Assembly: GCF_013362815.1 (NCBI RefSeq)
Contig: NZ_JABFVK010000005.1
Span: 1 to 41,857 of the forward strand
Direction of reading: 5' to 3'
From: Hamadaea sp.
Lineage (GTDB): Bacteria; Actinomycetota; Actinomycetes; Mycobacteriales; Micromonosporaceae
DNA: 41,857 nt
Each line of letters opens with the position of its first letter. The first letter of the stretch is position 1. Of the stretch, positions 1 through 41,857 are shown piece by piece. A program made the translations under genes and the position numbers. Below the pieces are notes generated by a model. The model ran no database searches, was not told where the DNA came from, and saw nothing but the letters and a program-made list of their open reading frames with translations.

Positions 1-18
1 GGAGCATGGGCTAATTCA

Positions 19-69
19 CGCGGACTCTTAATCCGCGGGTTCGGGGTTCGAGTCCCTGGCGGCGCACCA
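19..69 (+). tRNA. tRNA-Lys(CTT), 3' half (possible attachment-site copy)
   Basis: The anticodon stem-loop is clear: GCGGA / CTCTTAA / TCCGC, anticodon CTT at 27-29. It is followed by a five-base variable loop, a normal T-arm with the TTCGAGT loop, the acceptor strand GCGGCGC, discriminator A, and an encoded CCA at 67-69. The 18-19 bases before the anticodon stem do not pair as a D-arm and place GAGC where the fold does not allow it. Either the 5' half is divergent and runs off the left edge, or this is only the 3' half left at the end of an integrated element. Identity as Lys(CTT) is firm for the visible half; functionality is uncertain. Confidence 0.7.
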
Positions 70-75
70 GCACAC

Positions 76-107
76 AAGCCGGTCGAGTTTCGACCGGCTT
101 TGTTCTT
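76..107 (+). terminator. Rho-independent terminator after tRNA-Lys
   Basis: A perfect 11-bp inverted repeat (AAGCCGGTCGA, loop GTT, TCGACCGGCTT) at 76-100 is followed by a T-rich run. It sits 6 bases after the tRNA CCA end, as expected for the native terminator of that tRNA. Confidence 0.85.
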
Positions 108-140
108 TCCCGGGTACTCCGACGACGTGTTGATCTCTTC

Positions 141-193
141 GGTGGAACGTTCGAGGGCCCGTCGATCTTCAACAACCCCCCAAACGTTCCACC
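141..193. repeat. Long-loop inverted repeat, 11-bp arms
   Basis: GGTGGAACGTT at 141-151 and AACGTTCCACC at 183-193 are perfect complements separated by 31 bases. A related GGTGAACGTCACC follows near 217-229. The stretch 102-344 has no gene that I can support. The repeat could be a paired protein-binding site, for example recombinase arm sites beside the tRNA half, or an operator for the next gene. Function is unknown. Confidence 0.5.
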
Positions 194-344
194 CGCGCGT
201 CGGTCTGACGACGGCTGGTGAACGTCACCACTGGGCACTTGCTCTTGCCGGGCGTAACGCCGACAAACAACAGGTCTTGATCAAGAGGCGCACGTCCGCC
301 ATGATCTAGATTCGATCGACGTCTCTCGACGAAGGTGAGTACGC

Positions 345-818
345 ATGAAGCTCCAGTTCGGACAGTCCGCTCGCAGGCTGTCGACGCTCGCGGCCGTAAC
401 AGCCGGCATGGTTCTCGTCGTGTCCAACCCTGCGTCTGCGGCGTACAACGACGGCTTCGCCGCGAGCACGACGAACTCGTGCGGGTCGGCGATCTTCGTC
501 GACTACGGCGAGGGCGCTTCGGGCGGCGGCAACAACGACGACTACGTCCTCATCCGCGACAACTGTTCCGACAGCCATGGCGTACGGGCGTGGGCGTGGG
601 TCACCGAGCACACCTCGGCCGGTGATCTGACTTATCCGCTCGGGTCGAAGTACAACGGCAACGGAGTCGCCGGGGCTGACGTCGTCTGGGATCCGTTTCT
701 GGACGGCAATGTGCGGGCCGGCGACACGGTGAAGCTGAAGATCTGCCTGGTCGACGGCAGTGGCGACACCACCGGTTCGTACTGCGGTTCGGCCACACAC
801 ACGAGTGTTGACGGGTAA
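345..818 (+). CDS. Small secreted protein of unknown function
   Basis: The product has 157 residues. A Sec signal peptide is evident: basic N-terminus, a hydrophobic stretch around residues 14-27, and a cleavage site near PASAA at about 29-33. The mature part of roughly 125 residues is rich in Gly, Asp and Ser, with four cysteines (in NSCGS, DNCSD, KICLV and SYCGS) that could form two disulfides. It has no catalytic motif that I recognise. The ATG at 345 has an AAGGTGAG ribosome site about 7 bases upstream. It is monocistronic. The pattern resembles the many orphan secreted beta-rich proteins of actinomycetes; I cannot assign a family. Confidence 0.75.
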   Translation: MKLQFGQSARRLSTLAAVTAGMVLVVSNPASAAYNDGFAASTTNSCGSAIFVDYGEGASGGGNNDDYVLIRDNCSDSHGVRAWAWVTEHTSAGDLTYPLGSKYNGNGVAGADVVWDPFLDGNVRAGDTVKLKICLVDGSGDTTGSYCGSATHTSVDG

Positions 819-918
819 GACGCCACGTTATTGCGTACCCGCCGGTAGGCAGTCGAGTGCGGTGTATTACGTTGTCGCGCCAGGAGCCTGAACACCAGTT
901 TGCGGAAGGCGGCGCCTG

Positions 919-1545
919 ATGACTGCGTACACCGTAACGATCACCCCCGACGATCCCGGTATGGCGGTGACGACGATTCGGCTCGACATCACCGACAGTG
1001 CCGCCGCTATCAGCGAGCTGCGGCTGACCCCGGGCGCCGGTGGCGGGCTTGCCGCCGGCGGGTTGCCCGTGCTGGATCTCAACAATCTCGTGGCTGCCGT
1101 CGTCGCCTCGGTCGTGCCGGCGTCGAGGGCTCCGAAGCCCGCTGCCGCCACGACGCCGACCCCGGCCGCAGCTGGCGTATCCACTGAGGACGCAGCTCCC
1201 GCGCCACTGGCGCTGAGCCGGAAGGCAGCCGGGAAGCGGGCCGCCGCGAAGAAGCCGGCGGCCAAGAAGACGACGGCCCAGAAGACCACAGCGAAGAAGA
1301 CCTCAGCGAAGGCGGCCGAAGCCAAGAGCACGCCCGCCAAAGCCGCCAGGCCCGCCAAGGCGGCGAAGAAGACCACGAGCGCGCCGGCGGAGCGTGCTAG
1401 CCGGACGTATCGCCGGGTCCCGGACGACTTCGAGCAGGTGCTACGGCAGGCCGGGGACAGCGCGAACATCGTCGCCGACCACTACGGCGTTCCCCGGCAT
1501 ACCGCGTACAGCTGGATTCGCAGCGCTCGCAAGAAGGTCGCCTGA
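919..1545 (+). CDS. Histone H1-like Lys/Ala-rich protein with C-terminal HTH
   Basis: The product has 208 residues in three parts. Residues 1-60 form a compact beta-rich segment. Residues about 95-160 are an Ala/Lys/Pro repeat region of the AAKKPAAKK / TTAKKTS type, like the H1-like tails of actinobacterial nucleoid proteins. Residues about 165-208 form a helix-turn-helix segment ending in HYGVPRHTAYSWIRSARK. I infer a nucleoid-associated or DNA-binding regulator in which the tail gives non-specific DNA binding and the HTH some specificity. A GGAAGG ribosome site lies about 10 bases before the ATG. The gene ends 2 bases from the convergent immunity gene, so the two transcripts probably overlap. 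Confidence 0.8.
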   Translation: MTAYTVTITPDDPGMAVTTIRLDITDSAAAISELRLTPGAGGGLAAGGLPVLDLNNLVAAVVASVVPASRAPKPAAATTPTPAAAGVSTEDAAPAPLALSRKAAGKRAAAKKPAAKKTTAQKTTAKKTSAKAAEAKSTPAKAARPAKAAKKTTSAPAERASRTYRRVPDDFEQVLRQAGDSANIVADHYGVPRHTAYSWIRSARKKVA

Positions 1546-1547
1546 GC

Positions 1548-1952
1548 TCAGACGCTTTCGACGAACAAGTCGTTGGCGCAGAACGCACCGGGATCGAAGT
1601 CATCCGCCCAGCCGTATGGCAGGACGGTCATCTTCAGCAGCTCCGGTGTGGCTTCGAGGTCCTCTTCGAGGAATTCGGTGATCTCGACGATCGTCGGGGA
1701 GGTCTCGCCGCCGCGGAGATAGACCGCCGCGGTGGGGGTGGCCAGCGCCAGCGGGTAGCGCACGGACACCATCGCCTGGTACCCGGCGTCGTCCGCGAGC
1801 AGGATCCATTCCTCGTCGCCGGGCTCCCAGGCCACGGTGTAACCGGCCTCGGCCGCTGCGGCGTCGGCGGCCTTCTTGGCCTGTTCGCCGGACCAGCCCG
1901 CGTACGCGGCCGGGTCCTGGAACGGGGCCAGCGCAGTGTCGAGGTTGATCAC
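1548..1952 (-). CDS. Putative immunity protein for the adjacent toxin
   Basis: The product is an acidic cytosolic protein of 134 residues with no signal peptide or membrane segment. Its GTG start overlaps the stop codon of the upstream toxin gene by four bases (GTGA, 1949-1952), so translation is probably coupled. Sequence features are a Trp-rich acidic middle (WEPGDEEWILLADD) and an acidic C-terminal half. A small acidic protein directly after a polymorphic toxin is the standard arrangement for an immunity protein, which would bind and neutralise the toxin's C-terminal domain. I do not recognise a named immunity family; the call rests on position, size and charge. Confidence 0.65.
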   Translation of the reverse strand: MINLDTALAPFQDPAAYAGWSGEQAKKAADAAAAEAGYTVAWEPGDEEWILLADDAGYQAMVSVRYPLALATPTAAVYLRGGETSPTIVEITEFLEEDLEATPELLKMTVLPYGWADDFDPGAFCANDLFVESV

Positions 1953-3145
1953 TCTGGGCTCCCCGGTGTGACGTGGACGGTTCCGTTCTTCTTACGGTAG
2001 ACGTTGACGACATTCGTGGGTTGACCAGTGCTGCCGTGTACGCCGACCGGCTGGTCGTAGACCACCTTGGCCTTGTTGGCGTAGTCGCTCGGGTGGCCCG
2101 GGTTCTGCCCGTACCACAGACCTTTCTGGTCGGCGTAACCGGCGGCGTCCAGGCTGAGCTGGTCGACGTCGGTGCCTTCGTTGAAGTAGCTCTTGCCCTC
2201 GGGAGCCTCGCCGTAGGTGTGGCGCTTGTTACCGGCCGCATTGGCCCGGTAGGTGCCATCGGTGAGGACGCCGTGCCGATCTCGCTCCGACGGCCGCGGG
2301 GTGAAGTCCGGATCGTCGATCTTCGGCGGGCCTTTCGGGGTGGAGGTCGGCAGATCGTCTCCGTGCTTGCCCGCGCCGGACCGGCCGAGCTTCTTCAGCA
2401 GGTCCTTGAGCTTTTCCAGGATCTCGCCGAGCTTCTTGACCATCGGGATGAGCTTCTTGAGGCTGGACAGCAGCGCCCGGACGAACTTCTGGATCTTGTT
2501 GACCCAGGTCGTCACGAGCGACACCACCTGGCCGATGACCACCGGTGTGGCCAGACCCAGCGTCAGCCCGGCCTCGGCCAGCCACTGCGGCAGGCGGGCG
2601 GCGAGCGTACCGATGAACTGGGCGATCAGGTCACGCACGATGCCACGGACGAGGCCGACGATCAGGCCCGCTCCCATCACGGCGTAGTGGATGCCGTGGG
2701 CCGCCTTGCTGATGCCCTCCATGACGTTCAGGTGCTCACCGGCGTGCTGCCGGTACGCATCGCCCGAGGGTCCGATCCACGACGCGGTCTCCGCCTTGAT
2801 CGCGTCGGCGTAGTACTTCTGCGTGTCCATGACGTATTTGGCGACGTTCTCCCAGGTCTGGGCGTGCGCCGAGATCTCGTCGGGATTGCCGGCGAGCCAG
2901 TCGAGCGCCTCCTTCAGCGGCTTGACGTGCTCCATCAGCCAGGACACGCCCCACGCCACGAGCGAGCCCAGCGGGTCGATGACCATCCCCAGCACGTCGA
3001 GCGCACCGCCGACCGTGCCGAGCGTGCCGTCGACCCAGCTGTCGTTCTTGATGCCGTCGGAGATCTGGGCGGCATCCTCGATGAGGCCGAGCCCCGTGTA
3101 CCAAGTGGTCGACGACTGTGTCTGCGCTACCAGCGGATTGCCCAC
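1949..3145 (-). CDS. CpnT-like polymorphic toxin with WXG100-like N-terminus
   Basis: The product has 398 residues. The N-terminal third resembles the helical WXG100/CpnT-type delivery domain, with WLAGNPDEISAHAQTWENVA at about 83-102 and WIGPSGDAYRQH at 123-134. A long hydrophobic helical segment runs from about 155 to 215, then a Lys-rich amphipathic stretch (about 217-254), a Pro-rich linker (265-290) and a C-terminal domain of about 110 residues ending VVNVYRKKNGTVHVTPG. In such proteins the N-terminus is the type VII secretion handle and the C-terminus the toxin. The C-terminal domain is not one I can name; its short, basic, beta-rich end suggests an RNase-like fold, which is speculative. 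The GTG start has a GGGAGGG ribosome site. Confidence 0.75.
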   Translation of the reverse strand: MGNPLVAQTQSSTTWYTGLGLIEDAAQISDGIKNDSWVDGTLGTVGGALDVLGMVIDPLGSLVAWGVSWLMEHVKPLKEALDWLAGNPDEISAHAQTWENVAKYVMDTQKYYADAIKAETASWIGPSGDAYRQHAGEHLNVMEGISKAAHGIHYAVMGAGLIVGLVRGIVRDLIAQFIGTLAARLPQWLAEAGLTLGLATPVVIGQVVSLVTTWVNKIQKFVRALLSSLKKLIPMVKKLGEILEKLKDLLKKLGRSGAGKHGDDLPTSTPKGPPKIDDPDFTPRPSERDRHGVLTDGTYRANAAGNKRHTYGEAPEGKSYFNEGTDVDQLSLDAAGYADQKGLWYGQNPGHPSDYANKAKVVYDQPVGVHGSTGQPTNVVNVYRKKNGTVHVTPGSPE

Positions 3146-3279
3146 CCGCGTCCCTCCCCCGTCGCAGCGCCCTCCCCTAGGACTGCTCTGCCGACCCTAG
3201 ACAGACGGGTGAGCCATAGACAAGACCCGACGGGTCCCTTGTGGACAACTTCATCACTCAAGCGACGGTCCTGGCTGCC

Positions 3280-3987
3280 TCAGGGCAGCCGGACGCGGGC
3301 CGTCTCGGTCGATCCGACGAGTACCCCATCCGCGTAGACGACCGCGACCGCCCAGATCTCGCCCCGACCGGTACGCAGAAGGTCGGACCAGTGGTAGTCG
3401 AAGGCGTACTCAGACCGGCAGGAGTGGACGACGCCGTCCGGGGCCCGGCGGATCTCCAGAGCCACCTCGACCGCATGCAGGCCGGCCAGGCGGTCGATGG
3501 TGCCGAAGCCCTCGAAGCGTGCCCAAGCCGCGCCGTGCAGAGCGGAGTACCGCAGCTGGACGCTGCCGAGGATCACGCGCCGGTCGTCGAGGGAAAGCCT
3601 TCGCGCCGTCACTGTGATGGCGTCCGGCGAGCAGCCGGCGGCGTCGGGATCGGCTCCGTCCACGACCGGTTCGGCGGGCCAAGGCGAGTCGGGGAACGCG
3701 TCGAGCGAGGCTGTCAGTTCGACTCCGTCGCGGACGTCGCACCACAACTGCCGCCACTGTTCGACGTCAGCGCCGCAGGCCTGCACGTACGCCTGAACCA
3801 CCGGCCACGACGGCAGTTTGCGCCCGTCGGTGGCCTGCGCGAGAGCCGATCGCGAATAGTGCGTACGCGCTGCCAGGGTGCTGTAACTCGGTCGGCCCGC
3901 CGACTCACGCAGCTCCCGCAGCCGGCTCGCGAATCGGGCCAGGATCCCCGTCGAAGGGTCGAGTGGCTGCTCTCCCCGGCTCACCAC
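3280..3987 (-). CDS. XRE-family regulator with C-terminal DUF2690 domain
   Basis: The product has 235 residues. Residues about 14-75 form a Cro/C1-type helix-turn-helix (ARFASRLRELRESAG ... TLAARTHYSRSALAQAT). The C-terminal part (about 115-235) matches the DUF2690 type found fused to XRE domains in actinomycetes: a Cys in AAGCSPDA, then a beta-rich domain with GSVQLRYS and a second Cys in HSCRSEY. DUF2690 regions are predicted extracytoplasmic in some relatives, but no membrane helix is visible here. The gene lies 134 bases upstream of the toxin on the same strand, so it may control or share transcription with the toxin-immunity pair. GTG start after GGGGG. Confidence 0.75.
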   Translation of the reverse strand: MVSRGEQPLDPSTGILARFASRLRELRESAGRPSYSTLAARTHYSRSALAQATDGRKLPSWPVVQAYVQACGADVEQWRQLWCDVRDGVELTASLDAFPDSPWPAEPVVDGADPDAAGCSPDAITVTARRLSLDDRRVILGSVQLRYSALHGAAWARFEGFGTIDRLAGLHAVEVALEIRRAPDGVVHSCRSEYAFDYHWSDLLRTGRGEIWAVAVVYADGVLVGSTETARVRLP

Positions 3988-4101
3988 GCTGCCCCCATCC
4001 AGTGACGTTCATTGATTGTCCACGAACGACGGCCGCATTGCCAGTGGCGCTCGCTCCCCAAAGACTCATATCTATGCAACCCGTCACCGGAAGGAGCGGA
4101 C

Positions 4102-4482
4102 ATGGTCCGTAAACGCCTGTTCCGACTGCGAGCAATCTTGCTCGCACTGCTGGTCAGTGGCGCGCTGGTCGCCGTCACCGCAGCTCCCGCCGAGGCTGTC
4201 AGCGGGGGCGGCTGCCGTGGCGGCACCATCACCGCCTGCATCAGCTACAACGCCCCCTACATCGTCGGCGACGCCTATTTCTACGGCGACACCGAGGCGT
4301 GCGGCCACACCGTCGAGATCTACGACAGCTTCGGGCGCCGCATGGCCTACCAGGGATACCGGTACTGCAACTACGGCTGGAACCCCGGGGTGATCTGGGT
4401 ACCCGACCACCACGGCACCTACGAGACAGTGGCGTGCTTCGACAACTACGGGTGCAACTACAGCTACTGGCTCTACTACTGA
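4102..4482 (+). CDS. Small secreted Tyr/Cys-rich protein
   Basis: The ATG at 4102 is chosen because AAGGAG sits at 4091-4096; an in-frame upstream extension from 4012 lacks a ribosome site. The 126-residue product has a clear signal peptide (MVRKRLFRLR, hydrophobic core, APAEA cleavage near residue 31). The mature protein of about 95 residues carries six cysteines and many Tyr and Gly residues, ending YSYWLYY. The even cysteine count suggests disulfides in an exported protein. No family is recognised. Monocistronic, with a strong hairpin after it. Confidence 0.75.
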   Translation: MVRKRLFRLRAILLALLVSGALVAVTAAPAEAVSGGGCRGGTITACISYNAPYIVGDAYFYGDTEACGHTVEIYDSFGRRMAYQGYRYCNYGWNPGVIWVPDHHGTYETVACFDNYGCNYSYWLYY

Positions 4483-4501
4483 TCGACTCCGCGCGTACGC
4501 T

Positions 4502-4538
4502 CGCTGCCTTCAGTCGCCGGACGCGGCTGAAGGCAGCG
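4502..4538. terminator. Hairpin between convergent genes
   Basis: Perfect 12-bp arms, CGCTGCCTTCAG (4502-4513) and CTGAAGGCAGCG (4527-4538), with a 13-base loop. It lies between a plus-strand gene ending at 4482 and a minus-strand gene ending at 4581, so it probably stops transcription from both sides. No U-tract is present, as is common in high-GC actinomycetes. Confidence 0.65.
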
Positions 4539-4580
4539 GCCGGTACGTGGCGATGATGACGCGGCCCAACAGCATTCCGG

Positions 4581-5147
4581 TCAGCTGCCGGGCGGCCCGG
4601 TCAGCACGGTGGGCACGTATTCGAGCAGCTGGAGACGGCCGTCGAAGGTCCGGGTGCGGACGAGGTCGAGGGCCACGTCGGGGTAGCCGTCGTAGATCCG
4701 GTCCTGGCCCGTGCGTCCCGTGATGACCGGAAAGACCACCACTCGGAAGCGGTCCACCAGGCCCGCGTTCAGCAACGCGCGGCACAACGTCAGACTTCCA
4801 AGGGTACGCAGAGAGGCGGAGCCGTTGTCCTTCAGTTCGCGTACCGCCGCGACGGCGTCACCGGCGATCAACTGCGTGTTCGGCCAGGCCAAGGGCTCAC
4901 TCAGGCTGGTCGAGAACACGATTTTCGGGGTGTTCGCCAGCGACTCGGTGCCGGGTTCTCCGGCTTCGGCAAGTCCGGCCATCTCGCGGTAGGTGTTGGC
5001 GCCGAACAGGAGCGTGTACTCCGATTCGGGTTGTTCCGCCAGCCAGGCGAGATACTCGGGGCCCTCCAGCCCCCACCATCCGGGCCAGCCCTCGGCGGCT
5101 CCGTATCCGTCGAGCGAGGTGATGAAGTCGACGAGTAGTTCGGGCAT
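4581..5147 (-). CDS. RibD C-terminal / dihydrofolate reductase-fold protein
   Basis: The product has 188 residues and the fold signature of the RibD_C/DHFR-like family: LLVDFITSLDGYGAAEG at the N-terminus, a GANTYREMAGL segment (where family members have a G-R-x-T/S-Y/F motif), and a late VVVFPVITGRTGQ segment (usually V.P...G.G). These are NADPH-dependent reductase-like proteins; most stand-alone members have no known substrate. The ATG at 5147 has GGAAGGT upstream. It is divergent from a second member of the same superfamily at 5349, with about 200 bases between their starts. Confidence 0.8.
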   Translation of the reverse strand: MPELLVDFITSLDGYGAAEGWPGWWGLEGPEYLAWLAEQPESEYTLLFGANTYREMAGLAEAGEPGTESLANTPKIVFSTSLSEPLAWPNTQLIAGDAVAAVRELKDNGSASLRTLGSLTLCRALLNAGLVDRFRVVVFPVITGRTGQDRIYDGYPDVALDLVRTRTFDGRLQLLEYVPTVLTGPPGS

Positions 5148-5294
5148 TGCGCGTACCTTCCGTCGAGCTCAGCGGGCGGTCATCACCTGAGCTTGCCACC
5201 GATGACGCACCCGCGCCGATGCAACGCCGGGCCCATGTCCGGAATCCTGCGATGGCCGTCCGCCCCGGTGTCGGTTCCGTACAAGACGCCTGCC

Positions 5295-5300
5295 TAGCAT
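5295..5300 (+). promoter_or_regulatory. -10 box candidate for the 5349 gene
   Basis: TAGCAT at 5295-5300 fits the actinobacterial TAnnnT -10 consensus and would give a leader of about 40 bases before the ATG at 5349. I see no convincing -35. Confidence 0.35.
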
Positions 5301-5348
5301 CGTGAGTGAATGACTGAGCCAGGTGAAACCGATCAGGGGGAAACACAG

Positions 5349-5927
5349 ATGCGGAAGTTGGTCTACACGGGGTTCATGTCGCTCGACGGTGTGGTGGATT
5401 CGCCCGGCGGCGGCCCGGGTGAGGAGCATCGCAGCGGCGGCTGGGTGTTCAAGGACATCGAGTTCCTGCCCGAAGCGTTCGCGCTCAAGGGCGAGGAGCT
5501 GGCGGACACGACGGCGCTAATGTTCGGGCGGCGGAGCTACGAGGCGTTCGCGCCGATCTGGCGTGACTCGGAGGACCACGCGGCGTACAAGGAGCTGCCG
5601 AAGTTCGTCGTGTCGAGCACGCTGAGCGAGGAAGACCTCGCCGACGGGTGGGGCCCGACCGCCGTTCTGCGCTCCGAGGAGGACATCGTCGAGCTCAAGA
5701 AGGGCGAGGGTGGTGCGATCTTCATCCACGGCAGCGCGGAGCTCGCCCGCCGGCTCTCGGACGCCGGTCTGATCGATCAGTACAACCTGCTCGTCTTCCC
5801 GATCCTGCTCGGCGACGGCAAGAGCCTGTTCAGCCGGTCGGACAAGGAAAAGCAGATGCTCAGCCTGCGGGAGTCAGCGGCGTACCCGAACGGAATCATG
5901 AAGGTGATCTACGACGTGACCCGCTGA
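5349..5927 (+). CDS. Dihydrofolate reductase family protein (RibD_C)
   Basis: The start at 5349 is preferred to the in-frame ATG at 5310 because an AGGGGGA ribosome site lies at about 5334-5340 and homologues begin MRKLVYTGFMSLDGVV. The 192-residue product shows the family landmarks: SLDGVVDSPGG, LMFGRRSYEAFAPIW, a KFVVSSTL strand, IFIHGSAELARRL (the usual GG/GS nucleotide-binding segment) and LLVFPILLGDGKSLF. It is likely a cytosolic NADPH-dependent reductase of unknown substrate. Its last 19 bases overlap the convergent AraC gene. Confidence 0.85.
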   Translation: MRKLVYTGFMSLDGVVDSPGGGPGEEHRSGGWVFKDIEFLPEAFALKGEELADTTALMFGRRSYEAFAPIWRDSEDHAAYKELPKFVVSSTLSEEDLADGWGPTAVLRSEEDIVELKKGEGGAIFIHGSAELARRLSDAGLIDQYNLLVFPILLGDGKSLFSRSDKEKQMLSLRESAAYPNGIMKVIYDVTR

Positions 5928-6619
5928 TCCAGGTCCAGGGCGATCGCGCCACCGACGCCTTCGCGCAGCTGCACCGCCGTACGCCCGATGAACCGGCGCA
6001 GCGCGACGGCCAGATGGGGCGCGTCGAAGTAGTCGAGTTCGAAGACGACGTCTGCGATCGGGGTGCCGGCGGCAAGGAGAGCTGCGGCGGCACGGGCTCG
6101 CTCGATTCGGCGTACGGCGCCCTGAGTGAGCCCGGTCGCCACCCGGAAACGGCGTTCGACGGATCGCGGTGACAGCTCGACCGGGTGGCCTCGGCGTACC
6201 TCGCCGACGAGCGGGTCGCGAACGACGGCTCCTGCTCGCACGAGCCGCGCCACCAGGGCTTCGACGTCGTCCGGACCGGGGCTCTCCCAGCGGTCGCCGG
6301 CGAGCGGGAAGGTTCGCCGGGTGACGTCCGGCAGTTCCACTCCGCCGTCGACGAGTGCGGTGACCGGCAGGCCGCGCAACGAGGTGCCGACGGCGAATTC
6401 CACGCCGACGAAGGTCGCGCCTTCGGGCACGGGCGCGGTGCCGGCTGCCGTCTCCGGGCCGGTGACCGCCGCGTACGCCGTGCCTTCCCGTTCCCAGAAC
6501 ACCAGGCCCCAAGAGACCCCGGCGACGGACGTCATCTCGGTGACCTGCTCGCTGGTGCAGGTCCACACGGTGTCGATCCACGGCGAGTCGGACCCACGGG
6601 TCTCGAATCGCAATCCCAC
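5909..6619 (-). CDS. AraC-family transcriptional regulator
   Basis: The C-terminal region (from SPRSVERRFRVATGL to YFDAPHLAVALRRFIG) is an AraC double helix-turn-helix: SVERRF in the first recognition region and FDAPHLAVALRRFIGRTAVQLR as the typical second HTH. The N-terminal part (LRFETRGSDSPWIDTVWTC) matches the DUF6597-like sensor found in many actinobacterial AraC proteins. I chose the GTG at 6619 because homologues begin at this LRFE segment; an open frame extends to 6679 but adds an atypical tail. The effector is unknown. The gene is convergent with the 5349 reductase gene and overlaps its 3' end. Confidence 0.8.
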   Translation of the reverse strand: MGLRFETRGSDSPWIDTVWTCTSEQVTEMTSVAGVSWGLVFWEREGTAYAAVTGPETAAGTAPVPEGATFVGVEFAVGTSLRGLPVTALVDGGVELPDVTRRTFPLAGDRWESPGPDDVEALVARLVRAGAVVRDPLVGEVRRGHPVELSPRSVERRFRVATGLTQGAVRRIERARAAAALLAAGTPIADVVFELDYFDAPHLAVALRRFIGRTAVQLREGVGGAIALDLDQRVTS

Positions 6620-6719
6620 AGGGCCAGGATAGGGCGCTCGTACCGGCGAGCAAGCTACCCTCGCCCCGGGCACTCTCAAGCGCGCTCTGTCTGCGCCTCT
6701 GCCGCAGCGATAGCCTGAA

Positions 6720-6740
6720 TTTCGTCGAACTCTGACGAAA
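6720..6740. promoter_or_regulatory. Inverted repeat upstream of the defence pair (operator candidate)
   Basis: TTTCGTC (6720-6726) and GACGAAA (6734-6740) are perfect arms around GAACTCT. The repeat lies about 45 bases upstream of the ATPase start and between divergent genes. The size and AT-rich ends suit a dimeric repressor site. No protein is assigned. Confidence 0.4.
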
Positions 6741-6784
6741 ATTTGCGCCTGTGCACCTCTCAGACGTGCGGTACTGTGTGTATC

Positions 6785-8095
6785 GTGCTCATCAGGTTCG
6801 AAGTCGGCAACTTTCGGTCGATCGCGGAGCGAGTCGAGCTATCGATGGTCGCCGTGGACCGGGACCGCGAAGCAGCGAGGGAGGCGGCCCACCTCGGCGA
6901 GAGTCTTCTGACCCTCGCCGCGGTCTATGGACCGAATGCGTCTGGAAAGTCCAACGTCGTCGGTGCGATCGCTTGGCTGCGTGGCGCGGTCGAAGACTCG
7001 CTCCGGTTTTGGGAAGACGACATACCGCTCGAGCCGTTCGCTTTCGGGAATAGCCCATCCGAGCCGAGCGAGTTCGTGATCGAAACCACCGTCGATGGGA
7101 TTCGCTTCGAGTATGTGCTGGAGCTCGACGTCGACCGAATCAGGTACGAGGGTCTATTCCATTACCCGGAGAAGAAGCGCCGCAGGATCTTTGAACGCGA
7201 AGGCTCCGAGCTGAAGCTACAGCGCGGCCTAAGCAGCCTGTCGGGCACTCGTGAGCTACTTACAGATCGAACCTTGACGCTGTCAGCCGCGAGGCGGTTC
7301 GATGAACCGCTCGTGAGCGAGTTCGCGAGAGAAATCCTGCGGATCCAGGTACTCGGCCAGGTACCTGCCCGCATGCGCAGCGCGACTTCGAAATCCGCCT
7401 GGTTACGTCAGACGGCGCGACACCGAGTGGACACGCGTCGCTGGTTTGAACTCCAGGACGACGCTACGTCGTCAGCGTCTCTTCCCGACGATGACGACGG
7501 CGCATGGTCCTCATTGAGCAAACGCCAGCAGGCGCTTGGTCTGCTACGCCTTGCCGACCTGGGCATCCACGATGTGATGATCGACGAGGACGAGAGCCTC
7601 GATATCGGACTCGCCGATGTTCGTCGACAACGGCGACTCCGCCTTGTTCATCGATCTGGGGCGGATTCCATCCCGCTCGACTTCGGCGCCGAGTCTGAAG
7701 GAACCAGAACCTGGTTCGGGCTCATCGGCCCTGTGCTCACAGCACTACAGTTCGGCTCGATGGTCGTCTTCGATGAACTGGACGCAAGTTTGCATCCGAC
7801 ACTTTCGGCCGAACTTCTGCGCATTTTCCGAAGCCCCGTCACAAATCCGCGTGGCTCACAGCTGATCTTCACATCTCACGACACCAGCCTGCTCAACCAG
7901 CTGAATCGGGATGAGGTTTGGCTGACCGAGAAACGGCCGAACGGCTCGACACGCCTGGGAGCGCTCGCCGATTTCGCCGGCGAGCGGGTGCGAAAATCGC
8001 AGAACCTCGAAAATGCCTATCTGCATGGACGGTTTGGCGCGCTGCCCCAGGTCGACCAACTCGAGCTTCTGCGGGCACTCGGACTGGTCGGTTGA
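6785..8095 (+). CDS. AAA-family ATPase, AbiLi/RloA-like defence protein
   Basis: The product has 436 residues. It opens LIRFEVGNFRSI, the standard start of SMC/OLD-like AAA ATPases, then has a Walker A at about 49-56 (GPNASGKS). A Walker B with catalytic Glu (VVFDELDASLHP, D330-E331) and an H-loop-like FTSHDTSLLN lie near the C-terminus. This architecture together with a downstream RloB protein is the AbiL arrangement of anti-phage defence. The GTG at 6785 is chosen over an upstream GTG at 6743 because the conserved N-terminus begins there. Base composition looks clearly less GC-rich than the flanking genes. The ATPase presumably senses infection and controls the partner; this is inference from family. 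Confidence 0.85.
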   Translation: MLIRFEVGNFRSIAERVELSMVAVDRDREAAREAAHLGESLLTLAAVYGPNASGKSNVVGAIAWLRGAVEDSLRFWEDDIPLEPFAFGNSPSEPSEFVIETTVDGIRFEYVLELDVDRIRYEGLFHYPEKKRRRIFEREGSELKLQRGLSSLSGTRELLTDRTLTLSAARRFDEPLVSEFAREILRIQVLGQVPARMRSATSKSAWLRQTARHRVDTRRWFELQDDATSSASLPDDDDGAWSSLSKRQQALGLLRLADLGIHDVMIDEDESLDIGLADVRRQRRLRLVHRSGADSIPLDFGAESEGTRTWFGLIGPVLTALQFGSMVVFDELDASLHPTLSAELLRIFRSPVTNPRGSQLIFTSHDTSLLNQLNRDEVWLTEKRPNGSTRLGALADFAGERVRKSQNLENAYLHGRFGALPQVDQLELLRALGLVG

Positions 8096-8101
8096 TCCAG
8101 G

Positions 8102-8737
8102 GTGGGACATAGACGACGTACGCCCAAGTCTCTGAAACGCACGACTGCCCAGCGCGAAGAACTGCGTACCATCGTCGTGTTTTGTGAGGGACGGAATTCG
8201 GAGCCCGATTACATCAATGGGCTCAGGAGGCTGCCGGAGATTGCGAATGACACGGCTCTGAATCTGGAGCTGCATCCGGAGCAGGGTGTTCCACTCACGC
8301 TGGTACGGATGGCTGCCGATCGGCTCCGCGACCCGGAAGTGGACGAATGCTGGTGCATCTTCGACGTCGAGTGGCCGCAGCATCATCCGAACCTGCATGA
8401 CGCCAAGCAACTAGCGGCCGCGAGGGGGGTTCGCCTGGCCATCTCGAACCCATGCTTCGAGCTCTGGCTCGTCTTGCACCACCGCGACTACACGAAGTTC
8501 GCCACAACAGATGCAGCTGAGAGTGAAAGCCGGAGACTCGACGGACGCGCCGGAAAGAGCATCGACAGCACTGCATACATGCCACTACGGAGGCAGGCCG
8601 CACGTCGGGCCGAGCGTCTGGAGCAAACCCATCGGAAGAACAGCACTTACTTTCCCGACGACAATCCGTCATCCCAAATGCACCATTTCTTACGAGCAGT
8701 GGAACGCCGCCGCGACCGCGCTACCGATGTGGAATAG
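8102..8737 (+). CDS. RloB-like effector, AbiLii-like partner of the ATPase
   Basis: The product has 211 residues and starts at a GTG only 6 bases after the ATPase stop, so the pair is one operon. RloB-family landmarks are visible: a basic N-terminus (GHRRRTPKSLKR), IVVFCEGRNSEPDYI with Glu29, CWCIFDVEWPQHH with the acidic pair D88/E90, and AISNPCFELWLVLHH at about 113-127. This spacing of acidic residues matches a Toprim-like nuclease fold, so it is the likely toxic effector released or activated by the ATPase. Family membership is fairly secure; nuclease activity is inferred. Confidence 0.85.
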   Translation: MGHRRRTPKSLKRTTAQREELRTIVVFCEGRNSEPDYINGLRRLPEIANDTALNLELHPEQGVPLTLVRMAADRLRDPEVDECWCIFDVEWPQHHPNLHDAKQLAAARGVRLAISNPCFELWLVLHHRDYTKFATTDAAESESRRLDGRAGKSIDSTAYMPLRRQAARRAERLEQTHRKNSTYFPDDNPSSQMHHFLRAVERRRDRATDVE

Positions 8738-8740
8738 CCG

Positions 8741-8772
8741 GTGTTGGGTGCCGCGTTTGCGGCACCCAACAC
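8741..8772. terminator. Bidirectional hairpin terminator
   Basis: Perfect 14-bp arms (GTGTTGGGTGCCGC and GCGGCACCCAACAC) around a GTTT loop. It sits between the convergent RloB and cellulase genes. Confidence 0.85.
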
Positions 8773-8782
8773 CGAATCTGCA

Positions 8783-9922
8783 TCACGCGTACGTGATGCC
8801 GAAGCTGTTGCAGGTGAACGCCTGCTGACCGGCGGTGCCGGACAGCTCGAAGCCGAACTGCACGTCGCCGACGGTCACGTCGGCCCACCAGCCCTGAGTC
8901 CGCAGCCACTTCAGTACGGCCAGCACGTCGATGCTGCCCGAGTTGGTGTTGCTCGTACGCAGGAACGAGAACACCGCGTTGCTCCCGTTGTTGCCCTTGT
9001 ACACGTTCCAGGTCTGGCCGCCGACGCTCACGTTGGTGAACGACGGCACCGCGCCGTTGGCGTCGTAGGAGTCGGCGATCGGGCCGACCGCGCCGCTCTT
9101 GTTGGTCCACAACATCACTTCGTACGCGTAGTTGTTGGCCCAGATGTCGTACGCGGTCTCCCAATCGCCGCCACTCGGCACGCTCACGTTGAACGTCGAG
9201 TTCAGGCTGGTCAGCGAGCTGATCGTCCGGTTGATGGTCTTACCGGTGTGCGGGTACGACTTGACCCCGGACGTCCGGGGATGGTTGGCGATGACACCCC
9301 AGTTCGTCCCGGTACGCGCCCAGATCGTCTGCGGTCCGGCCCCGGAGCCCCAGACGTCGTTGTTCAGGGTGTACCCGTTGTTGGTCCAGGAGTCCCACTG
9401 CCCACTGGCCACCCAGACGGCGTCCGACGGCACCCCGGTCGACCCGCTGGAGCTCGGCGAGGCACTGGGCGACGCGCTCGTCGCTGACGGCGTGGGCGAG
9501 CTGGTGACCGTGCCGGTGCAGGCCGTGCCGTTCAGCGTGAAGCTCGTCGGCACCGGGTTCGACGAGTTGTTCCACGATCCGTTGAAGCCGAACGAGGTCG
9601 ACGCATTGGTGGCGAGCGAACCGTTGTAGCCGACGTTCTTGGCGGTCACCGTGGAACCGCTCTGGGTGATGGTGGCGTTCCAGTACTGGGTGACGGTCTG
9701 CCCGGCGCCGAACGACCACACCAGGGTCCACGAGGAGACGGCGCTCCCGAGGTTGGTGATCGTGACGTTGGCACCGAAGCCGCCGGGCCATTGGGAGGAG
9801 ACCGCGTACTGGACGGTGCAGCCGGCCGCGGCCGACGCGGGAAGTGCGGTGATCACGGCGGTTCCAGTCGCGGCCACCAAAGCTGCCACGCCCGCCAGGA
9901 CGACAGGAGCACGTCTACGCAT
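8783..9922 (-). CDS. Secreted GH12 endoglucanase with N-terminal CBM2
   Basis: The product has 379 residues. A signal peptide (MRRRAPVV..., cleavage near ALPASAAA, residues 27-33) is followed by a family 2 cellulose-binding module (about 35-136: CTVQYAVSSQWPGGFGANV, exposed Trp residues, paired Cys), a Ser/Pro/Thr linker (about 137-165), and a glycoside hydrolase family 12 domain (166-379). The GH12 nucleophile and acid/base candidates are Glu268 in YEVMLWTN and Glu359 in FGFELSG. It would cleave internal beta-1,4-glucan bonds outside the cell. The ATG at 9922 is chosen because GGAAGGTCA lies just upstream; an in-frame ATG at 9937 lacks a site. It is a single gene inserted between defence-type genes. 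Confidence 0.93.
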   Translation of the reverse strand: MRRRAPVVLAGVAALVAATGTAVITALPASAAAGCTVQYAVSSQWPGGFGANVTITNLGSAVSSWTLVWSFGAGQTVTQYWNATITQSGSTVTAKNVGYNGSLATNASTSFGFNGSWNNSSNPVPTSFTLNGTACTGTVTSSPTPSATSASPSASPSSSGSTGVPSDAVWVASGQWDSWTNNGYTLNNDVWGSGAGPQTIWARTGTNWGVIANHPRTSGVKSYPHTGKTINRTISSLTSLNSTFNVSVPSGGDWETAYDIWANNYAYEVMLWTNKSGAVGPIADSYDANGAVPSFTNVSVGGQTWNVYKGNNGSNAVFSFLRTSNTNSGSIDVLAVLKWLRTQGWWADVTVGDVQFGFELSGTAGQQAFTCNSFGITYA

Positions 9923-10053
9923 GACTTGACCTTCCACGAGGTGGTCGGCGCGGGGCGTCGTTGGGCGACGGTGGTGGAGGCACCGAAACGGCGACGGCGA
10001 CGAACGGCCAGCAACTACCCTGGTAGACCACGGTTGAGTTTGTCGTGTCGTTA

Positions 10054-10065
10054 AACTTATAAGTT
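10054..10065. promoter_or_regulatory. 12-bp palindrome between the GH12 and ParA genes
   Basis: AACTTATAAGTT is a perfect palindrome in an AT-rich patch unlike its surroundings, 132 bases upstream of the cellulase start and 64 upstream of the ParA start. It is not the TGGGAGCGCTCCCA box of CebR. It is a candidate operator for the cellulase gene. Confidence 0.45.
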
Positions 10066-10129
10066 CTTCGATGCCAGGTCAATCATTCACCGGATCCCGG
10101 GGGCAGCGCCCGGATGGCACGATGCCTTC

Positions 10130-11047
10130 ATGCCCCGCGTCGTGTCTGTCATCAACTACAAGGGTGGCGTCGGCAAGACCACGATCACTGCCAACATCGG
10201 CGCTGAACTCGCGCACCGTGGTCGCCGTGTCCTGCTGGTGGATCTGGACCCGCAGGCGAGCCTGACGTTCTGCTTCTACACCGCGGAACATTGGGAAGCC
10301 ACGATCCAGGAAGCGCAGACGGTCCTGCAGTGGATCGGCCCCCTGCTCAGCGGCGGCGAGCCGGGAGCACTCGACGAATTCGTGCTGACCCCGCCGCGAG
10401 TCAACGAAGTGGTGAGCGCGAACGGCGGCCGGCTGGACATCGTGGCGTCGCACCTCGGGCTCATCGACGCCGACCAGGACCTCGCGATCGAGCTCGGCGG
10501 TTCTCGCGTTCAGGTACGCAGCCCCAACTTCCTGCGAGTGCACCGCGTCCTGGCCGACGCGCTGGCCAGCCCGGCGTTCGACGATTACGACGTCATCCTG
10601 CTGGACTGCCCGCCCAACTTCGGCATGATGACCCGGGCCGGGATCGTGGCCAGCGACGGCGTCCTCGTGCCCGCCCGGCCCGATTACCTGTCCACGCTAG
10701 GCATAAGCTACCTGCGCGGTCGCCTGTCGGAGCTGATCGACGACTACGCTCGGGCGGCTGGGCTGGCCGGATCGGCCATCCACGACGTCGCGCCCGAGAT
10801 CCTGGGAGTGGTGGTGAACATGGTGCAGTACGCCGGAACGCAACCCATCAACGCCCACCAGAGCGGCATCCGTGGCCTCGACCCCTTGGAGATCAAGGTC
10901 TTCGACCAGCGGATTAGGCAGAGCAACAGTTTGTTCGGCGGGTCCGAGAGCGGATTGCCCGTCGTTCTCGCACCGGGCGGCAACGCCGTCGTGCAATACG
11001 AGCTTCAACAGTTGACCAGCGAGTTCCACGCCCGGATCCGAACCTGA
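10130..11047 (+). CDS. ParA/Soj-family ATPase
   Basis: The product has 305 residues. It begins [16 protein letters not shown], the deviant Walker A of ParA proteins (KGGVGKTT at 11-18 with both signature lysines), followed by [12 protein letters not shown] (Walker A') and [10 protein letters not shown] (Walker B). It lacks the N-terminal HTH of plasmid type Ia ParA. No parB or parS site is visible; the next gene is a small protein 16 bases downstream. Stand-alone ParA ATPases use ATP-dependent DNA binding to position cargo, and some occur on mobile elements. Its role here is unknown. It is not the chromosomal parAB pair. Confidence 0.88.
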
Positions 11048-11063
11048 CCTCCTAGGGAACCCG

Positions 11064-11480
11064 ATGACCGACGCAGCGATCGACCAGACGCACGCTCTCC
11101 TGCTCCACCTGGCGGACTTCCTGAAGAAGCTGCCGTCGGATCAGGTGGGTGACCTGCTGAACGGCGAGGCCAAGCTCGCGGTGATCCCCAAGGGCGCCCG
11201 CGTCGGCACCGGCCCCACGAGCAGGACGGCGAAGGCGGCCCCGGTCGCGATGGACGCCGAACAGATTGCGGCAGACCTCGCCCGCATCGACGACCGAGCC
11301 GCAGCGAATCGCTACATCGACGATCTGAAGCTGACCGTGCCGGCGCTCAAGGAACTGTGCAAGCAGTTGGACGTCCCGGTTCCGGCGAAGGCGACCAAGC
11401 AGGTAGTCGTCGACACGATCGTGAACCTGCTCGTCGGCCGCCGGATCGACAGCGACGCGCTGCAGCGGCACGCTCGCTGA
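11064..11480 (+). CDS. Small ParA-partner candidate with SAP-like C-terminus
   Basis: The product has 138 residues. The N-terminal half is amphipathic helical (HALLLHLADFLKKLPSDQVGDLL). The C-terminal half (about 85-138) has the helix-extended-helix pattern of a SAP/Rho-N-like nucleic-acid-binding domain: TVPALKELCKQLDVPVPAKATKQVVVDTIVN. It starts 16 bases after the ParA stop with a possible AGGGA site, so the two are co-transcribed. I infer that it is a DNA-binding or cargo adaptor for the ParA. It shows no resemblance to ParB. The gene ends 8 bases from the convergent helicase gene. Confidence 0.65.
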   Translation: MTDAAIDQTHALLLHLADFLKKLPSDQVGDLLNGEAKLAVIPKGARVGTGPTSRTAKAAPVAMDAEQIAADLARIDDRAAANRYIDDLKLTVPALKELCKQLDVPVPAKATKQVVVDTIVNLLVGRRIDSDALQRHAR

Positions 11481-11488
11481 CGGACCGC

Positions 11489-13660
11489 TCAGATGTCGGG
11501 CCCGCCGCCCGGATCACTCGGCGCCGTCGGCGGGGTCAGGCGCCGGCGCACCATCGTGAGCACCTGCTCCCACTGCTGCTCGGGCAACGTCTTACGAATC
11601 CGCTCGGCGACGTACTCTGCCAGGCGAGCGACCTCGTAGCCGACTTGGTCTCCCGTGACTGCGCTGGGGAGCGTGACTCGCGTACCGGGCACGCGGTCGA
11701 GAGGCAACGGTTCGCCGACGCAGATGACGGCCAGCTCCGTCGTGGCCCGGGTGAAGGCGACGTAGAGCATGCGATGGCCGCGCTGGTCCTCGTCGACGAT
11801 CGCCTCCGGCTCCACGACGATGACGACGTCGAACTCCAGACCCTTCGCGTCCGCCGGGCTGATGAGCGTGAGATCGCCATCGGCTTGATCGCCCGCACCG
11901 TCGACCCAACCGACTCCTGCCTCGGTGAGCGCCACCTCCACCTCGCGGCGGCACTTGGCCGGGCAGATCACCCCGACGTATCGCCCGGCCTTGGTATGCA
12001 ACTGTGCGGTCGTCGCGACGAGCCGCGCCCGCTCCGCCACGCCCACCCGCAAGACAGTCGGCGCGGCGATCCCCACCTGCACCGCTTGCGGCGGCGTGAT
12101 CGAAGGTGCGGCCTTCGTCAACAGTCGGCCCGCGAAGGACATGATCTGCTCGGGCACGCGATAACCGAACCGCAGCGGGCGTACCGCGACGGGCTGGTTG
12201 TCCGGCAGATGCCGGGTGATCTCGTCCCACCCGTCAGCGCCCCAGGCGCCTGTCGCCTGTGCGAGGTCGCCGACAATCGTCATCGACCCGTCCGTCGACC
12301 GACGGGCGATCGAGCGCAGTTGCATCGGCGACAAATCCTGCACCTCGTCGACCACGACGTGGGCATATCTGGCGCGTACGCCGTTGATCAGCGCGTCCGC
12401 CTCGTCCAACAGCGGCAGGTCGGCAGCCGACCACCGTTCCTGGGAAAGCCGGTCGCTGCCCCGACGATGCAGCAGGGTCAGCTCCTCCGCCGTGAGGATC
12501 CCAGCAGCCGCCGCCGCTAGCCGAGCACGGGACTGGAACAGGTCGCGCAGGAACGCGGCTCCGGTCAGCTGCGGCCACAGTCGCTCGACGAGCGCGTCGA
12601 CCGCAGGCTGCGGGCCCGGGTCCGCGCCCAGCCGCTCGGCCAGCGCCGTCGTCAGCCGACCCCGGAACAGCCGGCGGCGTTCGGCGTAGGTGCCAGGCGC
12701 GGACCGGCAGGCGGTCAATTGATCGGCGACATCTGGACCGGGCAGCGTGACGTAGCCACCGGACACCTGCAGCCGTTCGGCCGCCTCCGGTGTCCCGATA
12801 CGCAGGTCGAGGGCCCGAGCCAACAGCATGGCGAGCCGGGCGTCACCCTTCAACCGGGCTACCTCGGGTGCCTCCGTGCGCCCGGGTCGTCCGTCGACTG
12901 GCGCGAGCTGATAGACGTCGCGCATCGGCACATCGGCGTCGCCGAGCGCGGGCAGGACCCGGCTGATGTACCGCATGAAGGTCGGATTAGGCCCGATGAC
13001 CAGGACGTCGTCGCCCGTAAGCCGCTCGCCGTGGTGGTAGAGCAGCCACGACACCCGATGCAAGGCGATCTCCGTCTTACCCGTCCCCGGGCCGCCCTCG
13101 ATGACCAGCAGCTGGTCCATCGGCGCCCGGATCAGCTCGTACTGTGCAGCCTGAATGGTCGCGACGATGTCGCGCAAGGCGCCGTCGCGACGGCGGCCGA
13201 GTTCGGCCAGCAGCGCCGCGTCGATTCCCGAACCGACACCGGGGAGGACCAAGTCCGCGAAAAGCACGTCGGCGTAGTCGAGGATCATGTTGTCCTGACA
13301 CTCGAAGGTCCGCTTCCGGACCAGCCCTTGCGGCTCCTCGGGACCGGCCAGGTGAAAGGGCGCCGCGGCGTCGGCCTGCCAGCTGACGACCAGTACCTCC
13401 CCCTGGTCGTCCGTGATCAGGTGCCGCCCGATGTAGAGAGCCGGGCCGTCCTCGTGATCGATGCGGCCGACCGCGACCGCCCGGCTGTCGACGAACTGGG
13501 CGACCTGCGCCTCCCCCAGCCGCTTGAGCGCTCGGGCAGCCGCCTTGTCCGCTGCGGCGTCGGCCAATCTCCTGGCCTCGCTGATCCACCGCTGCCAGTG
13601 CAGCTGAGCATCGTCGAAGTACCGTTGTTCCGCCGCGATCTCGGTGGCTTTGGCCGTCAC
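11489..13660 (-). CDS. UvrD-like helicase of the HelD/HelR type
   Basis: The product has 723 residues. It opens with an antiparallel coiled-coil-like segment (EIAAEQRYFDDAQLH ... about 1-60), typical of HelD proteins that insert into RNA polymerase. Walker A is GGPGTGKT at 189-196, Walker B is VVVDEVQDLSP, and motif VI is MLYVAFTRATTEL. Length and order fit the RNA polymerase-recycling factors HelD/HelR, which remove stalled or rifamycin-bound polymerase from DNA. I cannot confirm the loop that reaches the polymerase active site. I saw no obvious rifamycin-associated element upstream. GTG start with GGAGG about 8 bases before. UvrD/PcrA is less likely because of the N-terminus. Confidence 0.8.
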   Translation of the reverse strand: MTAKATEIAAEQRYFDDAQLHWQRWISEARRLADAAADKAAARALKRLGEAQVAQFVDSRAVAVGRIDHEDGPALYIGRHLITDDQGEVLVVSWQADAAAPFHLAGPEEPQGLVRKRTFECQDNMILDYADVLFADLVLPGVGSGIDAALLAELGRRRDGALRDIVATIQAAQYELIRAPMDQLLVIEGGPGTGKTEIALHRVSWLLYHHGERLTGDDVLVIGPNPTFMRYISRVLPALGDADVPMRDVYQLAPVDGRPGRTEAPEVARLKGDARLAMLLARALDLRIGTPEAAERLQVSGGYVTLPGPDVADQLTACRSAPGTYAERRRLFRGRLTTALAERLGADPGPQPAVDALVERLWPQLTGAAFLRDLFQSRARLAAAAAGILTAEELTLLHRRGSDRLSQERWSAADLPLLDEADALINGVRARYAHVVVDEVQDLSPMQLRSIARRSTDGSMTIVGDLAQATGAWGADGWDEITRHLPDNQPVAVRPLRFGYRVPEQIMSFAGRLLTKAAPSITPPQAVQVGIAAPTVLRVGVAERARLVATTAQLHTKAGRYVGVICPAKCRREVEVALTEAGVGWVDGAGDQADGDLTLISPADAKGLEFDVVIVVEPEAIVDEDQRGHRMLYVAFTRATTELAVICVGEPLPLDRVPGTRVTLPSAVTGDQVGYEVARLAEYVAERIRKTLPEQQWEQVLTMVRRRLTPPTAPSDPGGGPDI

Positions 13661-14010
13661 GAAGCGCCTCCGGGCAGGCTCGGGTGCACGGCCAGCGTAG
13701 GCGTCAGCCCCGATGCCGGGCAGTCACCGACCGGACATCCAGCGAACCCAACCGGGTCCATCACGATCCGTGCCCGACAGTCCGCTGAGGGTGTGGCCGA
13801 CCCGGTCCGCGCATCATCCGAGCCATAGTCAACCCATCAGCTCGGACATCACAGGAGCGATATGTCGGCCTACAAATGGCGAGACGGGCACTGCGCATAC
13901 CCGATGATCGGTGCTCGACCGCGGTAACCGTCCCTTATGGTCATCTGGCTCAGGCTTCCACCGAGTGGGCCCGACGGCGCACAAGGTCACGTCGTCCGGA
14001 AGGGACACAG
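13661..14010. other. 350-base divergent intergenic region
   Basis: This separates the minus-strand helicase from the plus-strand restriction enzyme gene and must hold both promoters. The only item I can support is a short open frame with a good ribosome site (13862-13927). I see no inverted repeat with arms over 8 bases. Confidence 0.5.
13862..13927 (+). CDS. Possible 21-residue leader peptide
   Basis: AGGAG lies 5-6 bases before an ATG that opens a 21-codon frame (starts MSAYKWRDGH, ends MIGARPR, stop TAA). It ends 83 bases before the restriction enzyme start. The good ribosome site is the only support. It could be a leader peptide or upstream frame that tunes the next gene, or chance. Confidence 0.3.
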   Translation: MSAYKWRDGHCAYPMIGARPR

Positions 14011-16170
14011 ATGCAGGCTCGGACGCTGACTCCGGCGATGATCTTCGGTAACCAGGTTCGTTACGTTGTCCCGCTGTTCCAGCGCCCTTACGTCTGGACC
14101 GAGCAGGACCAGTGGGCTCCGCTGTGGGATGACGTCCACCGCATTGCCGAGCAGCTCCTAGCCGGGCCTGCGGGCTATGGACTGCAGCAACCGCCGGTGC
14201 ACTTCCTCGGCGCGATCGTCCTCGATCAGCCGTTGACGCCGACCGGCTACATCGGCGTACGCCATGTGGTGGACGGGCAACAACGCCTCACGACGCTCCA
14301 GCTGATGCTGGACGCCGCGGAGTGGGTGGCTTCCCGACATGGTGCCGCCATCGACGCGCAGGCGCTCCGAGTCCTTGTCTTGAACGAGTCAGCGATTACG
14401 CCGCATCCCCACGAGGTGTACAAGGTCTGGCCGACGGATCGGGATCAAGCTGCTTTCCTCGCAGCGATGGACAACTCCACGGAGGTGCCTAGCGAACTCA
14501 AGTACAGCGCCGTCGCCCGGGCCCATCAGTTCTTCACCGGGGCCATCGAAAAGTGGGCGATCATCTCCGACGACCCAGCCCAGACAACCGCCCGGATCCG
14601 AGCGCTTGCGCTGACCCTTCGTGAGCATCTCAAGATGGTCGTCATCGATCTCGAACCCGGCGACAACGCCCAAGTGATCTTCGAGACGCTCAACCACCGT
14701 GGCGCCCCGCTACTCGCAGCGGACCTAATAAAAAACCTGGTCTTTCAAACTGCCGCGATCCAAGGACTCGATACAGCCGAGCTGTACAACCGATACTGGC
14801 GCGAGCTGGACAGTGACTACTGGCGTCAGAAGGTCGCCCGCGGCCGTCAGTACATCCCGCGCATCGACATCTTCGTCAACTATTGGCTGGTCATGCACCT
14901 CCGACACGAGGTGCCGGCCGACCGGATCTTTGTGGAATTCCGCGACCATCTTATGGCTGGTCAGTCGGCGATCGAACCGACCCTGGCTGAGCTGGCGCAG
15001 GACGCCGCCATCTACCGGACCTTGGATTCCCATGCTGCAAGCTCCGCTATAGGGCGCTTCCACTACCGCACCATCCAGGCGCTCGATTCCGCAGTCGTAA
15101 CCCCGTTCCTGCTGGCCCTATTGCGTCAACCTACCGGCGCTCTCTCGGTCGCCCAACGGGACAAGGCCCTCGCCGCGCTTGAGAGCTGGCTCATTCGTCG
15201 AGCGGTGTGCCGGTTGACCAGTAAGGACATCAACCGGCTGGTCATCGATCTTTTGCAGAAGCTTGCCGAAGCCGACCCGGCTTCGGCCGGCGACGCCACA
15301 GAAGCGTTTCTATTGGCGCAGACTGCCGACTCCCGGGTGTGGCCGACGGATTCGATGGTTCTGGAAGCACTCGCGTCGATGCCGGCGTACAAGGTGCTGT
15401 TACGCGGTCGCCTTCGTATGCTTCTCGAGGCAATCGAGGATCACCGACGCACCGGCAAGAGCGAGCAGGCCGGATGTCCCAGAGGCCTCACCATCGAGCA
15501 CGTCATGCCGCAGGCGTGGCGCGAACACTGGGTGCCCGACCTCGACGCCGACATTGACCCGGCAAAACGGGATCAATTGCTCCACACACTCGGCAACCTG
15601 ACTCTCGTCAACAACAAGCTCAATCCCGCCATGTCCAATCGTCCCTGGACCGACGCCAGCGCCCAGAGCCGAGGACTGGGGGGCAGCGGCAAGCGGTCGG
15701 AACTCCTCCACCACAGCACACTCAAGATCAATGCCGATCTCGTCGAACTGGCTCCCGAGGGCTGGCATGATGCAGCCATTCAGCAGCGAACGAAGGCGCT
15801 CGCGACGGTCATCACCGAGATTTGGCATAGGCCCGGCCAGGATCTGGCAAGTGCAGTCACTTTGGCGGACGCTGAGCTCGAGACGCTTCCCACGACAGAA
15901 CTCGCCGACATCGAGCAATCGCCGAGCACAAGGATCAGCAAGTACGAGCCCATCACCGAATGGCTCAAGGCTCAGACGGCCGACGCTCTGCCGCTGAGCT
16001 TCACGGAGCTGGAGGACATCCTCGGCCAGCTCCTTCCACCGTCCGCCCGACAGCATGCGCCGTACTGGTACGACCATCAGAATTCCCTCGGAAAAGCCAT
16101 CAAAGCGGCAGGCTACCGACCTCAAGGTGCCGACTTGACGGCTGAGCAGGTCACGCTCGTTCGCGATTGA
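14011..16170 (+). CDS. GmrSD-type DUF262-DUF1524 restriction protein with extra C-terminal domain
   Basis: The product has 719 residues. The start at 14011 has GGAAGGGA upstream; an open extension to 13876 has none. The DUF262 part shows VPLFQRPYVW (about 20-29), DGQQRLTTLQ (88-97, the nucleotide-hydrolysis motif of GmrS/DndB-like proteins) and FETLNHRGAPLLAADLIKN. The DUF1524 part is an HNH nuclease: TIEHVMPQAW at about 494-503 and LGNLTLVNNKLNP. Such single-chain GmrSD enzymes cut DNA with modified bases, for example glucosylated phage DNA. The last 80 residues (KYEPITEWL ... LSFTELEDILGQLLPPSAR ...) form a separate domain that I associate with DUF7662, from memory. GC content looks lower than the neighbours. 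Confidence 0.87.
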   Translation: MQARTLTPAMIFGNQVRYVVPLFQRPYVWTEQDQWAPLWDDVHRIAEQLLAGPAGYGLQQPPVHFLGAIVLDQPLTPTGYIGVRHVVDGQQRLTTLQLMLDAAEWVASRHGAAIDAQALRVLVLNESAITPHPHEVYKVWPTDRDQAAFLAAMDNSTEVPSELKYSAVARAHQFFTGAIEKWAIISDDPAQTTARIRALALTLREHLKMVVIDLEPGDNAQVIFETLNHRGAPLLAADLIKNLVFQTAAIQGLDTAELYNRYWRELDSDYWRQKVARGRQYIPRIDIFVNYWLVMHLRHEVPADRIFVEFRDHLMAGQSAIEPTLAELAQDAAIYRTLDSHAASSAIGRFHYRTIQALDSAVVTPFLLALLRQPTGALSVAQRDKALAALESWLIRRAVCRLTSKDINRLVIDLLQKLAEADPASAGDATEAFLLAQTADSRVWPTDSMVLEALASMPAYKVLLRGRLRMLLEAIEDHRRTGKSEQAGCPRGLTIEHVMPQAWREHWVPDLDADIDPAKRDQLLHTLGNLTLVNNKLNPAMSNRPWTDASAQSRGLGGSGKRSELLHHSTLKINADLVELAPEGWHDAAIQQRTKALATVITEIWHRPGQDLASAVTLADAELETLPTTELADIEQSPSTRISKYEPITEWLKAQTADALPLSFTELEDILGQLLPPSARQHAPYWYDHQNSLGKAIKAAGYRPQGADLTAEQVTLVRD

Positions 16171-16242
16171 CCTCAGCGCAGGTTGCCGGTGCGCATTGCC
16201 GACGTACGCGAAATGGGTGTGAACGGCATATGACGTGCTGGG

Positions 16243-16248
16243 TAGCCT
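16243..16248 (+). promoter_or_regulatory. -10 box for a leaderless ABC transporter mRNA
   Basis: TAGCCT at 16243-16248 is followed by six bases and the ATG at 16255, so transcription would start at or next to the start codon. No ribosome site is present. Confidence 0.5.
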
Positions 16249-16254
16249 GAGGTC

Positions 16255-18123
16255 ATGCCCCCACGCCTTCCGCATCGTGATCCCGGCGTCCCCGACACTC
16301 GAAGTCCGTTTCGTTACCTTTGGTGGCTCGTCACCGCGCAGAAGGCTCGCGTACTGCGGGGCAGCGTCGTCGGCACGCTCTGGATGGTGGGGTTGTCCGT
16401 ACGCCCGCTGCTGATCGCCCGCGCGATCGACGACGGGTTGCGTACGGGGGACACGGAGGCGTTGCTGTTCTGGGTCGGTTGCATCGTGCTGGCCGGCATG
16501 GTGCTGGCCTGGCTGGGAATCACCCGGCATCGGACCATGACGTTCATCCGGGAGGACGCGACCGCCCGGTCGGCGCAGGTGCTTCTCCAGCACATCACGC
16601 GGGTCGGGTCCGTTCTGCCCAAGAAGATCACTTCGGGCGAAGTCGCGACCGTCGGGGGCACCGACGTCACGCAGATCTCGTGGGCGCTGACGATGACCGG
16701 GCCTGGGGTCGGCGCGGTGTTGGCGTCCGCCGTGGCCGCGGTGGTGCTCTGGTCGGTGAATCCGATGCTCGCCCTATTCGTGCTGCTGGGCGTACCAGTA
16801 GTGGCGGGCTGTGTGTGGCCGCTGCTCTCCCGGCTGCAAGGCGTGGACAGCAGCTACCGGCATGAACTGGGCATCTTGACCGCCCGAGCCGGGGACATCG
16901 TGTCCGGTCTGCGAGTGCTGGCCGGCGTCGGCGGCCGCGATCTCTTCCTGCGCCGGTACGCCGCCCGGTCGCAGACCTTGCTGGACAAGGGATACCGCGT
17001 CGGGTCGATCATGAGCTGGGTGCAGGCGCTGACCGTCGGCATCCCCGGCCTCTTCCTGGCGCTCGTGGTCTGGCTGGCGGCCCGGATGGCGGCGAACGGC
17101 GACATCAGCGTCGGCGAGCTCGTCGCGGTCTACGGCTACGTCGCGATCCTCATCGTGCCGGTGTGGTTCCTGCTCGAAGGCGGCTACATGGCCGTACGCG
17201 GCCTGGTCGGGGCGCGCCGCATGATCAATGTGCTGCGGATCGAGCCGGACGAGGTGGGCGCAACCGGTCGGGAGCCGGGTCCGGAGGTGAACTCGGCGCT
17301 GCACGATCCCGAGTCCGGACTGATCGTCCCGCCCGCCCGCATGATCGGGGTGGCCTGCGACGACCCGGCGGAGGCGATGGCCATCGCCGACCGGCTGGGC
17401 CGGTTCTCGGCCGAGCCCGCCGAGCAGACGGCGACCTGGGGCGGCCTGCCGATCACGAGCGTCGACCTGGCCGAGGTACGCGAACGGATCCTGGTCGCCG
17501 ACCACGAGTCGTACCTGTTCGCGGGCACCCTTCGCGAGGTGCTGACCGGCAGCGCCGACCCCGCCGGCCCCGAAGACGGCGGCACACCCGAGAAGCAGAT
17601 CAGGGTTCCGGGTCGAATCATGGGTCAAGATTCGACCCGGAACCCTGATCCAGCGCCAAAGACAGCGCCCAAGACAGCGCGAGAGCCAGCGCCGGAGGCG
17701 ATAGCAAAAGCGGTGTACACCGCGTCAGCGGACGACGTGGTCGAGTCCCTCCAGGCCGGCCTGGAAGAGCCGATCGACAGCCGGGGCCGCAATCTCTCGG
17801 GCGGCCAGCGCCAGCGCGTACGCCTGGCGAGAGCGCTGCTCGCCGAGCCGGAGTTGCTGATCCTCATCGACCCGACGTCGGCGGTCGACTCGCATACGGA
17901 GGCTCGGATCGCCGCCCGGTTGAGAGATCACCGCGCCGGGCGTACGACGGTCGTCTTCGCGACCTCTCCCCTGCTGCTCGCCGGAACCGACGAGGTCACC
18001 TACATCTCGCAGAAGAAGGTCATGGCCACCGGCAGGCACGAGGAACTGCTCGAGGAAGCGCCCGGATATCGGGCGCTCGTGGCGCGCGACACCGAGGACG
18101 AGACGACGGGAGCGGCGCGATGA
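16255..18123 (+). CDS. ABC exporter half-transporter A, catalytically degenerate NBD
   Basis: The product has 622 residues: a six-helix exporter membrane domain (about 20-320), then an ATPase domain. The NBD has lost its own nucleotide site. The Walker A position reads RMIGVACDDPAEAM with no GKS/T, the Q-loop Gln is Asp (VADHESYLF), the Walker B Glu is Pro (ILIDPTSAVD), and the switch His is missing (FATSPLLL). The trans-acting motifs are intact: LSGGQRQRVRLA at about 512-523 and the D-loop SAVD. It therefore supplies the signature for the partner's site. An in-frame insert of about 34 codons (17598-17699) made of a palindrome and a 12-base tandem repeat lies before the signature. The stop overlaps the next ATG. 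Confidence 0.88.
   Translation: MPPRLPHRDPGVPDTRSPFRYLWWLVTAQKARVLRGSVVGTLWMVGLSVRPLLIARAIDDGLRTGDTEALLFWVGCIVLAGMVLAWLGITRHRTMTFIREDATARSAQVLLQHITRVGSVLPKKITSGEVATVGGTDVTQISWALTMTGPGVGAVLASAVAAVVLWSVNPMLALFVLLGVPVVAGCVWPLLSRLQGVDSSYRHELGILTARAGDIVSGLRVLAGVGGRDLFLRRYAARSQTLLDKGYRVGSIMSWVQALTVGIPGLFLALVVWLAARMAANGDISVGELVAVYGYVAILIVPVWFLLEGGYMAVRGLVGARRMINVLRIEPDEVGATGREPGPEVNSALHDPESGLIVPPARMIGVACDDPAEAMAIADRLGRFSAEPAEQTATWGGLPITSVDLAEVRERILVADHESYLFAGTLREVLTGSADPAGPEDGGTPEKQIRVPGRIMGQDSTRNPDPAPKTAPKTAREPAPEAIAKAVYTASADDVVESLQAGLEEPIDSRGRNLSGGQRQRVRLARALLAEPELLILIDPTSAVDSHTEARIAARLRDHRAGRTTVVFATSPLLLAGTDEVTYISQKKVMATGRHEELLEEAPGYRALVARDTEDETTGAAR
17598..17699 (-). repeat. Composite palindrome-plus-tail repeat, copy 1 (inside ABC gene)
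   Basis: Perfect 22-bp arms at 17598-17619 and 17629-17650 (starting GATCAGGGTTCCGGG) surround a 9-base loop. They are followed by four imperfect 12-base units (AGCGCCAAAGAC type, 17652-17699). The hairpin and the adjoining tail CTTTGGCGCTG match copy 2 at 28790-28900 in the opposite orientation. Here it is translated in frame (KQIRVPGRIMGQDSTR..., then PKTAPKT...). Confidence 0.9.
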
Positions 18124-19850
18124 AGAAGGGGTTGCCGGTCGCCGATCGCAAGACGGTCTGGCGCGAGACCGCCGAGCTCACCAAGCGCGAGCGGAAGGTC
18201 GTCGTCGCCGCAGTCGCGCTGCACATCGTGGCCGCGCTCGCCGGCCTGGGCGGGCCGTACCTGCTCGGCCGAATCGTCAACGTGGTGACCGCCGGCGGTG
18301 GTACATCCGATGTGGACAAACTCGCGCTGGCGGTCGGGGCCTGCGTACTCGTTCAGGTACTCGTGTCGCGTCAGGCGCAGTACCTCGGCCACCGGTTCGG
18401 CGAACGTGCCAACGCCCGGCTCCGCGAGGACTTCGTCGCCCGGACGTTGGCGCTGCCCGTCTCGGCGGTCGAACGGGCCGGCACCGGCGATCTGGCCACT
18501 CGCAGCTCGGTCGACGTCGCCGCAGTCGGCAACACCGTGCGTACCGTGGTTCCGACGCTCCTGATCTCCGCGATCCAGCTGCTGCTGATCTTCGGCGCCG
18601 TGATCGTGCTGAATCCGCTGCTCGGGCTGGTCGCGCTGGCCGGCGTACCCACCACTGCCGCCGTGGCACGCTGGTATCTCCGGCGGGCCAGTCCGGCGTA
18701 CCTCCGAGAAGGCGAGACGGCCTCGGAGTTGACCGAAGCCTTGACCACGACGGCCGAAGGAGGCCGCACCGTCGAGGCCTTGCGGCTGGCCGAGGAGCGG
18801 GTGGCGCACGGGACCGGCAAGATCGGGCAGCAGTGGCAGGCGCGCCGCCGGACGCTCGCGTTGCGCTCGGTGTTCTTCCCGATCGTCGAGGCCGGCTACG
18901 CGCTGCCCGCCGCCGCGATGCTGCTCGCGGGCGGCTTCTTCCTGCGGCACGGGGTCAGCCTCGGCGTCGTCGTCAGCGCCACGCTCTACGTCCAGCAGGC
19001 CATCGACCCGCTCGACAAGGTGATGATCTGGCTCGAACAGGCCCAGCGCGGGCTCGCGTCGTTCGCGCGCGTGCTGGGCGTCGGCATGGTGCCACCCGAG
19101 CCCCGCGGCGAGGTTCCGGCCGTGAACCAGCGCGAGCTGGTCGTCCGCGGCGCGAGGTTCGCCTACGGTGACGGGCACGACGTGCTCCACGGCATCGATC
19201 TAGCGGTACGCCCAGGGGAGCGGTTGGCGATAGTGGGTCCGTCCGGGGCCGGCAAGTCCACATTGGCGCGCCTGCTGGCGGGGATCGACGCGCCGCGCGA
19301 AGGGGTCGTGACGCTCGGCGGGCTCGCGGTGACGGCGATCGACCCGGCCGAACGACGTCGCCGGATTGCGCTGGTGACCCAGGAACACCATGTGTTCATG
19401 GGCAGTCTGCGGGACAACCTGGCGTTCGCCGCCCCCGGTGCGACCGACGACGACATGCTCGAAGCGCTCGTCGCCGTCGGGGCCGACTGGTACGCCGATC
19501 TCCCGGACGGCTTGGACACCGAACTCGGCGACGGCGTGCGTACGCTGGGCCCGGCCGACGCACAGCAGCTGGCGTTGGCCCGGCTGGTGCTGGCCGATCC
19601 GCATACGCTGATCCTCGACGAGGCGACTGCGGCGCTCGACCCGACGACGGCGCGCCGGACCGAACGGGCGCTGGCCGCCGTCCTCGAAGGACGGACGGTG
19701 ATCGCGATCGCGCACCGGCTGAACACCGCCCACGACGCCGACCGGGTCGCGGTGCTCGAAGGGGGCCGGGTCAGCGAACTCGGGAGCCACGACGACCTCG
19801 TACGCGCTGGTGGCGCCTACGCTTCGCTCTGGCGCTCCTGGCACGGCTGA
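18120..19850 (+). CDS. ABC exporter half-transporter B, active NBD with degenerate signature
   Basis: The product has 576 residues. The membrane domain (about 20-310) is followed by an NBD with a complete cis nucleotide site: Walker A GPSGAGKST, Q-loop VTQEHHVF, Walker B LILDEATAALD with catalytic Glu, and H-loop IAHRLNTA. The signature is lost: LGPADAQQLALAR replaces LSGGQ. It pairs with the upstream protein, and the ATG overlaps its stop (ATGA at 18120-18123). The only functional composite site is this protein's Walker A/B with the partner's LSGGQ. The substrate is unknown; exporters of this heterodimer class move drugs, peptides or lipids. Confidence 0.9.
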   Translation: MKKGLPVADRKTVWRETAELTKRERKVVVAAVALHIVAALAGLGGPYLLGRIVNVVTAGGGTSDVDKLALAVGACVLVQVLVSRQAQYLGHRFGERANARLREDFVARTLALPVSAVERAGTGDLATRSSVDVAAVGNTVRTVVPTLLISAIQLLLIFGAVIVLNPLLGLVALAGVPTTAAVARWYLRRASPAYLREGETASELTEALTTTAEGGRTVEALRLAEERVAHGTGKIGQQWQARRRTLALRSVFFPIVEAGYALPAAAMLLAGGFFLRHGVSLGVVVSATLYVQQAIDPLDKVMIWLEQAQRGLASFARVLGVGMVPPEPRGEVPAVNQRELVVRGARFAYGDGHDVLHGIDLAVRPGERLAIVGPSGAGKSTLARLLAGIDAPREGVVTLGGLAVTAIDPAERRRRIALVTQEHHVFMGSLRDNLAFAAPGATDDDMLEALVAVGADWYADLPDGLDTELGDGVRTLGPADAQQLALARLVLADPHTLILDEATAALDPTTARRTERALAAVLEGRTVIAIAHRLNTAHDADRVAVLEGGRVSELGSHDDLVRAGGAYASLWRSWHG

Positions 19851-19875
19851 CCCCTCCGCACTTTACGGCTGCGGG

Positions 19876-22281
19876 TCAGGAGCGCTTGCCCAGCAGAGCC
19901 CGCGCCGCCGCCGAGATGAACCGCTCGATCTCGGAGCCGAACGGGTTCTCGTGCACCATGTAGGTCCAGGTGGAGGTCGGCCGGGGCAGGTCGGAGTCGG
20001 CCGTGGTCCACTCGGGGTCGGTCAGGTCGGCCTCGGCGAAGGTCTCCAGCGTGCTGGCCTGGATGCCGTCGATCAGCTCCTTGAACGCCGGGATCGCGAC
20101 CCGGTGGTACTCGTCGAGCGGATCCTGGCGGCCGAGCGCGCGCAGGTGGACGCCTTCGCGTACGTCGGACAGCATCGCGAGGTGGTCGGCCCAGGCCCGG
20201 TCGAGGTGGGCCAGCGCGATCAGGCGAGCGGCGTTCTCGGTCGCCTCGTCACCGATCTCGTCGGCGATCTCGTCGTAGCGTTCCTTGTCCGCTTCGAGAA
20301 CCCACCGCGCGGCGAGGTCGCTGTTGAGCAGCTCCCGGCGCTTGGCGGCCAGCAGCTGCCGCTGCCGCTCCACGAGCACGCCGTACTTCCAGGTGTTGCG
20401 GTGGATCTCGAAGTGCACGCCTTCGGAGACCTTCTGGGCGTGGCTGACGGAGTAATCGACCTCAGGCCCGGTCATCCGGCCGTCGGCGGCGACGTTGGCC
20501 GTGAACGGCTCGCCGTTGCGCACGATGAGGCTGTCCTCGGGGCTGACGAAGAACACGGAGCCACCGGGGTCGCCCTGGCGGCCGGCGCGGCCGCGGAGCT
20601 GGTCGTCGACGCGGCGGCTGTCGTGCCGGCCGGCGCCGATGACGTAAAGGCCGCCCGCCTCGACGACCTCGTCCCGGTCGCGCTCGTCCCGGCCGCCGAG
20701 CCGGATGTCGGTGCCCCGACCGGCCATCTGGGTCGACACGGTGACCCGGCCCAGCGCACCGGCCTCGGCGATGATCGCGGCCTCTTCGGCGTCGTTCTTG
20801 GCGTTCAGGACGACGCATTCGATGCCGGCTTCGCGCAACGACCGGGCGAGCCGCTCGGACTCGGCCACGTCGAGGGTGCCGATCAGGACCGGGCGGCTCT
20901 TCTCGTGCGCCTCGGCGACCTCGGCGATGATCGCGTCTTCCTTCTCCTCCGCGGTCGCGTACACCCGGTCGTCTTCGTCGACGCGGATCGACGGAGTGTT
21001 CGGCGGGATCACGGCGACCTCGAGGCGGTAGAACTCCCGCAGCTCGTCGCCGACGTTGACGGCGGTGCCGGTCATGCCGCAGACCGTCGGGTAGAGCCCG
21101 ACGAAGCCCTGCACGGTGATGGTCGCGAGGATCTCGCCCTCGGCCGTCGAGTGCACGCCCTCCTTCGCCTCGACCGCCGCCTGCAGCCCGTCCGGCCAGC
21201 GACGACGCTGGGCGACCCGGCCGCGTACGCTGTCGACGAGCTGAACCTGCCCGTCGCGGACGATGTAGTCGACATCCCGATGCACGAGTACGCGCGCATG
21301 CAGCGCCAGGTTGATCGCGGTGAGCTTGTCGAGGTTCTCCTTGGCGTACAGGTCGATGCCGTCCCACTCGCGTTCGACCAGCCGGGCGCCCGCCTCGGTC
21401 AGCTGAACGCTGCGCCCGCCCTCGACCCGGATGAAGTCCCGCGCCTTCTCCATCTTCGCCACGATCTCGGCGGCCTTCTGCGCCGGCGAGACGAGCTCCT
21501 CCACGCTGCCGGCCAGCACCAGCGGCACCCGGGCCTCGTCGATGAGGATGAAGTCGGCCTCGTCGAGGATCAGCGTCGCCAGACCGGGCATGACCTCGTC
21601 ACCCTTAGAAGTGACGAGCTGGTCACGGAGGAAGTCGAAACCGGCCTCGCTGACGGACGCATAGGTCACGTCACAGGCGTACGCCGCGGCCCGCTCGTCG
21701 TGCGTCGAGGTCTCGCCGATCGAACCGACGGTGAGGCCGAGCAGCTCGTACACCGGGCGCATCCACTCGGCGTCCCGATGGGCCAGGTAGTCGTTGACCG
21801 TCATGATCTGCACGCGCGCGCCCCGGGAGGCGTACCCGAACGCGGCGATCGCGGCGGCCAGGGTCTTGCCTTCACCGGTGGCCATCTCGACGACCGTGCC
21901 GGCCAGCATCGACATCGCGCCGAGCAGCTGCGTGTCGAACGCGCGCTCGTCCAGCGCCCGGCGAGCGGCCTCCCGGCCGAGCGCGCAGATCTCCACGAGA
22001 TCGTCGTCGTCGATCATCACCGGCTGGGCCCGCTGGAGCGAGTCCACGTATTCGGGGGACTCGTCCGGCTCGCCGTCGTCGGCCGCCTCCGACGCGCCGG
22101 TCAGCCGGTCACCCAGCTCGATGGCCCGCGCCTTCAGCTCGTCGTCGGACAGCGCCTTCAGCTCCTCCTCCAGCTCCTCGATCCGAGGCAGCAGGGCCTC
22201 GAACGGGGCGAGGCTGACGGTCGAGCCGGGGCGTTGCATGAACGTACGCAGCTTCTGGCGGAACTTCGTGGCGAGACCCAT
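19876..22281 (-). CDS. secA2: Accessory preprotein translocase ATPase SecA2
   Basis: The product has 801 residues. Motor motifs are present: Walker A ATGEGKT at 134-140, the DEAD region LILDEADFILIDEAR, MAGRGTDIRLGG and the GRAGRQGDPG motif. It lacks the C-terminal zinc-binding tail of housekeeping SecA and is shorter (about 800 rather than 900 or more residues), as for actinobacterial SecA2. An acidic insert (DDGEPDESPEYVD, then a DDDD run) follows the N-terminal helix. It would power export of a subset of proteins through SecYEG. It is monocistronic and convergent with the ABC operon. No secretion substrate is obvious nearby. Confidence 0.9.
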   Translation of the reverse strand: MGLATKFRQKLRTFMQRPGSTVSLAPFEALLPRIEELEEELKALSDDELKARAIELGDRLTGASEAADDGEPDESPEYVDSLQRAQPVMIDDDDLVEICALGREAARRALDERAFDTQLLGAMSMLAGTVVEMATGEGKTLAAAIAAFGYASRGARVQIMTVNDYLAHRDAEWMRPVYELLGLTVGSIGETSTHDERAAAYACDVTYASVSEAGFDFLRDQLVTSKGDEVMPGLATLILDEADFILIDEARVPLVLAGSVEELVSPAQKAAEIVAKMEKARDFIRVEGGRSVQLTEAGARLVEREWDGIDLYAKENLDKLTAINLALHARVLVHRDVDYIVRDGQVQLVDSVRGRVAQRRRWPDGLQAAVEAKEGVHSTAEGEILATITVQGFVGLYPTVCGMTGTAVNVGDELREFYRLEVAVIPPNTPSIRVDEDDRVYATAEEKEDAIIAEVAEAHEKSRPVLIGTLDVAESERLARSLREAGIECVVLNAKNDAEEAAIIAEAGALGRVTVSTQMAGRGTDIRLGGRDERDRDEVVEAGGLYVIGAGRHDSRRVDDQLRGRAGRQGDPGGSVFFVSPEDSLIVRNGEPFTANVAADGRMTGPEVDYSVSHAQKVSEGVHFEIHRNTWKYGVLVERQRQLLAAKRRELLNSDLAARWVLEADKERYDEIADEIGDEATENAARLIALAHLDRAWADHLAMLSDVREGVHLRALGRQDPLDEYHRVAIPAFKELIDGIQASTLETFAEADLTDPEWTTADSDLPRPTSTWTYMVHENPFGSEIERFISAAARALLGKRS

Positions 22282-22321
22282 GCCCGCAAAGGTACAAGGC
22301 GATGGGCGATCGGAGGAGACC

Positions 22322-23350
22322 CTAGCTCAACGTCTGAACAATCCGCTGGTCGGAGCCGTCCACGACGACCTCGGCGAGAGCACCGTTCACCAGGGCGAGC
22401 TCCGGGGCGACGTGACCGCAGTCGACATCGAGGATGACCGGAATGTCCAGCTCACCGAACGCGAAGCGTACGGCGTCGTCCTGGGTGAACGAACCGGCTG
22501 CCGGGGCGTCCGTACGCCCGACGAGGATGGCGTTCGCGTGATCGAACCAGCCCGCCAGCCGCAGGCTGTACAGCTCTCGCGCAGCGTCCGGGGCGGCGTG
22601 CTCGCACACCTCGACGTAGACGATCAAGCCTTCCGGCGCATGCTCCTCGGCGAACCGCCGCACATCCCCGTACGGCGTACCGGCGAGGCACGCGATGGTC
22701 TCGACGCATCCGCCGATCAGCCGTCCGGTCGCCCGGACCGGTCCCGCGCCCGGATCGAGCAACCGCCACGAGCCCGGTCGATCCAGGTTCGGGTCGACCA
22801 GGTCGGGCTGACCGATGATGTCGTAGAAGCCGGGCGCCTTGTGGTGCGTCGACGCGCGTTGTTCCAGCACCGCACCCGGTTCCGCCGACAACGCGTCCAG
22901 GTAGTGCAGGATGCCGTCCGGCCGTCGCGTCGGCGTATGCATCAGGTTCTGCCCGTGCAGCGTCGCCACCCCGGTCCGCGTCGTCACCGCCAGCAACAGG
23001 GTGGAGATGTCGGAGTACCCGACCAGCCAGGCCGGATCGGATTCGGCGATCTTGGCGTAGTCCAGCCGTTCGACCAGGTCGACGGCCAGCTCGCCGCCCC
23101 ACGGCGGCACGACCGCGCCGATACCGGGATCGATGAGCATCGCCGTCAGCTCCGCCGCCCGCCGCTCCGCCGGCGCGGACACGATCCCGGAACCGTCCAT
23201 GCACTCGCCGACGGTGACCTCATAGCCGCGCTTCGCCAGGTCCGCGAGCACGAACTCGAGCCGCGGCCGGAACCGCTCGTCCACGCCGCTGGAGGGCGAG
23301 GTCACTCCGATCCGGTCGCCGGGTCGCAGCGGCGCGGGGAACTTGATCAC
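22322..23350 (-). CDS. S66 peptidase, LD-carboxypeptidase / MccF-like
   Basis: The GTG at 23350 is chosen because AAGGAG lies just upstream; an in-frame extension to 23503 has no site and crosses the divergent promoter region. The 342-residue protein shows the S66 layout: LRPGDRIGVTSPSSG at the N-terminus, the nucleophile Ser in LVGYSDIST, a Glu in VYVEVCEH, and a His in LDVDCGHVAPE. Family members cut L,D-bonds in peptidoglycan tetrapeptides or, in the MccF branch, inactivate microcin C-type aminoacyl nucleotides. The long central loop and the VEVCE segment look closer to MccF, but I cannot decide from motifs alone. It is cytosolic, with no signal peptide. Confidence 0.85.
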   Translation of the reverse strand: MIKFPAPLRPGDRIGVTSPSSGVDERFRPRLEFVLADLAKRGYEVTVGECMDGSGIVSAPAERRAAELTAMLIDPGIGAVVPPWGGELAVDLVERLDYAKIAESDPAWLVGYSDISTLLLAVTTRTGVATLHGQNLMHTPTRRPDGILHYLDALSAEPGAVLEQRASTHHKAPGFYDIIGQPDLVDPNLDRPGSWRLLDPGAGPVRATGRLIGGCVETIACLAGTPYGDVRRFAEEHAPEGLIVYVEVCEHAAPDAARELYSLRLAGWFDHANAILVGRTDAPAAGSFTQDDAVRFAFGELDIPVILDVDCGHVAPELALVNGALAEVVVDGSDQRIVQTLS

Positions 23351-23385
23351 GACGTCTCCTTCAGGCGCAGGCTGAAATCGTACTG

Positions 23386-23447
23386 TTTCATGATCAGGGG
23401 AAACTTTGCGGTGTGATAGCAACGCAGAATTGACCCTGATCATGGAA
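23386..23447. repeat. GATCATG-type inverted repeat in divergent promoter region
   Basis: TTTCATGATCAGGG (23386-23399) and CCCTGATCATGGAA (23434-23447) pair with one mismatch around 34 bases. The repeat sits between the divergent S66 peptidase and GHL10 genes. Related GATCATG palindromes occur at 34043, 40012 and 41750. Confidence 0.6.
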
Positions 23448-23490
23448 GCCGGACGCCGGACGCGCGGGTGCGCGTCGCGGCAACTCCGGA

Positions 23491-23496
23491 TAGAGT
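23491..23496 (+). promoter_or_regulatory. -10 box for a leaderless GHL10 mRNA
   Basis: TAGAGT at 23491-23496 ends 6 bases before the ATG at 23503, and no ribosome site is present. Confidence 0.5.
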
Positions 23497-23502
23497 CCGC
23501 CA

Positions 23503-25008
23503 ATGCGCGCGAGGTGGGTGTTCGCGGCGACGGCCTTGGCTCTGCTGGCGAGCCTGGGGCTGTGGGCGGCGGCCGACGTGAGCCGGCCGGGCCGGGCGAT
23601 CGGCGAGCAGGCGGCCGGGGCGGCGGTCAACCGCAACGCCTGCGGCCGGAGCGCACCCCGGGAACTGCGCGGCATGTGGCTGACCACGGTACGCAACATC
23701 GACTGGCCGAGCCGCCCGGGATTGCCCGAGGCCACCGTGAAGGCGGAGTACCAGCAGTGGCTGGATCTCGCCGTCAAGATGAACCACAATGCGATCTTCG
23801 TCCACGTACGCCCGAGCGGGGACGCGTTCTGGCCGAGCGAGTACGCCCCGTTCTCCTATTGGCTCACCGGTCGCAAGGACAACACGAACCCGGGCTGGGA
23901 TCCGCTGAACTACGCGATCGACGAAGCGCACAAGCGGGGCATCGAGTTCCACGCCTGGTTCAACCCGTACAAGGCGAGCCAGGATCCCGTCGTCCCCGTG
24001 GGCTATCCGCATCCGGAGTGGACGGTCACGTATCCGCTGAAAGCCGAGGAGCGGCACGCGTACTTCGATCCGGGGATCCCGGAGGCGCGCAAGTGGGTCG
24101 AGGACTCCATCCTCGAATCGGTGCGCAAGTACGACCTCGACGGCGTGCACTTCGACGACTTCTTCTACCCGTACCCGAAGGCTGGGCAGGAGTTCCCCGA
24201 TCAGGCGAGCTACGCCGAGTACGGCGGCGGCAAGAACAAGAACGACTGGCGGCGCGACAACGTCAACCTCCTCGTGCGGGAGACCTACGAGCGCATCAAG
24301 CAGACCAAGCCCTGGGTACGCTTCGGGATCAGCCCGTTCGGCATCTGGCGCAACGACGACAGCGACCGCCGCGGCTCGGCCACCCAGGGACTGGAGAGTT
24401 ACGCGGCGATCTACGCCGACACGCGTACCTGGGTTGAGGAGGGCTGGCTCGACTACATCGTGCCGCAGCTCTACTGGTACATCGGCTTCAAGATCGCCGA
24501 CTACGCGGTGCTGCTGCGCTGGTGGACCGAGCTGGTCAAGGGCACCGACGTCCAGCTCTACATCGGACAGGCCGACTATCGCATCAACAACGCCGGGGTC
24601 TGGAAGGATCCCGGGGAACTGGAACGGCAGATCGCCCTCAACCAGAAGTCGGGCGTCCTCGGTAGCATCCACTTCAGCGCCAAAAGCGTGCGTACCGACA
24701 AGCTGGGCGCGGTGACGCGCTACCGCGACGCGCACAACGCGACGCCAGCGCTCATTCCCGTCTCGGCGCGACTCAAGGCCGATCCACCGCTCGCTCCCAC
24801 CCTGGTGGTACGCCGAACGGCGGAACACACCACGATCAGCTGGCGTCCCACCGAATCCGGCCCGAAGGCGTACCGGTATGCGGTGTATCGGGACGGGGTT
24901 CTCGTGGCGACCGTTCCGGCCGGAACGCGTACTTGGACCGACGGAGCGTCAACGGGAAGTTACTGCGTGACGGCGCTCGACCGGTCGTGGAACGAAAGCC
25001 GAGCCTGA
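23503..25008 (+). CDS. Exported GHL10-family glycoside hydrolase-like protein with Fn3-like C-terminus
   Basis: The product has 501 residues. It has an N-terminal signal or anchor (residues about 5-25). The main domain opens RELRGMWLTTVRNIDWPSRPG, the hallmark of the GHL10 (formerly DUF187) family of TIM-barrel hydrolase-like proteins; other landmarks are HVRPSGDAFWPSEYAP, FHAWFNPYKA, DGVHFDDFFYPYP and PQLYWYIG. The last 80 residues (from LAPTLVVRRTAEHTTISWRP) look like a fibronectin type III domain. Family members act on cell-wall or extracellular polysaccharides, but the substrate is generally unknown. It is divergent from the S66 peptidase, which suggests a shared cell-wall context. Confidence 0.87.
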   Translation: MRARWVFAATALALLASLGLWAAADVSRPGRAIGEQAAGAAVNRNACGRSAPRELRGMWLTTVRNIDWPSRPGLPEATVKAEYQQWLDLAVKMNHNAIFVHVRPSGDAFWPSEYAPFSYWLTGRKDNTNPGWDPLNYAIDEAHKRGIEFHAWFNPYKASQDPVVPVGYPHPEWTVTYPLKAEERHAYFDPGIPEARKWVEDSILESVRKYDLDGVHFDDFFYPYPKAGQEFPDQASYAEYGGGKNKNDWRRDNVNLLVRETYERIKQTKPWVRFGISPFGIWRNDDSDRRGSATQGLESYAAIYADTRTWVEEGWLDYIVPQLYWYIGFKIADYAVLLRWWTELVKGTDVQLYIGQADYRINNAGVWKDPGELERQIALNQKSGVLGSIHFSAKSVRTDKLGAVTRYRDAHNATPALIPVSARLKADPPLAPTLVVRRTAEHTTISWRPTESGPKAYRYAVYRDGVLVATVPAGTRTWTDGASTGSYCVTALDRSWNESRA

Positions 25009-25021
25009 ATACTGCGGTAAG

Positions 25022-25046
25022 CGGTGATCATCGCCTACGATCACCG
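25022..25046. promoter_or_regulatory. Palindrome with embedded -10 candidate before the conservon
   Basis: CGGTGATC (25022-25029) and GATCACCG (25039-25046) are perfect arms around 9 bases. TACGAT at 25036-25041 could be the -10 of the conservon promoter, which would make the palindrome an operator. It could equally act as a hairpin ending the GHL10 transcript. Confidence 0.45.
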
Positions 25047-25103
25047 GGTCGCTCCCCCCAAGCGGCTCCCCTCAGTATTCCAAGCCCGCCCAAGAGGTCA
25101 TCT

Positions 25104-27437
25104 GTGAACAGACCCCTTCTCCTCCGGCGTACCTGGACGATCCGGTCGCGGGTTCTGCTGCTGTTGCTGGCGCCGTTGCTGCCGCTCGTCGGCATGTGGG
25201 CGTTCAGCACGTCGCTGTCGGTGTCGGCCGCCGGCAACCTGCTCGACGCGCAGACCAACGCCGAGAACGGAGCACTGCCCGCCGGTGCGGTCGCGTACTA
25301 CTTGGAACAGGAACGGAAACAATCGGCTCAACTGCTGGGCGGCGACAGCAGTGTGGCCGGTGCGCTGAAGGATCAACGGGCCCGCACCGACCAGCAGGTC
25401 GCCAAGCTGCGGCAGCTGGCCGAAGGCGACGATCTGCAGAGCTCGGCCTCCCCGGCGGCACTACAGCGCATCGGCGAGATGCTGACCGCGTTGGACTCCC
25501 TGCCGACCGCCCGCGCCTCGGTGGACACCGCTCGGTACTCGCGGCTCCAGGCGGTCAACGCGTACACGGCGATCATCGAGAAGGCGTTCGCGGTGTTCGC
25601 CACCGCGATCGAAGTCGACGATCACACCTTGGCCCGGGCGTCGACGACGACCGCCACGATCAACGAGGCCCGTGACCTGTTCTCGCTGGAGGACGCGCTG
25701 ATCAGCGGGGTACTGGCGGCGGGCGGCAGCTACGCGCCCGGCGAACGCGGTCTGATCGTGCAGGCGATCGGCGCACAACGCCAGCTCTACGAGGTCGGTA
25801 CGCGCGCACTGCTGCCGCAGGACGCCGAGACCTACCAGCAGATCGTCACGAGTGAGGCGTACGCCCGCATCCGCGCGGCCGAAGACAAGATCACCGAGTC
25901 CACTGCCGGCAAGCTGCCTGGCATCGATCGGAAGCAGTGGGAGTCCGACGTCACGGCGGTGAACCTGGAACTGTCGCATCTGGAGGATCAGATCGCCGGG
26001 CGGGCCATCGAGGCGGCCACCCCGGCGGCGACCCGGATCATCCTGCGGCTGCTCATCGCCGGTCTGCTCGGTCTGCTGCTGATCATCGGCCTGGTGTTCC
26101 TGTCGATCCGGATCGCCCGGTCGATCATCCGGCGCATTCACGAGCTGCGCGCGGAGGCGCTCGACGTCGCCGAACGAAAGCTGCCCGACGTCGTCCGCCG
26201 ATTGCGCCGGGGCGACGAGGTCGACGTGGACGCCGAGGCTCCCCCGCTCACTCCGGCCGACGACGAACTGGGCCAACTCGGCGGCGCGTTCGCCGAGATG
26301 CAGCGTACGGCGATCGCGGCGGCGGTTCAGGAGGCGCATCTGCGGGCCGGTCTCAACCAGGTCTTCCTGAACCTGGGCCGGCGCAGCCAGGTGCTGGTCC
26401 ACCGGCAGTTGTCGCTGCTCGACGCGATGGAACGCCGGGTCACCGATCCGCAGGATCTCGAGGAGCTCTACCGGATCGACCACCTCGGCACCCGGCTGCG
26501 CCGTCACTCGGAAGACCTGGTCATCCTGGCGGGCGCGGTGCCGGGCCGCGGCTGGCGCAACCCCGTCCCGCTGCACGACGTGCTTCGCTCGGCCGTGTCC
26601 GAAGTAGAGGAATACACCCGGATCACTCTGATCCCGCTGCCCGAGCTCGCGCTCGTCGGCCGGGCCGTCAGCGACGTCGTGCACCTGATCGCCGAGCTGC
26701 TGGAGAACGCCACGGCGTTCTCGCCGCGCGACACCCACGTGCAGCTGTCCGGGCAGCTGGTCCCGAACGGGTTCGCCGTGGAGATCGAGGACCGCGGCGT
26801 CGGCCTGCCCCAGGAGGCGATCGACGAGGCCAACGAGCGGCTCGCCGACCCGCCGGACTTCGATCCCGCGCACAGCTCGCGGCTCGGCCTGTTCGTGGTG
26901 GCGCGGCTCGCCGTGCGGCACGGCATCAAGGTCACCCTCCGGCCGTCGCCCTATGGCGGCGTCACGGCGGTCGCGCTGCTGCCGCGCGAGCTCGTGGTCG
27001 ACGAACGGTCCGCGCAAGGCGAACTCACGGCGGCCCGCCCACCCGTCGCGGTGGCCGCTCTTCCGTCAGGAAGCGGTGATACGCACAACGGAGCAGGCGT
27101 CGTCGCCACGTTGCCAGCGCCCGCCCTCGTCGACGAGGCCACCGCGGAACAGCCCATGATCGTGGTGGAACAGCCGATGATCGCCGCGCCTCAACCGGTG
27201 AGCGGGCCGCATCAGCTCAGTCCCGAAGGACTCCCGATGCGGCAGCGTCAAGCAAACCTCGCGCCACAGTTGCGCGTACAAAATGCTGAAGAAGAACGAC
27301 CCGCGCGGACCTCGCGGCCGGCTGAAGCGAGCCGGACGATGCTGTCCTCCCTGCAAGCCGGCACGAACCGCGGCCGGGCCGAGGCCGCGCAGCAGGCGGA
27401 CGTGTCTTCGTTGGATGGTTCGGAGGAGCAGGAATGA
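25104..27437 (+). CDS. cvnA: Conservon sensor kinase-like protein (CvnA type)
   Basis: The product has 777 residues. The GTG at 25104 follows AGAGG and directly precedes the first membrane segment; a longer frame from 24933 would run back into the GHL10 gene. TM1 is at about 10-40. An all-helical extracellular domain of about 270 residues resembles the nitrate/nitrite-sensing (NIT) type, and TM2 (LLIAGLLGLLLIIGLVFLSIRI) leads into a HAMP-like segment. A helical region with DHLGTRLRRHSED stands where the phosphoacceptor His would be, then a histidine-kinase ATPase fold follows: LLENATAFSPRD (N box) and VEIEDRGVGLP (G1). The C-terminal 200 residues are disordered. It heads a four-gene operon with overlaps. 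CvnA proteins sense membrane signals and work with CvnB-D. Confidence 0.9.
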   Translation: MNRPLLLRRTWTIRSRVLLLLLAPLLPLVGMWAFSTSLSVSAAGNLLDAQTNAENGALPAGAVAYYLEQERKQSAQLLGGDSSVAGALKDQRARTDQQVAKLRQLAEGDDLQSSASPAALQRIGEMLTALDSLPTARASVDTARYSRLQAVNAYTAIIEKAFAVFATAIEVDDHTLARASTTTATINEARDLFSLEDALISGVLAAGGSYAPGERGLIVQAIGAQRQLYEVGTRALLPQDAETYQQIVTSEAYARIRAAEDKITESTAGKLPGIDRKQWESDVTAVNLELSHLEDQIAGRAIEAATPAATRIILRLLIAGLLGLLLIIGLVFLSIRIARSIIRRIHELRAEALDVAERKLPDVVRRLRRGDEVDVDAEAPPLTPADDELGQLGGAFAEMQRTAIAAAVQEAHLRAGLNQVFLNLGRRSQVLVHRQLSLLDAMERRVTDPQDLEELYRIDHLGTRLRRHSEDLVILAGAVPGRGWRNPVPLHDVLRSAVSEVEEYTRITLIPLPELALVGRAVSDVVHLIAELLENATAFSPRDTHVQLSGQLVPNGFAVEIEDRGVGLPQEAIDEANERLADPPDFDPAHSSRLGLFVVARLAVRHGIKVTLRPSPYGGVTAVALLPRELVVDERSAQGELTAARPPVAVAALPSGSGDTHNGAGVVATLPAPALVDEATAEQPMIVVEQPMIAAPQPVSGPHQLSPEGLPMRQRQANLAPQLRVQNAEEERPARTSRPAEASRTMLSSLQAGTNRGRAEAAQQADVSSLDGSEEQE

Positions 27438-27838
27438 GCAACCCCGCCCACGGGCTGGACTGGCTGATCGACGACTTCGTGGCCCGGGTGCCCGCGGCCC
27501 AGCAGGCCGTGGTCTTGTCGGTGGACGGCCTGCTGATGGGCGCGTCGCGCAACCTGGCGCAGGCCGAGGCCGAGCACATGGCGGCGGTCGCGGCCGGTTT
27601 CGCGAGCCTGTCGCGCAGTGCGGGACGGCACTTCCAGCGCGGACCGGTACGCCAGACCATCATCGAGATGGAGACCGCCTTCCTGCTCGTGACCTCGGCC
27701 GGGCAGGGTTCCTGCCTCGCGGTGCTCGCCGCGGCCGACTCCGACATCGGCATGGTCGCCTACGAGATGGCGATGCTGGTCGAGCGGATCGGCCACAACC
27801 TGGCGACGCAGCCCCGAAGCACGGCGAATGCGCGCTGA
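27434..27838 (+). CDS. cvnB: Roadblock/LC7 protein (CvnB type)
   Basis: The product is a 134-residue Roadblock/LC7-domain protein: GLDWLIDDFVARVPAAQQAVVLSVDGLLMG, then a beta-alpha-beta pattern ending GMVAYEMAMLVERIG. The ATG overlaps the kinase-like gene's stop (ATGA, 27434-27437). Roadblock proteins bind small GTPases of the CvnD/MglA type and act as dimeric scaffolds or GTPase-activating partners, so this is the expected second member of a conservon. Confidence 0.92.
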   Translation: MSNPAHGLDWLIDDFVARVPAAQQAVVLSVDGLLMGASRNLAQAEAEHMAAVAAGFASLSRSAGRHFQRGPVRQTIIEMETAFLLVTSAGQGSCLAVLAAADSDIGMVAYEMAMLVERIGHNLATQPRSTANAR

Positions 27839-28217
27839 CGGCGAGCGCCCCGAGTCGCACGACTGGCTGGACGACGACGCCGGCCCGCTCGTGCGATCCT
27901 TCGCGCTCACCGGCGGCCGGGCCAAACCCGGTGCGGCGACGTTCGACCTGCTCAGCCACGTGACGGCCGCGCCGTTCGCGGTGCAGCGCAGCACCATCCA
28001 CCTGCAGCCGGAGCACCGGGCCATCCTCGCCCGCGCTCGCGATCCGGTCTCGGTCGCCGAACTCGCCTCGCACCTCGGCTACGGCCTGGGCGTGGTCCGC
28101 GTGCTCCTGGCCGACCTACTGGAGGCGGGCGCGATCACCAAGGTCGACGCCCCCTCCGACCACCTTCCCGACGACGACGTACTCCAGGCGGTGATCCATG
28201 GCCTCCGAACCAGCTGA
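27828..28217 (+). CDS. cvnC: DUF742 protein (CvnC type)
   Basis: The product is a 129-residue DUF742 protein. It has the usual N-terminal VRSFALTGGRAKPG segment and a winged-helix-like C-terminus (PEHRAILARARDPVSVAELASHL ... GVVRVLLADLLEAGAI). It overlaps cvnB by 11 bases. Its fixed place between the roadblock and GTPase genes identifies it. The role in other conservons is as part of the membrane complex with CvnA, B and D. Confidence 0.92.
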   Translation: MRADGERPESHDWLDDDAGPLVRSFALTGGRAKPGAATFDLLSHVTAAPFAVQRSTIHLQPEHRAILARARDPVSVAELASHLGYGLGVVRVLLADLLEAGAITKVDAPSDHLPDDDVLQAVIHGLRTS

Positions 28218-28785
28218 CGGCCGGGCGCGGCCGGTGCCGACGGCGATCAAGATCCTGATCGCGGGCGGCTTCGGCGTAGGCAAGACCACGCTCGTGGGTG
28301 CGGTGAGCGAGATCCTGCCACTGCATACCGAGGAAGTTCTGACGTCGGAGAGCATGGTCTCCGACGATCTGTCCGGAGTGGAGGGGAAGACCACCACGAC
28401 GGTCACGATGGACTTCGGCCGGATCACGTTCGGCGACAACGTCGTGCTCTACCTCTTCGGCACCCCCGGCCAGGACCGGTTCTGGTTCCTGTGGGACGAG
28501 CTGGCCCTCGGCGCGCTCGGCGCGGTGGTGCTCGCCGACACCCGGCGGCTGGCCGACTGCTTCCCGTCGATCGACTACTTCGAACGGCGCGAGACCCCGT
28601 TCATCGTGGCGGTGAACTGCTTCTACGGCGAGCAGCCGTTCGAGGCCGACGCCGTACGCAACGCGCTCGCGCTGGACCCGAACGTTCCGCTGGTCATGTG
28701 CGACGTACGCGATCGCAAGTCCGGCCGGGAAGTACTCATCGCCCTGATCGAGCACGTGCGATCGCTCCGGCTGGCCCGCCTCTGA
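28198..28785 (+). CDS. cvnD: Conservon GTPase (CvnD type)
   Basis: The product is a 195-residue Ras-like ATP/GTP-binding protein. The P-loop is AGGFGVGKTT, switch I is in the region around LTSESMVSDDLSGVEGK, and the switch II segment is LFGTPGQDRFWF. The base-recognition position reads VAVNCFYG rather than NKxD, as is common in CvnD proteins. It overlaps cvnC by 20 bases and is the last gene of the operon; the composite hairpin repeat 60 bases downstream probably also ends the transcript. It cycles nucleotide state with CvnB as partner. Confidence 0.92.
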   Translation: MASEPADGRARPVPTAIKILIAGGFGVGKTTLVGAVSEILPLHTEEVLTSESMVSDDLSGVEGKTTTTVTMDFGRITFGDNVVLYLFGTPGQDRFWFLWDELALGALGAVVLADTRRLADCFPSIDYFERRETPFIVAVNCFYGEQPFEADAVRNALALDPNVPLVMCDVRDRKSGREVLIALIEHVRSLRLARL

Positions 28786-28789
28786 CCTC

Positions 28790-28900
28790 TTGGCGCCTCC
28801 GCGCTTTGGCGCCTCCGCGCTTTGGCGCCTCCGCGCTTTGGCGCTGGATCAGGGTTCTGGGTCGAATCTTGGGTCGTGATTCGACCCAGAACCCTGATCC
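28790..28900 (+). repeat. Composite palindrome-plus-tail repeat, copy 2 (after conservon)
   Basis: Three 16-base tandem units (TTGGCGCCTCCGCGCT) at 28790-28837 plus half a unit to 28845 lead into a perfect 23-bp inverted repeat. Its arms are at 28846-28868 and 28878-28900, starting GGATCAGGGTTCTGGG, with a 9-base loop. The hairpin and the adjoining CTTTGGCGCTG match copy 1 in the ABC gene, and one arm position is changed on both sides (C-G to T-A). It probably also works as the conservon terminator. Confidence 0.9.
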
Positions 28901-28943
28901 GCTTCTCGGGCAGTATCCGGGAGCAAGCCCCACGAACCCCCGC

Positions 28944-28962
28944 TATAGGGCACGATATCCGT
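28944..28962 (+). promoter_or_regulatory. Promoter element of the first L,D-transpeptidase
   Basis: TATAGGGCACGATATCCGT at 28944-28962 resembles TTTAAGGCACGATAGATCG near 30357-30375 ahead of the second transpeptidase. The shared GGCACGATA and similar distances to each start suggest a duplicated promoter with a -10 at or next to CGATA. Confidence 0.45.
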
Positions 28963-28989
28963 GAAGCGGACATAACGGGGGGCAGCGGG

Positions 28990-30294
28990 ATGGCTGGGTT
29001 CCGAGCGATGATCATGGTCGCCGTACTGGGTGGCGCGACAGCGTTGGCGGGTTGCACCGCCACGAAACACGACGCCCAGCCGACGCCGAGCGCCGAAGTA
29101 CCCCAGGAGAACCTGGCGCTCAGCGTGAGCCCCGCCGACCGGGCGGCCGGCGTACCGGTGAGCGCGGAGATCGGCATCAAACTCGGCGCGGGCATGGTCG
29201 ACGGAGTCGACGTACGCGATGCCGCCGGGCAGCAGATCGCCGGCACGTTACGACCGGACGCATCGGCCTGGGTGCCCGCGACTCCGCTCAAGTACGCCCA
29301 GCGCTACACCGCCACGGTGACCGCCGTCGGCACGCGTACGCACCACGAGTCCAAGTCGGTCGTGTTCACCACGATGGCGCAGCCGTCCCAACTGGAGAGC
29401 GTCGGCTTCTACCTGTTCGACGGCAAGGAGTACGGCATCGGCATGCCGATTCCGATCGAGTTCATGCGGGACGTCCCGGTGAGCCTGCGGGCGGCGGTGC
29501 AGAAGCGGTTCTTCGTCACCAGCGACCCGCCGCAGCCCGGCGCATGGCACTGGTTCAGCCCGACCCAGGTGCAGTACCGCCCGGCGACGTACTGGCAGCC
29601 CGGCACGAAGCTGACCGTCCGGCTGGGCCTCAAGGGACAGGCGCTCGGCGGCGGCTACTACGGCGACGAGGACAAGATCGCCCGCGTACGCATCTCGAAC
29701 GACCGGGTCGAGGTCAAGGTGACCAACCACCCGAAGCAGCTGCAGGTGATCAAGAACGGCCAAGTGATCAAGACGATGCCGGTCAGCCTGGGCAAGCCCA
29801 GCACCCCGTCGTCCAGCGGGCACATGGTCGTCATGGAGCAGGCGTACACGTATCGGTTCGACACCCGCGGCGAGCCGAACGGCGGCTACGTCGTGGACGT
29901 CAACTACGCCCAGCGCCTCACCTGGGGCGGCGAGTTCATCCACTCCGCACCGTGGAGCGTCGGCGACCAGGGGTACACCAACGTCTCGCACGGCTGTGTG
30001 AACGTCGGGCCGGGCAACGCCTCTTACCTGTTCACCGTGATGAAGGTCGGTACGCCGGTCACCATCAGCGGCACCGAGGTGAAACTCGCCCCGGGCAACG
30101 GCTGGACGGTGTGGGACATGGACTGGCCGACCTTCCTCAAGGGCAGCGCCGTCCCGGTCACCTCCGAGGTCGCCGACGCGGTCGCGTACGAGCCGTATCC
30201 GAAGCCGAAGCCGACCGCCACGGTCGCACCGAGCCCCGCTCCGGGATCCGTCGGAAACGCCCAGATGGGGACACCTACTCCCTCGGCCAGCTGA
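28990..30294 (+). CDS. L,D-transpeptidase lipoprotein (YkuD), paralogue 1
   Basis: The product has 434 residues. The ATG at 28990 follows GGGGG and gives a lipoprotein signal with lipobox LAGC. Two Ig-like domains (about 45-265) precede a YkuD catalytic domain (from about 240). Its active-site motif is SHGCVNVGPG with Cys336, and the upstream His is in FIHSAPWSVG. A Pro-rich tail ends the protein. This is the Ldt architecture of mycobacterial LdtMt2/LppS, which makes 3-3 cross-links in peptidoglycan at the outer face of the membrane. It is followed by a paralogue on the same strand. Confidence 0.93.
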   Translation: MAGFRAMIMVAVLGGATALAGCTATKHDAQPTPSAEVPQENLALSVSPADRAAGVPVSAEIGIKLGAGMVDGVDVRDAAGQQIAGTLRPDASAWVPATPLKYAQRYTATVTAVGTRTHHESKSVVFTTMAQPSQLESVGFYLFDGKEYGIGMPIPIEFMRDVPVSLRAAVQKRFFVTSDPPQPGAWHWFSPTQVQYRPATYWQPGTKLTVRLGLKGQALGGGYYGDEDKIARVRISNDRVEVKVTNHPKQLQVIKNGQVIKTMPVSLGKPSTPSSSGHMVVMEQAYTYRFDTRGEPNGGYVVDVNYAQRLTWGGEFIHSAPWSVGDQGYTNVSHGCVNVGPGNASYLFTVMKVGTPVTISGTEVKLAPGNGWTVWDMDWPTFLKGSAVPVTSEVADAVAYEPYPKPKPTATVAPSPAPGSVGNAQMGTPTPSAS

Positions 30295-30425
30295 ATCCGG
30301 CGTACGAACGGCGTGTTTTCCTTCACCACCGGCAACGAGTCCTTGTCGCGCCACGTCTTTAAGGCACGATAGATCGTCGAAAGCGAACCAAGATCGGGTT
30401 CGCGGAGCCGATGGATGAGGGGCAC

Positions 30426-31724
30426 ATGGAGCGCACCGTTTCCGGCCGGACCGCCACCAGGCGCGGCCTGCTCGCCGGCGCCGGGCTGGTGGGCGTGGCC
30501 GCCGGCCTTGCCGCCTGCACGTCCGACAAGGGCTCCGGCGGAACCACCGGCGGAGCGAGCGAGTCGCCGAAGCCCGACCCGAACGCCGCGGCGGCCACGG
30601 TCGTCACTCCGGCGAAGGACGCCACCGACGTCTCGGCCGCCGTCGAGATCGTCTACACGCTCGCCAACGCCACCTCGGCGACGGTCGAGCTGAAGGATGC
30701 CGGCGGCACGGTCGTCACCGGTGAACTGCGTGCCGACGGCAGCAGCTGGGTGCCGGCCAAGACGCTGAGCTACGGCACGGCGTACACGGTGACCGTGACC
30801 GCGACCGGGAGCGACGGCAAGACCGGGACCACGACGAGCAGCTTCACCACGATGGCGAAGCCGAGCAAGACGGTCCGGATCACCAGCTTCCTCGGCGACA
30901 ACGCCAAGGCCGGCGTGGGCATGCCGCTGATGTACAAGTTCAGCCGGGCAATCCCCGAGGCCAAGCGGGCCGACGTGCAGAAGCGGCTGTTCGTGAGCAG
31001 CGAGCCGGTGCAGGACGGCATCTGGCACTGGTTCTCCGGCACCGAGGTGCACTACCGGCCCAAGGAGTACTGGCAGGCCGGTTCCAAGGTCGACGCCCGG
31101 CTGGCGATCGGCGGGCTCGACCTGGGCGACGGGTACTACGGCAAGGGCGACATCACGCTGGAGAACCTCAGCATCGGCTCGGCCGTGATCATGGTCGCCG
31201 ACAACAAGACCAAGCAGATGACGGTGACCAAGGACGGCAAGGTCGTCCGGAAGATCCCGATCAGCCTGGGCAAGCCGAGCACTCCGTCATCCAGCGGCAC
31301 CGTGGTGATCATCGAGAAGTTCGTGCACACGATCTTCGACACGTACGCCGAACTCGGCCCCGAGCTCGGTTACCGCACCCCGATCGACTATGCCCAGCGC
31401 CTGACCTGGGGCGGCGAGTACATCCACTCGGCACCCTGGTCGATCAGCGCCCAGGGCCACCGCAACGTGTCGCACGGCTGCCTCAACATGTCCCCGACGA
31501 ACGCGAAGTGGCTGTTCAACCTGACGAGCATCGGCGATCCGGTGACCACCAAGGGCACCGAGCGGCAGCTGAAGAACGGCAACGGCTGGACGCATTGGAA
31601 CATGACCTGGGACGAGTACGTCAAGGGCAGCGCCCTGCCGTTCACACCGGCCGGCTCAGCCACGCCGACACCCACTCCGACGGAGTCCGGGTCACCCGAC
31701 CCGACCGCCAGCCCGTCCGCCTGA
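30426..31724 (+). CDS. L,D-transpeptidase lipoprotein (YkuD), paralogue 2
   Basis: The product has 432 residues. The ATG at 30426 is chosen because GAGGGG lies just upstream; an in-frame ATG at 30411 lacks a site. The signal (TRRGLLAGAGLVGVAAGLAAC) has twin arginines before the hydrophobic core and a LAAC lipobox, so it may be a Tat-routed lipoprotein, unlike paralogue 1. Ig-like domains are followed by YkuD with SHGCLNMSP (Cys352) and YIHSAPWSIS. The proteins share domain order and length. I infer a tandem duplication, with possible division of labour in 3-3 cross-linking. The gene ends just before a strong terminator. Confidence 0.93.
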   Translation: MERTVSGRTATRRGLLAGAGLVGVAAGLAACTSDKGSGGTTGGASESPKPDPNAAAATVVTPAKDATDVSAAVEIVYTLANATSATVELKDAGGTVVTGELRADGSSWVPAKTLSYGTAYTVTVTATGSDGKTGTTTSSFTTMAKPSKTVRITSFLGDNAKAGVGMPLMYKFSRAIPEAKRADVQKRLFVSSEPVQDGIWHWFSGTEVHYRPKEYWQAGSKVDARLAIGGLDLGDGYYGKGDITLENLSIGSAVIMVADNKTKQMTVTKDGKVVRKIPISLGKPSTPSSSGTVVIIEKFVHTIFDTYAELGPELGYRTPIDYAQRLTWGGEYIHSAPWSISAQGHRNVSHGCLNMSPTNAKWLFNLTSIGDPVTTKGTERQLKNGNGWTHWNMTWDEYVKGSALPFTPAGSATPTPTPTESGSPDPTASPSA

Positions 31725-31732
31725 GCGCATGA

Positions 31733-31760
31733 AAAAGAGGCCCTCAAGGGGGCCTCTTTT
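31733..31760. terminator. Bidirectional intrinsic terminator
   Basis: AAAAGAGGCCC and GGGCCTCTTTT are perfect 11-bp arms with loop TCAAGG. A/T runs on both sides serve the transpeptidase gene on the plus strand and tRNA-His on the minus strand. Confidence 0.92.
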
Positions 31761-31764
31761 CGTA

Positions 31765-31841
31765 TGGGGTGATCGACGGGATTTGAACCCGCGACACCCG
31801 GGACCACAACCCGGTGCTCTACCAACTGAGCTACGACCACC
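31765..31841 (-). tRNA. tRNA-His(GTG)
   Basis: On the minus strand the acceptor GTGGTCG pairs with CGATCAC. The tRNA-His-specific extra G at -1 faces C73, the anticodon loop TTGTGGT carries GTG, and the T-arm has TTCGAAC. CCA is encoded. All arms fold normally. Confidence 0.96.
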
Positions 31842-31928
31842 ATCATCGACCGCGGACCTATCAGCCCGCGGCGACCGACCAATGATAGCGGTACGACCAC
31901 CGGCGGTGTCCACCGGGTATGCCGCAGG

Positions 31929-32525
31929 TTACGCGAGCAGCCCCGCGATCCCCTTCGCCGTGTCGACGTCCGGCCCGGGCAGCGGCACGAAGATCGTCTG
32001 CCGGTAGTACGCCAGCTCGCGGATGCTCTCCTTGATGTCGGCCAGCGCCCGGTGGGCCAGGCCCTTCTGCGGCTGACCGAAGTACACCCGGGGGTACCAG
32101 CGACGGCAGAGCTCCTTGATCGAGGAGACGTCGATCATCCGGTAGTGCAGGTGGTTGTCGAGCAGCGGCATGTCCCGGGCGAGGAACCCGCGGTCGGTCG
32201 CGATCGAGTTGCCGCACAGCGGAGCCGTGCGGGGCTCCGGCACGTACTGCGTGATGTAGTTCATGACGAGTTGCTCCGCCTCGGCCAGGGTCACGGCCGA
32301 ACGGCGTACCTCATCGGTGAGTCCCGATTTCTCGTGCATCTCCTTGACGACCTCGAGCATGCCGTCGAGCTGCGCCTCTTCGGCGTGGATCACGACGTCG
32401 ACGCCCTCTCCGAGCACGTTGAGATCGGGGTCGGTGACGAGCGCGGCGACCTCGATGAGCGCGTCCGAACGAAGGTTCAGACCGGTCATCTCGCAGTCGA
32501 TCCAGACGAGAAGATCAGCAGCCAT
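31929..32525 (-). CDS. orn: Oligoribonuclease
   Basis: The product is a 198-residue DEDDh exonuclease: [11 protein letters not shown] (Asp10, Glu12) at the N-terminus, then [16 protein letters not shown] and [15 protein letters not shown] near the end. It degrades 2-5-nt RNAs and pGpG to mononucleotides. The ATG at 32525 gives the conserved start [10 protein letters not shown]; a longer frame to 32552 adds nothing conserved. Placement beside tRNA-His is common in actinomycetes. The start is only 61 bases from the divergent GT87 gene. Confidence 0.95.
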
Positions 32526-32574
32526 TGGGAAAGCGTACGACGGGTGTCTCAACGGTGGTTACTACGGCGTCCAC

Positions 32575-32580
32575 TACCGT
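32575..32580 (+). promoter_or_regulatory. -10 box for a leaderless GT87 mRNA
   Basis: TACCGT at 32575-32580 ends 6 bases before the ATG at 32587, and no ribosome site is present. Confidence 0.4.
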
Positions 32581-32586
32581 GTCTGC

Positions 32587-33819
32587 ATGCCTGAGCCAGC
32601 GCGCAACCGCCGCCTCGCGATCGTCGCCGTCACCACGGCCGTCGCCGCGGTCGCCTTCTGGTGGCTGTTTCGTGGGCAGCACTTCTTCGACCTGAAGATC
32701 TACATCAGCGCCGAGAAGTGGTGGCTCGACGGTGGCGAGCTCTACGACTTCGCCCAGCCCGACGATCTCCAGGGCCGGCTCTACTTCACCTATCCCCCGT
32801 TCGCCGCCCTGGTCATGGCCCCGTTGGGGATGCTGCCGCAAGGTCTCGGGATCGGCTTGCTGACCGCGGGCACGATCACCGCCGTCGTGGTCACGACTTG
32901 GTGGGTCACCGGCGGGCTCGCCCGCCTCCTCTCCATTCCCCACTGGTACGCCTTCGGCCTGGCGACGCCGCTGGTCTTCTTGATCGAGCCGATCCGGACG
33001 ACGCTGTCGTTCGGGCAGATCAACATGTATCTGGTCGCCCTGATCCTGCTCGATCTCCTGGTGCTGCTGCCGCGCAAGAGCCGCTTCACCGGGGTCGGCA
33101 TCGGGCTGGCCTCCGCCATCAAGCTCACCCCGGCATTGTTCATCGTGTACCTGCTGGTCTCTCGGCGTACCAAAGAGGCATTCGTAGCAGCCGGCACCGC
33201 TGTCGGCGCGACCCTGATCGCGGCGCTGATCGCCCCGACCGCGACGCGCGACTTCTGGTTCGGCGCGCTGTGGGACACCTCGCGGGTCGGCCGGACCGAC
33301 TACACCGCGAACCAGTCGCTGAACGGGCTGCTCAGCCGCCTGGCCTCGCCGGAAAAGCCGGACCAGGCGCTCTGGGCCGGGCTGGCCGTCGCGGTCGCGG
33401 TGTACGGACTGTGGCGGGCGTCGATCGCAGCGCGCGGCGGGGACGAGATCACCGGGCTGGCGCTGACCGGGCTGACCGCCGGACTGATCAGCCCCATCAC
33501 CTGGGTCCACCACATGTACTGGTTCGTCCCCGCGATCGTCGCGCTCGTCGGAGCCGCGTACGCCGCTCGCGGGAACCGGCGCGGCTGGCTGCTGCTGGCC
33601 GCCGTCGCCGCGTACGCCGTCTGTGTGATGGGCGTCGACACCTTCGTGGACTGGGGCGTCGACCAGCGCCCGACCCCCGGCGTACGCGAATTCCTGCTGC
33701 GCAACGCGTTCGTGCTGCTGTCGCTCGCGCTACTGCCGCTGCTGCCGATACCTACCCGACGGGTTGCGCCGGAGCCCCTCGAAAACGGACCTATTGTCCG
33801 TTCTGGTACGCAGGACTAG
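32587..33819 (+). CDS. GT87/DUF2029 mannosyltransferase-like membrane protein
   Basis: The product has 410 residues and about ten membrane helices. A GT-C glycosyltransferase pattern is visible. The first loop has FDLKIYISAEKWWLDGGELYDF, where the Asp in DLKIY is the usual catalytic acidic residue, followed by YFTYPPFAALVMAPLG, FGQINMYL and a late WVHHMYW. This is the DUF2029/GT87 family of polyprenyl-phosphate-mannose-dependent alpha-mannosyltransferases for lipoglycans. The acceptor is unknown. It is a single gene with a strong terminator after it. Confidence 0.88.
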   Translation: MPEPARNRRLAIVAVTTAVAAVAFWWLFRGQHFFDLKIYISAEKWWLDGGELYDFAQPDDLQGRLYFTYPPFAALVMAPLGMLPQGLGIGLLTAGTITAVVVTTWWVTGGLARLLSIPHWYAFGLATPLVFLIEPIRTTLSFGQINMYLVALILLDLLVLLPRKSRFTGVGIGLASAIKLTPALFIVYLLVSRRTKEAFVAAGTAVGATLIAALIAPTATRDFWFGALWDTSRVGRTDYTANQSLNGLLSRLASPEKPDQALWAGLAVAVAVYGLWRASIAARGGDEITGLALTGLTAGLISPITWVHHMYWFVPAIVALVGAAYAARGNRRGWLLLAAVAAYAVCVMGVDTFVDWGVDQRPTPGVREFLLRNAFVLLSLALLPLLPIPTRRVAPEPLENGPIVRSGTQD

Positions 33820-33909
33820 ACTTTCGGATAGAAGGGACGATCCACCGCGCAGGACCCGTCCCCCCACACGAAGGTTCCGGCCTTCGCTTTTACACCGTTC
33901 CCCCGGTGA

Positions 33910-33939
33910 GGGTGGGCCCGCTACCCGGCGGGCCCACCC
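33910..33939 (+). terminator. Terminator after the GT87 gene
   Basis: Perfect 12-bp arms GGGTGGGCCCGC and GCGGGCCCACCC with loop TACCCG, followed by GCTTTCC. Confidence 0.8.
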
Positions 33940-33962
33940 GCTTTCCCCCGCTCGCCTTCCCC

Positions 33963-34028
33963 GCCTTTCCGCGCGCCCACCCCCGCCTTTCCGCGCGCCC
34001 ACCCCCACCTTTCCGCGCGCCCACCCCA
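33963..34028. repeat. Three tandem 22-base units
   Basis: Units begin at 33963, 33985 and 34007 with core CCTTTCCGCGCGCCCACCCC; only the flanking bases vary. This is a pyrimidine-rich strand with strong C bias. Confidence 0.85.
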
Positions 34029-34042
34029 CCCCGCCTTCCGCG

Positions 34043-34068
34043 CGATCATGAACTACCGGCCATGATCG
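34043..34068. repeat. GATCATG palindrome, intergenic copy
   Basis: CGATCATG (34043-34050) and CATGATCG (34061-34068) are perfect arms around AACTACCGGC. The left half with its loop, CGATCATGAACTACCGG, recurs with one change near 41756. Confidence 0.7.
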
Positions 34069-34334
34069 GCCGGCGTGTCGTATCTCGTAGAGCCTGATCG
34101 TTCCCCGGCCGGCCTGATCGACTTCGCGCGACCGCCCGGCATCGAGGGGCCAGCGCATGATCCAGTGCCCGTCATCAGCGATTCCGGCCTGAATCGAAGA
34201 TCATGTTCCCCAGGCATGCGCTGGTGATCCGAATTTCGCTGACCAGGGGCACTTGAGCTTTGTTTTCGCCGGTTCTCCGCTGGCTGCGGGCACTCGATCA
34301 TGGTCGTCCGCCGCCCAAGGTCGGGCGCGTCCAA

Positions 34335-34436
34335 GATCGTCGGCTCCCGACAATCATGGCGGTCGGCGTAGTCAAGATCGTCGGGTTCCGACGATCAGTG
34401 CACTGAAACGCCCACGAATGTCGGCTTCCGACGATC
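34335..34436. repeat. Three evenly spaced hairpins, about 41-base period
   Basis: Copies at 34335-34355, 34376-34396 and 34416-34436 share the form GATCGTCGG-NTT-CCGACGATC. The middle one is perfect; the others have one or two mismatches. Spacers of about 20 bases are unrelated to each other. Confidence 0.75.
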
Positions 34437-34470
34437 TTGCAACGCAGTCGGCAATCGGCGGGCGGCGGGC

Positions 34471-34574
34471 GGCGTCAGGCGTCAGCCGACGGGTTCGGGG
34501 TCGGCGGGCGGGCGGCGTCAGGCGTCAGGCGTCAGGCGTCAGGCGTCAGCCGACGGGTTCGGGGTCGGCGGGCG
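34471..34574. repeat. GGCGTCA heptad array and a 39-base direct repeat
   Basis: Two heptads at 34471-34484 and five at 34514-34548 each lead into the same sequence beginning GCCGACGGGTTCGGGG, giving two direct copies about 64 bases apart. The right copy encodes the last residues (EPVG) and the stop of the minus-strand membrane protein. Confidence 0.85.
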
Positions 34575-35673
34575 CAGACCGCCCACCGCTGAGAACCAGC
34601 GGAACCGCCGGAAGGTCGTCGAGAACGCGCATCTCCTGAGTGGGTACGTCGACGGGCGGAGCAGTCCGGGGCAGGTCCGCCGAGGGTGGCGGCCACTCGA
34701 CCGAAGGCGGCTCGGCAACCGGGCCGGCGGCCGAGGCGGCCGAAGAGCCCGAGAGGTCCGAGGAGTCCGGAGGACCCGAAGGAGAAGAGGAGGCGGAAGA
34801 CGGCCGAGCCCAATCCTCAGGAGCCGAAGAAGCCGAAGAGGCCGAAGAAGCCGAAGAGGCCGAAGAAGCCGAAGAAGGGGAGGAAGGGACGGCAGCGGAG
34901 GCGTACACGGAACCCGGCCGGGGCAGGATCACGGGATTCTCCCGAGTAGGAGCATCCGTCCAGCTCACCGGCTCCCCGGAGCGCAGCGAGATCCCGGGGT
35001 CCCCCGGGGCGAGCACATAGACGACCTGCCGGGCGGGCCAGGCCAAGGTGACGAAGCCGAGCAGCAGCAGCACCGGGCCGAGGATCAGCAGCCCCCAGGT
35101 CGTCGAGTCGAGCCAGCCGAAGCGTACGGATGCGCCGAGCGAGACGTCGTCGAGCGAAGTCCCCACAGGGGCGGTGACGACGAGCGCGACGGTACGCCCA
35201 CGCCATTCGGAAGGTTCGTAGGAGACCGAGCCGAGGCCGGAGCGTAGCCACATCGGCTGTTCCTCGACCCGCCCCAACGGCGCCGTGCGGGTGCCGGACA
35301 ACACCCGGGACGAGACGTCCAACGGTCCACGTCCGAGCGAGACACCGTCCAGCGAGGTGTACGGCGAGCCCTGGAGCAGCGCGGAGACATCCGACGGCGA
35401 CGCAAGCCCGACGAACAGCGGAGTGCCCGCGAAGGCGGTGATCCGCATCGACGTGCGCCCGGCTCGGGCGAACGGGGCATCCCGGCGCAGCAAGGCGTCG
35501 ACGTCCGGCACCACGACGGCGTACCCCGGGTGAGCGACGGTTTCCAGCTCGGCCCGGAACTCACCCGCGGCGTCGCGGTGCTGCATCGCGTACCACGCAA
35601 TGGCTCCGGCCAGCAGCGCCGGGGCCGCGACCGTCAGCAGAACCATTCCGACCAGCACGCGAAAGACACGCAT
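34546..35673 (-). CDS. Two-helix membrane protein with low-complexity Ser/Ala/Pro tail
   Basis: The product has 375 residues. TM1 is at about 5-28. An extracellular region of about 150 residues follows, with no motif I know. TM2 (STTWGLLILGPVLLLLGFVTLAW, about 190-212) comes next, then a cytosolic tail of about 150 residues that is Ser/Ala/Pro rich. Part of that tail is an SSA repeat encoded by a 9-base tandem DNA repeat at 34822-34877. The stop codon lies in a heptad array. GGGAGAG precedes the ATG. The extracellular domain could be a sensor or complex subunit; no family is recognised. Confidence 0.75.
   Translation of the reverse strand: MRVFRVLVGMVLLTVAAPALLAGAIAWYAMQHRDAAGEFRAELETVAHPGYAVVVPDVDALLRRDAPFARAGRTSMRITAFAGTPLFVGLASPSDVSALLQGSPYTSLDGVSLGRGPLDVSSRVLSGTRTAPLGRVEEQPMWLRSGLGSVSYEPSEWRGRTVALVVTAPVGTSLDDVSLGASVRFGWLDSTTWGLLILGPVLLLLGFVTLAWPARQVVYVLAPGDPGISLRSGEPVSWTDAPTRENPVILPRPGSVYASAAVPSSPSSASSASSASSASSASSAPEDWARPSSASSSPSGPPDSSDLSGSSAASAAGPVAEPPSVEWPPPSADLPRTAPPVDVPTQEMRVLDDLPAVPLVLSGGRSAPADPEPVG
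34822..34877. repeat. In-gene tandem repeat (GCCGAAGAA / GCCGAAGAG)
   Basis: Nine-base units alternate at one position and encode (SSA)n on the minus strand. The tract keeps frame and is prone to length change. Confidence 0.8.
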
Positions 35674-35737
35674 GACTCGTCTCTCCCATCGTCGTCCATC
35701 AAGGACAACGGGCGGGCGCGCGCTTCGATGCGGTCTG

Positions 35738-37381
35738 CTATCCGACCGGCATGGTCACCGTCACCGATTCCTGGTCGGTCTCGGTCGTGCGCAGGGTGAA
35801 CTTCAGCTGCCAGTCGCCCGGCGTCGGCAGGTTGATCGATCCCGACGCGTGGTTGTCGGTCAGCGGCAGCAAAGGCATCGAGACCGGCTCGATGCCCGCC
35901 GAGGGCAGAGCCGCGCTGGCCGCCCACTCCACGACTTTCAGCGGCCTTCCTTCCGGCGTGTACGCATAAAGGTGCACCACGTTCTGGCCGGTCTTCGCGG
36001 GGTCCACGTCGACCTGCAACGTATACAGCCCGGCCTTCACCGACGTGGTGAAATACGTCTGGGTCTGCTGAACCGCTTGGGGTTGATCGGCGGCGACCCG
36101 GGCCGGCGTGGTCTGCGTGAGGGCGGCCGAGACGCCGATGATGACGGCGGCGATGCCGAGCTCGACCCGGACCGCCCAGCGCAGCACGGAACCGGCCGGC
36201 GCGTTGTGGACGAACGATCGAGCCAGGTACGCGAAGCCGAGGATCACGATGACGAGCGCGACCTTGGCCAGGATGAGCCAGCCGTACGTCGTGGTGACGA
36301 GCGCCTTCAGTGTGCCGATCTCGATGAGCGCTTGCACGACTCCGGCGAGCAGTAGCGAACTGACCGCCAGCGTCGCCCACCGCGACCACACCGGCATGAT
36401 CGCGGTGAGCTCTCGTTCGGTGGCGACCTTCGGCCGCAGCAGGAACAACGTGAGCATGGCGAGGCCGCCGAGCCAGACGGCCATCGCGCCGACGTGCACC
36501 ATGTCGATGACGACGGTGACCGCTGGGACGGGCGAGGCGGCGGAGTGCCCGGCCAACGGCCAGGTCGCCGCGGTCAGCGCGAAGAGGATGCCGAGAATCA
36601 CCAGGTCACTGCGGGTCGGTTCGCCGTGCGTGACGATGCGCTTCAGCGCGCCCGACAGCACGATCGCGGCGACGACCAGGAGTCCGATGCGGGCCAGCAT
36701 CACCGCGCCGAACTGCGAGTCCAGTACGCCGAGCAGGTCGTCCGCCGTCGTCTTGGTCAGCGGTACGCCGTTGACGTAGGGCGCTTGCAGCACGAACTGC
36801 CCGAGGCTGGACAAGATCACCAGCCCGAACCCGGTGGCCAGGACGCGCCGGGGATTACGCCGAGGCAGCCGAGCCGGCCAGAGCAGCAGCAGAATCAGGG
36901 CCGCGCCGACGGCCAGCAGCAGTCCGGCGTACCCGATGTATTTGGCGACCGCGATCGAGATGGCGATGGGCCGGCTCGTGGTGCTGTCGTCCGTGGACGG
37001 TGTGGGGACGGTCGCGGAGGGCGCGCCGATGTTGAAGGTGAATCCGCCCGGGACCGGGTGCGAGTCGGCCGAGATGACCCGATAGCTCACCAGGTACGTG
37101 CCGATGGGCAGGTCACCGCGCAGCGGGATGCGCAGGACCGCGCCGTCGACGCTGGTCTCGCCCTTGTCCGCGCGGCTGCCGTCGGGCGCGGTGACCCGGA
37201 TCTTGTCCTTGACCGGCGTGATCGACTCCGAGAACGTCATCGTGACCTCGGCCGGCGCGGAGGCCACCGTGCCGCCCTGCGGCGGGTTCGTCGCGACCAC
37301 CACGGCGTGCGCCTGTGCGGGGCTCGCCACCCCGACGAGCACCACCAGCAACGCCGCGAACATCACCGCGAGCCGTCTCAT
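35738..37381 (-). CDS. CopC-CopD copper resistance fusion protein
   Basis: The product has 547 residues. The signal peptide ends AQA before His25. A CopC domain follows (about 25-122: HAVVVATNPPQGGTV, metal-type His residues in the first position and in ADSHPVPGGF). A CopD membrane domain of eight or so helices (about 150-415) is next, then a C-terminal beta-domain (about 440-547) like the YtkA/FixH type often joined to CopCD. It handles copper at the outer membrane face, for uptake or tolerance. GGAGAG precedes the ATG. It lies 43 bases downstream of the anti-sigma gene on the same strand, so the two are probably co-transcribed. Confidence 0.9.
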   Translation of the reverse strand: MRRLAVMFAALLVVLVGVASPAQAHAVVVATNPPQGGTVASAPAEVTMTFSESITPVKDKIRVTAPDGSRADKGETSVDGAVLRIPLRGDLPIGTYLVSYRVISADSHPVPGGFTFNIGAPSATVPTPSTDDSTTSRPIAISIAVAKYIGYAGLLLAVGAALILLLLWPARLPRRNPRRVLATGFGLVILSSLGQFVLQAPYVNGVPLTKTTADDLLGVLDSQFGAVMLARIGLLVVAAIVLSGALKRIVTHGEPTRSDLVILGILFALTAATWPLAGHSAASPVPAVTVVIDMVHVGAMAVWLGGLAMLTLFLLRPKVATERELTAIMPVWSRWATLAVSSLLLAGVVQALIEIGTLKALVTTTYGWLILAKVALVIVILGFAYLARSFVHNAPAGSVLRWAVRVELGIAAVIIGVSAALTQTTPARVAADQPQAVQQTQTYFTTSVKAGLYTLQVDVDPAKTGQNVVHLYAYTPEGRPLKVVEWAASAALPSAGIEPVSMPLLPLTDNHASGSINLPTPGDWQLKFTLRTTETDQESVTVTMPVG

Positions 37382-37424
37382 TCGCTCTCCTGTTGATCAC
37401 GAGGGGTCAGGTGGCGCAACGACG

Positions 37425-38066
37425 CTACCCGATGCCGCCGGAGGCCGGCGTACGCGCGCCCGGAACGGTGGGCACGACTTCACTGCTCTTGCGGCCGAGC
37501 GCCCACAGCAGCCCGGCCTGGGCCAACGCCACCACGTGCCCGATCTCGTGGGCCAAGTGGGTCGCGCCACCGGCGATGTCGAGGAGGCTCGTCGCGGCGA
37601 GGCAGGCGGCCAGCACGAACGCGACCGGCACGAACGCCCGGGCCCGATCGGGCTTCCACGCCGCCAATGCGAAGCCGACCGCCATCGCGATGTCGAAGGA
37701 GGCCATCTCCCGGGAGGCGTGCGGGTCGACGCCGACGCCCAGCAGCACGGGCAGGGCCAATGCGAGCTGCACCGCGGCGGCGATCGCGACCGCGATCCGC
37801 AGCACTTGACGGTCGCCGCGACGGCGTACCAGGCGAACCCGGCGATCCTGCTCGACGGCGGCCAGGATGCTCCCCGTCAGATCCGGTACGCCCACCGCGC
37901 GTACGCGGGTCAACCGGGTCACCCGCTCGGCCTCGGCCAGCCAGGACCGGCAGCCGTCGCAGCCGCCGACGTGCGCGTCCAGCCGGTCGGCCGGCAGCTC
38001 GGTGGACTCGCCGTCGAGGCGGGCGGACAGGTCCAGGCGTACGGCGTCGCAGCGGGTCGTGCTCAT
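37425..38066 (-). CDS. Zinc-finger membrane anti-sigma factor
   Basis: The product has 213 residues. The N-terminal 50 residues carry the anti-sigma zinc-finger pattern H-x3-C-x2-C (His32, Cys36, Cys39 in HVGGCDGC), with a further Cys6. Four membrane helices follow from about residue 90. The last two flank a His-rich segment (THLAHEIGH) that could bind metal or heme; that is speculation. The ATG at 38066 gives the conserved short N-terminus. It is divergent from an ECF sigma factor with 67 bases between starts, and upstream of copCD. I infer that it holds the sigma factor and releases it on metal or redox stress. Confidence 0.85.
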   Translation of the reverse strand: MSTTRCDAVRLDLSARLDGESTELPADRLDAHVGGCDGCRSWLAEAERVTRLTRVRAVGVPDLTGSILAAVEQDRRVRLVRRRGDRQVLRIAVAIAAAVQLALALPVLLGVGVDPHASREMASFDIAMAVGFALAAWKPDRARAFVPVAFVLAACLAATSLLDIAGGATHLAHEIGHVVALAQAGLLWALGRKSSEVVPTVPGARTPASGGIG

Positions 38067-38119
38067 GAGCCAATAGTCGCCCGTCGGCACGCCGTGGTTC
38101 CCACGGGCCCATCGGCCAG

Positions 38120-38125
38120 TAATCT
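38120..38125 (+). promoter_or_regulatory. -10 box for a leaderless sigma factor mRNA
   Basis: TAATCT at 38120-38125 ends 8 bases before the GTG at 38134. The 67-base gap must also hold the anti-sigma promoter. Confidence 0.45.
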
Positions 38126-38133
38126 GGGTCCTC

Positions 38134-38694
38134 GTGCCCTTCCCGCCATCCGGAGCGTCCGGCAGCCTCGACGAGGTGACGGACTGGGCACTGCGCGCAC
38201 GGGGCGGTGATGCGCTGGCAGAGGCGGCTTTCGTGCGCGCCACCCAGGTCGAGGTCTGGCGGCTGTGCGCCGCGTTGCTCGATCCGGGCACGGCCGACGA
38301 CGTCACCCAGGAGACCTATCTCCGGGCGTTCCGGGCACTGCCCGCCTTCGAGGGCCGGTCGTCCGCGCGTACGTGGCTGCTCGGGATCGCCCGGAGGGCC
38401 TGCGCGGACCACCTCCGGCAGGTCGTCCGCCGCCGTAGGCTGGAACAACGCCTGGCGATGGCGGCCGCGACCGACACACCCGGTGGCGATCCCGCCGATC
38501 GGCACGGTTCCGGCGATCTGCTCGCCGCGCTCGGCGAGGAGCGCCGCAGCGCCTTCGTCCTCACCCAGCTCCTCGGCCTCTCGTACGCCGAAGCCGCCGA
38601 GGTCGAGGGAGTACCGGTCGGGACGATCCGTTCCCGGGTGGCGCGAGCCCGGTCGGAGCTGGCGGCCGAGGTGACCCGGGCCATGGCGGCCTGA
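38134..38694 (+). CDS. ECF sigma factor
   Basis: The product has 186 residues. Region 2 includes VWRLCAALLDPGTADDVTQETYLRAFRALPAFEGRSSARTWL with the usual DDVTQET -10 contact. Region 4 is RSAFVLTQLLGLSYAEAAEVEGVPVGTIRSRVARAR. There is no extra C-terminal domain. The pairing with a divergent zinc-finger anti-sigma makes it a stress-responsive group IV factor. The CopCD neighbour and the thiol-redox genes downstream suggest a copper/thiol regulon, somewhat like SigC-linked copper control in mycobacteria; this is context only. The GTG start has no ribosome site. Confidence 0.92.
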   Translation: MPFPPSGASGSLDEVTDWALRARGGDALAEAAFVRATQVEVWRLCAALLDPGTADDVTQETYLRAFRALPAFEGRSSARTWLLGIARRACADHLRQVVRRRRLEQRLAMAAATDTPGGDPADRHGSGDLLAALGEERRSAFVLTQLLGLSYAEAAEVEGVPVGTIRSRVARARSELAAEVTRAMAA

Positions 38695-38735
38695 AGCTAA
38701 TTCACAGGGAACCGGACGAGGCAGGACGACGACTA

Positions 38736-39293
38736 ATGACCATGTCGGTGAGCGGGTGGACCCGAACCCAGCCCTGGGTGTCGCTGGTCGTGCGGCTGGC
38801 GCTGGCCGCCGTGTTCATCGGGGCGGGCCTGCCCAAGATCTTCGATCTGCCCGGCAACGCCCGGGCGGTCAACGCATACCAGTTGATGTCGTGGGACGCC
38901 GCCCAGGTCGTCGGGGCGATCCAGCCGTTCCTGGAGGTCGGCATCGGCCTGCTTCTGCTGGTGGGCCTGCTGACCCGGTTCGCCGCGTGGTTGTCGGCCA
39001 TCGCGCTCGTCGTCTTCGTCTCGGGCATCGTCTCGGCCTGGGCCCGAGGGCTGTCCATCGACTGCGGCTGCTTCAGCAAGGGCGGCCAGCTGCCGGTGGG
39101 CGTGGCCCCCAACTACACCTGGGACATCGTCCGTGACGTCGCCTTCTTGGCCCTGGCGGTCTTCTTGATCCTGTTCCCCTCCAGCAGGTTCTCGTTGGAT
39201 CGCCAGTTGTTCGGCCCACCACTGGATATGGAGGAACCCATCGATGAGCAAGCGCGTGCAGGACAAGCGCGAAGCGGCTCGGATCGTTCGTGA
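38736..39293 (+). CDS. MauE/DoxX-family membrane protein
   Basis: The product has 185 residues with four membrane helices. The MauE-type pattern is visible: LVVRLALAAVFIGAGLPKIFD at the start and a short loop with DCGCF (paired Cys) before the fourth helix. MauE relatives pass reducing power or support disulfide formation in exported proteins. It overlaps the next gene, a DsbA-like protein, by 50 bases, so the two probably work together in extracytoplasmic thiol exchange. Confidence 0.87.
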   Translation: MTMSVSGWTRTQPWVSLVVRLALAAVFIGAGLPKIFDLPGNARAVNAYQLMSWDAAQVVGAIQPFLEVGIGLLLLVGLLTRFAAWLSAIALVVFVSGIVSAWARGLSIDCGCFSKGGQLPVGVAPNYTWDIVRDVAFLALAVFLILFPSSRFSLDRQLFGPPLDMEEPIDEQARAGQARSGSDRS

Positions 39294-39993
39294 ACAGCTC
39301 GCCCGGGAGCAACGCCGCAAGCGCACCCTGTGGATTTCGATCGGCGTGGTCGCCGTCCTGGTGATCGGCGGCATGATCGGATACGCGGTCTACGCGAGCC
39401 AGAAGTCGACGAGCTTCAACACACCGGCCCACGCGAACGCCGACGGCACCGCCATCGTGACCGGGTCGGGCAAGGTGTCGGTCGACATCTACCAGGACTA
39501 CCTGTGCCCGTACTGCAAGCAGCTGCATGACAGCGCGGGTCCGACGCTGGCCGCGCTCGCCGAGCAGAACAAGATCACGCTGAACATCCACCCGATCGCC
39601 ATCCTCGACCGGTCCTCGACCAACCAGTACTCGACCCGGTCCGCGGCCGCGGCGGGCTGCGCGGCCGACGGCGGCAAGTTCCTCGCCTACAACGACGCCT
39701 TGTACGCCAACCAACCGGCCGAAGGCGGGGCCGGGCCGGCGAACGAAGAGCTCATCACGACCGGGCAGAACGTCGGGCTGACCGACGCCTCCTTCGCGAC
39801 CTGTGTGAACGACGGCACCTACCTGACCTGGCCGGAGCACACCACGGACGCGGCCAGCGAGAAGGGTGTCAGCGGCACTCCGTCGGTCTTCGTCAACGGC
39901 ACCAAGGTCACCGCGTCGCTCGACGCGATCAAGGCCGCCATCACCGCCGCGGGTGGTGACGCGTCGGTCGCGCCGACCCCTTCCGCCAGTTGA
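39244..39993 (+). CDS. Membrane-anchored DsbA-like thioredoxin-fold protein
   Basis: The product has 249 residues. A cytosolic basic N-terminus and one membrane helix (about 29-50) anchor an extracytoplasmic thioredoxin fold. The active site is CPYC (Cys88-Cys91) in DYLCPYCKQLH, and the cis-Pro loop is GTPSVFVNG near the end. Two further Cys (in GCAADG and TCVNDG) may form a structural disulfide, as in mycobacterial DsbA. Strong GGAGG site before the ATG. It oxidises or isomerises disulfides in exported proteins, likely recycled through the MauE/DoxX partner. Confidence 0.92.
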   Translation: MSKRVQDKREAARIVREQLAREQRRKRTLWISIGVVAVLVIGGMIGYAVYASQKSTSFNTPAHANADGTAIVTGSGKVSVDIYQDYLCPYCKQLHDSAGPTLAALAEQNKITLNIHPIAILDRSSTNQYSTRSAAAAGCAADGGKFLAYNDALYANQPAEGGAGPANEELITTGQNVGLTDASFATCVNDGTYLTWPEHTTDAASEKGVSGTPSVFVNGTKVTASLDAIKAAITAAGGDASVAPTPSAS

Positions 39994-40011
39994 TCCCCCA
40001 CCCGAAGGACC

Positions 40012-40083
40012 CCTCCGTTGATCATGAACCCATGGTCCCCCTCGACGGCGTGTCGCCGCCCCAAACCTCATGATCAACGGAGG
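40012..40083. repeat. Inverted repeat whose right arm carries a ribosome site
   Basis: Perfect 16-bp arms (CCTCCGTTGATCATGA at 40012-40027, complement at 40068-40083) flank 40 bases that contain a smaller CGGCG-TGT-CGCCG hairpin. The right arm ends in GGAGG (40079-40083), three bases before the GTG at 40087. Confidence 0.8.
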
Positions 40084-40086
40084 CGG

Positions 40087-41118
40087 GTGGCCGCACTCCT
40101 CGGTGCGGCCGTCGCCTGGACCGCCCTGCTGAGCTGGGCCGCTGCCACTCCAGCGGCGGCCCACGCGGCGGACGCGCCGGATGCCACGAACTACCGGACG
40201 ACCATCACGGGCATCACTCCGGCTCTGCCGGGGGTGAGCGTACGCGCGATCGAGGCAGGCGCCCGGCTGGAGCTCACCAACCACTCCGACCGCGTCGTCG
40301 AGGTGCTCGGCTACAGCAACGAGGCGTACCTGGAGATCCGGCCGGACGGCGTCTTCGAGAACGTCAACTCCCCCGCGACCTACCTCAACGCGACCCTCCA
40401 GGGTGGCGTCGTGCCCCCGGCGAACGCCGATCCGGCCGCCGCGCCCCAATGGCGCAAGACCTCCGATCAGCCGATCGCGCGCTGGCACGACAAACGCGCC
40501 CGTTGGACCGAGTTGCAGCCGCCGGCCGCCGTCGCCGCCGATCCCGGCACCGGGCACCGCATCGCCGACTGGACCGTGCCGCTGCGGACGGCCGACGATC
40601 TATCCACACTGGAGCTTAAAGGTACGCTCGACTGGGTTCCGCCGCCGTCGGCCGCCTTGTGGTGGATCCTGACCGTCCTCGTGGCGGCCGCTCTCGCATC
40701 ACTGGGCCTGGTCGCTGCTTTCCGCGTACAAGTGCTGGGAATGATTTTGATCGTGGGCGGCCTGGCCGCACTGACCTACGTGACCGCGCGGGAGATCGAC
40801 GCCGGGGCGCGCGGGGCGTGGGAGATCATCGCGGGCGTGTTCGGCAGTGAACTGTGGCCCGCCGTGGCCGGACTGACGGCGCTGCTCGCCGGCGGGTACG
40901 CGCTGCGCAACCGGCCGTCGGGGCCGTTCGCCCTCGCCTTGGCCGGCGCGGGACTGGCACTGTTCGGCGGAGTGGTGAACGCCGCGGTCTTCTTCCGCTC
41001 GGTGGCCCCGATCCCGTGGCCGGACCTGGTCGCGCGGGTCCTCGTGCTGGTCGTTCTCGCGATCGGGCTCGGCGTCTGCGGCGCGGCGTCGCTCCGGATG
41101 CGCCGGGGCATAGGGTGA
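40087..41118 (+). CDS. Exported/membrane protein of unknown function, C-terminal four-helix domain
   Basis: I chose the GTG at 40087 because GGAGG is just upstream and a normal signal peptide follows (LLGAAVAWTALLSWAAATPAAAHA). An open frame back to a TTG at 40018 would run through a palindrome. The 343-residue product has an extracellular beta-rich domain (about 30-185) with GYSNEAYLEIRPDGVFENVNSPATY, a segment I have seen only in unnamed actinobacterial proteins. Four or five membrane helices follow from about 195. Neighbours in copper/thiol handling suggest a related envelope role; no direct motif supports that. Confidence 0.72.
   Translation: MAALLGAAVAWTALLSWAAATPAAAHAADAPDATNYRTTITGITPALPGVSVRAIEAGARLELTNHSDRVVEVLGYSNEAYLEIRPDGVFENVNSPATYLNATLQGGVVPPANADPAAAPQWRKTSDQPIARWHDKRARWTELQPPAAVAADPGTGHRIADWTVPLRTADDLSTLELKGTLDWVPPPSAALWWILTVLVAAALASLGLVAAFRVQVLGMILIVGGLAALTYVTAREIDAGARGAWEIIAGVFGSELWPAVAGLTALLAGGYALRNRPSGPFALALAGAGLALFGGVVNAAVFFRSVAPIPWPDLVARVLVLVVLAIGLGVCGAASLRMRRGIG
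41111..41116 (+). promoter_or_regulatory. -10 box for a leaderless bcp mRNA
   Basis: TAGGGT at 41111-41116 overlaps the end of the upstream gene and ends 6 bases before the ATG at 41123. Bcp may thus have its own promoter as well as read-through. Confidence 0.45.
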
Positions 41119-41122
41119 AAAC

Positions 41123-41593
41123 ATGCGACTGGAACCAGGAGACACCGCACCCGACTTCACGCTGACCACCTCGACCGGGGACGAACTGGCCCTCAGTGAC
41201 CTGCTCAAGCAGGGCAAAAAGGTGATCTTGTACGCCTACCCGGCGGCGATGACGCCCGGTTGCACCACGCAGGCGTGCGACTTCCGGGACAACCTGGCCT
41301 CGCTGACCGCGCACGACTACAACGTCGTCGGCATCTCCCCCGACAGCCCGGCCAAGCTGGCGAAGTTCGTCGAGCGGGACGCGCTGACGTTTCCGCTGGT
41401 CTCCGACCCGGACAAGAGCGTGCTGTCGGCGTACGGCGCTTTCGGGGAGAAGATGAACTACGGGAAGAAGATCATGGGCGTGATCCGGTCGACCTTCGTG
41501 ATCGACCCCGACGGGAAGATCGAGAAGGCGTTCTACAACGTCAAGGCCACCGGGCACGTCGCCAAGCTTCGGCGCGATCTGGGGATCGACTAG
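41123..41593 (+). CDS. bcp: Peroxiredoxin of the Bcp/PrxQ family
   Basis: The product has 156 residues. The active site is PAAMTPGCTTQACDFRD: peroxidatic Cys47 and resolving Cys52 spaced by four residues, as in PrxQ. The family Pro-x-x-x-Thr/Ser motif is present, here with AAM between Pro40 and Thr44. GVIRSTFVIDPDGKI follows near the end. It reduces hydroperoxides with electrons from thioredoxin in the cytosol. Clustering with the ECF/anti-sigma pair and thiol proteins supports an oxidative-stress role. Confidence 0.95.
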   Translation: MRLEPGDTAPDFTLTTSTGDELALSDLLKQGKKVILYAYPAAMTPGCTTQACDFRDNLASLTAHDYNVVGISPDSPAKLAKFVERDALTFPLVSDPDKSVLSAYGAFGEKMNYGKKIMGVIRSTFVIDPDGKIEKAFYNVKATGHVAKLRRDLGID

Positions 41594-41857
41594 CTCCACC
41601 TCCTTGTGCGGCGGGGCCCACGCGTTATCCCGGGATAATGCGGCTATCCGAGCGTGGATAACCGCGCTATCCCGGCATCTTGTGATGATCTTGCCCGCGC
41701 GCCCGTTCAACGCTCGGTGCTTTCGCACCGCGCGCCTCGCGGCTCACTCCGCACGATCATGAACTATCGGGGCTCTTGTGACGGATGTGTGGGTGGCGTC
41801 GTGTCGAACGGGAGCGCACGCCGTGCCCTGTCTTACCTTTCGAGTGTCTAGTCCGAA
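41594..41857. other. Intergenic end with palindromes
   Basis: No gene is supported. TTATCCCGGGATAA (41626-41639) is a perfect palindrome. It is followed by a near-perfect hairpin, GCGGCTATCC / GGATAACCGC, at about 41640-41665, which may together end the bcp transcript. CGATCATGAACTATCGG near 41755 repeats the GATCATG element. Confidence 0.6.

Follow-up and report, generated by a model that had tools for sequence, protein, structure and literature searches.

In a Hamadaea-like genus, a chromosomal site can outlast the palindrome that occupies it. Sites of one palindrome family, which we call F1, can hold palindromes of other families in related species, a point overlooked by the preliminary description of this DNA. 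The window (the whole stretch analysed, 41,857 nucleotides of Hamadaea sp.) contains two copies of F1. The repeated unit is the palindrome itself, about 65 bp including its outer arms, without the tail that lies beside it.

Two F1 copies in the window

The features of the window that concern us are the following.

16255 to 18123, + strand: gene for the ABC exporter subunit carrying copy 1 (622 aa; ABC_membrane and ABC_tran)
17598 to 17650, no strand assigned: F1 palindrome copy 1 (arms 17598-17619 and 17629-17650, loop 17620-17628)
17651 to 17699, no strand assigned: tail beside copy 1, GCGC-containing, locus-specific, outside the repeated unit
28234 to 28785, + strand: gene upstream of copy 2 (start uncertain; the ORF opens at 28198)
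28790 to 28845, no strand assigned: tandem units beside copy 2 (16-bp unit TTGGCGCCTCCGCGCT, 3.2 copies)
28846 to 28900, no strand assigned: F1 palindrome copy 2 (23-bp arms 28846-28868 and 28878-28900, loop 28869-28877)
29008 to 30294, + strand: gene downstream of copy 2

The arms of copy 1 are perfect over 22 bp around a loop of 9 bases, and pairing stops there; from base composition alone, about 3e-7 perfect 22-bp repeats with loops of 0 to 9 bases would be expected in the window. The preliminary description had reported perfect inverted repeats of 22 to 23 bp with a 9-base loop, flanked on one side by GGCGC-rich repeats (on opposite sides in the two copies), and both sites indeed have this structure. 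The likeness that it saw beyond the palindrome is present as the outer CAGCGCCAAAG / CTTTGGCGCTG match, as is the C-G versus T-A difference in which both arms are altered. Its reading of hairpin and tail as one composite element is rejected: the tails are local tandem arrays whose units differ between F1 sites, and the tail of copy 1 varies in length between orthologues. Of 155 F1 copies, 43 had tandem repeats with a period of at least 8 in their flanks of 120 bp, compared to 53 of 400 random 3' gaps.

Copy 1 lies in frame in the ABC gene, between VADHESYLF and LSGGQ, which we take to be between the Q-loop region and the signature, and is translated, as had been proposed, here as QIRVPGRIMGQDSTRNPDP. 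The insert, of 34 codons, is common to three species and missing from the homologues examined in the fourth congener (G001) and in four other genera. The ABC copy is ancestral to the three species, which had been missed before. Together with the many F1 copies described below, the lack of the insert in the other genera runs counter to the alternative that had been named beforehand, an old segment of the protein. Copy 2 starts 60 nt past the stop codon of the upstream gene, and the orthologous gap in genome G003 carries a palindrome of a second family, F2, instead.

Distribution and sequence of the F1 family

The single dispersed palindromic element postulated earlier is borne out by 169 copies in the host genome (control 0), far above the two of the window, some of them in coding frames. 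Two congeners hold 191 and 104 copies and the fourth 107 copies of a diverged version, while the F1 query gave 0 matches in 37 genomes of other genera. No copies with 6 to 8 mismatches were found; copies past the mismatch limit would escape these counts.

The consensus, GCGCTG-GATCAGGGTTCnnGGTCGAATCTTG-nnn plus its complement (about 65 bp), includes GATC and GAATC/GATTC. Both arms contain conserved bases; the three central bases and the dinucleotide of positions 11-12 vary. The paired difference between the window copies had been taken to mean that pairing is maintained, and this stands only in part: of 162 copies, 60 have the same variable dinucleotide in the two arms, against 40.5 expected for independent arms, but TC/CG, a mismatch, is the most frequent combination in genome G002, with 26 of 43 when both orientations are counted.

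Between orthologous F1 copies, differences affect 2.2% of the 40 conserved positions and 33% of the 13 variable ones, these positions being taken from the same family on which they were measured, and the flanks aligned beside them are mostly 81 to 94% identical. Copies taken at random show slightly more differences than orthologous ones (6.5 versus 5.2, p 0.019), indicating that any replacement is incomplete. Three F1 copies at sites without flank homology share a nearly identical 47-nt loop, which is best explained by copying, although the loop-insert sequence is itself dispersed and may thus have entered the three loops independently. It matched no known RNA family: at the Rfam gathering score, the sole hit in the three loci was an unrelated tRNA.

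F1 is one of about 10 long-palindrome families in the genus (those beyond F1 and F2 were grouped by eye), most of which have GATC close to the stem base. Counting F1, this holds for 149 of 191 hairpins in genome G000 and 55 of 73 in G003, and the G001 copies seen have a second GATC outside the first. F1 and F2 have the stem base GATCASGG in common. Only 1 clear arm-level F1/F2 chimera was found among 218 palindromes, which argues against frequent arm-by-arm recombination between them; 13 further pairs had one unclassified arm (degenerate by eye) and 1 had two.

Placement at gene ends and inside genes

The median distance of F1 from gene 3' ends, for genes called with our own codon-usage gene finder, was 29 nt, and F1 seldom lay between divergent genes. 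In G000, it occupied 39 of 150 convergent, 44 of 403 tandem, and 2 of 226 divergent gaps, densities that are biased, as most G000 stretches and 20 of 42 G003 stretches were picked around F1 sites. Other short hairpins were depleted in F1/F2 gaps (5 observed versus 20.1 expected, z -4.2), a direction unchanged at three other thresholds; this depletion could also mean that the elements insert into terminators and destroy them. At L176/L197, the G003 gap has F1 next to an ordinary hairpin and the G000 gap the hairpin alone. No U-tract follows the F1 stem (T makes up 10.5% of the 12 nt past it, and A is enriched at positions 3-4), so that canonical intrinsic termination is unsupported.

In a few cases, F1 is read in frame within a protein or at its end. 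Thirteen of 155 copies were called inside genes, with one locus counted twice. Ten of these calls were examined, of which 8 shared a frame, 2 used the second open frame, and 0 fell in the frame closed by TGA; the remaining 3 calls belong to the ABC orthologues and have the frame of the window copy. We do not claim a frame preference from 8 versus 2, since both frames are mostly open anyway. Seven of 8 proteins scanned had a Pfam match, 6 above the curated cut-off.

Orthologous sites change family

Among 13 orthologous F1 gaps compared between G000 and G003, F1 was kept in 4 and another family was present in 7. Where G000 had F1 and G003 did not, another family was found in 7 of 9 gaps, compared to 4 of 125 of those that have no family palindrome in G000 (Fisher p 9e-8). 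These counts were made with relaxed detection; several gaps scored as empty in a separate automatic comparison hold a diverged F2 by eye. The palindrome found in another species in place of F1 was F2, F9, or F3-like. F1 and a diverged F2 also occupy, in frame, one aligned position in each of two orthologous genes, at the C terminus of thiE and in a UvrD/PDDEXK (helicase) gene. Between G000 and G002, F1 was kept in 10 of 11 F1 gaps, a few of which may be counted twice because G002 loci L093 and L146 overlap.

In the species pairs compared, sites with F3, F6, or F7 in one genome were without a palindrome in its partner, and these families thus look like plain gain or loss. G003 has F1 at L176, where the orthologous G000 gap has neither F1 nor F2. 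No target duplication was seen, the flanks of empty sites being too diverged for one to be read.

Probable origin and exchange of the palindromes

On balance, we think it probable that dispersed F1 copies have spread by copying, that F1 and F2 are exchanged ectopically, and that the hairpin has a bidirectional transcript-end role at gene ends and is a passenger peptide inside genes. F1 and F2, with their common base, would most likely be swapped in a conversion-like manner, following breakage or a template switch at an extruded hairpin, and such ectopic copying would keep the members of a family alike within each genome. At the ends of genes, the hairpin would form a transcript-end structure for both directions that replaces the ordinary terminator; inside genes, its peptide would be tolerated. 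Copy number and genus restriction, 3'-end placement, hairpin depletion, and the family switch favour copying and exchange, as does the identity at conserved positions beside diverged flanks. Weighing against it are the absence of RAYT (PF01797, Y1/RAYT, was found in 0 of 11 genomes; control found in 5 of 14), the lack of a visible target duplication, the missing U-tract, the pattern of F3, F6, and F7, the L176/L197 gap, the 10 unchanged G002 gaps, and the rarity of chimeras, which is unlike the outcome of frequent internal recombination. Survival of the palindromes through loss of a palindrome-cutting nuclease is unsupported, SbcD being present in all four congeners.

A more elaborate version, possible if doubtful, is a hairpin-exchange system in which fixed 3'-end and in-protein sites keep a palindrome as species diverge while dedicated or hijacked machinery, perhaps recognising the shared GATC stem base, swaps the families. 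If true, this would be a palindrome cassette exchange that also rewrites peptides in frame. We regard as unlikely that the palindromes are non-autonomous elements moved in trans by an enzyme targeting terminator-like hairpins or GATC, a switch then being a loss followed by independent insertion at the same hot spot. Near-identical dispersed copies, sites filled in one species only (such as L176), the 47-nt loop at non-orthologous sites, and the GATC near the stem base, with its outer second copy in G001, are all consistent with such site-directed transposition. However, neither the Y1 transposase nor a readable target duplication was found, and to place both F1 and F2 at a single aligned position in the helicase gene would demand very exact targeting.

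Immobile chromosomal 3'-end hairpins (I-shaped terminators or mRNA 3' stabilisers) under selection for structure only would account for the position after stop codons, the convergent enrichment, the rarity in divergent gaps, and the anti-correlation with other hairpins, and 3' ends of Streptomyces clavuligerus are described as having stem-loops without a U-tract (PMC8269248). This is nevertheless very improbable: the base-by-base identity of 162 copies from three species is stricter than structure requires, the same 47-nt loop recurs at unrelated sites, and in-frame copies inside genes weaken a structure-only reading. Least probable of all is that the palindromes are binding or modification sites kept for recognition of double-stranded DNA (GATC, GANTC; compare the Caulobacter CIR) whose location avoids promoters. 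The conserved bases in both arms beside a variable centre and dinucleotide, and the GATC and GAATC/GATTC of the consensus, would fit such sites, but unrelated stems of different families occupy one site in different species.

Comparison with known systems

How tiny palindromic repeats without a gene of their own spread is a long-standing open question. REP, BIME, and REPIN sequences are palindromes scattered mostly outside genes, frequently on their 3' side, and REPs form paired hairpins with a conserved tetranucleotide. F1 is likewise dispersed, mainly extragenic, and 3' of genes, but it is one long near-perfect palindrome, and a REPIN/RAYT system is rejected given the 11 genomes without RAYT/Y1. 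The Caulobacter CIRs resemble our families as several types of intergenic inverted repeats with a methylase-type motif; as described in the source cited, they consist of two arms plus a linker, about 110 bp in all, and were not found inside genes (PMC2229807), whereas F1 is shorter and also found there. MITEs, in the account cited, are short dispersed inverted repeats without their own gene that are occasionally fused in frame (PMC10969869), and F1 shares these traits. For F1, however, neither an insertion sequence of origin nor a transposase was found, and the diverged flanks of the empty sites showed no readable target duplication. No transposon end matching F1 was seen among 33 isolated half-arm matches in the fetched loci, which by eye were degenerate hairpins, loop-insert copies, one chimera, one contig-edge match, and chance matches. 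The I-shaped or U-lacking terminators of GC-rich bacteria similarly have a stable stem without a U-tract at gene ends, but in the description cited they are defined by structure (PMC8269248) and F1 by the conserved sequence of a repeat family. Searches of an open-access library turned up no similar palindromes in actinomycetes.

Compared by description, the closest known system is that of the Rickettsia palindromic elements (RPEs), and the F1-type repeats of this genus of Micromonosporaceae appear RPE-like. According to the sources cited, RPEs are 100 to 150 bp long, nearly half of the first set lie in genes, their mover is unknown, and orthologous genes can hold different groups (RPE-4/6/7) near each other at different positions (PMC3767692, PMC10969869, PMC2229807). 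Several palindrome families per genus, in-frame insertion in protein genes, different families in orthologous genes, and an unknown mover are common to both systems. Unlike RPEs, F1 measures about 65 bp and is mostly located 3' of stop codons, and the different Hamadaea families are found in one and the same gap or at one aligned position. A single-contig genome with hundreds of copies, several families, and orthologous switches should allow insertion, conversion, and functional substitution to be separated by means of close strains. These repeats would also be the counterparts, in high-GC actinomycetes, of the coding palindromes of Rickettsia, with swaps by which a stretch of protein is rewritten.

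Anatomy and copy number of the F1 palindrome

The preliminary description of two perfect hairpins in the window was confirmed: copy 1, in frame inside an ABC exporter gene (16255-18123), has 22-bp perfect arms and a 9-base loop (17598-17650), and copy 2, between genes, has 23-bp arms (28846-28900). From base composition, about 3e-7 such perfect repeats would be expected in the window, and the RNA fold of host positions 17590-17700 reached -58.2 kcal/mol (z -9.0). We derived a consensus of about 65 bp in total from 149 distinct copies of this family (F1). It adds six bases outward on each side (GCGCTG, abutting GATC), conserved at 80-90% per position, and runs inward as far as a variable centre of 3 bases. 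Because most stem positions are near-invariant, covariation carries little information: at dinucleotide 11-12 the arms agree in 60 of 162 copies versus 40.5 expected, the mismatched TC/CG combination being common. Covariation is moderate at position 8/44 (136 paired versus 120.8 expected). The GGCGC-rich tail had also been assigned to the element, which did not hold, since the tandem units near F1 copies differ. Tandem repeats were found within the 120-bp flanks of 43/155 F1 copies and 18/43 copies of a second family, F2, versus 53/400 random 3' gaps. At one locus of the congener G003 (L171:9619-9804), tandem copies of the F1 outer arm (GCGCTGGATCACGGTTCGCTTATC units) adjoin the palindrome, which suggests that tails can grow via local duplication of the element's edge.

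Exact arm matches numbered at least 43 in named genome records, all those listed coming from Hamadaea sp. Bin8.36, a Micromonosporaceae bin. From these matches we deduce that the single genus to which the host and its three congeners belong is probably Hamadaea. Allowing up to 2 mismatches in a 27-base core, we counted 169 copies in the host genome G000 (7.45 Mb, 124 contigs), 191 and 104 in the congeners G002 and G003, and 0 in a third congener, G001. Genomes of other genera gave one or two matches in 7 of 37 cases, while a reversed-pattern control found no match in 40 of the 41 genomes; the exception had 2, along with 2 core matches. BLAST matches to the 61-bp hairpin in the 41 genomes were confined to the four congeners and were weak in G001. 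This genome harbors 107 copies with another mid-stem (CACCCGAATC...GATTCGGGTG), a type not found in seven other genomes searched. The G001 copies inspected still show GGATCAGGG at the base and GAATCwTGG at the apex, and F1 therefore seems to have a genus-wide ancestor, with a mid-stem that differs across all copies of one genome. This genome-wide difference looks like concerted change or re-amplification.

Other palindrome families

A long inverted-repeat search in the fetched stretches, for which shuffled controls gave 0 to 1 per genome sample, revealed about ten long-palindrome families in the genus, grouped by eye. In G000, 149/191 hairpins carry GATC close to the stem base, as do 55/73 in G003 (F1 included). 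Exact-pattern copies of F2 (GATCASGGWTRYGCA...) number 73 in G000, 41 in G002, and 94 in G003, with none in 38 other genomes or in controls. Four other genera, sampled over 240 kb, yielded 12 hairpins, none of them recognisable by eye as one of the Hamadaea families. A different long palindrome (GAACGAGGGTTCTGGGGGTGTCAAGACA...) was found twice in G010, another genus of the same family (L242:11844 and L244:15616); other genera may therefore own separate families.

Placement at gene 3' ends

Using gene calls from our own gene finder, we found the palindrome core at a median of 29 nt from flanking gene 3' ends (192 ends, three genomes). F1 occupied 39/150 convergent, 44/403 tandem, and 2/226 divergent gaps in G000, and 17/74, 14/208, and 0/127 in G003, totals that F1-centred sampling inflates while leaving the contrast between gap types unaffected. 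Other short hairpins were depleted in the 129 gaps with F1 or F2 (5 versus 20.1 expected, stratified by type and length), as they were at other thresholds (10 versus 25.3, 5 versus 17.0, and 3 versus 12.2). No U-tract follows the F1 stem.

Copies inside genes

F1 was called within genes for 7 of 83 copies in G000, 3 of 46 in G002 (where one locus is counted twice), and 3 of 26 in G003. Eight of ten in-gene copies examined read Q/W-IR-x-x-G-R-I...QDST-x-NPD-(P/L), and two use another open frame. Of eight F1-carrying proteins scanned, one was without a Pfam match. Relative to Pfam matches, the inserts lie as follows:

ABC exporter: within the ABC_tran match
UvrD protein: between the N- and C-terminal domains
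Lnt protein: between the Lnt N-terminal and CN_hydrolase domains
MatE protein: 18 residues ahead of the MatE match
Subtilase protein: preceding the subtilase domain
Thiamine phosphate synthase: downstream of the synthase domain
DUF2157 protein: Pfam match below cut-off

The ABC insert is found in G000, G002, and G003 (protein identity 90-92%), with a tail of varying length. The earlier view that it had been added to the gene fits the insert-free sequences we found, namely, the G001 orthologue and the best homologues in G004, G006, G010, and G013. On the simplest reading of the sequences, the insert would have entered before G000, G002, and G003 split. The window holds two paired ABC exporter subunits (16255-19850). 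The nucleotide site of the first seems degenerate: no Walker A was seen, and the catalytic E is missing from ILIDPTSAVD. GPSGAGKST and LILDEATAALD are present in the second.

Family switching at orthologous sites

We compared 152 orthologous non-divergent gaps between G000 and G003. Of the 13 gaps with F1 in G000, 4 also carry F1 in G003, 5 carry F2, 2 carry a palindrome of another family, 1 has an ordinary hairpin, and 1 has none of these. In G003, the F2 gaps of G000 (n = 8) hold F2 (6), F1 (1), or none (1), and those of G000 with other families (n = 4) hold F1 (1) or none (3). Leaving out gaps with F1 in G003, another family was present there in 7/9 G000-F1 gaps versus 4/125 family-free ones (Fisher p 9e-8). 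Against G002 (51 gaps), F1 was kept in 10/11 cases and F2 stood in 1 (p 0.053, numbers too small for a test). The gap of copy 2 is itself occupied by an F2 palindrome in G003. Furthermore, a helicase gene carries F1 in G000 and a diverged F2 in G003 at one aligned position, each read in frame, and in the thiE tail the two families are the other way round. Such swaps inside coding regions cannot be explained by a terminator role alone. One G003 palindrome (L211:19570) combines an F1 left arm with an F2-like right arm, the sole clear chimera among 218.

Tempo and mode of spread

Between the members of 19 pairs of orthologous F1 copies, differences affect 2.2% of conserved positions versus 33% of variable ones, and the aligned flanks are 81-94% identical, except two at 99-100%. 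Orthologous copies are only slightly more alike than random ones, at 5.2 against 6.5 differences (p 0.019). This pattern would result from strict selection on the sequence or from repeated replacement out of the genomic pool, and family switching favours the latter. At L151/L086 and L153/L098, one-sided G000-G002 flanks are 99-100% identical, most others being 80-94%, which points to recent interspecies exchange or genome-bin contamination.

Three F1 copies at sites without flank homology share a near-identical 47-nt loop, most readily interpreted as a relic of copying. The loop sequence could also have entered F1 three times separately, as it is itself dispersed: an element of about 43 nt (GCCGGGGAGCCTCTyGGGCGAGCCGCCAGGAGTGCAGTCAG) has 15, 5, and 20 copies in G000, G002, and G003 and 0 in G001, G004, and G006, in genes and gaps (L120:256, L173:17345, L066:2124, and others). 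It lies within the F1 loop three times, with near-identical junctions. Overall, we lean modestly towards F1 and F2 having spread by copying and been exchanged by ectopic copying, with the gene-end hairpins serving as transcript-end structures; the mode in which copies move or swap is what we infer.

Comparison with known systems

RAYT, the Y1 transposase of REP/REPIN systems, was not found in 11 genomes (PF01797), and SbcD is present in all four congeners. Our searches of an open-access library brought up nothing relevant on such Micromonosporaceae repeats, actinobacterial REPINs, or Hamadaea. The closest precedent, switching included, is the Rickettsia palindromic elements (RPEs), described in PMC3767692, PMC10969869, and PMC2229807 as multi-family palindromes fused in frame to genes. 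According to PMC3767692, orthologous genes may hold different RPE groups, nearby yet at different positions, whereas the families described here share a gap or an aligned position. Compared to RPEs, the Hamadaea palindromes are new in their actinomycete host, in their placement at gene ends with few other hairpins, and in their exchange within one gap or at one aligned position.
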